Of a DNA stretch of 64,000 nucleotides, positions 1-64,000 are shown piece by piece. Below the pieces are notes generated by a model. The model did not search any database. It saw nothing but the letters and a program-made list of their open reading frames with translations, and had not been told where the DNA came from. The stretch is from Spirochaetes bacterium GWB1_60_80 (GTDB taxonomy: Bacteria; Spirochaetota; Spirochaetia; Treponematales; UBA12059), in NCBI GenBank assembly GCA_001829185.1, contig MIAR01000046.1, positions 1 through 64,000 of the forward strand. The letters run 5' to 3'. How positions within the stretch are numbered: position 1 is the stretch's first letter; the number at the start of each line of letters is the position of its first letter. A program made the translations under genes and the position numbers.

Positions 1-8
1 CAGGAAAC

Positions 9-89
9 TCTAGTCCAAGCTTATCCTTGGACTAGAATTTGACTTATGAGGCAACCACCTCGTAGGACTAGATTTTATTATGAGGCAAC
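9..89. repeat. Hairpin plus imperfect direct repeats at the left edge
   Basis: Bases 9-19 and 26-36 form a perfect 11 bp inverted repeat (TCTAGTCCAAG) with a 6-base loop. The right arm runs into the first of two imperfect direct copies (29-55 and 65-89), each starting GGACTAGA and ending TATGAGGCAAC. No gene is visible here. The layout resembles the palindrome loci near 11.7, 26.5 and 31.8 kb. The upstream gene lies outside the window, so I cannot tell whether these copies derive from its 3' end. Confidence 0.6.
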
Positions 90-157
90 ACGGATGCGCG
101 CGATCCGGCAAACCGAGACAATGATCTGACCGGACGGCGTGAGCTTGCTAGCCGCCC

Positions 158-186
158 GCGACATAACTGTCGGTGAATGTTATAAT
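158..186 (+). promoter_or_regulatory. Candidate promoter for a leaderless aminopeptidase mRNA
   Basis: GCGACA (158-163), a 17-base spacer and a consensus TATAAT (181-186) lie directly before the ATG at 193, with only 6 bases between. Transcription would be expected to start at or next to the ATG. No Shine-Dalgarno sequence precedes that ATG. Confidence 0.5.
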
Positions 187-192
187 CGCCAC

Positions 193-1263
193 ATGTTCAA
201 AGATAAAATCGTTGCCGCAGTGCGTCTGCTGGCGCTGGCCGGCCTTTGTTCTGGCCTGGCTTCCTGCTGGTATGTCACCCAGGCCGCCTCTTTTCTCGGC
301 GAGCGGCTATCCGCCCGGGAGCTGTCGGTCGTAGCCGCGGCTGATGACGCGGACGAGCGCTTGCAAACCTTTGTTGAACAGGTCAGCGCTATTCGGGACT
401 ACGCCAGCTCGGCGGTCGGGCTGGAACCGACCCGGAATTATACCCGGTATGTGGTGTTGGACCGGAACTATGTAGCCCTGGTGGTATCAGCTTGCGCGCC
501 AGATTCCTTCGAGCGCCACTATTGGCAGTATCCATTCCTTGGCGCTCTGCCCTACAAAGGCTTCTACAAGGCCGCGGACGCCCAGGCCGAGGCCGCCCGC
601 CTGCGCGAACATGGCCTCGACGTCATTGTTCGGCCGGTAGATGCTTTTAGCAGTCTCGGCTGGTTCCGTGATCCTCTCTATTCCTTCATGCTTGATTACG
701 ACGAGGACATGTTGGCCGAACTGATTTTTCATGAATCGGCCCACGCTACCTTGTTCATTAAAGGGGCGGACCAGTTCAACGAGGAATTTGCCACCTACGT
801 CGGCCGGATGGCTACCCTCGCCTTCCTGACGGAGCGCTATGGTCCCGGTAACCCTATTTTGCAAGTCCGCGACGAGCGAGCCCGCAATCGACAGCTCTTT
901 ACGGATTGGCTGGGCGAGACGGCTCGTCAGCTGGAGCTGGTCTATCAGGATCCTGGTTTGACAAGCCAGGCGGTCCAGGCCGCCAAGCAGCGGATCCTCA
1001 GCGAACGGGCTCAGGCCTACCGGGAAAACGCCGCCACACTTTTCAGCCTGCCCCACTACCTGGATTTTGACATGGATCAGATAAATAATGCCTTTCTGGA
1101 CTTGTATCGCCTTTACGAGGATGATTTAAGCCTCTATGAAGCCTGGTTTGAACGGAAGGCCGACCGTTCTCTACCACTATTTGTGTCTAGCCTGGCCGAA
1201 TTGGCAGCCGAGCATGGAGGCGCTATCAAGCAGCTGATGGCTGAGTTTCTGGCTGGTGACTGA
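193..1263 (+). CDS. Putative aminopeptidase, lipoprotein (PF10023-like)
   Basis: A 356-residue protein with a hydrophobic N-terminus ending in a lipobox-like LASC, so it is probably lipid-anchored in the envelope. A zinc-peptidase-like helix HESAH lies at about residue 180, and a conserved NEEFATYVG stretch about 18 residues later could supply the third metal ligand. This pattern matches the predicted aminopeptidase family PF10023 as I remember it. The reading frame is open back to a GTG at 139, but the ATG at 193 gives a proper signal peptide and has a consensus -10 box 6 bases upstream. It appears to be a single gene, convergent with the diguanylate cyclase. The substrate is unknown. Confidence 0.75.
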   Translation: MFKDKIVAAVRLLALAGLCSGLASCWYVTQAASFLGERLSARELSVVAAADDADERLQTFVEQVSAIRDYASSAVGLEPTRNYTRYVVLDRNYVALVVSACAPDSFERHYWQYPFLGALPYKGFYKAADAQAEAARLREHGLDVIVRPVDAFSSLGWFRDPLYSFMLDYDEDMLAELIFHESAHATLFIKGADQFNEEFATYVGRMATLAFLTERYGPGNPILQVRDERARNRQLFTDWLGETARQLELVYQDPGLTSQAVQAAKQRILSERAQAYRENAATLFSLPHYLDFDMDQINNAFLDLYRLYEDDLSLYEAWFERKADRSLPLFVSSLAELAAEHGGAIKQLMAEFLAGD

Positions 1264-1269
1264 CGATTA

Positions 1270-2424
1270 TTAGCTGGCTTCAGGCCGTGGCTGCGGGCTG
1301 CGGGCATTCCGGGCGGCAGTCGCCCGCCCTAGGAAACCGGGTTTGAATACTTCCGTGCGGTTGCGGCCATTGTTCTTGGCCCGGTAAAGCGCCTTGTCGG
1401 CATCGTCCAGCACCAGATTGGCGCTGAGTCCGTGATAGCCGTCAATCATGCGACCACCCAGACTGATTGTAAAGCCGATCAGTTTGCCTTCATGGGCTAT
1501 CTGGATGGCTTGGACCGCCAGTCGCACCCGTTCAGCCACTTCATAGAGCCGTTCAAGCGAACTATTGGAAACCAGTACGCAAAATTCCTCGCCGCCAAAA
1601 CGGGCGACGCAGTCTTCATCGCGCGTGATGCTTTTGAGTACCTGCGCCAGGGCGAACAAGGCTTCATCACCAGTGACATGGCCGAACGAGTCGTTGAAAT
1701 TTTTGAAGTGGTCGACATCGATGATCAACATTCCGGATTGGGTGCCACGACGGCGGGCATGGGCGATTTCCTCGTCCAGGCGCTTGATGAAGTAATCATG
1801 GGTGAAGAGACCGGTTTTAGGATCGGTGATCGATGATTCGTGGTGCAGCCAGTTCTGGATGCCCACCGATAGGAAACGGATCATTCGTTCCATGTACAGC
1901 TTCTCCAACTCGGAGAAGGAATCACCCATGAATTTTCGCCCCAGAATGACTATTCCGTACAAGCCGCCGATGCCTTGCATCGGGAAGAGCCAGTCCGGCT
2001 CCAAGGCGCGGAAATCATCGCCGAAGGTAGTAACGCCGAGCCGGCTTTCCAGGGCAGAGAATTCGATAGCAAAAGGCAGTTGCGAAAAATGATGGGACAG
2101 AATGGTATAGTAGCGCTCGGGAACGGGCTCGGCTACGGCCTTCAGGTTGCGAAAGCAGTATTGTTGTAAGCTTTCGCCACGCGGCGGTTGGAAGATAAAG
2201 GCCAGGAATTGCGGAATGAAGTGGTCCAAGATGCGGCTGATGATGTAGCTGAACATCTGCTCGATATCCTGGTAGGTGATCAGGATAGCCGCATCGTTGA
2301 TTATCCGCTCCAGTTCACGGTTTTCCTTACGCAGGGCCGCCAATTCGTCAAGCGCGCCGGATTGCTCTAACCGGTTGAACTTGTCAAGCAGATCCGCCGT
2401 GGCTGAAGATTGAGGCGCTGGCAT
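1270..2424 (-). CDS. Diguanylate cyclase (GGDEF domain)
   Basis: A 384-residue protein. The C-terminal half is a GGDEF domain with active-site GGEEF at about residues 277-281, so it should make cyclic di-GMP from two GTP. An RxxD motif (RDED) lies five residues upstream, the spacing of the product-inhibition I-site. The N-terminal ~200 residues begin with a coiled-coil-like helix (residues 10-45) followed by a GAF-like sensory region. I see no membrane segments, so it is probably cytoplasmic. It lies just downstream of the glutaredoxin/FTR pair on the same strand. With the PilZ and HD-GYP genes near 39-42 kb the window holds a complete c-di-GMP circuit. Confidence 0.88.
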   Translation of the reverse strand: MPAPQSSATADLLDKFNRLEQSGALDELAALRKENRELERIINDAAILITYQDIEQMFSYIISRILDHFIPQFLAFIFQPPRGESLQQYCFRNLKAVAEPVPERYYTILSHHFSQLPFAIEFSALESRLGVTTFGDDFRALEPDWLFPMQGIGGLYGIVILGRKFMGDSFSELEKLYMERMIRFLSVGIQNWLHHESSITDPKTGLFTHDYFIKRLDEEIAHARRRGTQSGMLIIDVDHFKNFNDSFGHVTGDEALFALAQVLKSITRDEDCVARFGGEEFCVLVSNSSLERLYEVAERVRLAVQAIQIAHEGKLIGFTISLGGRMIDGYHGLSANLVLDDADKALYRAKNNGRNRTEVFKPGFLGRATAARNARSPQPRPEAS

Positions 2425-2428
2425 GATC

Positions 2429-2755
2429 TCAGTTTACCCTGCGGTCAGGAATACCGGCTGGCGAGCGCCCGGAGGCTGCAAAGGCCGAGGACAAGAACAA
2501 GGCGCAGAAGCAGTGGCCGAATTCTTCGATATCGGGGCGGGCATAACCACAGGGGCAGATGACGGTAGCGTCCAGTTGTCGGCTACCTTCAGAATCGCGA
2601 CAAGGGCACAAGTAATAGCCATGTCGATTGTAGTTGGTGACCAGTCCGGCAAGTACCGTCTCGATAAAGTCTTGCTCCGGATTAACCACCCAGCCTTGTT
2701 TTGCCGCGACCATGGCGGCGAAACGGATAGTTTGTTCAAGGGTTTTTTCGGCCAT
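2429..2755 (-). CDS. Ferredoxin:thioredoxin reductase catalytic subunit-like
   Basis: A 108-residue protein with the cysteine pattern of the FTR catalytic (beta) subunit: CPCR near residue 50, then CPCG, then HCFC. These cysteines hold a 4Fe-4S cluster and the redox-active disulfide in the known family, which passes electrons from ferredoxin to a thioredoxin-type partner. The ATG directly follows the TAA of the glutaredoxin gene, so the two are translationally coupled and probably work together. The last ~20 residues look unstructured. No FTR variable subunit is nearby, as is usual in anaerobes. Confidence 0.85.
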   Translation of the reverse strand: MAEKTLEQTIRFAAMVAAKQGWVVNPEQDFIETVLAGLVTNYNRHGYYLCPCRDSEGSRQLDATVICPCGYARPDIEEFGHCFCALFLSSAFAASGRSPAGIPDRRVN

Positions 2756-3058
2756 TTACTGAAGCCCTAGTTTGGCCAGCCACTCAGCTTCAACGAATCC
2801 GACCAACGCATCGGTATGGTTGAAAATGGCATAAGGGAAAGCGACGGCCTTACCGAAGGTCTCGTGTAGCTCGCGCTTAACGGTCGTTTTTTGGTCAAGC
2901 GGCAATGTATCCAAATGCACATAAGAATACGAATAACCTTTAGCATCCAGGAAGGCGATAGCCCGCTTGCAAAAGCCGCAGGTCGAAAGGCTGTAGACTT
3001 CGATGGTGGTATCATTTCGTTTGCCGGTCACTCTAATAAAGCTAAGTGTTTCCCGCAT
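2756..3058 (-). CDS. Glutaredoxin family protein
   Basis: A 100-residue protein with a thioredoxin-like fold pattern: a strand, then CGFCKRAIAFLD with the CxxC active site at about residues 27-30. A later AFPYAIF stretch is where glutaredoxins carry their cis-proline. The start ATG at 3058 has a GAGGAG Shine-Dalgarno 7 bases upstream; an earlier ATG at 3062 is out of frame. It is coupled to the FTR-like gene, suggesting a ferredoxin-driven reduction chain that ends on this glutaredoxin rather than on a classical thioredoxin. Confidence 0.85.
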   Translation of the reverse strand: MRETLSFIRVTGKRNDTTIEVYSLSTCGFCKRAIAFLDAKGYSYSYVHLDTLPLDQKTTVKRELHETFGKAVAFPYAIFNHTDALVGFVEAEWLAKLGLQ

Positions 3059-3121
3059 TCATTCGCTCCTCGACGGTAAGTCTGCGCCTAGTAAGAGAAC
3101 GCTAGCCCACTATCACACCAA

Positions 3122-4132
3122 CTAGCGGCTGATCTTGAACCAATGCATCGGCGAAGTATACGTATTGTCAACCCGGACACCGTTGGTGGTTCCGTTTACC
3201 GCTATGCCGTAACGGGTGCCAAACAGGCTGCTGCCGTCGGCATTCAGTTGGAATTCCCAGCGTAAGGGTCTGGCCTGCGCCGCGATGCGCATCGCCGTCG
3301 GATGATCGATACTGGCGGTCCGGTAAAGCCGCGGATCATTGGCTTGATTCTGTACGATGGTGATGACGCCCCGGCTGATCGTATAGCGGAGCCTTAAACT
3401 GCCACGCAGATTGGGGCCGGCATTGATAAGCGCCACACCACTGCCGTCGGCGAACAGTTGGATGGATTCGATATTCCGATCAGTGCCGCGCCAGGTACCA
3501 ACTAGGTCGGCTGGCTGGGGGTCTGGCCGGTAGCTTTGGGGAATGGAAGCGGCGATTGCGGCAGCGGAATTGACAGCAGTCGTCGACTGGGCCGCCGACG
3601 GGGAGGAGGCTCCAGATTGTACACTGCCTGGAACCGTTGCTGCAGCGGCCGTGGCCGAATTTCCGGCCGCTGTCATGTCGGATCGTTGGAATAGGTTGAA
3701 AGTCAGGCTGCGGATGCGCAGGACGATATCATTGACTGAATCGACGGTTTCGGACACCGAAAGCTGTTCGCCGCTGGAGACGCGCGTATTCTGGATGGTA
3801 ACGATATAGCGGTCGCCAAGCCGACCAACATTGCCGGACAAAATGAAGTCCGCAGTCAGCACCGTCGATCCGGTAACGGTAGCGCCCATGGCCAGCGAGG
3901 CTTCCAGTTCGTTGAGCGCTAGGTCGCGGCCACTGTCGTCGATGACCTTGAAGGCTCGCATTTCCACGACGTAGGAAGAAACCAGTCGTTCCAGGGTCAG
4001 CAGTTCCGCCGTGTTCAGGCCGTCGCCGGTAAAGGTTGCCACCTTGACAACTGGTTGCCTCGGAACTTGAGCCGACAAGCCTATAGCACTGATCAGCAAG
4101 CTGCTTAATAACAGGCAAAAAAATCGCTTCAT
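3122..4132 (-). CDS. Exported protein with LpoB/CsgG-like domain
   Basis: A 336-residue protein with a clear signal peptide (MKRFF, then a hydrophobic stretch ending LSAQ). Residues ~25-155 resemble the LpoB/CsgG-type fold seen in PBP activators and related treponemal envelope proteins: VVKVATFTGDGL, then FKVIDDSGR, then ADFILSGNVGRLGDRYIVTI. A low-complexity Ala/Ser/Thr linker follows, then a C-terminal beta-rich domain starting LVGTWRGT, typical of lipocalin-like folds. The frame opens at 4147, but GGAGG is 5 bases before the ATG at 4132, which I chose. A PBP encoded further upstream on the same strand makes a role in wall synthesis attractive, but that is inference. Confidence 0.6.
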   Translation of the reverse strand: MKRFFCLLLSSLLISAIGLSAQVPRQPVVKVATFTGDGLNTAELLTLERLVSSYVVEMRAFKVIDDSGRDLALNELEASLAMGATVTGSTVLTADFILSGNVGRLGDRYIVTIQNTRVSSGEQLSVSETVDSVNDIVLRIRSLTFNLFQRSDMTAAGNSATAAAATVPGSVQSGASSPSAAQSTTAVNSAAAIAASIPQSYRPDPQPADLVGTWRGTDRNIESIQLFADGSGVALINAGPNLRGSLRLRYTISRGVITIVQNQANDPRLYRTASIDHPTAMRIAAQARPLRWEFQLNADGSSLFGTRYGIAVNGTTNGVRVDNTYTSPMHWFKISR

Positions 4133-4143
4133 TTTATCCTCCA

Positions 4144-4539
4144 TCATACGGAGCGGCCGCCAAACAGCCTACTGAAGAAAGCGCAGATGGCATTCCATAT
4201 CCGTCTGAAGAACCCGGGATTTTTCAAGCGCTCTAACCGGGCTAGCCCATCCTCTACCTCTTCGCGGGACAAGGCAGATCGATGCACGTTTTCGTCAAGT
4301 TCAAGCTCCAGGAATTCAGCCGGGGAACGGTCACGAAGGATAATGGCATTGATGCTGTTCCAACCCAGGTGCTGGGCGGCAGCTAAACGACGGCGGCCGG
4401 CTATCAGGACATTCTTCTTACTGATCACGATGGGATGTAATTGCCCGTACTTGGTCATGCTTTCGGCCAGACCGACCACATCTCCCAGGTTTTTTCTGAT
4501 GCGTTTGCGAATTTTGATGCTTTTTATGGCAATCTGCAA
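4144..4539 (-). CDS. Orphan ParB/Srx-domain protein
   Basis: About 131 residues. A ParB N-terminal-like domain covers most of it: GQLHPIVIS, then IAGRRRLAAAQHLGW (the R-rich box that binds CTP in true ParB proteins), then ELDENVHRSALSREE. There is no HTH or dimerisation domain, so it is not a chromosome-partition ParB. The C-terminus (FFRRIWNAICAFFSRLF) is amphipathic and may touch the membrane. The frame can start at GTG 4551, but a GGAGG at 4549-4545 sits 5 bases before TTG 4539, so the protein probably begins M-Q-I-A-I-K. It lies between the PBP and the LpoB-like gene on the same strand. The function is unknown. Confidence 0.7.
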   Translation of the reverse strand: MQIAIKSIKIRKRIRKNLGDVVGLAESMTKYGQLHPIVISKKNVLIAGRRRLAAAQHLGWNSINAIILRDRSPAEFLELELDENVHRSALSREEVEDGLARLERLKNPGFFRRIWNAICAFFSRLFGGRSV

Positions 4540-4583
4540 ACCAACCTCCACATTGCTATTTAAATGTAAACCGGATTCGGCAT

Positions 4584-7301
4584 TTAATCAAGCAAAGTGG
4601 ATGTATCCTGGTCTGAACTGTCCTCGTCGCTCGTGGCTGGGGCGGGAGCAAGCGTTCCAGGCGCTTGTCCGGATGGAGGCGGCAACGATTCGGGCGCTGG
4701 CTGTGGCGACGGGGTTACCGGGCTGGTAGGGTCGTAACCAGGCGAACCATTCAGCCATTGGAACTCGATGGAATCAGTTTGAGCGCTGCCTGGTTGCCCC
4801 GTGGTTTGGGTTCCCGGATTGGATTGCTGCAGCAGACGATCATAGAGGGCATTGATATCGCTCAGGTCGACGTCCAGGGACGAATCCAGGTTCACGTCTT
4901 GCAGGATATCGCTAGTCGACTCGATGCGTCGGATGGTATCCTCGGCGTATTCCGAGCGTTCCTGATGAAGGTCGCAATAGCCGAAGGGTTGCGTTCCTTC
5001 ATAGTAAACCAGACTTACCGTGCCCTCGTTGCATTGCTCGGTCGGCAACAAACCGGAAACGCTGCAGACTCGGACATCGATCAAGCCATTCTGCGGCCTG
5101 ATAAAATCCTTGAAAGGCAACCCGCGGTGAATCTCGCTCATATAACGAGCCCAGGCATCTCCGGCGATGGTAGCGCCGGATTGGCTGACGCCGAGGGAAT
5201 TGCCAGGGCGGTCGAATCCGAACCAGATCGCTGTGGTCATGTAAGGTGTAAAGCCTATCGTCCAGGCGTCGGCCCAGTTCTGGGTGGTACCAGTTTTACC
5301 GGCTGACGGTATGGTAAAATTATGACCGTTCTCGTCCTGGTAGGTAAAGACAGTTCCTTGTCTGGCTGGCCAAGCCAGGGTGCCTTCCCGGACTACTTCC
5401 TGCAGCATGCGGGTCATGACATAGGCATTCTGCGGCGATACCACCTGTATCGCTGAACCGCGCTGCTTTTGTTGGCTGCGCAGTTCTTTTTCTGGTTCGA
5501 GGATGATGCGCCCGTTACGATCTTCAATGTACCGGACCGCAATCGGGGTTACTTCCCGGCCCTGGTTGGCAAAGACCGCATAGGCTCGGGCCATCTGGAG
5601 CGGTGAAACGCGGATGATGCCCAGTGCTAATGGGTAAAAGCGCGGGAAGGTTCGACGTATCTGGGCCGGATCCTGGATGTTCAGCAAGGTGGCTGCCCGG
5701 TTGATAGCCGCATCGAAGCCGATACCGTCAAGCACTTTAACGGATGGCACATTCATGGAATGTGACAAGGCATACCAGGTCAGAACCTGTCCGGTCCAGG
5801 CGCCGCGGAAATTAAGAGGAATATAGGGTGTCCCGTCCTCATTGTAAAACACCACCGGCGCATCGTAGATCAGGGTTCCCATGGTAAAGGATCGCGAATC
5901 GATGGCCGCGGAATAATACAAGGGCTTGAAACAGGAGCCGGGTTGCATTTCACCCTGCGTGGCGCGAATCAATTGGTTGGCCTGGCTGAAGGTCGAGCCG
6001 CCCACCAGGGAAAGGATGTGGCCGCTCTCATTGTCGATAGTCACCAGCGTGCCTTCTACCTTGGTACGCTCCAGGTCCATTTGCATCGACTGGAAACTGG
6101 CGTTGGTGGCTTGCTTGAGTTCATCCAGCCCCAACATCAAGGCCAACGCGTCCATGGCCGGATTGACGCTCTCCTTGTAATATTCCATCACCCTGGATTC
6201 TAGGCGGGATTGCTGGAAAAACAGATCTTCCAGATTGAAGGCCAGGCCGATCATTTCAGCCAGTGGCGCATACAAACGTTCCGCCTCCGCCCAGCGGACG
6301 GTACTTTCACGTTCGAATTGATTGTTTACCTGGCTGATATAGCGCTGCATATAGCGATCTGCCGCCGCCTGATAGTCCAGATTCAGGGTCGTATGTACCG
6401 TTAGGCCGTCCCGGAACAGATCAACTGACCCGTACAGCATGGTGGCCAGCTCACGGCGGACATATTCGCTGAACCAGGGTGCCTGGTCTTCGCGCATAAA
6501 GAAACCGCCGGCGCTGATGCGCGTATAGTCGTAGTTGTCCCAGTATAGGGCAAATGACTCATTGGCGGCCTCCGCCTCGACAAAGCCAAAATCGACCATC
6601 GTGTCGAGCAGGGTGCGCGAAAGATCGCGGGCCACATTCGGATTGGTGATCGGATTGTGCCGATCAGGGGCGGCTGGCTGGATGGCCAGGATAGCGGCTT
6701 CGGCGATGGTGATTTCACTGGCCGAATGGCCAAAAAAGTACTTGCAGGCGGCTTCGACGCCGAAAACCCCCGGCCCCATGATGATGCGATTGAGATACAT
6801 CTCGAGGATTTCGCTTTTGGTAAAACGGCGTTCCAATTGTAAGGCATACCAAAGTTCGATAACCTTGCGCCGGTAGCTACGCTCCCGGCGGTCGGCATAC
6901 AGAGTTCCGGCCAACTGAACGGTAATCGTAGAACCGCCGCCCAGATTCTGTCCGGTCAGCTCACCCAAGACCGCTCGGGCGTAACCTCGAACCGTAAAAC
7001 CGGGATGAGTCCAGAAATCGCGGTCCTCGCGGGCAATGAAGGCGTCGATCAGGTGCTGTGGCAACTGCGAGATGGAAACCAGCTCGCGTTTCTCGTCCGA
7101 TACGAACTCGGTAATCAGGCGACCATTGATATCGAGGATGCGGGAAGGCAGTGCCGGGTCGAAGTCGCGAAAATTCTCTTCAGCCATGATGTTCTTGGTG
7201 GAAGCGATAGCCACACCAGCCAGGATGCCGAACACCAAGGCCGCGAATACGGTAATTCCCGCAATTATTGAAAGCGCCAGGCGCAAACCTTTGATAGCCA
7301 T
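4584..7301 (-). CDS. Class A penicillin-binding protein (PBP1a-type)
   Basis: A 905-residue bifunctional peptidoglycan synthase. One N-terminal membrane helix (residues ~8-32) is followed by a glycosyltransferase-51 domain with REDRDFWTHPG and GGGSTITVQL. The transpeptidase domain carries SxxK as SCFK (Ser456), SxN as SMN, and KTGTT at about residue 669. All three catalytic boxes are intact. The C-terminal ~80 residues are a Pro/Ser/Thr-rich tail, probably periplasmic and flexible. It is divergent from the cysteine desulfurase gene and upstream of the ParB-like and LpoB-like genes, which may be co-transcribed. The ATG at 7301 has no clear SD. Confidence 0.93.
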   Translation of the reverse strand: MAIKGLRLALSIIAGITVFAALVFGILAGVAIASTKNIMAEENFRDFDPALPSRILDINGRLITEFVSDEKRELVSISQLPQHLIDAFIAREDRDFWTHPGFTVRGYARAVLGELTGQNLGGGSTITVQLAGTLYADRRERSYRRKVIELWYALQLERRFTKSEILEMYLNRIIMGPGVFGVEAACKYFFGHSASEITIAEAAILAIQPAAPDRHNPITNPNVARDLSRTLLDTMVDFGFVEAEAANESFALYWDNYDYTRISAGGFFMREDQAPWFSEYVRRELATMLYGSVDLFRDGLTVHTTLNLDYQAAADRYMQRYISQVNNQFERESTVRWAEAERLYAPLAEMIGLAFNLEDLFFQQSRLESRVMEYYKESVNPAMDALALMLGLDELKQATNASFQSMQMDLERTKVEGTLVTIDNESGHILSLVGGSTFSQANQLIRATQGEMQPGSCFKPLYYSAAIDSRSFTMGTLIYDAPVVFYNEDGTPYIPLNFRGAWTGQVLTWYALSHSMNVPSVKVLDGIGFDAAINRAATLLNIQDPAQIRRTFPRFYPLALGIIRVSPLQMARAYAVFANQGREVTPIAVRYIEDRNGRIILEPEKELRSQQKQRGSAIQVVSPQNAYVMTRMLQEVVREGTLAWPARQGTVFTYQDENGHNFTIPSAGKTGTTQNWADAWTIGFTPYMTTAIWFGFDRPGNSLGVSQSGATIAGDAWARYMSEIHRGLPFKDFIRPQNGLIDVRVCSVSGLLPTEQCNEGTVSLVYYEGTQPFGYCDLHQERSEYAEDTIRRIESTSDILQDVNLDSSLDVDLSDINALYDRLLQQSNPGTQTTGQPGSAQTDSIEFQWLNGSPGYDPTSPVTPSPQPAPESLPPPSGQAPGTLAPAPATSDEDSSDQDTSTLLD

Positions 7302-7354
7302 TTGCGGACAGCTTACGATAAAGCATTTCCATTGGTCAATGACTGTTCTTGTAT

Positions 7355-7378
7355 TTTAGCGCCAAACCGGGCTACTAT
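7355..7378 (+). promoter_or_regulatory. Candidate promoter for cysteine desulfurase, leaderless layout
   Basis: A TTGTAT-like -35 (about 7349-7354), an 18-base spacer and TACTAT (7373-7378) stand only 5 bases before the ATG at 7384. No SD sequence precedes the ATG, so the mRNA is probably leaderless. Confidence 0.45.
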
Positions 7379-7383
7379 GCGCT

Positions 7384-8541
7384 ATGGCAAACATTTATCT
7401 GGACTGGGCGGCCAGTGCGCCGCCTGACCCTGCCATAGTGCAACAGGCGGCTGTTACCAGCCAAGCATTGTATGGCAACCCATCCAGCCAGCATCAGCCG
7501 GCCCGTCAGGCGGCGGCGGTGGTAGCTGCCGCCCGTACAAGCCTCGCCCAAGCTTTGGCCTGCCCGGCTTCCAACCTGTACTTTACTTCCGGAGGGACCG
7601 AAGCGGCCCAGCTGCCCTTGTTGTCATTGCTGCGAGGAAAACATGGCTCCGTCAAGTCGGTCCTGGTTTCGGCCATTGAACATCCGGCTGTACACAAGCA
7701 GTGCCAAATCCTGGCCGATTTGGGTGTCCCGATGATTGAGTTGCCGGTTGACAATGATGGCATCATACGCTTGGATAGCGTGGCCGATCGACTCGGTCAG
7801 GGGGCGGGACTCCTCGCGGTCATGGCTGTCAATAATGAAACCGGCGCCATTCAGCCGGTGGCCGAGTTGGCCCAGCTAGTCGGTCAATTGCCTCCAGGCC
7901 GTAAGCCATTTTTTCTGTGCGATTCGGTGCAAGCCATCGGCAAAATCCGGTTTGAGCCAGCCAGACTCGGTGTCGATGCCTGCACGATCAGCGGGCACAA
8001 GCTAGGCGCTATCCGCGGGAGCGGCGTCTTGTATCTGTCTCGGCCAATCCAAACGCTGACCGCCGGCGGTGAGCAGGAAAGCGGTCTACGGCCCGGTACC
8101 GAGAATACGGCCGGCATCGAGGCCTTGGCAACAGCCGTGGCCCAAAGCGTCGCCAGGCTGCCTACTACCCGTGTAGTGGCCGAAGGCTTGATGCAGCGCT
8201 TGATTGAAGGTCTGCGCCGCATTTCGGGAGCGCGGATTAATCCGGAAAGCCGCGAGGCTATCGACCGTCGCTTCAGCTCGTACATACTTAACGCCGCTTT
8301 TCCTGGTCTGGCGGGCGAGACGATGGTCCGGTTACTGGATGCCGACGGTATCTTCATCAATACTGGCTCCGCTTGTTCCTCCAGCCGCAAGGAACGCCGG
8401 GTGCTTGCCGCCATGGGGCTGGCCGACGATATCGCCACGGCCAGCGTTCGGTTGTCGATTGGCCATTCCACTACTGCCGCTGAAATTGATACAGTGCTGG
8501 ACAGATTGGAAACTCATTACCGGCGTTTCCGCCTGGGTTGA
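7384..8541 (+). CDS. Cysteine desulfurase (NifS/IscS family)
   Basis: A 385-residue PLP enzyme that releases sulfur from cysteine as a protein-bound persulfide. It shows the family's YLDWAASAPP start, the TSGGTEA phosphate-binding loop, SGHKLGA with the PLP lysine at about residue 206, and the catalytic GSACSS loop with Cys331. Length and motifs are complete. thiI follows 31 bases later on the same strand, so the likely job is to supply sulfur for tRNA 4-thiouridine, as in the NifZ-ThiI pairs of Bacillus. It may also serve Fe-S assembly, since no other desulfurase is seen here. Confidence 0.9.
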   Translation: MANIYLDWAASAPPDPAIVQQAAVTSQALYGNPSSQHQPARQAAAVVAAARTSLAQALACPASNLYFTSGGTEAAQLPLLSLLRGKHGSVKSVLVSAIEHPAVHKQCQILADLGVPMIELPVDNDGIIRLDSVADRLGQGAGLLAVMAVNNETGAIQPVAELAQLVGQLPPGRKPFFLCDSVQAIGKIRFEPARLGVDACTISGHKLGAIRGSGVLYLSRPIQTLTAGGEQESGLRPGTENTAGIEALATAVAQSVARLPTTRVVAEGLMQRLIEGLRRISGARINPESREAIDRRFSSYILNAAFPGLAGETMVRLLDADGIFINTGSACSSSRKERRVLAAMGLADDIATASVRLSIGHSTTAAEIDTVLDRLETHYRRFRLG

Positions 8542-8572
8542 AGTGCTGACACAAATCGCTGAAGGAATAACA

Positions 8573-9751
8573 ATGGGAACAATACTCGACAGGCTGTATC
8601 TGCTTAAACTCGGTGAGATCCACCTCAAAGGCGAAAACAAGCAGGAATTCATCGCCTACCTGCGCAGCAGTCTTAAACAACGTTTGGCGAAGCTGGATTT
8701 TCGTCTCGACGTCCGGGATGGACGCTTTTACCTGTATGCGCCAGCCGCCGAGGATGCTTACGTAAGTGCCGTTTTGAGTCGCTTACCCGGTATTAACGCC
8801 TGGGCGCATTGCTATAGCTGTGCCAAGGAACTTGACCCCATTAGCGAGTTGGCCAGCCGGCTTTTGGCGGAGCGGCTGGCCGTAGGCGCTACCAGCTTCA
8901 AGATCGAAGCTCGCCGTTCCGACAAAAGCTTCCCGCTGGATTCCTATGGCCTGGCTCGGGAAGTGGGGCATCGCCTGCTGGAAGCTCATCCGTCAGTTCG
9001 AGTCGACGTGCATAATCCAGATACGGTCATTAATATTGAAATACGCGAGCGCTCGTATCTATATTGCGTTTCCGAACCGGGGGTGCGCGGTTTGCCGGTC
9101 GGCTGCGCCGGGCGTGGCTTGTTACTGCTTTCCGGTGGAATCGACTCCCCCGTGGCTGGCTTTAAGATGATCAGCCGCGGCTTGGCGCTGGAGGCAGCTT
9201 ACTTCAATGCCTACCCCTATACTTCGCAGGACGCCTGGAACAAAGTTGCGAACCTGTCCGCCGTATTGGCTAGCTATGGCGGCATTATCAGACTGCATAC
9301 AGTGCCTTTCACCGAGGTTCAATTAGCCATCAAGAAATTCGGTCAGGAAAGCTGTTCGACCCTGTACCTGCGGGCGGCCATGATGATGGCAGCCGATCGT
9401 TTGTGCAAGAAGCACAGACTCAATTGCATTGTGACCGGTGAAAGCATGAGCCAAGTGGCTAGTCAGACGGCCGAAAACATGCGCTTCAGCCAGTCATTCA
9501 CCGATATGGCGGTGATGCGACCACTCTGTGGCACCGACAAAGAAGAAATTATCAAGGACGCCCGCCGGATTGGCAGCTACGACATTTCTATCCTGCCCTA
9601 TGCTGATTGTTGCGTCCTGTTCAGTCCGAAATTTCCGGTCATCAAGGCTGATTTTCAAAGAGAACGAGCCGCTTTTTCCCGACTCGGGCTTGAGACCTTG
9701 GTAGAACAAGCCGTCCAGGCTACCGAGATCATCGACATTACTGCAAAATAG
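8573..9751 (+). CDS. thiI: tRNA 4-thiouridine synthase ThiI
   Basis: A 392-residue protein that adenylates and thiolates U8 of tRNA. The N-terminal ferredoxin-like and THUMP domains (residues ~1-165) are followed by the PP-loop ATPase with LSGGIDSP at about residue 186. There is no C-terminal rhodanese domain, which is normal for ThiI partnered with a dedicated desulfurase. The frame is open far upstream inside the desulfurase gene, but the ATG at 8573 follows a GAAGGA Shine-Dalgarno and begins at the conserved N-terminus (MGTILDRLYLLKLGEIHLKG). Confidence 0.92.
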   Translation: MGTILDRLYLLKLGEIHLKGENKQEFIAYLRSSLKQRLAKLDFRLDVRDGRFYLYAPAAEDAYVSAVLSRLPGINAWAHCYSCAKELDPISELASRLLAERLAVGATSFKIEARRSDKSFPLDSYGLAREVGHRLLEAHPSVRVDVHNPDTVINIEIRERSYLYCVSEPGVRGLPVGCAGRGLLLLSGGIDSPVAGFKMISRGLALEAAYFNAYPYTSQDAWNKVANLSAVLASYGGIIRLHTVPFTEVQLAIKKFGQESCSTLYLRAAMMMAADRLCKKHRLNCIVTGESMSQVASQTAENMRFSQSFTDMAVMRPLCGTDKEEIIKDARRIGSYDISILPYADCCVLFSPKFPVIKADFQRERAAFSRLGLETLVEQAVQATEIIDITAK

Positions 9752-9782
9752 TCAAACTCTTCTGAATAATACCCGGTTGGTG

Positions 9783-9822
9783 GCTGGCTGGTCAGTTTTC
9801 ATGAACAGTCTGACCAGCCAGC
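9783..9822. terminator. Hairpin between convergent thiI and thioredoxin
   Basis: A perfect 13 bp inverted repeat (GCTGGCTGGTCAG at 9783-9795, complement at 9810-9822) lies between two convergent genes. There is no U-run on either strand, so it may be an inefficient terminator or an mRNA 3'-end stabiliser. Confidence 0.5.
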
Positions 9823-9849
9823 AAGCAGACAACTATCCAAGTACTTCGA

Positions 9850-10209
9850 TCAGGGGCTGACCTTCAAGACATCGGCGATGATCTTGTCGAATTCTTTCTC
9901 CGGTAGCGCGCCAGCCAACATACGTGGTTCACCATCAACCGGGATGAACAACAGGGAAGGAATACTTTGAATACCAAACAGGCCGGATAATTCCGGTTCT
10001 GCTTCGGTATCGACTTTGTATACTGTCAGTTTCTGACCGTATTTTTTGCTGATATTATCGAGTATCGGCGCGACCATACGGCAAGGGCCGCACCAATCAG
10101 CATAAAAATCGACGATGGCAGGAGCCGTGCCTTTGTAGGCCCATTTTTCACCGGTTTCATAATCAAAAATCTTTTCCTTGAAAATCTGTAAGGTTAGCTT
10201 TTCTGGCAT
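9850..10209 (-). CDS. trxA: Thioredoxin
   Basis: A 119-residue thioredoxin with the canonical WCGPC site (Cys40/Cys43) and the cis-proline segment IQSIPSLLF. It reduces protein disulfides in the cytoplasm. It is slightly longer than typical thioredoxins because of an N-terminal extension. The ATG follows AAGGAGGATTCC, a strong Shine-Dalgarno. It is divergent from an AhpD-like gene, with an AT-rich palindromic promoter region between them, which suggests joint redox control. No thioredoxin reductase is in the window. Confidence 0.93.
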   Translation of the reverse strand: MPEKLTLQIFKEKIFDYETGEKWAYKGTAPAIVDFYADWCGPCRMVAPILDNISKKYGQKLTVYKVDTEAEPELSGLFGIQSIPSLLFIPVDGEPRMLAGALPEKEFDKIIADVLKVSP

Positions 10210-10233
10210 GGAATCCTCCTTAATTGGTAATCA

Positions 10234-10268
10234 TAGTATATATGAATTATAATATATAGTCAATACTA
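10234..10268. promoter_or_regulatory. AT-rich divergent promoter region with palindrome
   Basis: Between thioredoxin and the AhpD-like gene lies an AT-rich stretch with TAGTAT (10234-10239) mirrored by ATACTA (10263-10268). A consensus TATAAT on the plus strand (10248-10253) lies inside it. It probably contains both promoters and perhaps a regulator site. I cannot name the regulator. Confidence 0.4.
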
Positions 10269-10361
10269 ATGATAGGCCATCAGGTGCTGGTATTGCCTTT
10301 TTCGAGCGCAGGTTTTAGGCTGGATACTGGAGGCACGAAATTGGCGGGACAAGAAGGCAGA

Positions 10362-10709
10362 ATGCAAAGCATATTAGATTGGCAAGCCGAACGGCAAACC
10401 TTGAATGATTTGGTGCTTGACACGACGAATCTTGAGTTGAAGCGATTTTTTAGTCTGGATTCGCAGACGTATCGTCCGGGGGCTCTCGATGCTAAAACCA
10501 AGGAACTATTGGGTTTAGTGGCTAGTTTGGTGCTGCGTTGTGATGATTGCATCCTCTACCACACCATCCGCTGCCACGAGGAAAAAATATCCAAACTCGA
10601 GTTTGAGGAATGCTGTACGGTTGGGTTGGTTGTAGGTGGCAGTATCGTCATACCGCACCTGCGCCGGGCGATGGCTCGTTGGCAGGAATTGGACAATCAG
10701 CGGTGTTAA
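10362..10709 (+). CDS. AhpD-like / carboxymuconolactone decarboxylase family protein
   Basis: A 115-residue all-helical protein of the AhpD/CMD superfamily. The redox motif CDDC (Cys60, Cys63) followed by His67 matches the AhpD-type CxxC-x3-H site, which supports disulfide or peroxide chemistry rather than the decarboxylase reaction. The frame opens at 10269, but GAAGG just before the ATG at 10362 and the family length support the shorter form. It is divergent from thioredoxin, a plausible partner. Confidence 0.85.
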   Translation: MQSILDWQAERQTLNDLVLDTTNLELKRFFSLDSQTYRPGALDAKTKELLGLVASLVLRCDDCILYHTIRCHEEKISKLEFEECCTVGLVVGGSIVIPHLRRAMARWQELDNQRC

Positions 10710-10730
10710 TAAGGGCTTGCCCACCTGCCC

Positions 10731-10760
10731 CCACAGCCAGCCTGATACGGTTGGCTGTGG
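10731..10760 (+). terminator. Hairpin after the AhpD-like gene
   Basis: CCACAGCCA and its complement TGGCTGTGG form a 9 bp stem about 20 bases downstream of the AhpD-like stop. No clear U-run follows. The MITE-like repeat begins 18 bases further on. Confidence 0.4.
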
Positions 10761-10777
10761 AGCAGGCTCGAGTTTCT

Positions 10778-10914
10778 CTAGCAGGTTGTTGAAAAAGCCG
10801 GTTGCTTTCTCAACAACCTTAACAATTCCTCGCATAGCTTGCGCTATGCTGCGTAATTGTACCGGCTTTTGAAGTGTTGAAAAGCCGCATCCGCGTTTTT
10901 CAACACCCTGCTAG
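10778..10914. repeat. MITE-like palindromic repeat, copy 1 (137 bp)
   Basis: Ends in near-perfect terminal inverted repeats CTAGCAGGkTGTTGAAAAA. Inside are three successive hairpins: GTTGTTGA...TCAACAAC, GCATAGC-TTGC-GCTATGC, and GTGTTGAAAA...TTTTCAACAC. A nearly identical copy lies at 50165-50299, differing at about four positions, and a short relative at 31878-31938. There is no coding capacity. It sits 3 bases from the stop of the following minus-strand gene. Confidence 0.85.
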
Positions 10915-10917
10915 TAC

Positions 10918-11394
10918 TTAGAACCAGAAACGGAAGCCGACGGCTGCTTGAAGTGTAAAATTAGGTATATTAACCCCGGATGAATCAATAAAGGTCAGCC
11001 CTGGCGCAATTTCTAAAAAAACTTCCAGCAAACTAGAACCCAATGGCCAAATACGCAACCCCACCGGGATCCGTCCACCTAGAATAAAAGAACTCGGCAG
11101 CATGAGATAAAGACCTGGACCAGCGTACAGGTCAATGATACCGACCAGGTGTTGATGGTGCAGCCACCAATCCAGGGTAAGCCCCAGATTGAAATTGGAT
11201 TGACCAAGCTGCATGCCGATGCCAACCACAAAAGGAACTTCAGAGACCTTGAAGGTAAGCATGGCATTCTGGGGGAGCCCACCGAGAGCGGGAATACCGT
11301 ATTCGGCACCGATGCCAAAACTCTGCGAAACGACAGCCGGCACGCTAATTACAGCCAGTAATAGCAGCACGCATAATAATTTGCCCGATTTCAT
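10918..11394 (-). CDS. Small outer-membrane-like protein (DUF3996-like)
   Basis: A 158-residue protein with a signal peptide (MKSGKLLCVLLLLAVISVPAVVSQ) cut after about residue 24 [quoted only in part: hydrophobic 5-20]. The mature part has alternating hydrophobic strands (FGIGAEYGIPALG, FVVGIGMQLG, FNLGLTLDWWL) and ends in aromatic FRFWF, typical of small beta-barrels. It resembles the DUF3996 proteins of Borrelia and Treponema as I remember them. GGAGG 5 bases before the ATG at 11394 fixes the start. A good sigma-70 promoter lies 55 bases upstream. The function is unknown. Confidence 0.7.
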   Translation of the reverse strand: MKSGKLLCVLLLLAVISVPAVVSQSFGIGAEYGIPALGGLPQNAMLTFKVSEVPFVVGIGMQLGQSNFNLGLTLDWWLHHQHLVGIIDLYAGPGLYLMLPSSFILGGRIPVGLRIWPLGSSLLEVFLEIAPGLTFIDSSGVNIPNFTLQAAVGFRFWF

Positions 11395-11448
11395 GAAACC
11401 TCCACAGTTTTTCTTGGAATAAACCCCAGCCTTAGACAAGGTAACTTG

Positions 11449-11477
11449 ACTATAAAGCTAATTGGCTAAATCTTCAA
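11449..11477 (-). promoter_or_regulatory. Sigma-70 promoter of the DUF3996-like gene
   Basis: Reading the minus strand, TTGAAG (11477-11472), a 17-base spacer and TATAGT (11454-11449) precede a ~55-base leader with SD GGAGG. This is close to the vegetative consensus. Confidence 0.65.
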
Positions 11478-11516
11478 GCGAAAACCGAGAATCGGAACGC
11501 GACAGTCAGTTTGCTA

Positions 11517-11546
11517 TTGACAAAAAAATAGCTTTTTTGGTAAACT
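11517..11546 (+). promoter_or_regulatory. Sigma-70 promoter of tRNA-Glu
   Basis: TTGACA (11517-11522), an 18-base spacer and TAAACT (11541-11546) lie 16 bases before the mature 5' end of the tRNA. Confidence 0.7.
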
Positions 11547-11562
11547 AACCAACGTCAACCAT

Positions 11563-11897
<335 letters not shown>

Positions 11898-11906
11898 CCC
11901 GGCGAT

Positions 11907-13169
11907 CTACATGGCTAGCTTTTTTAAATCCATATCGCGCAAGCGTTGCAACATAAGGTTGGCCGGTTCAATACCGAGCGCCGCATCACAGTCGGCCAGC
12001 GACTTGGGATAGTCACCAAGATGGAAATAGGCCTGGCTGCGGCGGTATAATGAGTAAAAGTGATAGGGATGAAGTTCAAGAGCCAGATTGAAATCTTCGA
12101 TGGCCTGGCTGTAATTCTCCAATACGCTGTGCACGACGCCACGGTAATAAGCGGCTTTGTAGCAATTTGGATCGTATTGCAGGGTCACTGAAAAGTCATC
12201 CAGGGCATCCTGATAGCGGCTCTCCGCAAAGCAGGCCATCCCCCGATGGGTATAGATCAGTGCCCGAACCTCGCTTTTAGGATTCAGGCTGATAATGAAG
12301 GAGTAAATATCAATAGCTTGTTTGTAGTCATGCCGATTGTGGGCATTCAAGGCATCAAGAAGCAAATCATCGATTGACTTATTGGCATAGCTAGAAGGAT
12401 GAATGGTGGCAATCGCTTGAGCCTTGCCATCCGACCCAGTTTTTCCCGCTTCGAAAAACTGACCATCGATGGCATCTTCTATCTTTCGGAAAAAAGTCGC
12501 CCTTCTTTTGTCCAGTTCATGGCTCAATTGATGTTGGTAATCACGTATTTCCTGGAAGAGCATATCGGATAACGTTAAATTGGCATTCAAGGCGGCCAGT
12601 TTTCGCTTCATGGGCTCATCATGTGGAGTAAATTCGGCTTTATAAACCAGTTCATGTTCTACCTCTGCCCAGGCATCCTGCAGAATGCTGCGGATTTGTA
12701 GCTCTACGACTGGTTTATCCAAACCATGTACATACTGCTGCAGCTCAGTCGGTATTTCCACTAACAGATGGGTAGACTCATAGCCGAATTCCTTAAATGA
12801 ATGTTGGGCGCCTTTTCTTTCCACCTCCACTATCCTGAAACATTTGGCCAGGCAGGCTTCAACCGGTTGAAGATCGCCTATAAAGGGGCAGATGATTCGG
12901 ATGGCCAGTAGGTCGGTGACAGGTAGCGGTTTGCTGGTATTCAAGCGGGATTGGCGAAAGAATTTCAAGCGCTTGGCGAAATAGCTACTGAAGCTTTTTA
13001 CGCGAGCCTTATAGGTCAGGTACATGCCAGCGCTTTCCAGGCATTTCCGGACTCTGACCATGACATCGGCCAACACCCGCTCATAATCCAGCTGCCATTC
13101 ATTAAACTGGTACTCCGCCGCGGTACGGTTCGGTAAATCGTCTTCGTTTTCTACCATATTTCCATGCAT
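11907..13169 (-). CDS. RelA/SpoT-domain alarmone synthetase fused to TPR repeats
   Basis: About 420 residues. Residues ~20-230 form a RelA_SpoT nucleotidyltransferase domain: a conserved start with RVKSFSSYFAKRLKFF, LLAIRIICPF, then VVELQIRSILQDAWAEVEHELVYK. No HD hydrolase domain is present, so it would be a synthetase-only small alarmone synthetase. The C-terminal ~150 residues are tandem TPR motifs (for example AVYYRGVVHSVLENYSQAIEDFNLALELHP-like units). The frame extends to TTG 13208, but that codon lies inside the flaA terminator; ATG 13169 or 13157 is likely and neither has a strong SD. The TPR half probably binds a protein partner that controls (p)ppGpp synthesis. Confidence 0.8.
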   Translation of the reverse strand: MHGNMVENEDDLPNRTAAEYQFNEWQLDYERVLADVMVRVRKCLESAGMYLTYKARVKSFSSYFAKRLKFFRQSRLNTSKPLPVTDLLAIRIICPFIGDLQPVEACLAKCFRIVEVERKGAQHSFKEFGYESTHLLVEIPTELQQYVHGLDKPVVELQIRSILQDAWAEVEHELVYKAEFTPHDEPMKRKLAALNANLTLSDMLFQEIRDYQHQLSHELDKRRATFFRKIEDAIDGQFFEAGKTGSDGKAQAIATIHPSSYANKSIDDLLLDALNAHNRHDYKQAIDIYSFIISLNPKSEVRALIYTHRGMACFAESRYQDALDDFSVTLQYDPNCYKAAYYRGVVHSVLENYSQAIEDFNLALELHPYHFYSLYRRSQAYFHLGDYPKSLADCDAALGIEPANLMLQRLRDMDLKKLAM

Positions 13170-13198
13170 CGTGAATCTGAAATCCGTATATATATATG

Positions 13199-13236
13199 AA
13201 AAAGGCAAAAGGGCTGTTGACGCCCTTTTGCCTTTT
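13199..13236 (-). terminator. Rho-independent terminator downstream of flaA
   Basis: A perfect 15 bp stem (AAAAGGCAAAAGGGC at 13200-13214, complement at 13222-13236) with loop of 7. On the minus strand it ends in a T-rich run, as a terminator of the flaA transcript should. A second 9 bp hairpin (ACCGGAAGG/CCTTCCGGT, about 13253-13282) lies between it and the flaA stop. Confidence 0.8.
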
Positions 13237-13308
13237 CACAACCTAGCAAGCACCGGAAGGTCCCTGGGGTGCCTTCCGGTTTCGATTGGTCATAGACATG
13301 TAATGCGC

Positions 13309-14379
13309 TTACTCTTCAGTCGTCCACTCTTCACCGGTACGTGGTTCTTGCTTCTGGGCTTCCAGATGGCGGAGAACCTGAGCTGCGCCGAAACGCTCGC
13401 CTTCTACGCGCTGGCGATCGGTTTCGCGATCATTGATGATGCCCCAGATGGACTCGTCGTCGATATCGCGGACTGGATCAAGAACGGCCTTGTCGTACAG
13501 TATTTTGACGTCCTTGAAATAAGCCACGAAATCGCCACCCTCGTTGGCTGCGTCGCGGGTGATAAGGAAGCCGCCAAACCTGACAAAGGGATTACTGCGC
13601 GGGTACAAGGGGATAACGCGCAGTTCGCGATTGCGAACGTCATTGATGTACTGGGGGTTATCCCAGCGCAAGGTCCGCCAGCCGTCGAAGCTCAGGTAGC
13701 CCATGAACACGACGTTCTCGTTTCCATCCTGGTCAATCAGGACGGCATGGAGGCCGTGCGGGAAATTAAGGCCCCGAACACGGACGGCCACCGACTTTAG
13801 GACGCCGACGTTCTTTACAATGCCAAAGGCGGTCAGTAGGCTGCTTTCTTCATCGACAGCGCCTTCGAAACGAGTCAGCCCGGTAGCGGTGCTGCCTTCG
13901 GTCGGCTCAATAGTACCATCGTCGCCGACAGTGGCCAGGGGCTCAAAAGCCGGAATCTGGAAGGGCGGCTGGATGCGGGCCCAGGAATTGAAGCTGCCGA
14001 GCGGGAAACGGACGCGAACGCCCATGACGCTGCTGTTGGCGGCATAGGCTGGGCCGCTTTCGTTGACCGGAGCCGGGCGCACGTATGAAAGTGACTGATT
14101 GTCGTTACTCCTGGAAGAAGAAGCGAGGACAACATCCCAGTTCTCGAGAGCCAGCGAAACAGCCATCTGCGCTTTTTGTTCCGCAGTGTAGCCGCTTCCA
14201 GCCATATCCGCAAAGTTCATCATGGTAGCCCGATTTTCGCGGAAACCTTCCCCGGCCGGATTCTGGATGATGTCGGCAGCCAGCAGGGAAAAGTCGATGA
14301 GGACAGCCTCGTCAGCGAAGACCGCCGCCGAACCGATCAACATCAAAACGACTGCGACAAGAAACAAGTGCCTCTTCAT
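13309..14379 (-). CDS. flaA: Flagellar filament outer layer (sheath) protein FlaA
   Basis: A 356-residue secreted protein with a signal peptide cleaved after VFADEA-like residue ~22. It matches the spirochaete FlaA family: LIDFSLLAADI near the mature start, GVRVRFPLGSFNSWARIQPPFQIP in the middle (two parts: GVRVRFPLGS and FNSWARIQPPF), and VLDPVRDIDDESIWGI near the end. FlaA coats the FlaB core of periplasmic flagella. The ATG has SD AAAGGAG. It has its own strong promoter inside the preceding GerMN gene and its own terminator, so it can be made in large amounts apart from the sugar operon upstream. Confidence 0.93.
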   Translation of the reverse strand: MKRHLFLVAVVLMLIGSAAVFADEAVLIDFSLLAADIIQNPAGEGFRENRATMMNFADMAGSGYTAEQKAQMAVSLALENWDVVLASSSRSNDNQSLSYVRPAPVNESGPAYAANSSVMGVRVRFPLGSFNSWARIQPPFQIPAFEPLATVGDDGTIEPTEGSTATGLTRFEGAVDEESSLLTAFGIVKNVGVLKSVAVRVRGLNFPHGLHAVLIDQDGNENVVFMGYLSFDGWRTLRWDNPQYINDVRNRELRVIPLYPRSNPFVRFGGFLITRDAANEGGDFVAYFKDVKILYDKAVLDPVRDIDDESIWGIINDRETDRQRVEGERFGAAQVLRHLEAQKQEPRTGEEWTTEE

Positions 14380-14392
14380 TCAAGTGCTCCTT

Positions 14393-15016
14393 TCATAGTG
14401 CGCGTACATTCGTATCAGTATTTGTCTTGATTATAGTCAACCATACGCCTTTGTCAATTAAATTATCGAATTTTGCGTCAAGTATAGCAAGAGTTTCAAT
14501 ATAATCAGCTTCGTGGCCGTCGATGGTTATCACAAACCGATGATTCCGGAAAGTGGTTCGCAACACCCTTTCGAAAACCGCTATGATTTGTTTGGCAGGT
14601 ATAGTTGAGAAGCTTCTGATGCCCTCGGCATTGGCTTTGCCAAAGAGTAGATCGCTGGTCAAGTCGATATAGATAAGGTCGTCCCTACCCTGAATGATCC
14701 GGTATTTGACGGTTGGTTGAACCAAGGGAGAAAGGTTGTCAGCCTGCGGCCCCAGAATCAGTTCTTCAAGTACCAGGTCGATTTCCTCGGTGACCGTAAC
14801 CTGCCGGGCGGTCAGCCTAAGCTCGGGCCGCAGTATTTCCGTCCTCTGTACCGGAAACCAGAGGATGACCGGACGCTGTCGCCAAGTGGGGATCGATAAT
14901 AGGAGGCTGGCCAGACCGCCTAGCACCAGCACCAGCAGCCAAAAATGGCGTGGCTGGGCGACTCGGGCGGCTGTGGCGCGCAAAATTGACAGAACGTGGG
15001 CAAATTGTTGCTTCAT
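14393..15016 (-). CDS. GerMN-domain membrane protein
   Basis: A 207-residue protein with one N-terminal membrane helix (FWLLVLVLGGLASLLLSI, residues ~25-43) and a GerMN-type domain facing the periplasm: PVILWFPV, then EIDLVLEELILGP, YIDLTSDLLFG, and ERVLRTTFRNHRFVITIDGHEA. GerMN domains are found in spore germination and envelope proteins, often near amidases. Its ATG overlaps the stop of the amidase gene by four bases (ATGA), so the two are translationally coupled and probably act together in wall remodelling. Confidence 0.85.
   Translation of the reverse strand: MKQQFAHVLSILRATAARVAQPRHFWLLVLVLGGLASLLLSIPTWRQRPVILWFPVQRTEILRPELRLTARQVTVTEEIDLVLEELILGPQADNLSPLVQPTVKYRIIQGRDDLIYIDLTSDLLFGKANAEGIRSFSTIPAKQIIAVFERVLRTTFRNHRFVITIDGHEADYIETLAILDAKFDNLIDKGVWLTIIKTNTDTNVRAL
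14430..14457 (-). promoter_or_regulatory. Strong sigma-70 promoter of flaA, inside the GerMN gene
   Basis: On the minus strand a perfect TTGACA (14457-14452), 16-base spacer and perfect TATAAT (14435-14430) give a ~45-base leader before the flaA SD. It lies within the last codons of the GerMN gene. Confidence 0.85.
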
Positions 15017-16146
15017 GGTGTGGATGGGGTTCTCCGCTGTTCAAAATAGTCTACAAAACTCACCACACCATTATAGATACCTTTAGTCAATTTCTGCAAG
15101 TACGCTTCGGTTGACAATCGTTGCGCTTCGGCCTCATTGGTGACGAAACCGACCTCTACCAGCACCGATGGCATGCGGGCGTTGCGAACCACGAACCATT
15201 CCTCGGCCCGGACGCCGCGATTTGAGGTCTGGCCCCCGACTTGAGCGCTTAAGCCATCCTGTATGGCCCTGGCCAGGAAAATGCTTTCCGTAGTGTATTC
15301 TTCCTCCAGCATGGTATTGAGAATCGGCAACACATCCTGGCTGTGGCCTTCGGTCTTGCTGTCGTCGAGGACAGTCCGGCGATATTCCGGGTTCAAATAC
15401 CAGACTTCAAAACCATTGGCCCGGGCATTGAACGAAGCATTGGCGTGGATCGAAATGTAGATGATAGCCTCGTTGACGCCCAGTTCAAGGCCGTTGGCCA
15501 TCGAAACGCGGTCTTCAAGGCTCGGGAAGGTATCGCCGGTACGGGTTATCAGGATGGTTTTGTCAGGCCAAAGCTGGGTCAACTGTCTGTACAGCTCGAG
15601 GGCGATGGCCAGCGTTATATCTTTTTCCCTGGCTTGCCAGGCAGCGCTGCCGCTGCCGAATAGGCCGACCGCCCCCGGGTCGCGTCCGCCATGCCCCGGG
15701 TCGATGAGGATGACCGCCACCGAGGTCAAGGCTGTCCGCTCGGCGCGGCGGAGCGCGAACCATTCGCCCATGGCCTGCAAGGTGGCGCCAGGAGCCTGCA
15801 GCCGTCCATCCACCCAGCGGACCGGCTCCAGCCATGAAATGAGGCTGCCGCCGAACAGGAATAGGCCTTCTCCCAGCTTGAACCGGATCAGGTCGCCGCC
15901 AGACAGCAGCTGACCGATGCCCGTCAGCGGATCGAAGTTCAAAGCTGCTTGCCGCTCGGCCAGCAAGCCATCGAGGGGGTACAGGCTATCCGGCCGGTAG
16001 GTCGGTGATTGCGGCTCGTTGGCTGGCGCCGATGTGGGCGCCGGTGCTGCCGGCCCGCTCAGCGGCTGCCCGGTAAGCGGCAGCGACCAAGTCCCAAGCA
16101 GGACGACGAGTAGCAGCCGGCCGAAGCACAGGGGGCGTCGGTTCAT
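15013..16146 (-). CDS. N-acetylmuramoyl-L-alanine amidase (Amidase_3)
   Basis: A 377-residue exported zinc amidase that cuts the peptide from the glycan of peptidoglycan. It has a signal peptide (residues ~1-27), a Pro/Ala-rich linker, then the catalytic domain from about residue 140 with ILIDPGHGGRDPGAVG (first zinc His), the ISIHAN motif (second zinc His) and VLVEVGFVTN with the catalytic Glu. It is coupled to the GerMN gene downstream and overlaps the ATP-grasp gene upstream by four bases, so it belongs to the operon starting at 22721. Confidence 0.92.
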   Translation of the reverse strand: MNRRPLCFGRLLLVVLLGTWSLPLTGQPLSGPAAPAPTSAPANEPQSPTYRPDSLYPLDGLLAERQAALNFDPLTGIGQLLSGGDLIRFKLGEGLFLFGGSLISWLEPVRWVDGRLQAPGATLQAMGEWFALRRAERTALTSVAVILIDPGHGGRDPGAVGLFGSGSAAWQAREKDITLAIALELYRQLTQLWPDKTILITRTGDTFPSLEDRVSMANGLELGVNEAIIYISIHANASFNARANGFEVWYLNPEYRRTVLDDSKTEGHSQDVLPILNTMLEEEYTTESIFLARAIQDGLSAQVGGQTSNRGVRAEEWFVVRNARMPSVLVEVGFVTNEAEAQRLSTEAYLQKLTKGIYNGVVSFVDYFEQRRTPSTP

Positions 16147-17756
16147 CGGAGTCGATACTCCTGCTTGACCGAATCGACTACATAGGCGGCGGCCTGGTAG
16201 CCGGCCTGGAACAAGGCCTGCCAGAAACGCCGACCCAGCACCAGGTCGGCCTCGGTGCCCAGGCTGACCGCGGTGATAAGTCGGACGGCCTCCAGCGATT
16301 CAGCCAGGCTGCGGCCTTGCCAATCGGTACCAGCCTCGCCTTCCAGGTTGGCCAAGGGGGCAATGGCCAGTGTCGCGGCCGGCAGGTTTCGCCGGACGAA
16401 ATCAGGCATAGCCGCCACCAGGCCAAGGCGGAGCGCTGAAATATCCGGAAAGGCTTGCGGTGGCCAGGGATATTCGACACCGGGGACTGGTCCTTGGTTG
16501 TAGAGCGACAGGAAGCGGTCGGTTTCCGCGTCAGCCGGCTGCAACTGGATAAGAATAGAACGAGCCGCCGCCTCGGCCATGGCATCAGCGCCGTTTCGGC
16601 TGACGTCGACGGCCAGGACATTGCCGCATTTCTGGACATTGTTGCGCGGGAATACTACCCGATCGCCGGGATTGACGCGGCTAAAGACGTCTCGGACGCC
16701 TGGCAGGTTGGAGGCTTCCGTCAGCCGATGAAGCTTGGCGACGGTGCCGGGAATGGAAATGAAGGCCCGTTCGGCGCAGACCAAACCCAGGCTCTCGGCC
16801 GGAAAGCTGGGCGGCTGGCCGCAGGCGATGGCGATGGCGTCGTCGGCCGGGTTGATACCGCTGGCATAGGGATAGGTCCAGCCGGACATATACCCGCCGG
16901 ACAGGCGCGCGGCGATCTCGCCGATGACCGGGCCTTGGCGGGTATACTTGACATCGCCCTTAGCCGCGCCATTGGTAATGCCCAAGGCCTTTACGGCCCG
17001 CTCGAAAACGGCCAGCAGCTCCTGCTGTATTTCTGGTGCATAAGCACTAGGCATGGTATGGCCCATCTCGATGAAATATGGCGAAAACCGGATTAGCCGG
17101 TCAGCCAGGCCTCGCGGCACCAGGCGTCCATCGTGGACCAGGGCATCGATACTGAATTCCGGCCCGTCGACGTAATCTTCGACAATTACCCGCCCGCTGC
17201 GCGAATTGGCGGCGGCGTCGAGCCAAGCGGCCAGCAGTTCGCTGTCGCAGCCGACCAGTCGGCAGCCGCGTCCGCCCATGTTGTCGACTGGCTTGACAAC
17301 CAGTGGATAGACCGCAGGTTGCCCGGCGGCTAGCTTCTCGGTCGCCAGGCGCTCTTTGAGCTCCATCGGGTCAGACTCTAGGGTGCCGGTCGCGAAACAG
17401 GGTACTGGCACCCCGGCCTGCTGTAGGCATTGGCGCATCAGAGCCTTGTCGGAAGCTCGGCGGGCGGCCTCCACCGGAAGGCCGGGCAACCGCAAGGCGG
17501 CAGCGATGCTGGCCACGGCTACCGAGAAGTCGGTACCGGCGGTAAAGACACCGGCCAGGTTCGGGATACTGGCGGCGGCGGCGATCAGCCCGTCGATATC
17601 CTTCAGGTCGACCCGCACAAAGCGGTCGGCCTGGCCGGCCAACGGCGCCGCCGGATTGCCGTCAGCCACCACTACCTGGTAGCCACGCTGTCGGGCGGTG
17701 CGTATGGCCGGACCCTGCATCACGCCAGCCCCCAATATGAAGATCGCTCGTTCCAT
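16143..17756 (-). CDS. ATP-grasp carboxylate ligase-like protein
   Basis: A 537-residue protein. Residues ~1-100 form a pre-ATP-grasp Rossmann half (AIFILGAGVMQGPAIRTARQRGY). The ATP-grasp core follows: ASDKALMRQCLQQAGVPVP, VVKPVDNMGGRGC (the phosphate-binding Lys and Gly-rich loop) and GEIAARLSGGYMSGW. It ends with a C-terminal region of ~130 residues unlike PurK or CarB. Such enzymes join a carboxylate to an amine using ATP. Its place between sugar-nucleotide genes and an amidase suggests it adds an amino-acid-like group to a sugar or wall precursor, but the substrate cannot be read from sequence. Confidence 0.75.
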   Translation of the reverse strand: MERAIFILGAGVMQGPAIRTARQRGYQVVVADGNPAAPLAGQADRFVRVDLKDIDGLIAAAASIPNLAGVFTAGTDFSVAVASIAAALRLPGLPVEAARRASDKALMRQCLQQAGVPVPCFATGTLESDPMELKERLATEKLAAGQPAVYPLVVKPVDNMGGRGCRLVGCDSELLAAWLDAAANSRSGRVIVEDYVDGPEFSIDALVHDGRLVPRGLADRLIRFSPYFIEMGHTMPSAYAPEIQQELLAVFERAVKALGITNGAAKGDVKYTRQGPVIGEIAARLSGGYMSGWTYPYASGINPADDAIAIACGQPPSFPAESLGLVCAERAFISIPGTVAKLHRLTEASNLPGVRDVFSRVNPGDRVVFPRNNVQKCGNVLAVDVSRNGADAMAEAAARSILIQLQPADAETDRFLSLYNQGPVPGVEYPWPPQAFPDISALRLGLVAAMPDFVRRNLPAATLAIAPLANLEGEAGTDWQGRSLAESLEAVRLITAVSLGTEADLVLGRRFWQALFQAGYQAAAYVVDSVKQEYRLR

Positions 17757-17764
17757 GATATTCC

Positions 17765-19579
17765 TTACTGGCCGGCCGCCGACGGTTTGGCCTGGTCGTC
17801 CTTAACCGCATAACATTCGAAGGTATCGCCCAGGCCAAAAATCCGACTGAGCAGCATGATCAATTTGTAACGCAGGCTGGCTGGCCGATCGGGCACCCCG
17901 AAAAAGCGCTCTGGATGATGTCCGGTTACCACCACTTTTGTAACCTTAAAACCGAAGCGTGGCAATACCCGGTGGGCCACCTGGGGGCTCCAGATGGTGT
18001 AGTGGTCGTCCGGCGACTTTTCCAGAAAGGTTGCCAGGCTGCGCCGGCCAGAGACGCCGCGGAAGGATGGTGTCGAGAAGGCGAAGATGCCGCCCGGGCG
18101 CAGCAGGTGATGGACGCGCCGCAAGACCCGCGCCAGTTCGTCGAAATGTTCGATAACGTACCACATGGCCAGGCAGTCGAGCTGACGGGGATAGAGGCCG
18201 TCAGCCGCCGGAGCGGCGAAGTCGGCCACGATGGCCGGGACATGGCAGCTAGTACGGACGTATTCCACGGCCTGGACGGAAACGTCGGTGCCGACGGCAT
18301 CCCAGTCCCGGCTCTGCGCTTCCAGCACGAAGGCGCCGTAGGCGCAGCCGATGTCGAGCACCGAGGCACCGCGTCGCGGCTTATCCAGCAAACCTTCGAT
18401 AATGGCTAAACGGCGGCGGGCCATGTGGCGCAGGTTAGGCAGGTCTTCAAGATAGGTTTTGCCGTATTGTTTTTTGTAGTCTTCAAAAAAATAGGCTGAG
18501 TCGGTATAGGGATCCGGCCGGGCTTGGAAACTGGTTAGGTGTAGCAATCCGCAGCGTCGACAGGCGAAATAGGATTTTCGCGCCGCTCGGTAGCGGCTAT
18601 TGATATCCGATGCGCCGCAGGCCGGGCAGGCGCCGGCGTGGTGCGGCCGCAGCTTCGAGAAGAAGGCGGCGGCATCAAGCTTGTCTTTCGGTAACAGCCG
18701 ACGGTTAAGGGCCAGAATTGCCTCTGGCTGGGCAAAGGCTGCGAGCAAGGCGGCGCTATCCGGTTTCCCGATGCCAAGACTGTGAAAGCCGGCTTGCCTG
18801 GCCAGCTGTTCGTGTAGGCGGCTCGGATTGAGCAAGAGGACGCCACAACCAGCCCAGGCGGCCTCGTAGGCCGTCAGGCCGAAGTGGGTGACGACCAAGT
18901 CAAAGCGGTACAAGCGTTCGCGCAGATCCGGCACCGGCCCCAGCACCTGGACAGCGGGCCATTCCAGCGGGCTGTCAGCGGCCAGCGGCCCACGCAGCAG
19001 CGTCAGGCTGGCGCCAGGAGCTAGCTTGAGGCGAAAGAAAGCCTCCAGGAAGCGCCGTCCCAGTCCGGCCTGGTCCTCGCCACCGAAACTGATCAGGATA
19101 GAGTGAAAACTGGCCGGTGGCTGGTCGCGTCGTTTAGACGGCAGGGGCAGTAGCCCCGGTGCCTGGCAATTCGGCAAACCCAGGCGTTTTGCTATTCTGG
19201 CCGTGACTGGCAAGAGGTCAAGCACATAGGGCGCCACCCGGCGGGCTGGACCACCCTCGTCGATTACCACGACCGTGCCGAAGGGCGACCAACGCCGATA
19301 GTCTTCCATTGAGGTAGCTAGCTTGTCCAGGACGATCAGGCGGAAGCGCTGGCCAGGCTCCAGATGGTCCATCAGGCGCAGCCGTTCGGCTTCCAGCGGA
19401 TAAGCCAGCCGGATGGCATCGATGTCCCACAGTGGGTTATTGGCGGCGGCCGGCGGAATGAACAGGCTGACCGCGCCGCTTCCGGCCGCCGACTGGATTG
19501 TCCTAGCCAGCGCGAAGCAGCGCGTCAGGTGCCCGCTGCCGTTGCCGCGCCGCAGCGCCGGGACGAATAGTATGCTCAC
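17765..19579 (-). CDS. Fusion: PseG/SpsG-like nucleotide-sugar hydrolase + zinc-ribbon SAM methyltransferase
   Basis: A 604-residue two-domain protein. Residues ~1-305 resemble PseG/SpsG-type GT-B enzymes: NGSGHLTRCFALA (the catalytic-His G-x-G-H motif), VVVIDEGGPARR, ILISFGGEDQAG and VVTHFGLTAYEAAWAGCG. Residues ~320-345 are a four-Cys zinc ribbon (CPACGA...CRRCGL), followed by a class I methyltransferase with VLDIGCAYGAFVLEA and WYVIEHFDE. PseG removes UDP in pseudaminic-acid synthesis; the ribbon-methyltransferase pairing is typical of sugar C- or O-methylases. It overlaps the SpsF-like gene by four bases. Confidence 0.78.
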   Translation of the reverse strand: MSILFVPALRRGNGSGHLTRCFALARTIQSAAGSGAVSLFIPPAAANNPLWDIDAIRLAYPLEAERLRLMDHLEPGQRFRLIVLDKLATSMEDYRRWSPFGTVVVIDEGGPARRVAPYVLDLLPVTARIAKRLGLPNCQAPGLLPLPSKRRDQPPASFHSILISFGGEDQAGLGRRFLEAFFRLKLAPGASLTLLRGPLAADSPLEWPAVQVLGPVPDLRERLYRFDLVVTHFGLTAYEAAWAGCGVLLLNPSRLHEQLARQAGFHSLGIGKPDSAALLAAFAQPEAILALNRRLLPKDKLDAAAFFSKLRPHHAGACPACGASDINSRYRAARKSYFACRRCGLLHLTSFQARPDPYTDSAYFFEDYKKQYGKTYLEDLPNLRHMARRRLAIIEGLLDKPRRGASVLDIGCAYGAFVLEAQSRDWDAVGTDVSVQAVEYVRTSCHVPAIVADFAAPAADGLYPRQLDCLAMWYVIEHFDELARVLRRVHHLLRPGGIFAFSTPSFRGVSGRRSLATFLEKSPDDHYTIWSPQVAHRVLPRFGFKVTKVVVTGHHPERFFGVPDRPASLRYKLIMLLSRIFGLGDTFECYAVKDDQAKPSAAGQ

Positions 19580-20262
19580 GAGCCGCTCCCCAATCCGGCC
19601 TTCAGCCAGGCCAGGATGCTGGCGTCGGTTGGCTGCTCGCCCAAGGCCGCCACCAGTTGTTGGGCCAGCGCGTAATCGGCTGCGGTATCGATAGTCAGGC
19701 GCGAGGCCGGCAGCTGCCAGGCCGCCGGGCAGGCTGGCCGCTCAATCTGGAACAAGTCTGGGTGTTGATAAAGGTAGGGACAGACGTGTTCGCGGTCGTA
19801 CAGGCTGGCCGCGCTTCGGTTGGCTACCAGCAAGGCGGCGGCCTTGACCACCTCGACACCCATGCCCAGCGGCAGGCCTTGATAACCGGCGTAATCCAGC
19901 CCCAAAGGCCGGGCATAGTCCAGCAAACGGGTGGCCAGTTCGGCCGAGACGAAGGGATTGTCGCCAGTGGCTCGGACGATGTACGTCGGCCTCCAAGTCT
20001 CGATGGCGCCGCAAAAACGGCCCAGTACATCGTCCTTGGGGCCGACATGGAGACGGAAGCCGGCAGCAGTGGCGATGGCGGCCAGTTCCGGCTGGCTGGC
20101 CGGGTCGCAGGCCAGGATGTAATGGTCAGCCGGGATATGGCGCAGCCGTTCCAGGACAGCGCTGGCTACGGTGCCGAAGCCAAGCGGTAAGAGAGCCTTG
20201 CGGGGTAGCCGGCTGGAATCAAGCCGCATCTGGACGATGACGGCAAGCGACAACTCACTCAT
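19576..20262 (-). CDS. SpsF-like cytidylyltransferase
   Basis: A 228-residue nucleotidyltransferase of the CMP-KDO/CMP-NeuAc synthetase superfamily. The N-terminal VIVQMRLDSSRLPRKAL is the P-loop-like nucleotide-binding motif, with ATGDNPFVSAEL carrying the metal-binding Asp. It resembles SpsF of Bacillus spore-coat sugar synthesis, which often accompanies SpsG- or PseG-like enzymes in nonulosonic-acid-like pathways. It probably activates a sugar acid with CTP. It overlaps both neighbours in the operon. Confidence 0.8.
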   Translation of the reverse strand: MSELSLAVIVQMRLDSSRLPRKALLPLGFGTVASAVLERLRHIPADHYILACDPASQPELAAIATAAGFRLHVGPKDDVLGRFCGAIETWRPTYIVRATGDNPFVSAELATRLLDYARPLGLDYAGYQGLPLGMGVEVVKAAALLVANRSAASLYDREHVCPYLYQHPDLFQIERPACPAAWQLPASRLTIDTAADYALAQQLVAALGEQPTDASILAWLKAGLGSGS

Positions 20263-21226
20263 CAGGCGTCACCGGGTCCCACAGGTCGACCAGTCGGGTG
20301 ATGTCTTGCTTGAAGCGATAGGCGTTGGTATCCACCCAACGGCGGGCGGCGCGGAAAAATCTCCAGGATTGGAGCGGGCCAAGCCCGGACTGCAGCAGGT
20401 ACATCAGGAAGCGCGAGGCCGGCAGATGCGCCATGTCGACCCGGTATTGCGGCGCGATGTTCTTCAGCCAGACCCGGCCGTAATCCACCGATACGGTGGT
20501 GTCCTCAACCGGCGACGACCCGGTATACAGCAGCTTGAGCGCCTGGACATGGCAGATCGATTCGCCCCACAGCCAGGCGCGCAGGCCGAAATCCAGCCGT
20601 TGCCAGCAAGGCTGCCGGATGGTGAAATCGAAGCCACCTAGACGGATGAATTTTTCGCGGTGGTAGATGCCGCACCAATCAAACGGATACAGGGTCTTTT
20701 CATGGTCTTTTTTCGGAATCAGGGCAACCGTCTTGATGACGCGCCGGGAAACGGCCGGATTGATATTGGTCGGGAGCGAGTTGTTGCCGGCATCGGCCAG
20801 GCAGGGCACCAGGCAGGCCATATCCAGCTCGCCGACCTTGTCGAAAAAGCGGCTGGACAGGGTGCTGGTCGCCAGTTTCATGTCGTTCCAGATGACAAAG
20901 ACAAAAGGCGTACAGGCCTCGCGCATGCCGACGTTGATGTAATCGCCGATAGTCAGTTCTTGCTTGAACATGATGAAGCGGACGTGCGGAAAGCGGCCGG
21001 CCAGGCTCTCGATCTCGGCCGACTCCGGCGGCAGCTCGATGGAGATGATCGAGTCAAAGCCGATATGCGTCAGGTCTTGAAAGAGGCTGGCGCGATACAG
21101 CCGCGGTCCGCGATTGAGAACCAGTACTGAGACCGGGAATTTATCTTTACAGTTGCGCTGATGGAGGCCGCCCAACACGGTATAGGTCGGCTTGTTCGCG
21201 TCATGCGTTAAAGGTATGGTATTCAT
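20255..21226 (-). CDS. Glycosyltransferase-like protein (GT-A, family 2 type)
   Basis: A 323-residue protein with a GT-A pattern: FPVSVLVLNRGPRLYRASL, then EQLTIGDYINVGMREAC-like segment (TIGDYINVGMREA), VFVIWNDMKL (a DxD-like position) and a later YHREKFIRLGGFD typical of family 2 transferases. No signal or membrane helix. The ATG at 21226 follows GGGAG by four bases and is preferred over GTG 21229. It overlaps the end of the spiro-SPASM gene by about 26 bases, so translation is tightly coupled. The acceptor is unknown; flagellin or a surface glycan is plausible. Confidence 0.65.
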   Translation of the reverse strand: MNTIPLTHDANKPTYTVLGGLHQRNCKDKFPVSVLVLNRGPRLYRASLFQDLTHIGFDSIISIELPPESAEIESLAGRFPHVRFIMFKQELTIGDYINVGMREACTPFVFVIWNDMKLATSTLSSRFFDKVGELDMACLVPCLADAGNNSLPTNINPAVSRRVIKTVALIPKKDHEKTLYPFDWCGIYHREKFIRLGGFDFTIRQPCWQRLDFGLRAWLWGESICHVQALKLLYTGSSPVEDTTVSVDYGRVWLKNIAPQYRVDMAHLPASRFLMYLLQSGLGPLQSWRFFRAARRWVDTNAYRFKQDITRLVDLWDPVTPDE

Positions 21227-22721
21227 CACACTCCCTGCACGGTTCCGGATAAGCCTGGCGGCAATGCCGCTCGTACCAGGCCGCTTGGCGCTGCCAGGCC
21301 GTCAGGAAGCCATCTTCGAAAACATTGGCCAGAATCGTCGGGTAGCCCAGGCTGTCGCCCTGCCGCGCTAAACAGTGTTTGCAGGGTGGGACGCCGCCGT
21401 CCAGCAAGATGGCCATGTCGCGTGCCAGATGGCGGCACGGCAGGCGTTCCAGCGGCGCCAGATCGGCTACCTGGCGGTCTGGCAGCGTCCCGGCGAACGA
21501 ATCGTATTTCTGGATGATGACCGTGTCGCTCAACTTAATCCAGCTGCGGTAGAAATTTTCCAGGTTCTCTTCGTTTTCATGCATCCGGACGGCCTGGTAA
21601 TGAACCTGGCCGGGAAAGGCTTGCCCCAGGCGGGCGGCGAAGGCTTGGGCTTCGGCGAATCCGTCGCCGCGCAAGGCTTGGTACAAGGCTGGTTCGGTCG
21701 AATCCAGACTGACGATCCAGTGCAGACGCTTTGGCCAGCGTTGCTGCAGCGACCGAACCAGTTCCTCGGGCCAGCCGAGGCCGGCGGTTTCCACCAGCAG
21801 CGTGGTATGCGGATGGCTCAGCACCGCTTCGGCGATGGCGCCGAAATCCGGATGGCGGACCGGGTCGCCCCACAGCGATACGTCGACCACCAGATCGTCG
21901 CAGACCGCCACGGCGTCGGCCAACAGGCTGGTAAAACGTCCGACCGGCATGTGTCCATCCAACTGGCGTGGGTCGCCCACCATCGCTGGATAGGGACAGT
22001 AGCTGCAGGATTGCGGGCAAGCGCTACTGATTTGAACCCACAGAAAGGCCGGCAAGGTGCGCAACAGCTCGGGATGCTGGGGCAACCAGGCCACCAGCTG
22101 GTCGGCGCCAGTCAACTTTTGGCGCCAGAGCCCTTCCACCGTCTGCAGATTGCGTTTGTTGTCGCAGGTGGCGGCGAAGCGCCAGGCGCGCACGTCAAGC
22201 GGAGACAGTTCCGTTTCGATGTCGTAGGAATTGATGTCCTTCTGGAGGACGGCGAATAGGCTGTCCCGGTCCACCGGCAAGGGATTACGCTCGGCCAAGA
22301 GAACCAAGCTGGGCAGGATGGTTGGACGGAGTATTTCCGGCGCGAAGCCGGCCGGGTAGCCGTCGGCAAAGGTGTATTCCGCCCGGTACTTGCGGTGGAT
22401 GGCCAGCAGGCGTTCGGTAAGCGCCGGATCGTAGAGCGGCGAATCGGCCTGCAGGTACAGGAGCGCATCCGCCGAAGGCTGGTGAGCCGCGAAATCGGCA
22501 CAGGCCTGTAGGATGGACTGCATCGACCAAGCAGCCTGGCGCCGGACCGCAAGACCGTCTGGGTTCAGTGCCTCGTCGCTGGTCAGTACCAGTACCCCCG
22601 GTTGACCGGCCAACTCCCGGGCGAAACGACAGACCAAGCCGAAGGCGCACTCCCCGTCAAAACGGGGCAACAGGGCATACGGCGACAATGTGACAGCGTT
22701 GATGACGATGAGTGTTTCCAT
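21201..22721 (-). CDS. Spiro-SPASM radical SAM protein with N-terminal NTP-transferase-like domain
   Basis: A 506-residue protein. Residues ~1-200 resemble a nucleotidyltransferase fold (TLIVINAVTLSP, DALLYLQADSPLYDPALTERLL). The central radical SAM domain has CxxxCxxC as CPQSCSYC at about residue 237 and binds a 4Fe-4S cluster and SAM. The C-terminus is a SPASM-type region with CRHLARDMAILLDGGVPPCKHC (split motif: CRHLAR and PPCKHC) and a final CRQAYPEPCRECDEY. This matches the spirochaete-specific spiro-SPASM family as I know it, whose function is not established. It is the first gene of the sugar operon, behind a sigma-28-like promoter. Confidence 0.82.
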   Translation of the reverse strand: METLIVINAVTLSPYALLPRFDGECAFGLVCRFARELAGQPGVLVLTSDEALNPDGLAVRRQAAWSMQSILQACADFAAHQPSADALLYLQADSPLYDPALTERLLAIHRKYRAEYTFADGYPAGFAPEILRPTILPSLVLLAERNPLPVDRDSLFAVLQKDINSYDIETELSPLDVRAWRFAATCDNKRNLQTVEGLWRQKLTGADQLVAWLPQHPELLRTLPAFLWVQISSACPQSCSYCPYPAMVGDPRQLDGHMPVGRFTSLLADAVAVCDDLVVDVSLWGDPVRHPDFGAIAEAVLSHPHTTLLVETAGLGWPEELVRSLQQRWPKRLHWIVSLDSTEPALYQALRGDGFAEAQAFAARLGQAFPGQVHYQAVRMHENEENLENFYRSWIKLSDTVIIQKYDSFAGTLPDRQVADLAPLERLPCRHLARDMAILLDGGVPPCKHCLARQGDSLGYPTILANVFEDGFLTAWQRQAAWYERHCRQAYPEPCRECDEYHTFNA

Positions 22722-22732
22722 AGCATTCCAGT

Positions 22733-22759
22733 ATATCGGCCGGTCGGCTTAAAGCCTTA
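22733..22759 (-). promoter_or_regulatory. Sigma-28 (FliA)-type promoter of the spiro-SPASM operon
   Basis: On the minus strand TAAG (22759-22756), exactly 15 bases, then GCCGATAT (22740-22733), against the consensus TAAA-N15-GCCGATAA. The ATG at 22721 lies 11 bases downstream. Ten of twelve consensus positions match with ideal spacing. Confidence 0.65.
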
Positions 22760-22792
22760 GCGCCAGCTCAGTATACCACCCATAGAAGCTGC

Positions 22793-22823
22793 TTGACAAT
22801 CTGGCTACAACCTGTTGTATAGT
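22793..22823 (+). promoter_or_regulatory. nrdJ promoter with overlapping palindrome
   Basis: A perfect TTGACA (22793-22798) is followed by TATAGT (22818-22823, 19-base spacer). Between them, and overlapping the -10, is the palindrome TACAAC-CT-GTTGTA (22806-22819), which could be an operator. It does not match the NrdR box. A ~60-base leader with SD GGGAGG follows. Confidence 0.55.
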
Positions 22824-22886
22824 GAAGATCAAACTAAATATGTTTATCGGGTTTCGGGTAGACCGATACTCCCAGGGAGGAATTGC

Positions 22887-25800
22887 ATGACCATCCAGCG
22901 CCGTTTTACGAAGAAAAACGAAGGCCCCTACAAGAATATTGTCTGGGAAAAACGCGTTTCCGAGATCCGCAACAGCGACGGCAAGACTGTTTTCCGGATG
23001 GATGGCGTCATCGTCCCTTCCACCTGGAGCCAGATAGCCACCGACATCATCGCCCAGAAATATTTCCGCAAGGCCGGCGTCCCGAACGACAAGGCCGAGG
23101 CCTGGCGCGCCTTCGTGCCAGAAGGACAGCAGAGCCTGGCCGGCAGCCCGACTACTCCCGGCAGCGAACACGACGCCCGGCAGGTTTTTCACCGTCTAGC
23201 CTATACCTGGCTGCACTGGGGGCAGAAGTATAAACTCTTCAGCGCCGACGAGGACGGCAAGGCCTTCTACGATGAAATTTGCTACATGCTCAGCCACCAG
23301 CTGGCCGCCCCGAACAGCCCGCAGTGGTTCAATACCGGCCTGCACGCCGTCTACGGGCTGGAAGGCCCGGCCCAAGGCCATTACTACGTCGACTCGGCCA
23401 GCGATGAGGTGGTTGCCTCAACCAGCGCCTACGAACGGCCGCAACCGCATGCCTGCTTCATTCTCGATATCAATGATGACCTGGTCAACGATGGCGGTAT
23501 CATGGATCTGATCGAGCGCGAAGCCCGGCTTTTCAAGTATGGTTCGGGCACCGGGTCGAATTTTTCCAAGGTCCGCGGCCTGAATGAGCCCCTGTCCGGC
23601 GGCGGCGTCTCCAGTGGCCTCTTGTCCTTCCTTAAAATCGCCGACCGTTCGGCCAGCGCCATCAAGTCCGGCGGCACCACCCGGCGGGCTGCCAAGATGG
23701 TCATCCTCGACGCCGACCATCCCGATATCGAGACCTTTGTGGAATGGAAGAGTGGCGAAGAGCACAAGGTGGCCTGTCTGGCGGCCGGTAGCCAGGCCGT
23801 CCGCCAGTTTCTGGCCCGCCTGAAGGACGCCACCACGCGGCTGGATGTCGCCCAGGCCGACCGCCTGTCTTTCGATCATAACCCGGCACTGCGCGCCGCC
23901 GCCGCCCAGGGTCTGGAAGCCGGCCTGCCGGGGGCGTACATCTACCAACTGCTGCGCCGCGTGGCCGAAGGCGATCCGCTGGTGGAGCCGGCCGTCTTTG
24001 ACACCAACTGGGAAGGCGAGGCCTACAACACGGTGGCCGGTCAGGCCTCGAACAACTCCGTCCGAGTGACTAACGACTTCATGGAAGCGGTCATCAAGAA
24101 CAAGGATTGGCCGCTGACCATGCGTATCGGCGGCAAGACGATGCGCAACGTCAAGGCGCGGCAGCTGTGGGACAAGATCGCTAAGGCAGCCTGGCAGTGC
24201 GCCGACCCGGGGCTGCAGTTCCACAGTACTATCAATGAATGGCATACCTGCCCCGAGGACGGTGCCATCCGGGCCTCCAATCCCTGCTCAGAGTACATGT
24301 TCCTGGACGACACGGCCTGCAATCTGGCCTCGCTTAACCTGACCAAATTCTATGATGACCGGCAGCACCGCTTCGACGCCGACGGCTACCGTCACGCCAC
24401 TCGGCTCTGGACCATCGTGCTGGAAATTTCGGTGGCCATGGCCCAGTTCCCGTCCAAAACCATCGCCCGCAAGAGTTACGACTATCGAACACTCGGCCTG
24501 GGCTACGCCAATCTTGGCACCCTACTGATGCTGATGGGCCTACCCTATGATTCAGAAGCCGGGCGCAGCGTGGCGGCGGCCGTGTCGGCCATCATCACTG
24601 GCGAGGCTTACGCCCAGTCGGCCCGTCTGGCGGCCGAATTCGGCGCCTTCGCCCGCTACGGCGCTAATAAGGACAGCATGCTACGCGTCATCCGCAACCA
24701 CCGCCGCGCCGCCTGGAATAGCCCGGCGGCCGAATACGAGCAGCTGTCGGTGCTACCCTGGCCGCTCGATGCCGACAAGGTAGCCCCCGAGCTGATTCAG
24801 CAGGCCCGCCAGGCTTGGGACGAGGCTTTAGAGCTGGGCGAAAAGCACGGCTTCCGCAATGCTCAGGTTACGGCCATCGCCCCGACCGGCACTATTGGCC
24901 TACTAATGGATTGCGATACCACCGGCATTGAGCCGGATTTCGCGCTAGTTAAATTCAAGAAACTGGCCGGCGGCGGCTATTTCAAGATCATCAACAATTC
25001 GGTGGTTCCGGCCTTGAAGGTTCTTGGTTACCGCGACGATCAGATCGAGGACATCCGCCATTATCTGGCCGGCCATGGCAGTCTGGAAGGCGCGCCAGGC
25101 GTTTCGCTGGCCATGCTGCGCGACAAGGGGCTGCCGGAGCAGGCTCTGGCTAGAATCGAGCGCGAACTGGGTAATGCCATGAGCCTCGACCAAGTAATCG
25201 CGCTCTGGAATCTCGGCCAGGAGGCCTACGAGACGCTTGGCATCGATGCCAGTCTGCGCGACGATCCGGCCTTCAACTTGCTCAGCTGGCTGGGCTTCTC
25301 CGAGTCCCAGATTAGCGAAGCCGAAATTTGGGCTTGCGGCACCATGGGCATTGAAGGCGCTCCTCATCTTAGGAAGGCCGACTACCCGGTATTCGACACC
25401 GCCACCGCCTCGGGTCGCTCAGCCGTCCGTTCCATCGCCTGGCAGGCCCATATTGCCATGATGGCCGCCACTCAGCCCTTTGTCTCAGGCGCCATCTCCA
25501 AAACCATTAATATGCCAAACAGCGCCAGCTTCGAGGACGTCAAAGGCGCCTATATGACAGCCTGGAAAAGCATGCTCAAGTCCATCGCCCTTTATCGGGA
25601 TGGCTCCAAGCTATCTCAGCCACTGTCTTCAATCGCCGCTACCACCGATGATCAATTGGCCAATGGCCTGCTCGAGATCCAGAACAACCCGGCTGCGGTC
25701 CGGGCCGAGGCTTGCCCGGAAACAACTGCCGCCCATCCCACCAGCGGCGTGCGCATTTCCTTGCCCAACCGCCGCGACGGCTATACCCAGAAGGCCAAGA

Positions 25801-26369
25801 TCGGCGGTCACTCGGTGTTCGTGCGTACCGGCGAATACGACGACGGTCGCCTGGGCGAGATTTTCCTTGACATGCACAAGGAAGGCGCCGCTTTCCGCAG
25901 CCTGCTCAATTCGTTCGCCATCGCCGTTTCGCTCGGCCTGCAGTACGGCGTACCGCTGGAAGAATATGTCGATGCCTTTACCTTCAGTCGCTTTGAGCCT
26001 AATGGCATGGTGCAGGGACACGAATACATCAAAATGTCGACCAGCGTCCTCGATTACGTATTCCGCGACCTGGCCATTACCTATCAGAACCGCTATGACC
26101 TCGGGCAGGTAAAACCCGAGGACCTCAAGGCCACGGCCACCAACGGCAAGCGTGCCAAGAGCGATGAGGCGGGGGCGGCCGGCAATAGCGTCGCCAAGTT
26201 GGCGACCAAGCTGGCGGTTAACACCGCCAAACCTCAGAACGAGACGCGTAAAGCCCGCATGCGGGGTTATGAAGGCGACCCCTGCCCGGTGTGCGGCCAC
26301 CTGACCCTGGTGCGCAACGGCACCTGCCTCAAATGCGAGACCTGTGGTAGTACCACCGGCTGCTCCTGA
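22887..26369 (+). CDS. nrdJ: Vitamin B12-dependent (class II) ribonucleotide reductase
   Basis: A 1160-residue NrdJ that makes deoxyribonucleotides with adenosylcobalamin as radical source and works with or without oxygen. Seen are [14 protein letters not shown], the [15 protein letters not shown] segment, the thiyl-radical site NPCSEY (Cys467), [21 protein letters not shown] (in parts) and a C-terminal zinc-ribbon-like tail CPVCGHLTL...[14 protein letters not shown] whose cysteines re-reduce the active site in this family. The ATG at 22887 has SD GGGAGG and is preferred to earlier in-frame codons. Its 3' terminal 34 bases are repeated twice downstream. Confidence 0.95.
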
Positions 26370-26674
26370 GACCGCAAGGCCACCGATGTCGGCAACGCTC
26401 TCGCATTTGAGGCTTGGTCATGACTTACGCGCAGCGTAAGGAGGCAGTTGGCCATCAGGCCAACTGCTACGTCAGAGTACTGACGGCGTCAGTACTCTGA
26501 CGAAACCTGTGGTAGTACCACCGGCTGCTCCTGAGGGAGACAAGCCGCTGTGTTCGGCCACGCTCTCGCATTTGAGGTCATAACAGGACACTGGCGCAAC
26601 GCGCCGGGTGAGCGGCAGGGCCAGAGCGGCCCTGCCGAACGAGACCTGTGGTAGTACCACCGGCTGCTCCTGAG
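26328..26674. repeat. Triplicated nrdJ 3' end with interspersed palindromes
   Basis: The last 34 bases of nrdJ including its stop (26337-26370) recur at 26502-26535 (one change) and 26641-26674 (identical). The 14-mer CCTCAAATGCGAGA inside nrdJ (26328-26341) is mirrored at 26399-26412 and again at about 26562-26575. Perfect hairpins fill the spacers: CTTACGC/GCGTAAG (26424-26440), GCAGTTGGCC/GGCCAACTGC (26444-26467), a 14 bp stem with loop GGC (26471-26501) and GGCAGGGCC/GGCCCTGCC (26614-26636). No gene lies in the 420 bases between nrdJ and lpd other than this array and the lpd leader. Confidence 0.9.
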
Positions 26675-26789
26675 GGTGCAACGCCGTCATCGTTCGCCGC
26701 ATATTATCGGCTAGCTTGACGAGGTTTTCCGTCTGCGGCACAATGGCGGCGATTTTCAGCAGTCTGCTAGCCAGTAAGGAGAATTTGCC

Positions 26790-28133
26790 ATGTACGATGT
26801 AGCCATTTTAGGAGGCGGGCCTGGTGGCTACGTCGCCGCCGAGCAGGCCGCCAGTCTCGGCCTCAGTGTCGCTTTGATCGAGAAGGATGCGCTGGGGGGA
26901 ACCTGTCTCAACCGCGGCTGCATACCGACCAAGAGTCTGCTTAACGCGGCAAAACTGTACAAGCATGCTTGTCATTCAGCCGCCATGGGCGTCAAGTCCG
27001 TTTCGGTCGAGTTCGACCTGGTAGCAGCGATGAGCTGGAAAAGCAACACCGTTAGCCGGCTAGTCGGCGGTGTCGAATTCCTGATGAAGCAGCGCAACGT
27101 AACCGTGATCAAAGGCTCAGGCGAACTATCGGGTCCGGGGCGCCTTCTGGTCAAGGAAAGCGGGCAAGTGATCGAGGCTCGCCACATCATCATCGCCACC
27201 GGTTCGGTTCCGGCCCGGCCGCCGATTCCCGGTGCCGAGGGTAATCCCGCCGTACTGACCAGCGATGAGTTACTGAATATCAGCCAGCTGCCCAAAAGCT
27301 TGGTGGTCATCGGCGGCGGCGTTATCGGTATCGAGTTCGCCAGTTTCTTCGCCGCGCTGGGCATACCGGTCACGGTAATTGAAATGTTACCGGAGATTCT
27401 CCCCTTCATCGATGCCGAGGTGGTCGGTGTCCTCAAGCGCACGTTAAAGGGCATTACCGTCCTGGCAGGGACCGCCGTGGCGCGCATTGACGGCACGACG
27501 GTCCGCTACTCGAAGGACGGCGCCGAAGGCAGCGCTAGCGGGGAACTCATTCTCCTGGCCACTGGGCGAAGGCCGATGCTCGACGGCATAGGCCTTGAAG
27601 CCAGCGGTATCCAGTTCTCAAAAAAAGGCATCCAGGTCGACGATCAATGCCGCACCACTCAGCCGAACATCTGGGCTATCGGCGACGTCAACGGACGCTC
27701 GCTCCTGGCCCATTCGGCCAGCGCCATGGGTCGAGCCGTCGCCGCGCTGATCGCCGGCCAGAGCGCCACGATTCCATGGCAGGCCTTTCCCTGGGTGGTG
27801 TATGGCGACCCGGAAGCCGCCGGCGTCGGCCTGACCGAAGCCGAGGCCCAGTCCGCCGGTATCGAATACCGCAAGGCGGCCCTGCCAGCCCGAACCAACG
27901 GCCGCTTCCTGGCAGAAAACGGCGTTACCGGGCACGGCCTGGTCAATATCTTGGCGGCCAAGGCCGATGGCCGCGTCCTGGGCGTCCACTTGGTCTGCCC
28001 GTATGCTGGCGAGATGATCTGGGGCATGCAATACGCGATTGCTAATGGCGCAACCATCCACGACCTGGAGCAGGTGGTATTCCCCCATCCGACGGTGAGC
28101 GAACTGTTGCATGACGCTGCGGGAAGTTTATAG
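26790..28133 (+). CDS. lpdA: Dihydrolipoyl dehydrogenase (E3)
   Basis: A 447-residue FAD disulfide oxidoreductase. The N-terminal FAD motif is GGGPGGYVAAEQAA, followed by the redox disulfide GGTCLNRGCIPTK. The NAD motif is GGGVIGIEFASFF, and the C-terminal His-Glu pair lies in FPHPTVSELLHDA. It re-oxidises lipoyl groups of 2-oxoacid dehydrogenases or glycine cleavage. The ATG has SD AAGGAG. No E1, E2 or lipoylation gene is nearby, so the partner complex is encoded elsewhere. Confidence 0.93.
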   Translation: MYDVAILGGGPGGYVAAEQAASLGLSVALIEKDALGGTCLNRGCIPTKSLLNAAKLYKHACHSAAMGVKSVSVEFDLVAAMSWKSNTVSRLVGGVEFLMKQRNVTVIKGSGELSGPGRLLVKESGQVIEARHIIIATGSVPARPPIPGAEGNPAVLTSDELLNISQLPKSLVVIGGGVIGIEFASFFAALGIPVTVIEMLPEILPFIDAEVVGVLKRTLKGITVLAGTAVARIDGTTVRYSKDGAEGSASGELILLATGRRPMLDGIGLEASGIQFSKKGIQVDDQCRTTQPNIWAIGDVNGRSLLAHSASAMGRAVAALIAGQSATIPWQAFPWVVYGDPEAAGVGLTEAEAQSAGIEYRKAALPARTNGRFLAENGVTGHGLVNILAAKADGRVLGVHLVCPYAGEMIWGMQYAIANGATIHDLEQVVFPHPTVSELLHDAAGSL

Positions 28134-28175
28134 TAGCTGGATCCTGATTAGCCGGGTTATAGGCTGATGTGGGAT

Positions 28176-28211
28176 AATGAGGGATGGTCGCACTCAGGGC
28201 CATCCCTCATT
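28176..28211. terminator. Bidirectional hairpin between lpdA and GH57 gene
   Basis: A perfect 12 bp stem (AATGAGGGATGG at 28176-28187, complement at 28200-28211) with a 12-base loop separates two convergent genes. Its right arm includes the stop codon of the GH57 gene. Confidence 0.65.
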
Positions 28212-29793
28212 GTTTGGTGCGGAAGACCCGGTAGTTCATGGCCGGAAAGATCTTGTTCCGTTTTTCGAGTCGCGTTACCCACTCCGTACCGACCGTGTTG
28301 GCGCACATCATCTCGTAAATGCGGCCGAAATTGGTCACCGCATCTTCGATTTGCTTGCGGGCGAACGAGCTGGATTTACCGGCCCGCAGCAAGAAGGGCC
28401 AATCGGCGGACTGGGCCAGCATAACCTCGCGGGCCGCTTGGTTGAGCACCCGTTCGCGCAGGCCTCCCTCATCGGGGAAACGGTTAGCCAACTCGGTCAT
28501 ACGCTCCACCAGTTTGTAAGTATGGCGGTACAGCCAATCGTTCGATTTGTTTAACCAGACGCCGGCATATCCGTCGTCACCCCATGAGGCATATTCCGGC
28601 GTGGTCCGGACGCAATCGGCCTTGTTCCGCCAGGCCTCGGATAGGGTCACGAAACTGAGTTCACTGGTCGCTTGGGCGCTGCGGAAAATAGCCTCCAGCC
28701 AGTCGATGCCTTCGTACCACCAATGGCCGAACAGCTCGGCATCGAACGGCGCAACCAACAAGGCTGGCTTGCGCATTAAAGCGCTGGCTTTGCGCAACTG
28801 CCGCGTCCGGCTGTACAGAAAATTCTCGGCATGCTCGATGACCTTCAAGGCGGCCCGTTCCGGCTTGTACAGTTGCTTGGTCTCGGTATGTCCGGTTACC
28901 GCCCAATACTTGAAGCCGGTAAAGGTCCTCACCTGCTTAAGATCGATGAAAGGGCCGATGTAATCGAGCGGCAGGTCAAAGCCAATATCGCGATAGAACT
29001 CCCGATACACCGGGTCGGATGGATAACCGTCGTCTTCTGACCAAACGGCATCGGTTGATTCTATATCGCGAATGAAAGCGGTTAAGCCGTTTTCGCATAC
29101 TACCGGAGCGTAGGAGCCGAAGCGGGGGGCTGGTCGACCGAGCATCGCGGAACGGGTGGTGATAACCGTATACTGGAGCCCGTAGGCGGACAATACATCC
29201 TGCAGACCGGGAAACCAGCCGAGTTGTGGCAGCCAGAAGCCGTTTGGCGCCCGCCCGAAGCTGGATCGAAAAGCCACCACCCCGGCTTCTATCTGCGCGG
29301 CAATCGCTTGGGGCAGGCTCTGGTACAGCGGCAGAAAAGCATGGGTCGCCGCGCTGGTCAGGAGGTCGAGTCGGCCTTTTTTATAGTAGAAATCAAAGGC
29401 ATTGAGGATATTCCGGCCATGCAAAACGGTAAAGTCTTCGAGATTCTGGCGGTAGAGATCGGCATACAAGATGGCTAAGGGCAATTGCTCCTGGTCATCC
29501 GCCAAGCGTTCCAGTTCCTTGTCGGCCAACTCCAGCTGCTTGCCCAACCAGGCAATGTAGCGATTTTGCAGCAAGGTGTCGGCCAACATGGTTGTCAAGG
29601 TCGGGGACAGGGCTAGGCTCAGGCGCCAGGGCACGCTGTCGGCCTCCAGCCGGGCAAACAGGCGCAATAAGGGTAGGTAGCATTCCGACAGCGATTCGAA
29701 CAACCAACGCTCTTCGAGGAACTGCGGATAATCTGGTTGCCGGACAAACGGCAGATGGGCATTGAGGACAAGGGCGATGCTGCCGCTTTGCAT
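28207..29793 (-). CDS. GH57 1,4-alpha-glucan branching enzyme-like protein
   Basis: A 528-residue glycoside hydrolase 57 protein with a C-terminal DUF1957-like region. Landmarks are ALVLNAHLPFVR at the N-terminus (conserved strand with His), GFWLPQLGWFPGLQD (position of the conserved W and usual catalytic Glu; here the motif reads LPQLGW), and FGHWWYEGIDWLEAIF with the conserved region bearing the second acidic residue. GH57 branching enzymes build glycogen branches. In family members I recall the nucleophile motif is PE(C)GY/F; here PQ replaces PE, so activity should be checked. SD GGAG precedes the ATG. The DUF4912 gene lies 12 bases upstream. Confidence 0.8.
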   Translation of the reverse strand: MQSGSIALVLNAHLPFVRQPDYPQFLEERWLFESLSECYLPLLRLFARLEADSVPWRLSLALSPTLTTMLADTLLQNRYIAWLGKQLELADKELERLADDQEQLPLAILYADLYRQNLEDFTVLHGRNILNAFDFYYKKGRLDLLTSAATHAFLPLYQSLPQAIAAQIEAGVVAFRSSFGRAPNGFWLPQLGWFPGLQDVLSAYGLQYTVITTRSAMLGRPAPRFGSYAPVVCENGLTAFIRDIESTDAVWSEDDGYPSDPVYREFYRDIGFDLPLDYIGPFIDLKQVRTFTGFKYWAVTGHTETKQLYKPERAALKVIEHAENFLYSRTRQLRKASALMRKPALLVAPFDAELFGHWWYEGIDWLEAIFRSAQATSELSFVTLSEAWRNKADCVRTTPEYASWGDDGYAGVWLNKSNDWLYRHTYKLVERMTELANRFPDEGGLRERVLNQAAREVMLAQSADWPFLLRAGKSSSFARKQIEDAVTNFGRIYEMMCANTVGTEWVTRLEKRNKIFPAMNYRVFRTKQ

Positions 29794-29805
29794 GGTTACT
29801 CCGTG

Positions 29806-30501
29806 TCAGACATTGAATTCGTCCATGATGCGTGCCGTGCTCGACACGGAAGCAGGCATCACGTCCAAGGTGGCGATTCCGGACAGTATGGCCATCTCGG
29901 TGCTGAACTCGTCCATGGCTGCAAACGTTGCCTCGCTGAGCATGCCCGGCGTGCGCACCAAAGGCGCTTTGGCTAGCGTGACCGGACGGGTTTTCTTGGC
30001 GCAGAGTTCGATGCTGTACCAGGTATCTGGTTCTGGTAAATGAATATACCAGCTGGAATCCTGCCGACCTACCGTTACATCGAATTGAGTCGCTTCTGTC
30101 GAACCCGGCGCTTCTATCACCCGCAGGAACAAGCCTCCAAAACTGCTGTCGAGCTGCAGGGTTTCGAGCTCTTCGTCCCGGATATCCCAGAAGACGAAAG
30201 CCCAACCCGGATCCCGCACCAGAACCTGCAAATTGGTTTCGTTATAGCGGTTTTCAATACAAGCCGCCGCATCGAGCGAAGCGTCGATTTCGTCCAATTC
30301 GGAGCCGGAGAATTTTTTTTCTTCAATATGCACAGCCGTATGGCCAGCCATGCGTCGATCTTTGGAGTCCTCGTCGAAGGCTTCTATCAATTCGCCAATT
30401 ATGAACATCGGCTCCAGCCCGACCGGTAAATCCAGTCCGACCTTCTCGGCCAATGAATAGAGGGCTTCGATCGATAACCCGTTCAGCTTTTCTATCGTCA
30501 C
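29806..30501 (-). CDS. DUF4912-domain protein
   Basis: A 231-residue protein with an N-terminal SAP/Rho-N-like helical hairpin (TIEKLNGLSIEALYSLAEKVG) [21 residues shortened: starts TIEKLNGLS] followed by the DUF4912 beta domain: LQVLVRDPGWAFVFWDI, then WYIHLPEPDTWYSIELCAK. Such proteins are often encoded beside GH57 enzymes in spirochaetes, as here, and may bind glycans or regulate the enzyme. I chose GTG 30501 because family members start at this helix; the frame extends upstream into the pcnB 3' end. The exact function is unknown. Confidence 0.72.
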   Translation of the reverse strand: MTIEKLNGLSIEALYSLAEKVGLDLPVGLEPMFIIGELIEAFDEDSKDRRMAGHTAVHIEEKKFSGSELDEIDASLDAAACIENRYNETNLQVLVRDPGWAFVFWDIRDEELETLQLDSSFGGLFLRVIEAPGSTEATQFDVTVGRQDSSWYIHLPEPDTWYSIELCAKKTRPVTLAKAPLVRTPGMLSEATFAAMDEFSTEMAILSGIATLDVMPASVSSTARIMDEFNV

Positions 30502-30526
30502 GGGTTCATAATCTTGTAACTGGCGC

Positions 30527-31657
30527 CTATGTGTCAAGTGCAGCCGGCGGAATGGCGCCGGTGGCGTCGTCATGCGGCTTGTGTCGGCGGCGGCGTTTTC
30601 GTGGCTTGTGCAGTTTTGGCTTGGGTTCTGGCGCGATGAAATTGGCCCGGACGGCGGCCTCCACCTCGATACGGGGCAAGGTGATTGGATCAAGAAAGGC
30701 CCGCGCCTGTTGCAGGGCGTTGCGATAAGCCTCCGCGGTATCGGCAGCTGGAACTTGCACGGCTGCCAGTACTGGCTGGCGCAGCAAGAAGGTCAACAAG
30801 GCGCCGAGCGTTTTATCACCGCTGCGGTTGACATAATCGTCCATCGCCTGGATATCATCGCACAGGGCTTGCCTAGCCGGTCCGCTGCGGTCAAGGAAGT
30901 CCGCCATGGCCGGCAGGATAGCGCCCAACAATCCGTAGGCATGCAATTCAAGGCAGATGGACAAGGCCTTAGCGCTGCTGATTATCTTGATAGCCTCCTC
31001 ACCCAGACGGCTGACGGAGGCGGTCCGCAACAAGGGTGCGGTGCGACGGATGGCCAGCCGGGTCAACCAAGCGATGCTGAACCCAGTGCTGACGGAATAT
31101 TTAATGGCGCGTATCATGCGCACCGGGTCTTCGCTGAAAATGGTTTTCAACGATATGACTGGCACGATGCGCTTGGCTTTGATATCACGCATGCCCTGGA
31201 CATAATCAACGATATGATTGGCGACTGGGTCGTAATAGAGCGCGTTGATACTGAAGTCGCGTCGCAAGGCATCCTCATCGATGGTGCCGTATTCGTTACC
31301 AATGGTGCCCTGTCCAATTGAACGGAAGGTTGACACTTCGTAGATTTTCTGACCGGCGTAGACATGCACCAAACGGAAGCGCCGGCCGATGATACGGCTA
31401 CGGTAGAAAATTTTCTTGATGCGCGGGGGCGGCGCGTCGGTAACGATATCATAATCCTTTGGCCGCTTGGCCAGTAGCAGATCGCGGACGGCGCCGCCAA
31501 CGATATAGGCTTCATGGCCATTCTCGCGCAGTTTCCGGACGATGCGGACAGCATCGGGATCCAGGTCGCGCATATCGATGGAATGTTCCGCGGCGGTATA
31601 GATGAGGGCTTTTTTTTCGAGTTTGCCATTTTCGGCTTTATGATACCGTGTCAGCAC
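30527..31657 (-). CDS. pcnB: Poly(A) polymerase / CCA-adding enzyme family protein
   Basis: A 376-residue class II nucleotidyltransferase. The head domain has YIVGGAVRDLLLAKRPKDYDIVTDA with the metal-binding D-x-D (quoted as GGAVRDLLL and KDYDIVTDA), the RRFRLVHVYAG motif and RRDFSINALYYDP. The basic, Lys/Arg-rich tail (KPKLHKPRKRRRRHKPHDD) is typical of PcnB-type poly(A) polymerases. It may add poly(A) tails or repair CCA ends; since both tRNAs seen here lack an encoded CCA, a CCA enzyme is needed somewhere in this genome. The start GTG 31657 follows GGGGAT. Confidence 0.85.
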   Translation of the reverse strand: MLTRYHKAENGKLEKKALIYTAAEHSIDMRDLDPDAVRIVRKLRENGHEAYIVGGAVRDLLLAKRPKDYDIVTDAPPPRIKKIFYRSRIIGRRFRLVHVYAGQKIYEVSTFRSIGQGTIGNEYGTIDEDALRRDFSINALYYDPVANHIVDYVQGMRDIKAKRIVPVISLKTIFSEDPVRMIRAIKYSVSTGFSIAWLTRLAIRRTAPLLRTASVSRLGEEAIKIISSAKALSICLELHAYGLLGAILPAMADFLDRSGPARQALCDDIQAMDDYVNRSGDKTLGALLTFLLRQPVLAAVQVPAADTAEAYRNALQQARAFLDPITLPRIEVEAAVRANFIAPEPKPKLHKPRKRRRRHKPHDDATGAIPPAALDT

Positions 31658-31773
31658 ATGATCCCCATGGCGCGTCCGGTTGACCGGAAAAGCGCCTGAT
31701 TGGTCTGGTCGCCGGTTTTTATCCGGAACGGGTGCGGTTCCTCCAGCTGGTTCAGATAGCGGGAGGAACGTAA

Positions 31774-31877
31774 ACCGCCGGCCTTGGCGCCGAAGCGGCG
31801 GTAATTTTGGCTTACCGCCGCTTCAGCCGTATAATAACCTGGCAAGGGCGGTGCTGGTCAATCACCGCCGGCCTTGG
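31774..31877. repeat. Direct repeats flanking a strong hairpin
   Basis: The 14-mer ACCGCCGGCCTTGG occurs at 31774-31787 and 31864-31877, 90 bases apart. Between them is a perfect 13 bp hairpin (GAAGCGGCGGTAA at 31792-31804, complement 31812-31824). An 8 bp hairpin GTTCCTCC/GGAGGAAC lies just before. The second direct repeat abuts the short MITE-like element. No gene is visible between pcnB and the hydrolase. Confidence 0.75.
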
Positions 31878-31938
31878 TTAGCAGGTTGTTGATCGCGAGT
31901 ATACTCGCGCGGTGTTGAGTTTTTTAACAACCTGCTAG
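31878..31938. repeat. Short MITE-like element with shared termini
   Basis: About 60 bp, ending in TTAGCAGGTTGTT and its inverted counterpart AACAACCTGCTAG, the same terminal sequence as the 137 bp repeats. The centre is a perfect 16 bp palindrome CGCGAGTATACTCGCG (31894-31909). Its right end supplies the TAG stop of the hydrolase gene. Confidence 0.7.
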
Positions 31939-32855
31939 AGATGCCGATCCAGCCAGGACTGGATATCGGCGCTCACCTCGTCTCGCACCGTGTCATTGAG
32001 CATTTCATGGCGGCCATCGGGATACAGCTTGGTTTCAATATCGACGATGCCGGCCGTTTGATAGCTGCGCTGCAGGAGGGCAAAGGCGCCGGTGGCGGCT
32101 CCGACCGGGTCTTTTTGGCCAGCGAATAAGTATAATGGAAGGTTTTTAGGAATGGTGGCAAAGCTTTTCGGACGGTCGATCCATTTGAAGCCGGCTAGCA
32201 GATCTCGGAACAAGCCAAAGGTGACCACGAAGCCACACAAGGGATCCTTGATATATTTATCGACCTCGGCTGGATCACGCGATAGCCAGTCGAAGGCTGT
32301 CCGGTTTGGTTCAAAGGCTTTGTTGAAGGCTCCAAAGCTCATCGAATTCATCATCGGGGTCGGCCGTTTTTGGCCTTTAAAGGTGCAGCCCAGTGCCGCG
32401 ATCAGGCGGGCTACCCCCAACAAAGCGCCACGGTTCAGTCCAGTCCCGGACAGGATGCACCCATCTATTTCATTACCGTACAAGGTAATAAAACCCTGCG
32501 ACAAGAAAGACCCCATGGAATGGCCCATCAGGAATGATTTGGTGCCCGGAAGCTCTTGCTTGCAACGTCGCGCCAGCCCATGAAGGTCGTCGATGACGCG
32601 CCTAAAACCAGCTCGGTCGGCAAACCAGCCGAGTTCGCCTTCGGCGGCCGTCTTGCCGTGCCCACGGTGGTCTGGCGCCCAGACCTCATATCCGGCCTTG
32701 GTCAATTTTTCAGCCAAGCGGGCATAGCGGGCGGCATGTTCGGCCATGCCATGGGCTACGAGTAAGCAGGCCTTCGGTTTCAGCTCGGGAGCCCAGCGAT
32801 AGACGTGGATGCTTTTACCATCATCGGCGATGTAGGAAAATTCGGTTGCTTTCAT
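31935..32855 (-). CDS. Alpha/beta hydrolase (monoacylglycerol lipase-like)
   Basis: About 306 residues. The lipase pattern is clear: VAHGMAEHAARYARLAEKL (oxyanion region), VWAPDHRGHGKTA, and the nucleophile elbow GHSMGS; later FAGQKDPVG carries the catalytic Asp and DGRHEMLND the His. It probably hydrolyses monoacylglycerols or lysophospholipids in the cytoplasm. The frame extends to ATG 32870, but ATG 32855 has TATACT 6 bases upstream and is likely the leaderless start. The TAG stop lies inside a MITE-like element, so the original C-terminus may have been altered. Confidence 0.85.
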   Translation of the reverse strand: MKATEFSYIADDGKSIHVYRWAPELKPKACLLVAHGMAEHAARYARLAEKLTKAGYEVWAPDHRGHGKTAAEGELGWFADRAGFRRVIDDLHGLARRCKQELPGTKSFLMGHSMGSFLSQGFITLYGNEIDGCILSGTGLNRGALLGVARLIAALGCTFKGQKRPTPMMNSMSFGAFNKAFEPNRTAFDWLSRDPAEVDKYIKDPLCGFVVTFGLFRDLLAGFKWIDRPKSFATIPKNLPLYLFAGQKDPVGAATGAFALLQRSYQTAGIVDIETKLYPDGRHEMLNDTVRDEVSADIQSWLDRHL

Positions 32856-32906
32856 GCCGAAAGTATACATCAGTTTTATTATTTTTGCAGATTTTTTATT
32901 ATTTAT

Positions 32907-32934
32907 TCAAGTTTGGCAGGCAATGTGCCGAGAT
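32907..32934 (+). promoter_or_regulatory. Weak sigma-28-like promoter candidate for flaB1
   Basis: TCAAGTTT followed after 12 bases by GCCGAGAT resembles TAAAGTTT-N11-GCCGATAA with one extra spacer base and two changes in the -10. If used, it gives a leader of about 340 bases. Confidence 0.3.
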
Positions 32935-33237
32935 TCAAAAGTGGAGAGGTGGCACCTGTGCTTGCCTATTTCGGCTTCCAGGCTGAACTAACCCTCTTCT
33001 ATGATATTCGGCATCGGAACGAGCAACTTTAAGCTCATTTCGAGGAAACCAGTGGCAAAAGGTGGAATTAGACCATCGCCAGCCGGTTTACCCGCATCAG
33101 TAACGGTTTTCACCGGGAAGGAGGCTGCTTTTTTTTTGAAAAGCCTGGGTTGTCGTACTGGAAGCCGCTTTAGCTGGCTGACCAGGCGCTTGCCCCCGTT
33201 TTTCAGGAACGACGCTGCAAGGCGGTCGTCCCACACT

Positions 33238-33275
33238 ATGGCAAGGATGCCATGGTGCCAAGACTCAAGGAGGAA
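33238..33275 (+). promoter_or_regulatory. flaB1 leader hairpin with GGA loop next to the SD
   Basis: ATGGCA-AGGA-TGCCAT (33238-33253) is a perfect hairpin exposing AGGA in its loop. It is followed 15 bases later by the SD AAGGAGG (33268-33274). Two GGA motifs, one in a loop and one in the SD, is the usual layout of CsrA-repressed flagellin leaders such as hag of Bacillus. Confidence 0.55.
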
Positions 33276-33278
33276 GTC

Positions 33279-34139
33279 ATGATCATTAATCACAATCTTA
33301 GCGCTATGTATGCCAACCGCCAGCTCGGCGTCAACGGTACCCACAACGACCGCAACATGGAACGCCTCTCGTCCGGTATGCGCATTAACCGTGCCGGCGA
33401 CGATGCTTCCGGCTTGGCCGTATCCGAGAAGATGCGTTCCCAGATCCGCGGCTTGAACCAGGCTTCTACCAACGCCTCGAACGGTATTTCATTCATCCAG
33501 ACCACCGAAGGTTACCTCCAGGGAACGCAGGACATTCTGCAGCGCATTCGCGAGCTGTCGGTTCAGGCCTCCAACGGTATCTACACCGCTGAAGACCGTA
33601 TGCAGATCCAGGTGGAAGTTTCCCAGCTGGTCGACGAGATCGACCGCATCGCCAGCCATGCTCAGTTCAACGGTATGAACCTGATGACCGGTCGTTTTGC
33701 GCGCGAAACCGGCGAGAACCTGGTAACGGCCTCGATGTGGCTGCATATCGGTGCCAATATGGATCAGCGCGAACAAGTTTTCATCGGAACCATGACTGCC
33801 GGCGCCTTGTCCGTCAGAAATGTATCTAGCAATGAAGTGCTGTCGCTGTCCACTCCCGAGAATGCCAACCGCTCGATCGGTGTCCTCGACGAAGCCCTCA
33901 AGCGCGTCAATAAGCAGCGTGCCGACCTCGGCGCCTACCAGAACCGCCTCGAATATGCCATCAATGGCATCGATATCGGCGCGGAGAACCTGCAAGCGGC
34001 CGAAAGTCGCATTCGCGATACCGATATGGCCTCGGAAATGGTCGACTACACCAAGAATCGCATCCTGATTCAGGCCTCGACCGCTATGTTGGCCCAGGCC
34101 AACCAGAAGACGCAATCGGTCTTGCAGTTGCTGCAGTAA
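33279..34139 (+). CDS. flaB1: Flagellin core protein FlaB (copy 1)
   Basis: A 286-residue periplasmic-flagellum core flagellin. The conserved N-terminal D0/D1 ([37 protein letters not shown]) and C-terminal D1/D0 ([34 protein letters not shown]) are complete; the short middle is typical of FlaB, which lacks outer D2/D3 domains. It is exported by the flagellar secretion system, so it has no signal peptide. The frame starts upstream at 33252 but AAGGAGG fixes ATG 33279. A second flaB follows 259 bases later. It differs from copy 2 in the middle ([17 protein letters not shown]). Confidence 0.95.
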
Positions 34140-34354
34140 GGCAGTATACTCTAGTTGATAACCGCTCCGGGGCGTCCGCGCTCCGGGGCATCTGAGCATC
34201 AGTAGTATGGTCTTTGAAATATACTCTCACGTGCATGCCGGTGGTGATGCCCTCCCCTATTTAGGGAATGACATCCCCGCTGTGCAGGGTAATGAACGGA
34301 CGAGAAGGGGCGTACACACGATTTCTCGGCCCTGTTAGTCATGCACACGGGACA

Positions 34355-34395
34355 CATGGCAAGGATTGCCATGTCGTTAGTCCTGCAAGGAGGGT
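34355..34395 (+). promoter_or_regulatory. flaB2 leader hairpin with GGA loop next to the SD
   Basis: CATGGCAA-GGA-TTGCCATG (34355-34373) is a perfect 8 bp hairpin with the loop GGA. The SD AAGGAGGG follows at about 34387-34394. It matches the hairpin in front of flaB1 in position and sequence although the rest of the two leaders differs. Confidence 0.6.
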
Positions 34396-34398
34396 CAT

Positions 34399-35247
34399 AT
34401 GATTATCAATCACAACATGAGCGCCATGTATTCCAATCGAACTTTGGGCGTTACCCAGGGCGAACTTAACAAGAACATGGAACGGCTGTCTTCCGGCATG
34501 CGCATCAATCGCGCCGGCGACGATGCCTCCGGTTTGGCCGTTTCGGAGAAACTCCGCAGCCAGATCCGCGGCCTCAACCAAGCCCAGAAGAACATCGAGA
34601 ACGGTGTATCCTTCATCCAGACTACGGAAGGTTTCCTCCAGGGAACGCAGGATATCCTGCACCGCCTGCGTGAATTGTCCGTCCAGTCGGCCAACGGCGT
34701 TTATACCGCCGAAGATCGCATGCAGATCCAGGTTGAGGTTTCCCAGTTGGTCGACGAGATCAACCGGATTGCCAGCCATGCCCAGTTCAATGGAATGAAC
34801 ATCCTGACCGGACGTTTTGCCTCTGAAGGCAATCAGGTCATGCAGTTGCAGGTCGGCGCCAACATGGACCAGAACGAGCGTATTTTTGTCGGTACTATGA
34901 CCGCCCAGGCCCTCGGCTTGCAGGGTGCGCAGGGAACCAACGAGAATATCTCCATCTCCACGCCGGAAAGTGCCAACCTGGCTATCGGCAATCTTGACGC
35001 CGCCTTGAAACAGGTTTCCAAGCAGCGCGCTGACCTGGGTGCCTACCAGAATCGTTTTGAATCGGCATCCAAGAGTGTGGCTATCGCTTCCGAGAACCTA
35101 CAGGCTGCCGAAAGCCGCATCCGCGACACCGACATGGCATCGGAAATGGTCAACTTTGTGAAGAACAACATCCTGTCCCAGGCTGGCGGAGCTATGTTGG
35201 CCCAGGCCAATACTCGTTCCCAGTCTGTCATGCAGCTGTTGGGCTGA
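34399..35247 (+). CDS. flaB2: Flagellin core protein FlaB (copy 2)
   Basis: A 282-residue FlaB closely related to copy 1 (same D0/D1 motifs, ending SVMQLLG). The start ATG 34399 follows AAGGAGGGTCAT. The 258-base gap from flaB1 has no clear promoter, so it may be read from the flaB1 promoter, with the GGA-loop hairpin setting its translation. A strong terminator follows. Treponemes usually have several FlaB proteins in one filament, so this is a normal paralogue pair. Confidence 0.95.
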
Positions 35248-35306
35248 TAAACCGTTCGCGTTTCCGGAGAGCTTCCTGGACGTCGTCTTTCCGGGACGAA
35301 TAGCTT

Positions 35307-35347
35307 GGAAAAAGAGAGGATCCCGCCCCCTTCTCTTTTCCTTTTTT
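35307..35347 (+). terminator. Rho-independent terminator after flaB2
   Basis: GGAAAAAGAGA pairs with TCTCTTTTCC, followed by TTTTTT. It should stop most flagellin transcripts, leaving lower read-through into flaG-fliD, which begins 17 bases later. Confidence 0.8.
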
Positions 35348-35363
35348 AGATAAGGAGGAGCGT

Positions 35364-35720
35364 ATGACTATAGACGTTTCCACCACAAGCCATCTTCCAC
35401 CCCAAGTAGCCGCGGCTCAGGCCGCACAGGCTCACGCCGCGCAGGCTCAAGTCGCGGAACGCGCGGCTGCCGCCACGGCGGCCGTCGAGTCAGACGCTGT
35501 CAGCGAGATTCACAAAACCCTCAAGGAACTGGCCACCGTCAGCGCGGTCTTTGAACGCCGTCTGTCCTTTCATATCAACGAGAAATTGGGACAAATGGTG
35601 GTAAAGGTTATCGATCGGGAAACCGAAAGGACAATCAGGGAGATTCCGCCGGCTGAGCTGCAACACGTAAGGGAGCGGATTCGCGAGGTGATTGGCATTC
35701 TTTTCGACGAGCAGGCCTAA
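35364..35720 (+). CDS. flaG: FlaG family protein
   Basis: A 118-residue protein with an Ala/Gln-rich variable N-terminus and a conserved C-terminal FlaG domain (LSFHINEKLGQMVVKVIDRET, then IREIPPAEL). FlaG proteins influence filament length and lie before fliD in many bacteria, as here. SD AAGGAGG precedes the ATG. It has no obvious promoter and probably relies on read-through past the flaB2 terminator. Confidence 0.88.
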   Translation: MTIDVSTTSHLPPQVAAAQAAQAHAAQAQVAERAAAATAAVESDAVSEIHKTLKELATVSAVFERRLSFHINEKLGQMVVKVIDRETERTIREIPPAELQHVRERIREVIGILFDEQA

Positions 35721-35795
35721 CGGGCCACTGCCGAAGCCGTATGCGGCTGGCGCTTTGACGAAAAGAGCACCCGGGCGAGGAGGCCTTTTCGGCGC

Positions 35796-37796
35796 ATGTC
35801 GGATATTAGTATACCTGGTTCAAACAGCAATGCCGATATCCAGCGGATGATCGAGCAGCTCATGGAAATCGAGCGCGCTCCCCGAGTCAGGGCTCAGGAG
35901 CGGGTCGATGACTTACTCGGTCAAAAAAGCGCCTGGCAAGACTTGAACCGCCGCATGATATCCCTGCGCGAGGCTTCCAAGCAACTATTCTCCTTCCAAA
36001 ACCCTTTCAACACCCGCGTCGCCACCTCTTCTGACGAGTCGGCCCTGACGGCTACCGCCAGCCGCGAGGCGGCCGAAGAAACCATTGATTTTACGGTCAA
36101 ACAGTTGGCTCTGGCCGACCGCTTCATGAGCGCCCCACTATCGGAAGCCTATCAGGTTCCCGCCGGCCATTACAGCTTCGCGGTCGGTGAGGAGCAGCTG
36201 GTCTTCGATTATCGCGGCGGCAGTCTGCGTGATTTCAGCGATTCAATCAACCGCCGCAATAGCGGGCTTATCCGGGCTCAAGTTGTGCCGGTTACCAGCA
36301 CGGAGCGAATCCTGGTTATAGAAGCCTTGCGCACCGGCTCCGAGGCCCGGCTGGGTTTTGCCGACGCGGCTGAAAGCCTGGCCTTGGCCGCCGGGTTGAT
36401 CGAAGCGGCTAGCGCCAGTCGCCAGGACTTGGCTGCCAATCAACCGGTGGCCTTTAGCCGCCCGGTTGACCCCGCCTTGACCCTGTACCAGGATGGTGCC
36501 TTGCAGGTTAAGGCCGGCGCGGAAGCCGCCATACGCGTAGCGGCAGCGGTTCCAAGCGCCAACCTGATGCTGGAGCTGGAAATACTTGTCCAAGAGCGGC
36601 CCGCCGCCCCCAGCTCGAGCGCGCCGCCGGGACCAGGCATTCCAGCCACCGGCAGCGTCACCTATGAAGACATAACCATCCAGAGCGCGCCTTCGTCGGC
36701 CATCTTGCCGGATTGGACACCTCCTCTGCCGCCACCCCGTCGCCAGGACAACCAGATACTCTACGCCCTGGATGGCAATGGACGCTCGGTTGCCCTACCG
36801 GAAACCCGACCTAGCGCGGAGTACCAAACCATCCAGGTGCCGCTAGCCCTGTTTCTGGACAATTTCGCTGGCTTGGGTATCCGCAATAACAACACCCACC
36901 ATGATGTCTCGATCCGCTCCGTCCGGGTCTATGATCCGACCGAAACCAGCGGCTTTCGACCGCTCAATGCCGCCAGCACCGCCCGTGATGCCATCGTGGT
37001 CATGGAGGGCATCGAAGTAACCCGGCCGACCAACAGTATTGATGACCTGGTTCCCGGTGTCACCTTGAATCTGCACGTCAGCAGCGATAAACCAGTCGAG
37101 TTGACCATCGAACCGGATCGTGAGACCGTCAAGGAAGCGATCATCGGTCTGGTTGGCACCTACAACCGAATCATGGCCGAAATAAATGTCCTGAGCCGCA
37201 ACGAGGACAGCGTGGTTGATGAGTTAAGCTACCTGACCGAGGACGAAGAAGCCACCTACCGGGAACGCTTGGGCATGTTTCAAGGCGACAGCACGCTCAG
37301 CCAGATGCGCGGCAGTATGCAACGCATCATGATGAACAACTACGCCACGCGCGATGGCCAGTCCGTCCTGGCAAACTTTGGCATCTCGACCAACTCCCAA
37401 ACCGGCGGCGGCTTCGATGCTTCCAGGATGCGTGGTTACCTGGAAATCAACGAAGACCAGCTGATGGAAGCGCTGAACAGTAATTTCAACCTGGTGCGCG
37501 ACGTTTTCGGTCGGGACAGCGACAATGACCTGATCATCGATTCCGGCGTGGCCTTTATGCTGGATTCCTTAATTAAACCTTATGTCGAAACCGGCGGGAT
37601 CATGACCTTGCGGACCGGCACCATTGATAGCATGATTACCAGGGAGCGAGCGACTATTACCAGCCTCGATGTTTCTTTGGCGCGCAAGGAAGCGGAACTC
37701 AAGCGACGCTACGGGCTCATGGAGAGCGCCCTCAACCAGATGGAGTCTTCGTCCAGCGCCTGGGATAATTTCTCCAACCAGCAAGGAAATGATTGA
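35796..37796 (+). CDS. fliD: Flagellar filament cap protein FliD
   Basis: A 666-residue cap protein that guides flagellin polymerisation. The N-terminal FliD_N domain (IQRMIEQLMEIERAPRVRAQERVDDL) [motif quoted in part: MIEQLMEIERAPR] and C-terminal FliD_C region (coiled-coil end ITSLDVSLARKEAELKRRY) are present. The central ~300 residues are treponeme-like and long, with a proline-rich loop (PPLPPPRR). Length fits spirochaete FliD. It is in an operon with flaG and the following chaperone-like gene. Confidence 0.92.
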   Translation: MSDISIPGSNSNADIQRMIEQLMEIERAPRVRAQERVDDLLGQKSAWQDLNRRMISLREASKQLFSFQNPFNTRVATSSDESALTATASREAAEETIDFTVKQLALADRFMSAPLSEAYQVPAGHYSFAVGEEQLVFDYRGGSLRDFSDSINRRNSGLIRAQVVPVTSTERILVIEALRTGSEARLGFADAAESLALAAGLIEAASASRQDLAANQPVAFSRPVDPALTLYQDGALQVKAGAEAAIRVAAAVPSANLMLELEILVQERPAAPSSSAPPGPGIPATGSVTYEDITIQSAPSSAILPDWTPPLPPPRRQDNQILYALDGNGRSVALPETRPSAEYQTIQVPLALFLDNFAGLGIRNNNTHHDVSIRSVRVYDPTETSGFRPLNAASTARDAIVVMEGIEVTRPTNSIDDLVPGVTLNLHVSSDKPVELTIEPDRETVKEAIIGLVGTYNRIMAEINVLSRNEDSVVDELSYLTEDEEATYRERLGMFQGDSTLSQMRGSMQRIMMNNYATRDGQSVLANFGISTNSQTGGGFDASRMRGYLEINEDQLMEALNSNFNLVRDVFGRDSDNDLIIDSGVAFMLDSLIKPYVETGGIMTLRTGTIDSMITRERATITSLDVSLARKEAELKRRYGLMESALNQMESSSSAWDNFSNQQGND

Positions 37797-37855
37797 CACT
37801 CGCCGCAATTCAGGTGACTATCGTAGGATTGGGGCCAACCACAACGGAGAGACGC

Positions 37856-38731
37856 ATGATAATCAAGGTCAACGACCAGGTAACGGAACACAACTTCGCT
37901 CAAGAGACCTATGGCGATATACTAACTTTTCTCGATGAAAAGGCCGAAAAGGCCGGGCAGATCATCGTCGCCATCACACTCAACGGTCAGAGCGTCGGCG
38001 CCGACCACGTGGTAAGCCTGGCCGCTAATCCGTGCCAGCCAGACGACGGACTTGAAATCCGCACCCAGCCGATTCGCTTCATGCGCGTTGATGCTATTAG
38101 TATCCTCCTTGGTCTGACCGATGCGATGCGCTCCAACCCGGATGCCGAGCGCGTCGCCGCCTTGAAGGCTGATACCGTCGAATTTCGGAACCGCTATAGC
38201 GGTCTGTTTTCGGCTGAGGAAAACTCGTTTATTGACAGTTTGCTAGAAACGCTTCGGAGTGTACCGGAAGAAAACCTTGCCACCTGCCACGACAAACTGG
38301 AGCAGGTTCGCCTGTTCTTTTCGGAGCGCTTGGCCGAGGCCGAGGATCCTCGGCTGGCTATGGTTAAGACCACGGCGCTATTCCAATCGTTATTTGACGA
38401 CTTGGGGACAGTATCCGTCCGCCTCCAGACCGGAAAAGACAGGGCGGCGATGCATACCATGGTGGTGATAGTCGAACTGATTAACAAGACGGTGCGCATC
38501 CTGCCCGACTTTATTGCCGTCCTGCCCGATAGCCGGGATCTGCGGATCGACAACCAGACAATCCAGGAATTCTACGACAATTTCAATGGCGTTTTACGAG
38601 AATTGATGACGGCCTTCGAGCATAAGGATTCCGTTCTGATCGGGGACCTGGCCGAATATGAAATCCGGCCACGCATGGCGGTTTTTTTTAAGGCAATCGA
38701 TGCTTTGATCGGTCAGGAACAAGCATGCTGA
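37856..38731 (+). CDS. Conserved protein downstream of fliD (possible export chaperone)
   Basis: A 291-residue cytoplasmic protein. Residues ~1-75 look like a ubiquitin-like beta-grasp (MIIKVNDQVTEH, IIVAITLNGQSV); the rest is almost all helical, ending EYEIRPRMAVFFKAIDALIG. I do not recognise a named family. Its place right after fliD is where FliS/FliT chaperones usually lie, and the helical part could do that job, but this is inference. The frame opens at 37793; ATG 37856 with SD GGAGA is better. It overlaps the PilZ gene by 7 bases. Confidence 0.7.
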   Translation: MIIKVNDQVTEHNFAQETYGDILTFLDEKAEKAGQIIVAITLNGQSVGADHVVSLAANPCQPDDGLEIRTQPIRFMRVDAISILLGLTDAMRSNPDAERVAALKADTVEFRNRYSGLFSAEENSFIDSLLETLRSVPEENLATCHDKLEQVRLFFSERLAEAEDPRLAMVKTTALFQSLFDDLGTVSVRLQTGKDRAAMHTMVVIVELINKTVRILPDFIAVLPDSRDLRIDNQTIQEFYDNFNGVLRELMTAFEHKDSVLIGDLAEYEIRPRMAVFFKAIDALIGQEQAC

Positions 38732-39846
38732 ACCGACTCCCCCTGGCAATCTCGATGATTCAGACCAATCCAGGGGATCCCAGGATTTATATCGGCATCG
38801 GCGTTGTTATCCTCCTCGCCATAGTAATCAACCTGATTGTCAAGCGAGTCAGGAATCCTGGCGGCGCCAATACAGGTTCCAGTGGTTCAGGTGCTTACAG
38901 GGCTGGTAGCGGTGGCAGTACCAAACCGCTCAGTCACGGCGGGTTTATCCGACAAGCCACGTCGGCCGGTTTCTCGGGCAATGAAGCTGCCTTCCTTGAA
39001 CAATATGCGCGGCAATTGAAAATCATCAATCCTTCGGCCATTTTCGGCACTGCCGAGAGGCTCGATGCCTTCATCAAGGCGGCATACAAGACTATCGAAC
39101 ATTACGCGAAAACCGAAGTCGATGCCGAGGCCGAAAAAGCGCAACTCTTTGCCATTCGCAACGCCGTTGGGCAGCGCATGAAAACTGGGCACATGGTGCA
39201 AGCCACCTATCAGTTGCAGCCCAAGTTGCCGCTTTCCATGGAGAACGCCAAAGGCAATCATTTTGCGACTATCTTGTTGCGTAATGACAGCGATGGGTTG
39301 TTGATTGAAAAACCAAAAGATGCTTTCGGTGATTACATACCCTTCACGCGCGGCAGTAAAATTACCGTTTTTTTCTACACCGGCAATCATCAAGGCTATC
39401 AATTCAAGACCAAGATTCAGCGCACGGCCGATAGCAACGGGCATCTTTATCTGGTTTTAGCCCATAGCCAGGCTATTTCCTCTTTGCCATCGCGCCAGCA
39501 TGAACGCACCACCGTGCGAATCCCCTGCCGCTTTTTCCGGGTTCAAGTCCAGGTGAGCGGTCAAGGAAAATCGGCCAAGCGTTTGGTCCATGCCGAAAAT
39601 GTACCAATTGCCGGCATGATCAGTGATATCTCGGCCGGCGGCTTATCCATTCAAACGGTTAGTCCTTTACATAGCGCTGAATTCGCCAAGATCGTCTTTG
39701 ATGCCGGCTTCGGTGAACGCAGCGTTTTTGCCACGATAGTACGAACCAACCGCTTGAAAAACAGCTTTGCCATGCATGTCCGCTTCGTCAAAGCTACCCG
39801 GAAGACCATCAACGAATTGCATGCCCTTGTTTTTGGCTATGCGTGA
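38725..39846 (+). CDS. Membrane-anchored PilZ-domain protein (c-di-GMP receptor)
   Basis: A 373-residue protein with an N-terminal membrane helix (IYIGIGVVILLAIVINLIVK, residues ~18-40), a Gly/Ser linker and a YcgR-like middle. The C-terminal PilZ domain carries RQHER (the RxxxR motif) and DISAGGLS (D-x-S-x-x-G), both needed to bind c-di-GMP. It lies at the end of the flaG-fliD operon, so it probably adjusts motility or filament assembly to c-di-GMP. The GGDEF and HD-GYP proteins in this window could be its source and sink. Confidence 0.87.
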   Translation: MLNRLPLAISMIQTNPGDPRIYIGIGVVILLAIVINLIVKRVRNPGGANTGSSGSGAYRAGSGGSTKPLSHGGFIRQATSAGFSGNEAAFLEQYARQLKIINPSAIFGTAERLDAFIKAAYKTIEHYAKTEVDAEAEKAQLFAIRNAVGQRMKTGHMVQATYQLQPKLPLSMENAKGNHFATILLRNDSDGLLIEKPKDAFGDYIPFTRGSKITVFFYTGNHQGYQFKTKIQRTADSNGHLYLVLAHSQAISSLPSRQHERTTVRIPCRFFRVQVQVSGQGKSAKRLVHAENVPIAGMISDISAGGLSIQTVSPLHSAEFAKIVFDAGFGERSVFATIVRTNRLKNSFAMHVRFVKATRKTINELHALVFGYA

Positions 39847-39944
39847 AGGGTTGCCCGGGCAAAGCGTATCGTTTTTCGCCGGAAGGCTCGAATTATTGCT
39901 GATAAAGTCGTTATCGCCGGTTTGAATCAAGGATTTGGGACTTC

Positions 39945-39973
39945 TTGACCTCTGAAACTCTTAGCACTACAAT
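39945..39973 (+). promoter_or_regulatory. Promoter with leaderless layout before the 86-residue gene
   Basis: TTGACC (39945-39950), 17-base spacer, TACAAT (39968-39973), then 6 bases to the ATG at 39980. No SD. This is the clearest leaderless arrangement in the window. Confidence 0.65.
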
Positions 39974-39979
39974 TAGAAC

Positions 39980-40240
39980 ATGAAAGTAATCGACTTGACC
40001 AATCTGCGGCGGAAGGACGCTCCTGTCCTGTACCGTAAGGTGTACTACGCCGATGCCATTGTGGAAGTCATGGCCGATTCCTTGAGCCTCCCCATTGAGT
40101 TTGTGGTTGAACACAAGCCGTTGGGTGGCGTCGAAATCCGGGTTACCTTGATTGATGATATTGACTACCCCATCTTGCCAATCATCAATCATTTAAAACT
40201 GCATATCAGTGAGCTGCAGAGCAACGGGGCTCTCCCCTGA
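39980..40240 (+). CDS. Small conserved protein upstream of tsaE
   Basis: An 86-residue soluble protein with mixed alpha/beta content (VEVMADSLSLPIEFVVEHKP, VEIRVTLIDDIDYP). I do not recognise the family. It begins an operon with tsaE, tsaB and the HD-GYP gene; its TGA overlaps the likely CTG start of tsaE. The strong promoter and tight overlap make it a real gene. The start is the ATG 6 bases after a -10 box. Confidence 0.75.
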   Translation: MKVIDLTNLRRKDAPVLYRKVYYADAIVEVMADSLSLPIEFVVEHKPLGGVEIRVTLIDDIDYPILPIINHLKLHISELQSNGALP

Positions 40241-40674
40241 TCACGATCCAGTGCCGAACGTCCGAGGAGACCGCGAAACTGGGCAAGCGCCTGGGGCAAG
40301 TAGCGGCTCCAGGCATGGTTTTTGCGTTTCGCGGCGGTTTAGGGGTCGGTAAAACCTGTTTTATCCAAGGACTGGCCGAGGGTTTAGGGATCACCGATAC
40401 GGTCAACAGCCCGACCTATACCATCGCCAACGAATATGAGGGTCGCCTCAAATTCTTTCACATCGATGCCTACCGACTGAATGGGGCGGCCGACTTTGAG
40501 ATGATGGATGCCGCCTATTTCCTGGATAGTGGCGCGGTTTGCGCCATTGAGTGGAGTGAAAACATCAACGAAGCACTGCCGGCCAATTGCTCGATTATTA
40601 CTATTTCGATCCTGGATGATGGTAGCCGACAAATCCAGATAGCGGCCGGCGCACTGGAAAGCGAGCTCTCATGA
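40237..40674 (+). CDS. tsaE: tRNA threonylcarbamoyladenosine ATPase TsaE, probable CTG start
   Basis: A 145-residue P-loop ATPase of the t6A tRNA pathway. GGLGVGKTCF is the Walker A loop; SPTYTIANEY and FFHIDAYRL follow the family pattern. The first ATG in frame (40315) lies only 8 residues before the loop and would remove the conserved N-terminal TSEETAKLGKRLGQVAAPG strand-helix. No ATG, GTG or TTG lies between the upstream in-frame stop (40210) and that point. A CTG at 40237 overlaps the previous TGA exactly as ATGA overlaps do, so I take it as the start. It overlaps tsaB by four bases. Confidence 0.85.
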   Translation: MITIQCRTSEETAKLGKRLGQVAAPGMVFAFRGGLGVGKTCFIQGLAEGLGITDTVNSPTYTIANEYEGRLKFFHIDAYRLNGAADFEMMDAAYFLDSGAVCAIEWSENINEALPANCSIITISILDDGSRQIQIAAGALESELS

Positions 40675-41420
40675 ATTGTTTGGCTATCGATTGTTCCACC
40701 GAGATACTGGGCGTAGCCGTCCTGCACGCGCCTGATACCGAAAATACAGCCGCTCAACTTTTGAAACATCCCTACCGCCAGCCGGCTAATGGCACAACCC
40801 CACAAGGCTTGGTTAGCCTGTCAATCGACACTGGCTTCCGGCACGCCGAGCGGCTGATGTCAGCCGTGGATTATTGCATGCGCGAGGCGGGTTTGGCGGC
40901 CGAAGAACTGGACTTACTGACCTGTAGCGGCGGTCCCGGTTCTTTTACCGGCTTGCGGATCGCCTTGTCGACCATTAAAGGGCTGGCCTTAGGCTTAGCA
41001 AAGCCCTTTGTCCTGGTTCCAACTTTGGATATTTGGGCTTATGGTTATCAAGCCCTGGCTCCGGTGGTTGTACCAGCTTTGGATGCCAAGCGTTCACAGT
41101 TTTATACCGCCATCTATCGCCAGGGCTGCCTGGTCGATGGTCCTTTTGACATCAACCCGGCGGCCTTGCAAGCCAAATTGCCCAGCGATGAGTCGGTTCT
41201 ATTCGTTGGCCCTCATGGCGGGCTGTTGTCACGCCAGCTCGGCAGCAACAGCCGTTGGTATTTTATGCCTCAAACCAGGCAAGCGCCACTGCATAGCCTA
41301 GTTGCCTTGGCGATAGCTGGCTATCAGCATTCGGGGGCGGCCTCGGCGGAAGCTGGACTCTTATACTTGCGAGCTAGCGATGCCGAAGAAGCAGCCGCCC
41401 GACAAGAGAAGGCTCCATGA
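40671..41420 (+). CDS. tsaB: tRNA threonylcarbamoyladenosine protein TsaB
   Basis: A 249-residue actin-fold protein that scaffolds TsaD and TsaE in t6A37 formation. The N-terminal LAIDCSTEILGVAV and GGPGSFTGLRIALSTIKGLA are diagnostic. It starts on ATGA overlapping tsaE and ends on ATGA overlapping the HD-GYP gene. TsaD is not in the window. Confidence 0.92.
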   Translation: MNCLAIDCSTEILGVAVLHAPDTENTAAQLLKHPYRQPANGTTPQGLVSLSIDTGFRHAERLMSAVDYCMREAGLAAEELDLLTCSGGPGSFTGLRIALSTIKGLALGLAKPFVLVPTLDIWAYGYQALAPVVVPALDAKRSQFYTAIYRQGCLVDGPFDINPAALQAKLPSDESVLFVGPHGGLLSRQLGSNSRWYFMPQTRQAPLHSLVALAIAGYQHSGAASAEAGLLYLRASDAEEAAARQEKAP

Positions 41421-42598
41421 CACTGCCAAACCAGCCGGAGGAGCTGGAATTCCTCGAACCAATTGAGGATGCACCGCCTAGCGCTGGACAAGTCAGGGTA
41501 ACCATGGCCGCTGTTGGCGATCCAGCCGAGGCTCTCGGCCAAGCCATTGCGGAGGAGTCAGCCGGTGAATGGCTCGAACCGGCTGATCCTTCGTCCACCA
41601 ATGACCTCTATCAGCTGCGGTCGTGCCTCAGGCATTTGGTATTGTCATACAAGCATCTGCCTTCACCGGCGGCGCTACTGGATGGCCAGCTGAATCTCCG
41701 GTACAAGAATCAAGCCTTCGGCAAGTTGCTTCACCTGTATAATTATCCGGCTTCGCAATCCTTTTTTAATGTCTTTGGCCGTAACTTGCCACCCGAACAA
41801 GCCAGCCACATCTACCAAGCGTTACATTCTGATGAAACCGGCTTTTCCTGGAACGGTGATATCAGGCACAAGACCCACGACCTAGTAACCTTGATTACCC
41901 GGGTTAAGATGGTACCGTTTTTCCGGATGGCGGAGAGGGTCGAGGAACCGTTAGCCTGGACGGTTTTCCTGGATGACATCACGGCGGACTTGAACAATGG
42001 GCTGCGGCAGACCTTCATCGGCTTACTGGCGGCGTCAAAAATCAAGGATAACGATACCGGCAAGCACATCGAGCGGGTCAATCTCTATTCGAAGGCGCTG
42101 TCCGAGACCATCTTTCGCGAAAAATTGGATCCATCAATCGATGCTGATTTTGTCGATGAGATCGGTTTTTTGGCCGCCATGCACGATGTCGGCAAGATTG
42201 GCACCCCTGACGATATTCTGAACAAGCAAGGCCCGCTTAGTGAAGCAGAATGGGTACTCATGCGCGAGCATACCATCAATGGCGCCTTTATTCTTTCGTC
42301 CCACCCAAACCGGATGGCCACCCAAATCGCCCAGTCGCATCACGAGCGCTGGGACGGCACCGGCTACCCCTACCGGCTGGAGGGAGAGATGATTCCGCTG
42401 CCAGCCAGGATCGTGGCTGTGGCCGACGTCTATGATGCCCTGCGCATGCGTCGTTCCTACAAGGCGCCTTTCAGTCATGAAACCGCCAGCCAGATTATCA
42501 TAGCCGACTCCGGCAAACAATTTGATCCCAGCCTGGTAATTATTTTTAAGCGTATCCATCAGCAATTTGATCGCATATTCAATGAAAACGCGGATTGA
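41417..42598 (+). CDS. HD-GYP domain c-di-GMP phosphodiesterase
   Basis: A 393-residue protein. The N-terminal ~190 residues include a PAS-like stretch (ALLDGQLNLRYKNQAF). The HD-GYP domain follows: HDVGKIGTPDDIL, then EHTINGAF, SHHERWDGTGYPY and ARIVAVADVYDAL. All metal and GYP residues are present, so it should hydrolyse c-di-GMP. It is last in the tsaE-tsaB operon. It is the probable counterpart of the GGDEF protein at 1270-2424. Confidence 0.9.
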   Translation: MTLPNQPEELEFLEPIEDAPPSAGQVRVTMAAVGDPAEALGQAIAEESAGEWLEPADPSSTNDLYQLRSCLRHLVLSYKHLPSPAALLDGQLNLRYKNQAFGKLLHLYNYPASQSFFNVFGRNLPPEQASHIYQALHSDETGFSWNGDIRHKTHDLVTLITRVKMVPFFRMAERVEEPLAWTVFLDDITADLNNGLRQTFIGLLAASKIKDNDTGKHIERVNLYSKALSETIFREKLDPSIDADFVDEIGFLAAMHDVGKIGTPDDILNKQGPLSEAEWVLMREHTINGAFILSSHPNRMATQIAQSHHERWDGTGYPYRLEGEMIPLPARIVAVADVYDALRMRRSYKAPFSHETASQIIIADSGKQFDPSLVIIFKRIHQQFDRIFNENAD

Positions 42599-42654
42599 AT
42601 CGCTCCCACCTGCCTTTGTCCAGAAAACGGGTAACGGATGAGGTCAAGCGTCGG

Positions 42655-42906
42655 TCAGGGCTGCTGACGGGCCGTCCATTCAGCGAGCAGATCTTCGTGG
42701 GCAGCTATCGTGGCCTGTATAGCCAGATCATGTAGCCGGCCGCGGCCATACTGGTCCAATCCTTCCTGAATGTAGAGATGCTCCAAAATCCCCTTCATCT
42801 CCTGGATTCCGAAACCCGGTTCCGCCGCTCGTCTTTGCAGCAGGGCGGCGCGTGCTTTTACATAGGTATTATGAAGGGTGGCATTTTCCCAATCGGTGCT
42901 TGACAT
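42655..42906 (-). CDS. Small hypothetical protein, 83 residues
   Basis: A helical, soluble protein (MSSTDWENATLHNTYVKARAA at its start, LDQYGRGRLHDLAIQATIAAH later; cited in short). I do not recognise it. AAAGGA 6 bases before the ATG at 42906 supports the start; the open frame further upstream runs into the tRNA gene. It lies downstream of the tRNA and its terminator. Confidence 0.6.
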   Translation of the reverse strand: MSSTDWENATLHNTYVKARAALLQRRAAEPGFGIQEMKGILEHLYIQEGLDQYGRGRLHDLAIQATIAAHEDLLAEWTARQQP

Positions 42907-42933
42907 GGTATCCTTTCCGCAGCCTTGATGCGC

Positions 42934-42960
42934 AAAAAAAGCCGCCCCGGTAAGGGCGGC
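42934..42960 (-). terminator. Rho-independent terminator of tRNA-CAU
   Basis: On the minus strand GCCGCCC-TTACCG-GGGCGGC followed by seven T residues, ten bases after the mature tRNA end. Near-ideal intrinsic terminator. Confidence 0.9.
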
Positions 42961-42969
42961 CATGCGATC

Positions 42970-43042
42970 TGGCGACAGGGGGACTTGAACCCTCGACACA
43001 GCGGATATGAGCCGCTTGCTCTACCATCTGAGCTATGTCGCC
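42970..43042 (-). tRNA. tRNA with CAU anticodon (Met or Ile2)
   Basis: A 73-base cloverleaf: acceptor GGCGACA/TGTCGCC, D-arm with AGCTCAGATGGTAGAGC, anticodon stem AGCGG/CCGCT with loop CTCATAT (anticodon CAT), T-loop TTCAAGT and discriminator A; CCA not encoded. The anticodon fits elongator Met or the lysidine-modified Ile2. The acceptor lacks the initiator-type mismatch, so it is not fMet. I cannot separate Met from Ile2 by eye. Confidence 0.9.
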
Positions 43043-43110
43043 ACGCTTGCGCCCGCTCTTTATACCGGAAAGCGGTCGTTTGTGTCAACCATTTTTCCGG
43101 TTTTTCGGCT

Positions 43111-43884
43111 TCAGGAATTCAATCTGGCCAGGTGGACCAAGCCTTCTAAGGCCAGATCGGGAATAAAACGGTAGGTCTGAAAAGTGGGCAGGCCTGGCCG
43201 CAACCGTTCCAGGATCATCCGACCATGGTCTTGGCCGGTAGCGATGACGCTAACCGGTTCGGCCATTTCGGCCGACATGCCCAGGATTAAATCCCGAACC
43301 AGGCCGGTATAGCCAAAGAACAGGCCGGCTTGCAGGGCTTTTCCGGTGTTCCGGCCGATATACAAGGGCGGCGCCTCCAGCGGCACGGCGGATAATTGGG
43401 CGGCCGATTGGCACAAGGCCCGGGCGGCCGTTTCCAGCCCCGGAGCGATGGCCACGCCCAGCAATTCGCCGTCGCCGTTGAGTGCGCTGATGGTAATGGC
43501 GGTGGCGAAATCAACGACCAGGCAGGCTCCGGCAGCGACATGCTTGGCCGCGAGGGCCGAGCAGACGATGTCGGCCCCGACTTCGGCCGGCTGTTCGGTG
43601 CGGATGCGGATACCGCTGCGGATGCCAGGACCGACCAGTCTGGTTTCCTTGCCGAAGGCCAGATGGACGGCCTGCTGCAAGCGTGGGGTGAGCGCTGGAA
43701 CGACACTGGCCATAAAAGCCCGCCCCACCCGGCAGCCGGGTAAACGAGCCAGGGCGGTTTGCATCAATAAGGCATATTCGTCGGCCGTGCGATCGGGGCT
43801 GAGCCGGATGACCGTCAGCCAGGCATCGCCATCGCGCAGGCCGATGTTGACGGCGCTATTGCGGGCATCAATGGCCAGTAGCAT
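43111..43884 (-). CDS. coaX: Type III pantothenate kinase CoaX
   Basis: A 257-residue ASKHA-fold kinase for the first step of coenzyme A synthesis. The N-terminal LLAIDARNSAVNIGL holds the phosphate-binding loop and catalytic Asp; GADIVCSALAA and VVDFATAITISAL match family motifs (the usual G-T-A-x-T reads A-T-A-I-T). The adjacent HD-hydrolase gene is upstream on the same strand, 11 bases away. Complete length. Confidence 0.88.
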   Translation of the reverse strand: MLLAIDARNSAVNIGLRDGDAWLTVIRLSPDRTADEYALLMQTALARLPGCRVGRAFMASVVPALTPRLQQAVHLAFGKETRLVGPGIRSGIRIRTEQPAEVGADIVCSALAAKHVAAGACLVVDFATAITISALNGDGELLGVAIAPGLETAARALCQSAAQLSAVPLEAPPLYIGRNTGKALQAGLFFGYTGLVRDLILGMSAEMAEPVSVIATGQDHGRMILERLRPGLPTFQTYRFIPDLALEGLVHLARLNS

Positions 43885-43895
43885 AGCTGCGTTCC

Positions 43896-44447
43896 CTACA
43901 ATCCAAGATCGGCCGCCCGGGCGCGCATGGCCAGGATGGTTTCGTGGATTAGCTCATCCAACGGCAGGCCGAGTTTGGCGGCTCCCTGTTCGATGATGTC
44001 GCGCCGGACGGCAGCGGCAAAGGCGGCCGTTCCCCACTTCTTGCGTACTGACTTGACCTCCAGGTCCATGACGCTTTTTGAGGGTCGGACGTAGGCGCAG
44101 GCGGTAACAAAGCCGGTCAGCTCATCGGTAGCAAAGAGAACCTTCTCCATGGCATGAAGCGGCTCGACGGTTGAGCAAATTCCCCAACCATGGCTTTCCA
44201 CGGCCCGGATAAAGGCGGCGTCCAGGCCAGCCTCAGCCAAGATCCGCCCGGCATGCTGGAGATGCTCCTCGGGGTAGCGGCCATAATCGATGTCGTGCAG
44301 CAGGCCAACCAAGCCCCAAAACTCAGGATCATGGCCGAGTTTGACGGCGAAATGGCGCATGACGGCCTCCACGGCCAGGGCATGCCGGAACAATGAATCG
44401 TCGGCGTTGTATTGCCGCCACAACGCTATCGCTTGGTTTCTGTCCAT
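43896..44447 (-). CDS. HDIG/HD-domain hydrolase
   Basis: A 183-residue HD-superfamily metal-dependent phosphohydrolase. His and Asp metal ligands appear in FRHALAVEAVMRHFA and LLHDIDYGRYPEEHL, with ESHGW and FATDEL completing the pattern. The substrate is unknown; such short HD proteins often act on nucleotides. The ATG at 44447 follows GGGGAG with a 5-base gap. It is co-directional with and close to coaX. Confidence 0.85.
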   Translation of the reverse strand: MDRNQAIALWRQYNADDSLFRHALAVEAVMRHFAVKLGHDPEFWGLVGLLHDIDYGRYPEEHLQHAGRILAEAGLDAAFIRAVESHGWGICSTVEPLHAMEKVLFATDELTGFVTACAYVRPSKSVMDLEVKSVRKKWGTAAFAAAVRRDIIEQGAAKLGLPLDELIHETILAMRARAADLGL

Positions 44448-44634
44448 GGTTACTCCCCGCTGGATCACCATAATCCATTTTTCGGCCTTCGGCAAGCGTA
44501 CTTTGGCAAATGACAAGCGACGACGCCAGCTTGAATTGGCTTGCAGTGCTTGTCATTTTTTACGCTATACTGCATAGTAGCCCCAAACTGAGGCGGCCTG
44601 TCGGTGACGGGTTTTGCCATGAAAGGATACTGGC

Positions 44635-46269
<1,635 letters not shown>

Positions 46270-46371
46270 CGCGGCAGCTTGCTTTTGAGGCCGGCATGAT
46301 TAATAGTTTTGTTAGCTGCGCTCGACTTGTTACCGCAGTGAATCAGGTGAATGGTCGTAGGGGAATGGCGA

Positions 46372-48102
46372 GTGAATGTGAATATCCGAAGCGGTAACCC
46401 CAAACTGCGCTCCCGCTTCCGGGCCACCAGCTTGTTGGCCTTCAGCCTGGTCGGTATTAGCGTGCTTTCTCTTACCATGGTTGGCTACATCATGCTACGC
46501 CTAGTTCAGAACGAAATCCGGCGCGAGGCTACCACCAAAAATACCATGCTGGCCTCGTCCATTGCCCATGAGATCGGTATGACCTTCGACCTCTACAGCC
46601 GGGCTTTGTCGGTGCTTGGCCAAAGCGGCTTCCAGTCGCAAGCCATGGTCGAGAATGTCTCCAGGAATTTTACGGCCTTCGAGTACATTGAGATTAGCGA
46701 CCGTGCCGGGATAGTCCAGTTCAACAGCCAGCCGTCCGGGCAAAGCTTTTTTGATATTTCGAAACGCGATTATTTTCTGGAGACGCTGAATGCCAGCGGT
46801 GGTTACCGGGTATCGGCCTCGTTCATCTCGGAACGAACCTATCAGCCTACCGCTGTCCTGTCCGTGGCTTGGGCTGGCGGTATCATCGCCGGCCACCTCA
46901 ATCTGAAGGCCCTTAACGACTACCTGACCGGTATCGAAAAGCGTGATTACGAGATTGCCGTCATCGATCGCAGCGGGTACTACATCGCCAACAGTGCCAG
47001 CGTCGCCGTCTATCGCCGCGAGACCGTCGCCCTCGAAAACTGGTACCGCCAGGCTCGGGGCAGCCAGACCGGTAGCCGTTTCGACAAACAAGCCGGCGTC
47101 AATACCTTTACCTGCTGGACGGCCGTCCAGAACCTCGATTGGCTGGTCATAATCAGGCAAGCCGACGATTCGATTTTCGCCTCCTCCGATCAACTCAAGC
47201 GCACCACCATTTTCACCATCCTGTTGTCAGTGTTCCTGTCTGGGGCCATCGTCATGCTGGTTATCCGCAGTTTTGCCAATGACCTAGCCTTTTTGGTGAG
47301 CCATTCCCGGCACCTGGTGGCCGGCGATTATGGTAATCCGGTGCATTATCAAGGTTTCGCCGACTTAGCGCCCCTAGCCCTCAATTTCGATTTGATGTTC
47401 GAGGCAGTCCGGCAACGTGAGGAAAGCTTGAGAGCCAACGAGCGCCAAATCAGCGCCAGCCTGCGCGAGAAGGAAGTCCTGCTCAAGGAAATCCATCATC
47501 GGGTCAAGAACAACCTCCAGCTGGTTATCAGCCTGTTATCCTTAAAAGCCGGCGGCGACGAAACCCTGACCGAACAGTTCAGCGATTCCATCGACCGGAT
47601 TCGGGTCATGAGCATGATCCACGAGATGCTCTATCGATCAACCAACCTGGCCGACATTGACCTGGCCGAATACATCAAGTCCATCACCGAGAAGTTACTC
47701 GACAATTTCTTCTTTACGAGCCGCATGCCGTCCTTATCCATCAAGCTGCAACCCATCACCGTCGATATCGATACCGCTATTCCCTGTGGGTTGATAATCA
47801 ATGAACTGTTGACCAACAGTCTGAAATACGCCTTCAAGCAGGATGGACCGAACCAGCCGGTTTTGTCGATCAGCCTGAGCAAGCTGGATCAAAAACGTAT
47901 CCAGTTGGTCATTGCCGATAATGGCATCGGCTTGCCTCCTGGCTTCAGCCCGTCCAAGTGCGATAGCCTCGGCATGCAACTGGTGGTTTCATTGACGAGC
48001 CAACTGGGCGGCAGCTGGGAACTGGATGGAAAAGCTGGTACCTGCTGGACTATTAGGTTGCCAGTAATCCGGGACGGGAATACTGATTCGCCGCCGACCT
48101 GA
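46372..48102 (+). CDS. Membrane sensor histidine kinase (dCache, HAMP, HisKA_2)
   Basis: About 576 residues. Two membrane helices (residues ~18-42 and ~277-299) enclose a periplasmic dCache-like sensor (YFLETLNASGGYRVSASFIS, DRSGYYIAN). A HAMP region follows, then the HisKA_2 phosphoacceptor EIHHRVKNNLQLVISLL with the His, and a HATPase domain with NELLTNSLKYAF (N box) and DNGIGLPPG (G1). No response regulator is adjacent, so it is an orphan kinase. I prefer GTG 46372 with GGGG eight bases upstream; ATG 46351 lacks a usable SD. Confidence 0.88.
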   Translation: MNVNIRSGNPKLRSRFRATSLLAFSLVGISVLSLTMVGYIMLRLVQNEIRREATTKNTMLASSIAHEIGMTFDLYSRALSVLGQSGFQSQAMVENVSRNFTAFEYIEISDRAGIVQFNSQPSGQSFFDISKRDYFLETLNASGGYRVSASFISERTYQPTAVLSVAWAGGIIAGHLNLKALNDYLTGIEKRDYEIAVIDRSGYYIANSASVAVYRRETVALENWYRQARGSQTGSRFDKQAGVNTFTCWTAVQNLDWLVIIRQADDSIFASSDQLKRTTIFTILLSVFLSGAIVMLVIRSFANDLAFLVSHSRHLVAGDYGNPVHYQGFADLAPLALNFDLMFEAVRQREESLRANERQISASLREKEVLLKEIHHRVKNNLQLVISLLSLKAGGDETLTEQFSDSIDRIRVMSMIHEMLYRSTNLADIDLAEYIKSITEKLLDNFFFTSRMPSLSIKLQPITVDIDTAIPCGLIINELLTNSLKYAFKQDGPNQPVLSISLSKLDQKRIQLVIADNGIGLPPGFSPSKCDSLGMQLVVSLTSQLGGSWELDGKAGTCWTIRLPVIRDGNTDSPPT

Positions 48103-48160
48103 AAATTTGCGGCCTGGCGGGCGTCCCGTAGCCAGTTGCACTGTCGTTTGCAAGAATTGC

Positions 48161-48189
48161 TTGCCGATACGTTAATTTGCGCCTATAGT
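48161..48189 (+). promoter_or_regulatory. gntR promoter with leaderless layout
   Basis: TTGCCG (48161-48166), 17 bases, TATAGT (48184-48189), then 6 bases to the ATG at 48196. The A-rich AAGG lies where transcription should start, too close to serve as SD. Confidence 0.55.
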
Positions 48190-48195
48190 TAAGGC

Positions 48196-48882
48196 ATGAC
48201 AGACAGCATCGAGCCTAACAGCAATACTCCGCTTCGGGAGCAGGTCTACGCCTTTTTGAAAGCCGGGTTGAATGATGGCGCCCTGAAGCCAGGGCGTTTT
48301 CTAGATCTCAACGCCATCGGCAAGGAACTCAACCTATCGCGCACCCCCCTGCGCGATGCTCTCATCCGGCTGGAGGTGGAAGGCTTTATCATCATCCATC
48401 CTCGCCGCGGCGTGATGGTCAAGCCGATCGAGATTACCGAAATTCGCGATACCTACCAAATTATTGGCGCTCTCGAGGCATCAGCCTTACTTGAAGTTGC
48501 CGGCCAGCTCAAGCGGCACGATATCGAGACCATGGGGCGCATGAACGCCGCCATGCAGCACAGCCTGGCATATGATGATTTTGCCGCTTATTACCGTAAA
48601 AACGTTAGTTTTCACGACATTTACCTGGCCAAGAGCGGCAACAATTGGCTTCTAAATACCGTGCACCGTTGCAAGGAACGGCTGTACGATTTTCCGCGTC
48701 GGACCGTTTTCCTGCGTAGCTGGGAGGAAGCCTCGGTTCTCGAGCATCAAGTCTTCGTCGATTTGCTGCTCGAGGAACAATGGCAGAAGGCGGCCGATTT
48801 TGTCCGAGACGTCCATTGGTCGTTTAGCGCCCAGGAACGCTTTATCAAAGAATACTACTTTGCCGGGATGAACGAGACCTGA
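48196..48882 (+). CDS. GntR-family transcriptional regulator (FCD type)
   Basis: A 228-residue repressor-type protein. The winged HTH is residues ~10-75 (LDLNAIGKELNLSRTPLRDAL, VEGFIIIHPRRGVMV). The helical FCD effector domain follows (IGALEASALLEVA, FHDIYLAKSGNNWLLNTV, FVDLLLEEQWQKAADFV). FadR-like regulators of this kind sense small organic acids, often with a metal. The target genes are not obvious, since the neighbours are tyrS (convergent) and a histidine kinase. Confidence 0.88.
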   Translation: MTDSIEPNSNTPLREQVYAFLKAGLNDGALKPGRFLDLNAIGKELNLSRTPLRDALIRLEVEGFIIIHPRRGVMVKPIEITEIRDTYQIIGALEASALLEVAGQLKRHDIETMGRMNAAMQHSLAYDDFAAYYRKNVSFHDIYLAKSGNNWLLNTVHRCKERLYDFPRRTVFLRSWEEASVLEHQVFVDLLLEEQWQKAADFVRDVHWSFSAQERFIKEYYFAGMNET

Positions 48883-48911
48883 TCGGCGCCGCTGCGGCGC
48901 CACATCAGGTC
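48876..48911. terminator. Shared hairpin over both stop codons of gntR and tyrS
   Basis: GACCTGAT (48876-48883) pairs with ATCAGGTC (48904-48911), and inside GGCGCC pairs with GGCGCC around GCTGC. The stem contains the TGA stops of two convergent genes and probably ends both mRNAs. Confidence 0.6.
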
Positions 48912-50128
48912 AGGATCCGTACGAAACGCTTTTTGCCGGCCCGCAGGATTAAGCTACCGTCAAGCGCCAGCAGACCCGCCCCTATCGGGCTCTTCTCGTC
49001 CGACCAGGCTTTTTCGCCTACCACCGCGCCACCCTGCTGCACCAGCCGGCGAGCCTCGCTTTTACTCGGGCAGAGGCCGGCATCGACAAACAAGTCAAAG
49101 ACCGGATAACCGGCCTCAAAGCGCTGCCGTTCCAGCCGGATAGTCGGCATAGCGGCCAGATCACCACCGCCACTAAAGGCGGCCTTGGCGCCGGACAAGG
49201 CCTTGTCGGCCTCCTCGGGGCCGTGGATCAGGGCGGTGATCTCCCAAGCGAGGCGCTCCTTGGCGGCATTAATATTGCCGGCCGGATCGGTCAAGGCCTG
49301 ACATTCTTCCAGCGGTAGGAAGGTGAACATCCTGAGGAAGCGCCCGACATCGGCATCGGTGACATTACGCCAATACTGGAAGAAGTCGTAGGGGCTGACC
49401 ATGGCCGGGTCGAGGAACAAGGCGCCCTTTTCGGTCTTGCCCATCTTCTTGCCGTCGCTGGTGGTAACTAAGGGGAAGGTCAGGCCGAAGACTTCGACGC
49501 CTTCTACCCGCCGGATGAGTTCGATGCCAGCCACAATATTTCCCCACTGGTCATCGCCGCCGATCTGTAGACGGCAGCCGTAACGACGATATAACTCGAG
49601 GAAATCGTAGCTTTGCAGCAACTGGTAGTTGAATTCTATAAAGGAGAGGCCGGTTTCCAGACGTATCTTGTAGGCTTCAAAAGTCAGCATCCGGTTAACC
49701 GAGAAATGGCGGCCGATATCACGCAGAAATTCAATATAGTTGAGCGTGGCCAACCAATCCTTGTTGTTGGCGGTGAAACCGGTCTGGCCGTCAAAACTGA
49801 CGAACCGATCCAGCTGAACCCGGAAGCGCTCGGCATTGGCGTCGATATCGTCGTAGCTAATCATCTTGCGCATTTCCGATTTGCCCGAAGGATCGCCAAT
49901 CCGGGCCGTCCCGCCGCCCAGCAGGGCAATGCCGACATGGCCGGCCGCGCGTAGATGGCGCAGGGCGAAAAACGGTACCATGTGGCCGATATGGAGACTC
50001 GGACCGGTCGGATCGCAGCCGACATAAAAGGTAACGGGCTCCTTATCCATCAGGGCCGAAAGACCTTCGATAGCGCTGCACTGTTGGATAAAGCCACGTT
50101 CCTGCAGTGTGTGTAATGCTGAATTCAT
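48905..50128 (-). CDS. tyrS: Tyrosyl-tRNA synthetase
   Basis: A 407-residue class I synthetase. HIGH appears as PSLHIGHM (residue ~43), the tyrosine-binding QLLQSYDFLEL and GGDDQWGN follow, and KMSKS appears as KKMGKTEKG. The C-terminal S4-like domain (LVQQGGAVVGEKA) binds tRNA. SD GAGG precedes the ATG. Its 5' flank is the second copy of the 135 bp MITE-like repeat. Confidence 0.95.
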   Translation of the reverse strand: MNSALHTLQERGFIQQCSAIEGLSALMDKEPVTFYVGCDPTGPSLHIGHMVPFFALRHLRAAGHVGIALLGGGTARIGDPSGKSEMRKMISYDDIDANAERFRVQLDRFVSFDGQTGFTANNKDWLATLNYIEFLRDIGRHFSVNRMLTFEAYKIRLETGLSFIEFNYQLLQSYDFLELYRRYGCRLQIGGDDQWGNIVAGIELIRRVEGVEVFGLTFPLVTTSDGKKMGKTEKGALFLDPAMVSPYDFFQYWRNVTDADVGRFLRMFTFLPLEECQALTDPAGNINAAKERLAWEITALIHGPEEADKALSGAKAAFSGGGDLAAMPTIRLERQRFEAGYPVFDLFVDAGLCPSKSEARRLVQQGGAVVGEKAWSDEKSPIGAGLLALDGSLILRAGKKRFVRILT

Positions 50129-50164
50129 ATTCTATTTCCTCGAGGAGCGAGCTATGGTGTTGTT

Positions 50165-50299
50165 AACAGGTTGTTGAAAAAGCCGGTTGCTTTCTCAACA
50201 ACCCTAACAATTCCTCGCATAGCTTGCGCTATGCTGCGTAATTGTACCGGCTTTTGAAGTGTTGAAAAGCCGCATTCGCGTTTTTCAACACCCTGTTAG
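50165..50299. repeat. MITE-like palindromic repeat, copy 2 (135 bp)
   Basis: Nearly identical to 10778-10914 and in the same orientation, with ends TAACAGGTTGTTGAAAAAG and its inverted partner CAACACCCTGTTAG. The terminal bases differ (TAACAGG versus TAGCAGG) at both ends together, keeping the pairing. It lies in the divergent tyrS-fliG1 gap, upstream of both genes. Confidence 0.85.
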
Positions 50300-50395
50300 G
50301 CGGCCAGCCAAGGCCGGGCGCGCCGCGCCGCCTGACGGCTACCGTCTTGATTATAGCAGGCTGCTAAATCAGTATCAACCAGCCTGTCTTTTGTA

Positions 50396-50424
50396 TTGAC
50401 CGTTCCACAACTGGCGTATACTAT
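50396..50424 (+). promoter_or_regulatory. Candidate fliG1 promoter
   Basis: TTGACC (50396-50401), 17 bases, TACTAT (50419-50424), 9 bases before the ATG at 50434. No SD precedes the ATG, so a leader of only a few bases is expected. Confidence 0.5.
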
Positions 50425-50433
50425 TATAAAACG

Positions 50434-51627
50434 ATGAATATCAAGGATAAACTGGCCAAGGCCTATAATCTTTCGGCCCCCGCCCAAAAACCGGAGGTCG
50501 CCAAGCCGGCGACGACCGATCGTGCCGCCGCCAGCCCTGGCAAGGCGCTAGGGCCGGCGGCTAATGGCAAGGCCTTCAAGAAAACGGTGGCCAAGGATCA
50601 GGCCGCCTGGCAAGCCTCGGCCAGTTTTTTCAAGAGCGGTCTACCCGGCATCGAAAAGGCCGCTAAATTCCTCCTTCTACTGGGGCAGGAAGAAGCGGCC
50701 AGTGTCTTGCGTCACCTCAAGCCGACGGAAGTAGAGAATATTTCCCGAGAAATCGCCAAGATTACCCAGATTGACACCGCTGAGGCCAATGACATCCTGA
50801 CCGAATTCGGCTGGCTGGCCAAAAGCAACGCCCAGCACCTGCAAGGCGGCCCGGAAACCGCCCAGCGCATGTTGGCCGCCGCCTTCGGCGACCAAAAAGC
50901 CAAGGAGCTGCTCCTCAAGGCTGTACCGGATAGTTGGCACCCCTTTGACTTCCTGCAGGACTTTGAGGCCCGCCAGTTGGTCGCCCTGCTCAAGGACGAG
51001 TCGAGCCAGGTCATGGCCATCATCCTGCCCCATCTGGAGCCGAAACTAGCCTCCACCATTTTAAGCGAGCTGAGCCTGGCGGTGCGAACCGAAGTAGTAA
51101 AACGGATAGCCCGGCTGGAACGCATGGATAACGATGTGCTGATACGGGTCGAAGCGGTCCTGCGCGACAAGATTGCCCGCCAGGGGCGGCCGGACAGCGC
51201 CACCAAGCTCGATGGCGCTTCCATACTGGCTGGAATTCTGCGCCATGCCGACAGTGATCTGGAAGGGACTATTCTTTCGGACCTGGAGGACGAACATCCG
51301 GATATTTCCAAAAACATCAAGGATCAGTTGTTTACGGAAAACGATATTCTCCGAGTCGGAAATAAAGACATCCAGAAAGGCTTGCGCGACTGGCATGAAC
51401 GCGATGTAGCCATGCTGCTCAAGGGCAAGAGTCAGGAATTCAAGGATAAGCTGCTCAACAACATCTCCAGCAGCAAACGTACCATCGTATTGGAAGAATA
51501 CGACCTACTCGGTTCGGTTCGTCGCGAGGACGTCAGCAAGGCAACCCGAAATTTTGTCCAATTTTTCAAGCAACGCTGGGAGGACGGCAACTTGATTCTC
51601 GAGGGTGAAGAAGACCTGGTTGATTGA
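50434..51627 (+). CDS. FliG paralogue (FliG1 type)
   Basis: A 397-residue divergent FliG. An Ala/Lys/Pro-rich N-terminal extension (~65 residues) precedes the FliG N domain (GIEKAAKFLLLLGQEEAASVLRHL), the middle domain and the C-terminal torque domain (KGLRDWHERDVAMLLKGKSQEF, LGSVRREDVSKA; cited in short). Spirochaetes have two FliG proteins; FliG2 is the main switch subunit in the flagellar operon, while FliG1 is needed only for some filaments. Standing alone with an N-terminal extension fits FliG1. Confidence 0.85.
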   Translation: MNIKDKLAKAYNLSAPAQKPEVAKPATTDRAAASPGKALGPAANGKAFKKTVAKDQAAWQASASFFKSGLPGIEKAAKFLLLLGQEEAASVLRHLKPTEVENISREIAKITQIDTAEANDILTEFGWLAKSNAQHLQGGPETAQRMLAAAFGDQKAKELLLKAVPDSWHPFDFLQDFEARQLVALLKDESSQVMAIILPHLEPKLASTILSELSLAVRTEVVKRIARLERMDNDVLIRVEAVLRDKIARQGRPDSATKLDGASILAGILRHADSDLEGTILSDLEDEHPDISKNIKDQLFTENDILRVGNKDIQKGLRDWHERDVAMLLKGKSQEFKDKLLNNISSSKRTIVLEEYDLLGSVRREDVSKATRNFVQFFKQRWEDGNLILEGEEDLVD

Positions 51628-51644
51628 AAAGCCACTCTGCCGGC

Positions 51645-51672
51645 TTGTAATAGCTGTCCAATTCGCTACAAT
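51645..51672 (+). promoter_or_regulatory. Promoter of the 63-residue gene
   Basis: TTGTAA (51645-51650), 16 bases, TACAAT (51667-51672), followed by SD AAGGAAAGG and ATG 51694. Confidence 0.5.
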
Positions 51673-51693
51673 TATCAAGGAAAGGTAGAGTAC

Positions 51694-51885
51694 ATGGACG
51701 AAAAAGGCTATGCCCTCCTCAAAAAGCTGATCAGTGACGTTGAAGGTGCTCCCTACCCGAATGTTATCAACCATGAGCTGTATACTATTTGGTACGAGCA
51801 CGTTCAGATCGCCGCCCACGATGCCCTGGAATTTTTAAATACCTGGGATCCGGATCATGATACCGACGATGAGTTTGAATTCTGA
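51694..51885 (+). CDS. Small acidic hypothetical protein, 63 residues
   Basis: A short soluble protein with a helical N-terminal half (GYALLKKLISDVEG) and a very acidic tail (DPDHDTDDEFEF). It has its own promoter and a good SD, so it is probably translated. I do not recognise a family. Confidence 0.6.
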   Translation: MDEKGYALLKKLISDVEGAPYPNVINHELYTIWYEHVQIAAHDALEFLNTWDPDHDTDDEFEF

Positions 51886-51975
51886 AACCGCCTGCGACAG
51901 TAGTAGCTTTCGTCGCCCTACGTTTCCCTGCCGTCCTGGCTCCAGATCAGTCGTTTTCCGCGATATCAGCTCTGA

Positions 51976-52004
51976 TTGACACAGGCGGATACGCATGGTA
52001 TCTT
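51976..52004 (+). promoter_or_regulatory. Promoter of the PpiC-like gene
   Basis: A perfect TTGACA (51976-51981), 17 bases and TATCTT (51999-52004) precede an ~70-base leader with SD AGGAAGG. Confidence 0.55.
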
Positions 52005-52083
52005 TCCGAGCCGTAACTGTGAGACTAGAGTAGGCTACAGCCTGCGAACTCCTCTCCAAAAATCAGCCCTCAGGAAGGTTACA

Positions 52084-53694
52084 ATGGCTTCTAAAGTCGA
52101 TAACTCATCAAAAAACGTCGCTCCCTCCACTAAGCCGAGTGAAAAGCGACACCGTAACCCGCTCGTTTATTATGGAACTATCATTCTCCTGGTCATCGTC
52201 GTTATTGCTTTTGTCGCGGTTCCAGCCATGGGCAGCAACACTGGTGGAGGCAACAACTATACCTTTGGCTTCTGGCGTTCCAAGGCTATAACGTACACCC
52301 GGGATTCTTTTTTTGCGCAACAGCTCGACGCGGTAGAAAACTACTATAAAAATCAGGGGTACGATGCCACCAGCATGCCGCAGCTGCATCAACAAGCTTT
52401 TCGTCAGGCCTTCGAGTTGACGGTCATGCACTATGCCATGCTGGACTTGGCTGACCGTAACCAATTAATGGTAACCGACACCTTCCTCGATAAGGAAATG
52501 GCAAAAAGACCCGAATTCGTCGATGAGGGTCAATTCTCATTGCGTCGCTTCCGGGAAACACCCAATAACATCAAGGCCATCATTCGGCGCTCCGTGCTGG
52601 AGAGCGCCCTAGTAGAACGCGTCAAGAGCGATCTGCAACCCTTGCCCAACGCCAACGAAACTGCCTTTATCACCGAAATGGCTCGTCAGGAACGCAGTAT
52701 CGAATATGTGGCTTTTCCGCTCAACGCCTACCCAGATTCCGAAAAGCTGGCCTTCGCCGCCGCCAACCCGGAGCCATTCCACCAGCTAAACCTTTCGCGA
52801 ATTACCTTTACCGGTACCGAGCAGGAGGCCAGGCAGCTGCTTGCTCAAATCGAATCCGGTAGCTTGACTTTCGAAGATGCCGCCCGCAGCAACAGCCGCG
52901 ACGAGGCCGCCAGCCGTGGTGGCACGCTGGACTGGCACTATACTTGGGAATTGCGCAATGATTTCAATAATCCCGACGAATTCGACCAGCTGGCTGTACT
53001 ATCGGCCGGCAGCCTGTCTCCCTTGTTTGAGTCGATTACCGGTTCCTGGTTGCTGTTCAAGGTTATGACCGATAGCCAGCCAGCCGATCCGAACGCCAGT
53101 ACCTACCTGACCACGGTAACCAATTACCTGAATCGCTTTGAGAGCGGCCGCATGGAAGATTGGGCCATCGCCCAGGCTAAGGCTTTCAGCGAAGGTTATG
53201 CGGCCTATACCGCCAGTGCGCCAGTCTTGGCGCCACCGTCGTTTGAGATGGAAACCGAGACCGAGGCAGACGCGACCTACACCCTTTTTACCCAATATGC
53301 CGCGCTGCAGACCTTGTCGCCGGTCGCCACTAACCTCTTCCCGCTTAATTACGACAGCATTTTTGACATTGGCTATATCAGTCTGTTTACCAAACTGGAT
53401 GTCCAGAAAGCACCCCAACTTTCCACTGCCCAGAACAATCGGGACTTCCTGAAGGCCGTGTTTTCCCTGCCGGCCGGCCAGGTCTCAGAACCGCTGCTGG
53501 TTGGCGGTAATGTCATAGTGTTCCAGGTGGCGGCTATTGCCGAGGCCGACAGCGGCACCACCAGCATGATTGAAATGTATTATCCCTACTTGCTTCGGGA
53601 GGCTCAGAGCCAGGAATTGTCTGCGGCCGTATTGGCTGACAGCCGCTTGCGCGACCAGTTCTACCCGACGTACAGCCGCCTGCTCGGTAATTGA
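52084..53694 (+). CDS. Membrane-anchored SurA/PpiC-like folding factor
   Basis: A 536-residue protein with one N-terminal membrane helix (YYGTIILLVIVVIAFVAVPA, residues ~27-47) and a periplasmic body. A SurA_N-like helical region (~80-180) precedes a PpiC-type rotamase domain (ARQLLAQIESGSLTFEDAARSNSRDEAASRGG in parts) and a longer C-terminal region. It resembles PpiD/PrsA-like chaperones that help outer-membrane or periplasmic proteins fold. The frame opens earlier, but the ATG at 52084 with SD AGGAAGG gives the correct topology. Confidence 0.8.
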   Translation: MASKVDNSSKNVAPSTKPSEKRHRNPLVYYGTIILLVIVVIAFVAVPAMGSNTGGGNNYTFGFWRSKAITYTRDSFFAQQLDAVENYYKNQGYDATSMPQLHQQAFRQAFELTVMHYAMLDLADRNQLMVTDTFLDKEMAKRPEFVDEGQFSLRRFRETPNNIKAIIRRSVLESALVERVKSDLQPLPNANETAFITEMARQERSIEYVAFPLNAYPDSEKLAFAAANPEPFHQLNLSRITFTGTEQEARQLLAQIESGSLTFEDAARSNSRDEAASRGGTLDWHYTWELRNDFNNPDEFDQLAVLSAGSLSPLFESITGSWLLFKVMTDSQPADPNASTYLTTVTNYLNRFESGRMEDWAIAQAKAFSEGYAAYTASAPVLAPPSFEMETETEADATYTLFTQYAALQTLSPVATNLFPLNYDSIFDIGYISLFTKLDVQKAPQLSTAQNNRDFLKAVFSLPAGQVSEPLLVGGNVIVFQVAAIAEADSGTTSMIEMYYPYLLREAQSQELSAAVLADSRLRDQFYPTYSRLLGN

Positions 53695-53706
53695 GCGGCT
53701 AGCCTC

Positions 53707-55326
53707 GTGAATCCCGAAAAGCCCCTGCCCGTCGATACCGGCAGGGGCTTTTCTGTCAATTATCGGCAGCGCTGGCTCTATTCCCGCCATGATCCAACCA
53801 GCCTGGCACTGTTGAATTGCCAGGCCGCGCCAATACACGAAGATACCCTCTACTTGGTTTGCTCACCGTGCCTCTGCTATGGCCTGACCGCGTTGGCGCA
53901 GCGCTTACCGGCCGGTTCCGCCATCGTTACCATAGAAACAGATGAACAATTGATGCGCCTGAGCCTGGAAACCAGCCAGGATTGGCGCGATAGCTATCCG
54001 ACTATTCATTTCCTGCGCAGCGTCGACCCGACGGCCATCATCAATCACGTAGATAGCCTTAGTAGTTTCAAGCGCATCATACCGGTTTCCATCTCGGCCG
54101 GCCGACAGTTGGACGAAGAAACCTACGATCGTATCGAAAAGGACTTAGCCCTCCACCTGGCCACCCGGACCCGCAACCGCATCGCCAGCGTGCGGATGGG
54201 GCGCTTGTGGCTCAAGAATATCTTTGCCAACCTCGGCGGCCTGGACTGGTCTCGGGTCAGTGATCCGCCGCGCGATTCGCGGCCGGTGCTAGTGGCCGGC
54301 GCCGGGCCATCGCTGCAGGCCAGCTTGCCCTTTATCCGGGAAAATAGAGCCGGCCTGCATGTTATGGCCTGCGATACGGCTATCGGCTGCCTGGTCCAGG
54401 CCGGCATTATGCCCGATTCGCTGGTCTGCCTGGAAGGGCAGATCCATAATATCCACGATTTCCTGCCCTTAAATCGCCGCCCGGTGCACGCGTTTGTCGA
54501 TCTGTCGGCCCATCCGGCCAGCTTCCACACCCTGGGTGGGCCATGTACCGTGCTGCTCAGCCGCTGGACGGAGAATAGCCTGATCGGACGCCTGACGGAC
54601 GGTGGCCTGCCGATCTGGCCCGTGCCGGCCCTCGGCTCGGTTGGCGTGTTGGCCATCCATCTAGCCGGCCGGTTTCTAGCGGGCGATATTTATATAACCG
54701 GTCTTGATTTTGCCTTTCCGCCTGGCCTGACCCACTGCCCGGGCAGCCCGGTCAGCTATTTTGAGAAAGCCCGCGAGAGCCGCCTGGATCGGCAGCGTTA
54801 TTCTTGGCGGAACAACTGGCGCCAGGATACCTTCTGTGCCGGCAGGGGATTGCGGAGTACGCCGGTACTGGAAATGTATGCCGCTAGTGCCCGTGAATTG
54901 CTGACGGACTTACAGACCGGTGAGCGGCCACGCCGCCTATTTGACCTCCGGGCCTCGAGAGGCCTGGACCTCGGCTTGAACCTCGGCCAGGACGTTCCCG
55001 CCCCCAGTCATGAGGCACTGAAGTGCCCTGTTCAGGACAGCGGTGTTACCCCCGAGGCCGGTGGGGCCGGGCTTGAGGCGGCCGCCTTGGCCCGCTTCCT
55101 GGTGGCGCAGGAAGCGGACCGTATCGACCAGCTGCGGCGGATTCTACAAGGCGAAGCCCCGGCGGCGGCCTTGCCCGGCTTGCTACTGGAACTCGATTAC
55201 TTGTATAGCCATTTCCCGGACGCGGAGCGCGTTGGCGGCCTGCACCTGGACGCGCTGCGGCGGTTGGCGCTGGAAGCCCGCTACTGGCTGGGCCGACTGG
55301 ATTGGGCCGGCCGGTCAACTACCTGA
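53707..55326 (+). CDS. Maf-like DUF115 glycosyltransferase (copy 1)
   Basis: A 539-residue protein of the Maf/DUF115 group. The core motif VLVAGAGPSLQASLPFIREN is followed by VMACDTAIGCLVQAGIMPDSLVCLEGQ (in parts) and a GSVGVLAIHLAGRFLAGDIYITGLDFAF region. Maf proteins are linked to transfer of nonulosonic acids onto flagellin in other bacteria. The GTG at 53707 has a weak SD, and its first codons contain the terminator hairpin of the previous gene. It is one of three such genes in the window. Confidence 0.82.
   Translation: MNPEKPLPVDTGRGFSVNYRQRWLYSRHDPTSLALLNCQAAPIHEDTLYLVCSPCLCYGLTALAQRLPAGSAIVTIETDEQLMRLSLETSQDWRDSYPTIHFLRSVDPTAIINHVDSLSSFKRIIPVSISAGRQLDEETYDRIEKDLALHLATRTRNRIASVRMGRLWLKNIFANLGGLDWSRVSDPPRDSRPVLVAGAGPSLQASLPFIRENRAGLHVMACDTAIGCLVQAGIMPDSLVCLEGQIHNIHDFLPLNRRPVHAFVDLSAHPASFHTLGGPCTVLLSRWTENSLIGRLTDGGLPIWPVPALGSVGVLAIHLAGRFLAGDIYITGLDFAFPPGLTHCPGSPVSYFEKARESRLDRQRYSWRNNWRQDTFCAGRGLRSTPVLEMYAASARELLTDLQTGERPRRLFDLRASRGLDLGLNLGQDVPAPSHEALKCPVQDSGVTPEAGGAGLEAAALARFLVAQEADRIDQLRRILQGEAPAAALPGLLLELDYLYSHFPDAERVGGLHLDALRRLALEARYWLGRLDWAGRSTT
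53716..53753 (+). terminator. Terminator hairpin inside the first codons of the Maf-like gene
   Basis: GAAAAGCCCCTGCC (53716-53729) and its complement (53740-53753) form a perfect 14 bp stem followed by TTTTCTGTC. It looks like the intrinsic terminator of the PpiC-like gene but lies within the reading frame of the next gene. Confidence 0.65.
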
Positions 55327-55375
55327 AACGGCGATCGACGCGTCTTTCATCGGCCGAGTACCTGGCCAACAGGGT

Positions 55376-57196
55376 TCAGCGTTGCTTATCGTCATCCTCG
55401 CGCTCGCGCAGCACGGCCATGAAGGACTCCTGCGTCAATTCGACGTCGCCGACCATCTTCATGCGTTTCTTGCCTTCCTTTTGTTTCTCCAGCAGCTTGC
55501 GCTTGCGCGAAATATCGCCGCCGTAGCATTTGGCCAGGACGTCCTTGCGCAGGGCGTTGACGGTCTCGCGGGCCACGATGGTGCCTCCGATGGCCGCCTG
55601 GATGGCGATCTTGAATTGCTGCCGGCTCATGGAGCCTTGCAGGCGATCGCAGACCTTGCGGCCGCGATCCTGGGCGTTGGGTCGATAGACCAGCTGGGCC
55701 AGGGCGTCGACCGGCTTGCCGTTGATTAGGATGTCCAGCTTAGCCAGCTCCGTTGGCTGGTAGCCGATGACCTCATAGTCGAAGCTGGCGTAACCGCGGC
55801 TGGTACTCTTGAGCTTGTCGTAAAAGTCGAACAGCACATCGGCCAGCGGCATCTCGAAGACCATCTCCACCCGCTTCTCATCCAGGTGATTGAATGACTT
55901 CTGTACGCCGCGTTTGTTGACGCACAAGGCTATCAAGTTACCGATATAGGCCACCGGCGTGATGATTTGCGCTTTGATGTACGGCTCCTCGACATGCTCG
56001 ATGAACGAAGGATCAGGATAGTCGGCCGGGTTATCGACTACAACCATCTCGCCCTTGTTGAGGAAGATATGGTAGCTGACGCTCGGGGCGGTCATGATGA
56101 TGGCCTGGTCGTACTCGCGTTCCAGCCGTTCCTGAACTACTTCCAGATGCAACATGCCCAGGAAACCGCAACGGAAACCGAAGCCGAGCGCGGCCGAGCT
56201 GTCCTTGTCGTACAAGAGCGACGCATCGTTCAGCTTGAGCTTTTCCATGGCTACCTTAAGGTCGGCGTAGTCGGCGGTGTCCATCGGGTAGATGGAGCTG
56301 AACACCACCGGCTTGACTTCCCGGAAGCCCGGCAAGGCGCTGGCCACCGGGTTGTCGGCCCCGGTAACGGTATCGCCGACCCGGACATCGGACACCGTCT
56401 TGATGCCGGCGATGAAATAGCCGACATCGCCGGCCGTCAGGGCCTCCTGCTGCACCAGGCTGAGTTTGAACACCCCAGTATCCTCGACTAGGTATTCGGA
56501 ATTGTTGTTCATCAGGCGGATGCGCAGGCCCGGCTTGATGACGCCGTCAAAGACCCGGATATGGACGATGACACCCCGGTAAGGGTCGTAATGCGAATCA
56601 AAAATCAGCGCCGTCAGGGGTTTGTCGGGGCGGCCGGTCGGCGCCGGTATGGAATGGACGATGGCCTCGAATAATTCATCGATGCCCAGGCCCATTTTGC
56701 CGCTGACGCACAGCGCCGTGTCACCGTCCAGGCCCAGCTCGTGGCTGATCTGGTGGCGGGCTTCCGGGATATCGGCCGCCGGCATGTCGATCTTGTTGAT
56801 CACCGGCATGATTTCCAGATTATGTTCGAGCGCCATGTACATATTGGAAAGGGTTTGAGCCTCGACGCCTTGGGTGGCGTCAACGAGCAGGATGGCGCCT
56901 TCGCAGGAGCTGATGGCTCGGGAAACCTCGTAGGAAAAATCGACGTGGCCGGGAGTGTCAACCAGGTTCAAGGTATACGTCAAGCCGTCATTGGCGGTAT
57001 ACTGCAAGGATACCGCCTGGCTTTTGATGGTGATGCCGCGTTCGCGCTCAATATCCATGTTGTCTAGCATCTGGTGCTGCATCTTGCGGGCATCGACCAG
57101 TTTGGACCGCTCGATGAAACGGTCGGCCAGGGTCGATTTTCCGTGGTCGATATGGGCTATGATGCAAAAATTCCGGGTGCGTAAAATGTCATGCAT
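55376..57196 (-). CDS. lepA: Elongation factor 4 (LepA)
   Basis: A 606-residue GTPase. HIDHGKST is the P-loop, the switch region has RERGITIKSQ, and DTPGHVDF, NKIDMPAADIPEA and the LepA-specific C-terminal domain (GYASFDYEV, RQQFKIAIQAAIGG) follow. It acts on ribosomes during stress. The ATG at 57196 has TACAGT seven bases upstream and no SD, so the mRNA may be leaderless. An FtsB-like gene lies upstream on the same strand. Confidence 0.96.
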   Translation of the reverse strand: MHDILRTRNFCIIAHIDHGKSTLADRFIERSKLVDARKMQHQMLDNMDIERERGITIKSQAVSLQYTANDGLTYTLNLVDTPGHVDFSYEVSRAISSCEGAILLVDATQGVEAQTLSNMYMALEHNLEIMPVINKIDMPAADIPEARHQISHELGLDGDTALCVSGKMGLGIDELFEAIVHSIPAPTGRPDKPLTALIFDSHYDPYRGVIVHIRVFDGVIKPGLRIRLMNNNSEYLVEDTGVFKLSLVQQEALTAGDVGYFIAGIKTVSDVRVGDTVTGADNPVASALPGFREVKPVVFSSIYPMDTADYADLKVAMEKLKLNDASLLYDKDSSAALGFGFRCGFLGMLHLEVVQERLEREYDQAIIMTAPSVSYHIFLNKGEMVVVDNPADYPDPSFIEHVEEPYIKAQIITPVAYIGNLIALCVNKRGVQKSFNHLDEKRVEMVFEMPLADVLFDFYDKLKSTSRGYASFDYEVIGYQPTELAKLDILINGKPVDALAQLVYRPNAQDRGRKVCDRLQGSMSRQQFKIAIQAAIGGTIVARETVNALRKDVLAKCYGGDISRKRKLLEKQKEGKKRMKMVGDVELTQESFMAVLREREDDDKQR

Positions 57197-57225
57197 GGAA
57201 CAGACTGTACTCTGAAGGCGCTGTT

Positions 57226-57696
57226 TTATGCAAGCTTGGCTTGTTTAGGCTCGCGAAACCGGCTGGCCATAAACGAACTTGCCAACCAAAGAATACCAGT
57301 GGCCAAAAAGCAACCGAGCCCGACTAGAAAGCCCAGGCGCTTGGCTCGTTTATCACTGACTGTTTCTCCCGGCTGGTAAACTAGACAGCTGCCGGCTAAA
57401 AGCGGTTTCGACGGCTGTCCGGTGGCCGTTTCGAGTCGCAGGACTACTTCGTTATCGATGACATAGCCCAAACCACGAGCCTCGGCGGCTAACTCGTCGG
57501 GTCGATCACGCAAAGCCTGTAGCCGATGCAGGTATACGGCCTGCAGTTGTGACAAAATTTCCTGGTTATCCAACATGGTCTGGCGAAATTCCCGGGCCTG
57601 GCGATAGGCATAAAAACCCGACGGTCCCCAAAATATCATCACGGCGGCATAAGCAAGCACGCCGAGCCAGACAGCTAGGAGTATTAAGCGCTTCAT
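57226..57696 (-). CDS. FtsB/DivIC-like septum formation initiator
   Basis: A 156-residue protein with an N-terminal membrane helix (LILLAVWLGVLAYAAVMIFW), a coiled coil (QAREFRQTMLDNQEILSQLQ...) and the family's ARGLGYVIDNEVVLRLE segment. A second hydrophobic segment near the C-terminus (LGFLVGLGCFLATGILWLA) is unusual for FtsB. It probably takes part in the division complex. The ATG at 57696 is supported by the membrane-start. Confidence 0.8.
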   Translation of the reverse strand: MKRLILLAVWLGVLAYAAVMIFWGPSGFYAYRQAREFRQTMLDNQEILSQLQAVYLHRLQALRDRPDELAAEARGLGYVIDNEVVLRLETATGQPSKPLLAGSCLVYQPGETVSDKRAKRLGFLVGLGCFLATGILWLASSFMASRFREPKQAKLA

Positions 57697-57841
57697 CGCC
57701 CTGATTATCGGTTAATCCGGGCCGCACTTGAGGCAGCCGAAACCATATTTAGCCCAGAAACGCACATTCGAGTTGACAACTTGGTTGCAGGTGATTAGAG
57801 TTAGCATGGCGGGCGGTAATTCTTGAGTTTTGACCGTATTT

Positions 57842-57849
57842 GCCGATAC
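57842..57849 (+). promoter_or_regulatory. Possible sigma-28 -10 element before the acidic protein
   Basis: GCCGATAC (57842-57849) matches the sigma-28 -10 at 7 of 8 positions; a poor TTGA lies at -N15. A sigma-70-like TTGACA (about 57773-57778) is also present further upstream. The true promoter is undecided. Confidence 0.3.
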
Positions 57850-57901
57850 TTAGTGTGACGATAATGAACCGGAATAATTCCGCCGACGGAGCAGAGACGC
57901 C

Positions 57902-60544
57902 ATGCAGAACAAGAACCCGAACGGACCGGACAAAGCACTACCCTCGACCGAGAAGGACCTCGAACAATACGGTGTTTGGGTGAAGGCCGAACCGCAGGAC
58001 ATTGTGGAAGAACCGGATACCGAACAGGCCACCCTTGATGAAATCGATACGCTAGATATAGACGATATTGACCTGGGCGCCGAAACTATGGACGATATTA
58101 TGCTCTCGATGGATGACGAAAGCAGTCTTGACAGCCTTCCCGGTCACGTTACCGACGATTCGGAAAAGTCGCCTGAGGATTATGACGAATTGGTCATCGA
58201 AGACCTGGCCGCTGAACCGGCCAGCGAGGTCGACACCAGCAGCTACGACTTGCCAAGCCAGAGTGACTATGAACTGGTACCGTCGCTGCCCGCGGACGAT
58301 ACTGCCGACCTGGCAATCGACGACCTGAGTATTGATGACCTTGACAGGGCAGAAGCGTCCGAAAGCAATGACCAGTTCGAATTAGCCGCCTTCAAGGATG
58401 ATCTGGCTCCTGTCGCAGAGTTGGAAGAGGATACAGATTTTCTGGATAGTCTCGATACCCCCCCGCCGCCCTCAGCCCAAGACAAATTTACGCAACCCGA
58501 CCTTAGCCATGACGACACTATCGACATCCCCCTGGAAGATCTCGATTATGACGCGCCGGTTGTCCGGAGCACAGCGGCCAGCGAAGAGTATTCCCCCGCG
58601 CCGGTAGCCAGCAGTAATTTGGATATGGATGAAATTTCACTGGATGAATTCGGCCTTTCCGGCGAGACTGAAGACGGCCCGGAGGCAGATAGCCGCGCCA
58701 GCCGGTCGCTTAAAGCGTCTGGTCAAAATTTTACCGTTGAAGTAGATGCCACCGATGATTTTATGCCCACTGTGCTGGGCGCTGCCGATAGCGATATTTC
58801 CTTGGCGGATACCCTTGACGATGGCCCCGACAGCGGCGACAAAGGCGAATTCCTTGAACCAATCGACCTGGATCTCCACTTTGACGACACTATTCCGAGT
58901 CTCGGCGACGAAAAGAAAAGCGATGAGATTGATTTCAATTTGGACACGATCGAAGATATGTCAGCCGCTAACAACTCTGTCTCGGAGGCCTTCAATGCTG
59001 ACGATCTCCTGGCTGATGTCTTCGAAGAAACCCCTGCCAATCTTTCGTCCCCTCCCCCCAGGAAGGTAGCGGCTTCAAAAGGGCAGGACGCGGGTGATGA
59101 CATTATGCTTGATTTTTCGGCTCCCGAAAAGCCCGACATACCTATTCCGGGCCAGAATCGTCCCAAGGCGGCGGCTGATGAGCGGCGGAGTCAACCAAAC
59201 ACCGCTCCCGCAGTACCGTCATTCAATGACCTGGAAGCGTTGGAAAAAGATCTCGAGTCAGATGCCAGCCCGAATCCTGTCACACCCGAAGCTGTTGGGG
59301 AACCGGCCTCGGCCAAGCTGCTGACGCAGATCGCCAATGAGCTTTCCTCCATAAAGTCTGAATTGATGAGCCTGCGTTCTCAACTGAATGCCATAAAATC
59401 AACCGAGGCTCAACCGCCCGCCAGTCTTGGTGCGGGAAGCGGATTGGTCGACGCTGCCGATGGTTCCGATGCGGCCAAGGGTGGCTTCTTTGACGATGAA
59501 GACGACGAGACGATTGCCCTGACCGGTGATGAACTTGATAACATCCTGAATACGGCGGATTTTACCGAAGAAACCTTGATTGAAGAATCGGTTGAAGACG
59601 GCGCTGACACCATGATGGCGGTCAGCGGCGACCTTTTACCAGAGGATGGCGATTATTCGTCCCCCACCGCCGGAATTGAAACCATTAACCTGGACGGGGA
59701 GGAGGCGACCGAATCCTCTACCGCTGCCAACGGTCTGGAGTCTGACGCCCTGGAAATCGTCGATGGCATAACGCCCTTGGCGGAAGCGCCGGAAGATACC
59801 AGCTACCTGGAAGCCGATATTGAAGCCTATCCGCTGGATGATACGCCACTTGAAGAACCGGATCTCTCTGAGATCAGCTATGATGAACTCCTGGTTGAAG
59901 CAACCGCGGCCGAAGAGTTGGCCAGCCTAACTCAAGCCGGCGCGACCGACAAGCCAGACCCATCTAGTGACGAGCAGATTGAAGAGCTTGAATATCTCGA
60001 CAATGAAGGCTTCGCCGATTTTGATGAAGAAATAGCTTTCGAGGAAGATATAAGCCTCAATATCGAAGCTGAGGAAGGCCTCACGGGTCAGCTGCCCATT
60101 GAGCCGGAATCCATCCCGGAACTCGAGGATGATTTTGATCTGGAAACTGAGGAATCGAGCGAAATCACCCTGCACGAAGAGCCTGCACTGGTTCGTAGCA
60201 GCCCAGCCGATCAGCCAAAACCGGTAGAGCCAGTCAGTATCCATCCCGATGAACTAAGCATGAGTTTGGACGATAATCTCTTCGTCGACAACGAAGCGTC
60301 CGCGATTCCCGCGCCAGTGGATGCCAAGGAAAATCCGGCCGCTAGTCCCGCGCCAGCCACCCCGGACTTGGGCATTCCGGCGCATCCGTCCGTCCCGGAC
60401 AAGCTGTCGCATGATGTCAAATCGGTCCTGGTATATCTTGACCAGTTACTGTCTGCCCTGCCCGAGGATAAAATCGAAGAGTTCGCGGCGTCCGAATACT
60501 ATGATACCTACAAAAAACTGTTTGAGGAGTTAGGAATCCTGTAA
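57902..60544 (+). CDS. Large acidic, low-complexity treponemal protein, 880 residues
   Basis: An extremely Asp/Glu-rich protein. The conserved start (EKDLEQYGVWVKAEPQDIVEE) is followed by ~430 residues of disordered acidic sequence. A coiled coil lies at about 470-500 (LTQIANELSSIKSELMSL), then more acidic sequence, ending in a folded ~50-residue C-terminal domain (LSHDVKSVLVYLDQLLSALPE). No signal peptide or membrane segment. Family members are treponemal and unnamed to my knowledge. The stop overlaps the ATG of the next gene (TAATG), so the two are coupled. A scaffold role near the cell envelope or flagella is possible but not shown. Confidence 0.7.
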   Translation: MQNKNPNGPDKALPSTEKDLEQYGVWVKAEPQDIVEEPDTEQATLDEIDTLDIDDIDLGAETMDDIMLSMDDESSLDSLPGHVTDDSEKSPEDYDELVIEDLAAEPASEVDTSSYDLPSQSDYELVPSLPADDTADLAIDDLSIDDLDRAEASESNDQFELAAFKDDLAPVAELEEDTDFLDSLDTPPPPSAQDKFTQPDLSHDDTIDIPLEDLDYDAPVVRSTAASEEYSPAPVASSNLDMDEISLDEFGLSGETEDGPEADSRASRSLKASGQNFTVEVDATDDFMPTVLGAADSDISLADTLDDGPDSGDKGEFLEPIDLDLHFDDTIPSLGDEKKSDEIDFNLDTIEDMSAANNSVSEAFNADDLLADVFEETPANLSSPPPRKVAASKGQDAGDDIMLDFSAPEKPDIPIPGQNRPKAAADERRSQPNTAPAVPSFNDLEALEKDLESDASPNPVTPEAVGEPASAKLLTQIANELSSIKSELMSLRSQLNAIKSTEAQPPASLGAGSGLVDAADGSDAAKGGFFDDEDDETIALTGDELDNILNTADFTEETLIEESVEDGADTMMAVSGDLLPEDGDYSSPTAGIETINLDGEEATESSTAANGLESDALEIVDGITPLAEAPEDTSYLEADIEAYPLDDTPLEEPDLSEISYDELLVEATAAEELASLTQAGATDKPDPSSDEQIEELEYLDNEGFADFDEEIAFEEDISLNIEAEEGLTGQLPIEPESIPELEDDFDLETEESSEITLHEEPALVRSSPADQPKPVEPVSIHPDELSMSLDDNLFVDNEASAIPAPVDAKENPAASPAPATPDLGIPAHPSVPDKLSHDVKSVLVYLDQLLSALPEDKIEEFAASEYYDTYKKLFEELGIL

Positions 60545-61754
60545 TGAGCCTATTGCAAAAAGCAGCCGAGAAACACCATATCCCATTGACCTCATCCGCC
60601 ACTGAGGCGCCAACCGGCAGCCTCTTGGCGGCGATGGAAAAAAAAAAGCCTCTAACCCCGGGGTCGAGCCGGCCCTGATTAGCCGACCCGGGTTGAGCCA
60701 GCCCGGGTCGGCCCCGCTAAACACCCACGCTGCGACCGACAAAGCGACCGCCGCCGCGCCATCCATCCATAATGCGGGCTTACTACCGTCCTTACTCGCT
60801 GCCCTGGAAGCCGTGCCAGCCGGCTTATTGTTCCCATGGGAACTTTGCCGCGCGTTTGAAGCTTCCGGCATTTTTTCAGGAATCACCCTGTATTACCCCA
60901 TAAATCAACTGATCGGGGAAGCGGTTTATCTTTCTGGCCTGAATCCCGGGCAATCGTGCCGGTTGGATGCCATGGCCGAGCGACTGCCATCCTTCGCTAT
61001 AACAGCTGTACCACTACCTGTCTTGCGGCAGTTATTCGAGTATCCAAGCCATCAAGACACGGATTGGCTGGCCGCTTTTTCAGGCGACCAGCTGGAGGAC
61101 GAAGCAGATACTGCCCCAAGCTTTATTGCCGCGCTGGCATTGCAAAGTTGGATTGGACTAGCCATCGAAAAATCTGGTTATTTTCTCTTGCTGGCTACCA
61201 AATATCTCGATTTAGCCGATTCAGCCTTCAGTGCGGCTTGCCAAGCGAAATTGGCTGGGCAAGGTGAATATGTGAGGCGCTTGCCGACCGGGCTGGTGCA
61301 GCCACGGCTGCCGCCAGCCGCCATCGCCGGCGTTCTCCGGGCTGAGGCCAGCCAGCGCCAGTCCCCCTGGGTAGCGCTCTACACGCTGTCCATGAAGCCG
61401 TTTATCAAATCCTTGACCGAGCAGTACGGCGAACGTGCCGCTAGCTGCCTGCTCAGTGAAGCCAGCCGATTGCTCGCCAGCCTGGTCCAAGTGGTCGGCC
61501 AAGTCTTTCCGCTGCCCGGGGGGCGCTTACTACTGGCCTACTACGGCCATTCCAGCACCAATCCCGAGTTGCTGTCTTTCCAGATCGTGAAAAGCTTCTT
61601 CAAGAATCTATTCGTGACGCTCCAGCGCAACGGGCAGCCGCTGCCGGATATTAATCCCAAGCTCAGCTTGCCCGAAGCCGCCGATTTCCTGGTGGTTAAC
61701 TGTCTCGACAAGGTTGATGGCACAAAACTTGACGAGCAGCTCGGGAAGCTCTGA
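60544..61754 (+). CDS. Gene split by an A10 frameshift (possible slippage gene)
   Basis: ATG 60544 overlaps the previous stop and begins M-S-L-L-Q-K-A-A-E-K-H-H, then runs 34 residues to a run of ten A (60638-60647) in ATG GAA AAA AAA AAG and stops after 13 more codons. The downstream ORF from TTG 60693 (353 residues, helical and unrecognised) is in the -1 frame and open from the A-run. Reading A-AAA-AAG with a -1 shift, or adding one A in the mRNA, joins both parts to ~402 residues. Perfect hairpin CCGACCCGGG/CCCGGGTCGG lies 35 bases downstream (60683-60711). It is either a slippage gene, a pseudogene or a base-count error. Confidence 0.7.
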
Positions 61755-61777
61755 GCGATGGGGCGACAGACTATCCC

Positions 61778-63304
61778 ATGACCGACAGCGCGCGAGCCAG
61801 ACAGCCATGTTTTCATTCCAAGTATGCGCCCTTGAAGGAAGCTGAGCGCTTCGTGGACGCTTCATTGCAGAACAAGAAGCCGGGGACGGTGCTGCTGCTC
61901 GGACCTGGCGAAAATTATATAACAACCGTGCTTGCGGCGCGTTATCCGTGGGCGGCCATCTACTCGATCCATCCGGATGGCCAATTCTGCAAACCAGGGC
62001 TGGATCAGGCCACGGCCTGGTGGCCCCAAGCCGGCTTGACCCTGCGCAATTTTCTGCGGCGTTGCCTGTTCAACGAACAAGCCTCGGCCGGTGTAGCGGT
62101 GCTGGAATGGGAACCGGTGATGGCGACCTACCCCCAGATGGCGGCCCAGATTCGAAATGAAGTCACCAAGTCTTTGGCCAGCGCCGCCGCCGACCGGGCC
62201 ACCGTTACCTACTGGGCGGCCTCCTGGCTCAAGAACTGCCTCCATTTTGCCCGTCGACTCCGCCAGGCCACCAGCCTGAGCCAGCAATCCGGTGGCATAA
62301 TCCTGGCGGCGGCCGGACCCGGCCTCAATGACTGCCTGCCAGCGATTCGACGCAGCCGTGATCAGGCCACCGTCTGGGCTTTGTCGTCAGCGGTGCCAGC
62401 CTTGCTGACGGCTGGAATCCGGCCGGATTTCGTCATTTCGACCGATCCAGGCTATTGGAGCGGAGTTCATCTGCAGAGTAGCCGGCAACAAGGCCTACTG
62501 GTGGGCTTGCCCCCCAGTGCCTATGCCGGAACCGGCTTACTGGATTCTGGTCGACCGATCGTCCCGCTCGATACTGGTTTGCTGTTCGAGAAAACCGTCT
62601 TGCAACAACTGGGCATTACGGCCGTGCCGGCGATTGCCTTCGGTACCGCCGCCGGTACGGCGCTGAATCTAGCCTTGACCGCAAGTACCGGGCCGATTGC
62701 GGTCTGTGGCCTGGACTTTGCCGCCTATCAGACCAGGACTCACGCCAAGCCTTATGCCTTCGATAACCTGCACTTGGAACACGCCTCCAGGCTCCACCCT
62801 GGCCAAGCCAGCCTTTATGGCGAAACTATCGAACGTTATCCTGAGAAAGCTGGATCGTGGCGTTTTTCACGCGCCTTCTCGGCGTATGCCAACGAGTTGA
62901 CCATTGCACCATCCGATCTAGGGCGCGTATTCCGGTTCAGCCGTTCGCCAGTTACCAGCGCCGGCATGGCCAGTTTTCCGGTTTGCCACTTTGAAAACCT
63001 CGACTGGCCAGAAAACAGCCCACCGGAATCACCGGAAATCAAGTCGGTCAGTGGTGGAGCCGATAAAGTCGTCGGCATACTGGACGCCTTGGGTCGCCAA
63101 GCCGGGCTAGCCATCGATCAGGCCCTGGTATCTGGCAAGGCCTTTGCCTTCGATGATGCGCTCGTCCTGAAGGCCTTAGGCGGCGCCGCTGTCGCCGCTC
63201 CGCTGGCCCTCGCGGCCAGGGGACAATTGACCAGCCAGACGGCTTTGCAGGCGCGGGAAGCCATCCGGCAAGCGCTGGAAAAGTGGAGCGAACCGTGCCG
63301 TTAG
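61778..63304 (+). CDS. Maf-like DUF115 glycosyltransferase (copy 2)
   Basis: A 508-residue DUF115 protein. N-terminal SKYAPLKEAERFVDASL and VLLLGPGENYITTVLAARYP precede the core ILAAAGPGLNDCLPAIRRSRDQATVWALSSAVPALLTAGIRPDFVISTDPG (in parts) and VCGLDFAAYQ. This is the same fold and order as copy 1 at 53707, but the sequences have diverged. It follows the frameshifted gene by 23 bases and overlaps the next Maf-like gene by 10 bases, so these are an operon. Confidence 0.82.
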   Translation: MTDSARARQPCFHSKYAPLKEAERFVDASLQNKKPGTVLLLGPGENYITTVLAARYPWAAIYSIHPDGQFCKPGLDQATAWWPQAGLTLRNFLRRCLFNEQASAGVAVLEWEPVMATYPQMAAQIRNEVTKSLASAAADRATVTYWAASWLKNCLHFARRLRQATSLSQQSGGIILAAAGPGLNDCLPAIRRSRDQATVWALSSAVPALLTAGIRPDFVISTDPGYWSGVHLQSSRQQGLLVGLPPSAYAGTGLLDSGRPIVPLDTGLLFEKTVLQQLGITAVPAIAFGTAAGTALNLALTASTGPIAVCGLDFAAYQTRTHAKPYAFDNLHLEHASRLHPGQASLYGETIERYPEKAGSWRFSRAFSAYANELTIAPSDLGRVFRFSRSPVTSAGMASFPVCHFENLDWPENSPPESPEIKSVSGGADKVVGILDALGRQAGLAIDQALVSGKAFAFDDALVLKALGGAAVAAPLALAARGQLTSQTALQAREAIRQALEKWSEPCR

Positions 63305-64000
63305 CCGATTATACTATTTTTGAACGCAATATGCTGGCGCTCAGTACCTCCACTAGTTACCTGGTTACCAAACGCCTGCGCGAGGCTGTCAGTTCGGAAA
63401 ACCTGAGCTTCGAGCCAGCCCGCAGCGGCGCTCTTATACCGATTCTGTCGCGCGGCGGCCGCCAGATAGGCTTGCATTCGCGCTTTGACCCGGAAGAAGA
63501 AGGCCGCCGCATCGCCCAAGGTTTCAGTCAACGCGGATTTTATATTTTCCTCGGCCTGGGGGCCGGTTATGGCATTCAGGCCTTCTTGCAGAACGACCGT
63601 ATTTCCCGGGGCATCATCATCGATTTCGACGCCGGCTTGATCCGGAGCATCCTGGAGACTATCGACCTAACGCATATCCTGGCCGACAAGCGCCTGGAGT
63701 TTCTGGTCGATCCGACCGAGGCCGAGCTACAGGCGCTTTTCGTTTCCACCTACATACCATCCTTGTATGGCAACCTTTCGGTTGTGCCCCTACGGAGCCG
63801 CGTCGACGATAGCAACGACGTTTTCCAGGGCGCCGCCGACTGCATCAAACGTCTGATGGAAGCCGTGTCCGACGACTACTCAGTGCAGGCCTTTTTCGGT
63901 AAGCGCTGGTTTACCAACATCGTCCGGAACATGAAAAAGGCCGATGGTAACACGCCGCCGATTGGGCCGATCCATCGCGCGGCCATTACGGCAGCCGGTC
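63295..64000 (+). CDS. Maf-like DUF115 protein (copy 3), cut by window end
   Basis: An open frame from GTG 63295 (SD GGAG 7 bases before) to the window end, at least 235 residues with no stop. It shows SRFDPEEEGRRIAQGF, then IFLGLGAGYGIQAF and GIIIDFDAGLIRSIL, as in the N-terminal half of Maf proteins. The AGPS-type core motif would follow beyond the edge. It overlaps the previous gene by 10 bases. It is a partial gene and not present in full. Confidence 0.75.
   Translation, partial: MPLADYTIFERNMLALSTSTSYLVTKRLREAVSSENLSFEPARSGALIPILSRGGRQIGLHSRFDPEEEGRRIAQGFSQRGFYIFLGLGAGYGIQAFLQNDRISRGIIIDFDAGLIRSILETIDLTHILADKRLEFLVDPTEAELQALFVSTYIPSLYGNLSVVPLRSRVDDSNDVFQGAADCIKRLMEAVSDDYSVQAFFGKRWFTNIVRNMKKADGNTPPIGPIHRAAITAAG

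Follow-up and report, generated by a model that had tools for sequence, protein, structure and literature searches.

Conserved sigma-28-type promoter element before the spiro-SPASM gene of spirochaetes and a putative late-flagellar sugar-modification cassette

Promoters of the sigma-28 type are used for late flagellar genes, and the glycans of spirochaete filaments are reportedly important for assembly and motility. The closest mapped example is the sigma-28 promoter of flaB2 in Treponema denticola, described in PMC9481697 as TTAA and CCGATAA with a transcript start 124 nt before the ATG. Its two-part sequence and spacing are like those of the element described here before the gene for spiro-SPASM; however, flaB2 encodes a flagellin behind a 124-nt leader, whereas spiro-SPASM is an enzyme gene with a predicted nearly leaderless transcript. 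The same report places P_flaA of T. denticola several kb upstream of flaA, before a VOC-type gene and pgk. The sigma-70 unit concerned, TDE1716-TDE1712, carries an amidase gene, a GerMN-like gene and flaA in the order found here, although its first genes encode the VOC-type protein and phosphoglycerate kinase, and the spiro-SPASM cassette is not part of it.

Flagellar glycosylation genes under a sigma factor of the sigma-28 type have a precedent in Clostridioides difficile, in which a sigD mutant has these genes down 11- to 50-fold alongside the late flagellar genes (PMC3865298). The genes involved are different, and no sigma-D promoter of its own was found before that cluster, whereas the present element adjoins the first gene of its cassette, with conservation throughout the class. 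In Leptospira, FlaB1 glycans are situated at the core-sheath interface (PMC13144727).

The locus studied here lies in the window, that is, the whole stretch of 64,000 nucleotides that was analysed. The explanation that we favour, to which we would give a probability of about 0.68 as a whole, is that the element is a genuine sigma-28 promoter. From it FliA (sigma-28) would start an almost leaderless mRNA for spiro-SPASM, a glycosyltransferase, a cytidylyltransferase and a PseG-like/methyltransferase protein, with read-through into the genes for an ATP-grasp protein, an amidase, a GerMN-like protein and flaA. The cassette enzymes would join the late flagellar regulon with a flaB and flgN-flgK, and they would make an unusual CMP-activated sugar and attach it to the flagellar filament, probably to FlaB, flaA itself being transcribed mainly from its own conserved sigma-70 promoter. 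A class-wide sigma-28 element before such a compact set of enzymes would give the spiro-SPASM family a concrete, testable role and predicts the timing of its expression. Moreover, a conserved flagellar promoter before little-studied sugar-handling genes ties this gene set to the flagellum.

The promoter element and its conservation

The features upstream of spiro-SPASM, all on the minus strand, are as follows.

22770..22799 (-), sigma-70-like site TTGTCA-N18-TATACT, upstream of the sigma-28 element (10/12, extended -10)
22756..22759 (-), putative sigma-28-type promoter -35 element TAAG (read from the sequence; positioned -35 block in 88 aligned orthologues)
22733..22740 (-), putative sigma-28-type -10 element GCCGATAT (read from the sequence; NCGATA at the equivalent place in 88/99 orthologous loci)
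22722..22732 (-), 11-nt gap between the -10 element and the spiro-SPASM ATG (22721), with a predicted transcript start at ~22724-22726

The coordinates, the spacing and the 11-base distance to the spiro-SPASM start given in the preliminary description all agreed with a second reading of the minus strand from 22759 to 22733, in which a 15-nt spacer (22755-22741, minus strand) separates TAAG from GCCGATAT. The site has the GCCGATAA-like -10, the TAAA-like -35 and the spacer of about 15 nt of a sigma-28 promoter; it agrees with the sigma-28 form at 11/12 core positions and differs from it only at the -35 G and the last T. Taken alone, the string is close to what chance would give and is weak evidence. 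Its chance expectation in the 64,000-nt window is 0.06, and the 3.6-Mb genome has nine matches, the same number as a backward-read control. The stricter TAAA-N14..16-GCCGATAW gave four matches in the genome against eight in the control, two of the four preceding flaB and flgN-flgK. Since these genome-wide counts show no enrichment, motif frequency was left out of the evidence, and it is position together with conservation across orthologues that raises the element above chance.

Conservation was examined computationally in 131 locus sequences, some of them overlapping copies, which came from other genomes of the phylum and 80 public genome contigs; relatives of the window genome and Treponema predominate in the set. 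Dereplication of the start regions left 99, the alignment of which rests on predicted start codons. NCGATA ends 8-15 nt 5' of the start codon in 88 of these 99 loci, while mononucleotide shuffles of the start regions gave a mean of 0.96 and a maximum of 5, and this comparison rules out a chance match. The motif claimed for this locus was thus recovered upstream of orthologous operons in the scan of relatives. At the equivalent place before the other genes of the operon NCGATA is practically confined to a single case (glycosyltransferase 0/70, cytidylyltransferase 0/70, PseG-like 0/65, ATP-grasp 1/59, flaA 0/44). This conservation is the decisive evidence for the element.

When the 88 loci are aligned on NCGATA, a second block is found about 20 nt upstream, reading T (75%), T/A (90%), A/T, A, G, with an information content from 0.84 down to 0.16 bits against ~0.03 at most other upstream positions. 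The block is sharply placed in the orthologous loci (spacer 14-16): matches of at least 3/4 to TAAA/TAAG at a spacer of 15 or 16 occur in 56/88 loci, other spacer pairs giving 4-17. Close relatives have CTAAG or CTAAC, others TTAA or TTTA. A sigma-28 reading of the element is well supported. Among the 11/99 loci without NCGATA in place some can be attributed to start-codon errors or to longer leaders: at L058 the GTG start comes after GCCGATAAAGGGGCG, and at L029, L105, L121 and L143 the -10 sits ~44-60 nt upstream of the start. At L068 and L069, whose spiro-SPASM genes belong to other classes of the phylum, the element was not seen.

The strict search of the window genome found TAAA-N15-GCCGATAA about 200 nt upstream of a flaB gene and TAAA-N15-GCCGATAT before flgN-flgK, and the flaB genes of relatives are also preceded by a sigma-28-type element. 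In addition, a T. denticola-like genome, recognised by its exact matches to two primers of PMC9481697, has TTAA-N15-TCCGATAA 140 nt upstream of flaB2. The unusually fixed distance of 8-15 nt to the start codon could also suit a non-promoter role of GCCGATA, for instance as a translation signal. This is very improbable, as the -35 block stands at sigma-28 spacing, a few orthologues carry the -10 ~44-60 nt upstream, and both flaB and flgN have this two-part sequence before them, which equals the sigma-28 promoter mapped in T. denticola.

The window genome encodes FliA (294 bits, cut-off 189.6). Because the mapped flaB2 start, together with the T. denticola-like sequence, places initiation ~9 nt after the -10, the leader of the spiro-SPASM mRNA would measure ~3-5 nt in the window and roughly 0-6 nt for most orthologues. 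In 29/88 loci (e.g. L052 and L078) the gap from the -10 to the start codon contains an SD-like string. Such strings would be largely lost from a leaderless transcript and are unexplained unless there is a second, longer transcript, which may exist. Such a transcript would fit a different account, in which the operon is transcribed mainly from TTGTCA-N18-TATACT (22799-22770), GCCGATA contributing little at this locus, or transcription comes from both promoters. The sigma-70-like site has 10/12 matches and an extended -10, and the nearest relative (L074) has TTGTCA-N18-TATATA at equal distance. However, sigma-70 sites are not enriched upstream of the orthologues (mean 8.0 vs 7.8 in shuffles), so that it is the sigma-28 element, and not a sigma-70 promoter, that shows conservation; we consider this account improbable.

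The gene run and the promoter of flaA

The sigma-28 promoter that we favour would be followed by these features, again on the minus strand.

21201..22721 (-), spiro-SPASM, 506 aa, with a predicted cytidylyltransferase-like N-terminal domain and a radical-SAM/SPASM-like part (TIGR04321 496 bits; model, structural matches)
20255..21229 (-), GT-A-fold protein, putative glycosyltransferase, 324 aa (model pLDDT 91.2; no Pfam match)
19576..20262 (-), cytidylyltransferase-family protein, called SpsF-like earlier (PF02348, CTP_transf_3, 95.6 bits)
17765..19579 (-), PseG-like N-terminal part fused to a methyltransferase (TIGR03590 weak, E 6.9e-5; PF13489 69.2 bits)
16143..17756 (-), ATP-grasp ligase (PF18603, PF13535, PF02655)
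15013..16146 (-), N-acetylmuramoyl-L-alanine amidase family protein, Amidase_3 (PF01520 156.9 bits)
14393..15016 (-), GerMN-like protein, weak, Germane (PF10646 20.2 bits, below cut-off)
14430..14457 (-), flaA sigma-70 promoter TTGACA-N16-TATAAT, 12/12, inside the 3' end of the GerMN-like gene
13309..14379 (-), flaA, flagellar filament outer layer protein (PF04620 231.2 bits)
13195..13242 (-), intrinsic terminator 3' of flaA (-27.5 kcal/mol, z -7.6, then a T run)

The genes named in the preliminary description are all present, the PseG match of the fusion gene being weak (E 7e-5, far below the cut-off). The ATP-grasp, Amidase_3 and GerMN-like genes between the PseG-like gene and flaA were absent from it. 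In the computational comparison the order spiro-SPASM, glycosyltransferase, cytidylyltransferase, PseG-like/methyltransferase, ATP-grasp, amidase, GerMN-like, flaA recurs in many families. At L053, L054 and L058 only the first four genes stand together, without amidase and ATP-grasp genes nearby in the stretch examined.

That the operon ends at flaA was borne out, as the gene run stops there and is followed by the strong terminator. The use of flaA as an argument for the filament has to be given up: its place at the operon end does not prove a filament role, since the gene carries a conserved sigma-70 promoter of its own. The sequence TTGACA-N16-TATAAT begins 78 nt upstream of flaA, and computational comparison found a sigma-70 site of at least 10/12 at 60-91 nt before flaA in 58/62 loci, random segments of the same operon rarely exceeding 9. 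So sigma-28 would serve the cassette, flaA having a sigma-70 supply of its own.

Some 184 kb separates the cassette from flaA in the T. denticola-like genome, and the sigma-28 element stays with the cassette. A flaA-proximal TTGACA-N16-TATACT is present in this genome, of which the available part of PMC9481697 makes no mention. The counterparts of TDE1716 and TDE1715 look in translation like a VOC/glyoxalase-type protein and phosphoglycerate kinase, so that P_flaA, as published, would precede a housekeeping-type unit. The conserved promoter close to flaA bears on the interpretation of flaA transcription in T. denticola.

The enzymes and their probable target

The spiro-SPASM protein matches NCBIfam TIGR04321 over its full length with 496 bits (cut-off 250), and a search of the available literature found no published function for spiro-SPASM/TIGR04321. 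Its structure model (pLDDT 94.9) has an N-terminal domain matching a cytidylyltransferase-like structure (6oew, Z 20.3, 216 residues) and a C-terminal part matching SuiB (Z 22.8) and BtrN (Z 21.5), the latter an enzyme with an aminocyclitol substrate. The models make it a cytidylyltransferase-like domain fused to a radical-SAM/SPASM-like part. The radical-SAM motif CX3CX2C is present in the window protein (C235, C239, C242) and is missing in 31/131 orthologues, such as L053 (T. denticola-like), L055, L058 (small Treponema-like), L065 and L126. These are apparent pseudo-radical-SAM members, and with this loss the family as a whole cannot function by radical chemistry. The sigma-28 elements at L053 and L058 are retained despite it, and the C-terminal cysteines 429, 447, 495 and 498 are found in all 131/131 sequences.

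The cassette glycosyltransferase is most like the polypeptide GalNAc-transferases (GT27) in fold (Z 20.6, rmsd 3.5 over 265 residues; next families 17.2 and 15.7), although the identity is 8-10% and the similarity is one of fold only. It has no match in Pfam, PHROGs or PDB sequence profiles, nor a sequence-profile match to polypeptide GalNAc-transferase structures. PseG proper was rejected for the fourth gene, which with 22.6 bits to TIGR03590 against a cut-off of 153.55 (E 6.9e-5) is a distant relative only. One NeuB/PseI-family synthase is found in the window genome, below cut-off. Elsewhere in the window two PF01973 proteins are encoded (53707-55326 and 61778-63304, both plus strand), the second also having a weak PseD match (E 5.6e-5). 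This family includes Maf-type flagellin-modifying proteins, and these two could be the flagellin glycosyltransferases instead of the cassette enzyme.

Among 296 spirochaete genomes searched computationally, 228 have TIGR04321 over the cut-off. All holders tested for flagellin have it (91/91), as nearly all holders tested for FlaA have FlaA. The 46 genomes without a TIGR04321 match comprise 30 small genomes of a family (f6) that genome size and gene content suggest to be Borreliaceae and in which flagellin and FlaA are present, 13 flagellin-less genomes and 3 incomplete assemblies; two more flagellin-less genomes have weak matches only, and none of the flagellin-less genomes found has spiro-SPASM over the cut-off. 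FliA is over its cut-off in 16/16 holders tested, in 0/6 of the Borreliaceae-like family f6 and in 0/12 of family f12. Since the flagellated Borreliaceae-like genomes do without the gene, spiro-SPASM is not needed for flagella as such, and since independent losses are few, the co-occurrence with flagellin and FliA is supportive and not decisive. The proposed link between cassette and filament keeps its basis in the restriction of the gene to flagellated genomes and in the FliA of every holder tested, although it loses the flaA argument, and the modification itself we infer. In family f9, three genomes (G149, G238, G266) have FliA well over the cut-off without flagellin, FlaA or spiro-SPASM, and appear to have kept a sigma-28 factor without a filament.

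The sigma-28 promoter could also be real and the cassette act elsewhere than on the filament, perhaps on a sugar linked to the envelope or to peptidoglycan and required as flagella pass the periplasm. The amidase and ATP-grasp genes of the same run, the flagellated Borreliaceae-like genomes that manage without the cassette and the two Maf-type proteins that could modify flagellin would all be in keeping with this. Such a target is nevertheless unlikely, given that the four core genes stand together without amidase or ATP-grasp genes nearby at L053, L054 and L058, that the glycosyltransferase resembles protein O-glycosyltransferases, and that spiro-SPASM over the cut-off was absent from every flagellin-less genome found.

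Filament glycosylation is the likeliest role of the cassette because of the protein models, the glycans known from FlaB and the C. difficile precedent. The cytidylyltransferase and PseG-like members and a glycosyltransferase fold nearest to protein O-glycosyltransferases count for the explanation that we favour as a whole; the missing genome-wide enrichment, L068 and L069 without the element, the Borreliaceae-like genomes without the gene, the small number of losses behind the distribution, the SD-like strings in 29/88 loci and the two PF01973 proteins count against it. More tentatively, the cassette may represent a conserved spirochaete system of late-flagellar filament decoration, combining a cytidylyltransferase-SPASM fusion often lacking the radical-SAM cluster, a GalNAc-transferase-like protein O-glycosyltransferase and a practically leaderless, conserved sigma-28 transcript; we would hold this specific combination to be possible rather than probable.

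Two flaB genes stand in a row with fliD on the plus strand, ~10 kb from the cassette (33252-34139, 34399-35247 and 35796-37796). No strict TAAA-N14..16-CCGATA site occurs anywhere in the window, and hence none precedes these two flaB genes or the two PF01973 genes. At L002, positions 1501-1527 (G000:C21:53551-53577), TAAG-N16-GCCGATA stands shortly 5' of an ORF without a Pfam match, and this ORF is a possible further member of the regulon.

Follow-up and report, generated by a model that had tools for sequence, protein, structure and literature searches.

Putative programmed transcriptional slippage at a conserved A10 run in a rapidly diverging gene of a spirochaete family

The split gene and its reading frames

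Does the homopolymeric run that divides a gene of Spirochaetes bacterium GWB1_60_80 between two reading frames represent an error, a decayed gene, or a means of making two proteins from one gene? The window, i.e. the entire stretch of DNA that was analyzed, comprises 64,000 nucleotides (contig MIAR01000046.1), and the features that surround the break are the following:

57902-60544, forward strand: upstream neighbor, an acidic protein of 880 residues, conserved, whose stop codon shares one base with the start codon of the split gene
60544-60678, forward strand: 0-frame ORF of 44 residues, MSLLQKA...GSLLAAMEKKKPLTPGSSRP*, with an MGLL/MSLL start and a second GLL-type motif that are both found again in relatives
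60638-60647, forward strand: A10 run, whose first A is the second base of a 0-frame codon
60648-61754, forward strand: -1-frame continuation of 368 codons and a stop, modeled as a low-confidence N-terminal part followed by a probable GGDEF-type fold without the GGDEF motif
60683-60711, forward strand: perfect hairpin of 10 base pairs with a 9-base loop, 36 nucleotides past the run and missing from some relatives
61778-63304, forward strand: downstream neighbor, an MptE-like protein (PF01973), which serves as a conserved synteny marker

The reading frames around the run bear out the original prediction that the A10 splits a gene into 0 and -1 frames (0-frame context ATG GAA AAA AAA AAG CCT), and the N-terminal MSLLQKA part was correctly said to overlap the preceding stop, its ATG at 60544 sharing one base with a TAA. 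The 0-frame ORF passes through the run and ends after 44 codons at a TGA (60676-60678), somewhat short of the approximately 50 residues that had been claimed, while the -1 frame is open from 60606 to its TGA at 61752-61754. By arithmetic, the joined product would have 403 residues with 11 A's or 402 residues with 8 A's, which is near the predicted size of about 402. On the forward strand of the window runs of at least ten A's are expected about 0.06 times, and the whole genome contains five A10/T10 tracts; by itself, the presence of the A10 is a modest argument against chance.

Evidence for coding on both sides of the run comes from substitutions counted in 12 overlapping close pairs of relatives, which are not independent of each other. 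Before the run, changes at codon positions 1, 2 and 3 of the 0 frame number 63, 60 and 149, and after it the corresponding counts in the shifted frame are 295, 259 and 386. By this pattern in their sequences both parts of the gene are shown to be coding, in different frames. In one relative (G007) a -1-frame TGA includes the first A of the run and a TAG of the 0 frame lies one base past it, and the shift must therefore occur within the run.

The two parts could in principle be separately initiated genes, the short ORF being a leader and the long ORF starting from an internal codon by translational coupling. Potential starts of this kind are seen in the window, where a TTG (60693) lies 15 codons past the run, and in G008 and G016, where a GTG or ATG lies two codons past it. 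However, in 11 of the 19 split copies described below the first ATG, GTG or TTG of the shifted frame lies at least 30, and up to 101, codons past the run, so that sequence common to the alignment would be lost in these copies; moreover, the orthologs from sister families are continuous. We accordingly regard separate initiation as highly improbable.

Conservation of the run and of the frame break

The original prediction had proposed that the run be looked for in relatives. Direct searches with the long ORF matched no more than 9 of 58 genomes, one of them that of the window, and gave no match in a separate collection of genome contigs; the relatives so recovered are few because the protein diverges fast. 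The locus was found instead by using the MptE-like neighbor as an anchor, in 22 of the 23 genomes sampled from the window's family (the window genome being G000); in the remaining one, G011, the search with the MptE-like protein yields only a weaker paralog. The start of the gene is readable in 20 of these genomes. In G001 the contig ends within the gene and in G021 it begins in the neighbor; the 5' ends of these two and of G011 were sought via the acidic neighbor and not found, nor was that of G001 found among that genome's own A runs, and all three are excluded from every count of the split gene.

The run is present at the orthologous place in all 20 readable members, as an A10 in 18 and an A9 in two, and is therefore not a product of chance. 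Seventeen genomes combine an A10 with a long frame at -1, and two (G020 and G017) combine an A9 with a long frame at +1. In G006 (L024) the A10 is in frame, in another codon phase, and both other frames stop within about five codons, so that two products would be expected from slippage even there, in the arrangement known from dnaX. The 5' part of the gene occurs once more in G004, on a second contig (L109, G004:C64:361-370), with an A10 and differing flanks; this copy, perhaps a strain variant, was left out of the counts.

Over the same set of genomes the downstream protein retains only 13-29% identity to that of the window, and since the run was kept at 9 or 10 A's during this divergence, selection appears to be acting on the break. 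Each of the 19 split copies has its run directly after a G or C within GAA or CAA, never as GAG or CAG, and elsewhere in the split genes the G-ending codons AAG, GAG and CAG account for 62 of 123, 148 of 335 and 90 of 129 occurrences respectively. The base 3' of the run is G in 14 copies, C in four and T in one. The longest other A run in these genes measures 2-8, at a gene GC content of 30 to 69%. A10 tracts are likewise rare in the genomes as wholes (63 listed places, some of them overlapping, across the 23 genomes), and in G003, G005, G018 and G019 the sole A10 tract on either strand is that of the split gene. Where a genome is GC-rich, its long A or T runs are, according to an earlier study, more likely to be under positive selection (PMC1088944).

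Homopolymers are prone to sequencing error and the window assembly consists of 59 contigs, which might suggest that the true run is an A11, or that the gene has decayed. Against this, 19 separate assemblies, ranging from about 10 to 550 contigs, have the same off-frame run, always with 9 or 10 A's, and the codon-position bias persists past the run, leaving error or decay a negligible chance. The split is thus confirmed as genuine rather than a sequencing artifact.

A10 tracts can also mutate by replication slippage, and the run length is off by one in two genomes; hence the gene might be toggled between cells by phase variation, with the assemblies displaying the common OFF state. This reading would, however, have to accommodate the fact that none of the 19 split copies has a joining length of 8 or 11 A's, that 17 have exactly 10, and that the length is steady despite wide divergence of the protein. 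Under free choice of frame, the probability of seeing no more than one in-frame copy among 20 is about 0.003 (binomial, kinship ignored). Phase variation is accordingly very unlikely in our estimation.

Origin of the run

For comparison with the family we assembled 33 genomes from four other families of the order, picked from MptE-like matches outside the window's family. The gene is continuous in 26 of these 33 loci, although some versions are far shorter (114-151 residues); it is absent in four and cut by contig ends in three. None of the 26 continuous genes contains a run of eight or more A's (loci L040-L047 were also checked for runs and kept out of the sister-family count). The sister families retain the neighbors and an MGLL-type start, and the five sister-family proteins that we compared have a C-terminal part in common. 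Profile comparison of the alignments A1 and A3 recovers this part with E 2.4e-12 over 127 columns, and is the clean comparison because alignment A2 includes the family member L024. Given that the sister genes are continuous, with neighbors, start and C-terminal part in common, the ancestral gene probably encoded the full protein, with the run arising in the window's family.

Transcriptional and ribosomal slippage

The recurrence of the same split in relatives whose proteins have widely diverged suggests that two proteins are probably made from one gene by purposeful slippage at the run. The comparative evidence, namely the conserved run, the conserved break and coding on both sides, supports the original prediction that programmed slippage yields a short and a long product. 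As to the agent, we infer that the polymerase rather than the ribosome slips, and consider it likely, from the sequences compared, that the A10 run is a programmed site of transcriptional slippage. RNA polymerase would stutter on the A10 and produce mRNAs with varying numbers of A's. Unslipped A10 mRNAs, and also those with A9 or A12, would give the short peptide (44 residues for A10 in the window), whereas mRNAs with A11 or A8 would provide a single frame and hence the full protein of about 403 residues, the ancestral product of the sister families. Within this operon-like cluster, in which the neighbors encoding the acidic and MptE-like proteins are unsplit, the run would presumably determine how much full protein is made relative to the short peptide.

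The main rival is programmed -1 ribosomal frameshifting at A_AAA_AAG or A_AAA_AAA, aided by a hairpin as in E. coli dnaX, on an mRNA with exactly ten A's. The dnaX-type heptamer named in the original prediction is indeed present in frame: A_AAA_AAA fits the X_XXY_YYZ pattern in all split copies, and A_AAA_AAG is found in 13 of the 17 split A10 copies. It is nevertheless not the best reading of the site, because a -1 shift would not serve the A9 copies, four of 19 copies have C and one T after the run, and the run exceeds seven A's in all of them. The two A9 copies (of 19 split) would need a +1 or -2 shift, so that the -1 direction is not conserved, and the run is held at 9-10 A's though seven would suffice; since a ribosomal heptamer needs only seven bases, such a length favors the polymerase.

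Structure past the run bears on the same question. The perfect hairpin that had been predicted exists in the window, where 60683-60692 pairs with 60702-60711, and the predicted pairing of GGGTCG with CGACCC is likewise found (60661-60666 is complementary to 60684-60689). In the family, folding is strongest in the 50 nucleotides past the run, where z averages -1.52 and falls below -2 in 7 of 20 copies, as against values near 0 in most other stretches; strong hairpins are seen in G000, G007, G003 and G008. This counts against the polymerase, because such structure would help a ribosome, as does the prevalence of A_AAA_AAG and the single in-frame copy of G006. Although enhanced on average, the downstream structure is absent in several relatives (z above 0 in 5 of 20), and its position varies, against a criterion of 5-9 nucleotides. 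Furthermore, inspection by eye of the contexts listed revealed no regular SD-like element upstream. Folding just upstream of the run is also enhanced (mean z -1.03) and may aid the polymerase, because hairpins in nascent RNA can promote its slippage (PMC5009743).

Several further observations are in line with transcriptional slippage. Genes with programmed transcriptional slippage are characterized by an uninterrupted run of about nine or more A's or T's at the frame break that is kept in orthologs, and such a run is seen in 20 of 20 readable members. The direction of the shift also varies among orthologs (17 at -1, two at +1 and one in frame, the variation amounting to three genomes), and such differing directions are given as a criterion for polymerase slippage in PMC3711429. 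Genes for both lysine tRNAs, UUU and CUU, were found (ARAGORN, 30 of 43 tRNA loci), and the presence of two lysine tRNAs, which speaks against ribosomal frameshifting, has been linked to polymerase slippage in Thermus dnaX (PMC5009743). Both A9 counts derive from fragmented assemblies (550 contigs in G017 and 180 in G020), however, and may reflect miscounting or broken alleles. Taking both sides together, transcription is more likely than the ribosome to be the site of slippage, and ribosomal frameshifting as set out above is, in our view, improbable; both processes may also act together.

Like dnaX of Thermus thermophilus (A9 slippage), the split gene has an A9-A10 run with two products, for which heterogeneous mRNA is proposed (PMC3711429, PMC5009743), as well as early stops in the other frames and two lysine tRNAs (PMC5009743). 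Whereas unslipped mRNA yields the long product in that system, it yields the short one here (19 of 20 copies), and the genes are unrelated. A parallel in layout, with an A10, a -1 shift and a long product that needs a slip, is provided by the two-ORF dnaX genes with ten A's of Chlorobium relatives and others, as described for a GeneTack cluster (PMC3711429); yet the gene is a different one, and the run here lies about 20-36 codons past the start, for which reason the short product is a peptide. Poly-A runs also join two ORFs in the unrelated magnesium chelatase genes, constructs of which shifted in E. coli at 40% with nine A's and 63% with 11 (PMC3711429). The window genome resembles E. coli dnaX in having A_AAA_AAG and a downstream hairpin, but differs in having ten A's instead of six and a G, A9 orthologs with the opposite direction, and a perfect hairpin that begins 36 nucleotides off, with structure not seen in all copies.

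A10 runs in dnaX and ftsK of the same family

The dnaX gene of G000 (L124 / L166) contains an A10 (G000:C47:34999-35008, minus strand) just past its conserved N-terminal domains, and both other frames are closed immediately. In the family, 10 of the 20 dnaX ORFs read contain an A10 and the other 10 do not. In nine of the 20 it falls between codons 400 and 488 of the ORF, and the -1 frame closes within one codon and the +1 frame within six, on account of which the gamma form is probably made by slippage at this run. The layout is that of Thermus dnaX, and we take it as further support for the polymerase as the slipping agent at the split gene. In G002 the run is at codon 556 and the stops are 34 and 17 codons distant.

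An in-frame A10 is also present in the linker of ftsK in G000 (L121 / L189; G000:C10:3488-3497). Among 21 ftsK loci, of which that of G011 was unreadable, such a linker run occurs in three of the 20 members read (A10 in G000 and G007, A11 in G001), 194-218 codons before the Walker A motif and with stops within five codons in both other frames. If this run slips, the membrane domain of FtsK would be freed without the DNA motor.

Predicted products and genomic context

Searches of Pfam and of PDB sequences with the long-ORF protein yielded no family, and a Pfam search with 21 members gave no match save one chance hit. The structural model of the shifted-frame product, built from a 21-row alignment, has a mean pLDDT of 63, with block means of 77-94 over residues 221-320. 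Its residues from about 218 to 369 match GGDEF domains, the best match having a Z of 10.6 and an rmsd of 4.3 over 141 residues, and the best Foldseek E-value to such domains is 1.6e-5. The GG(D/E)EF signature is missing; the matching stretch, placed by eye, is PLPGGRLLLAYYG in the window and variable in relatives. On the basis of this model, the long protein probably adopts a degenerate GGDEF-type fold and is predicted to be a catalytically dead signaling domain.

The short product, probably of about 30-50 residues across the family as judged from the ORFs, retains the N-terminal MGLL...GLL motifs that are also seen in sister families; its tail is unrelated from genus to genus. The peptide may have a role of its own.

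Several MptE-like or Maf-like proteins are clustered in the window (53707-55326, 61778-63304 and 63283-64000). Maf proteins are linked with flagellin glycosylation, and these neighbors may offer a hint to the pathway of the split gene.

Implications

The open-licence literature on transcriptional slippage that we searched (spirochaetes, Treponema, ftsK, diguanylate cyclase) contained no account of this case. To our knowledge, few bacterial genes have conserved programmed slippage outside insertion sequences and dnaX. For genome annotation, the finding means that gene finders blind to slippage will label split members of the family as pseudogenes or truncated ORFs. More speculatively, and with considerable doubt, the A10 runs of the family might form a set of slippage sites comprising the split gene (in all readable members), dnaX (tau/gamma) and the ftsK linker (in two genera). 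In that case polymerase slippage, under the influence for instance of nucleotide levels, would shift the long-to-short product ratios of these genes together, and the short peptide with its two GLL motifs would compete with the full protein.
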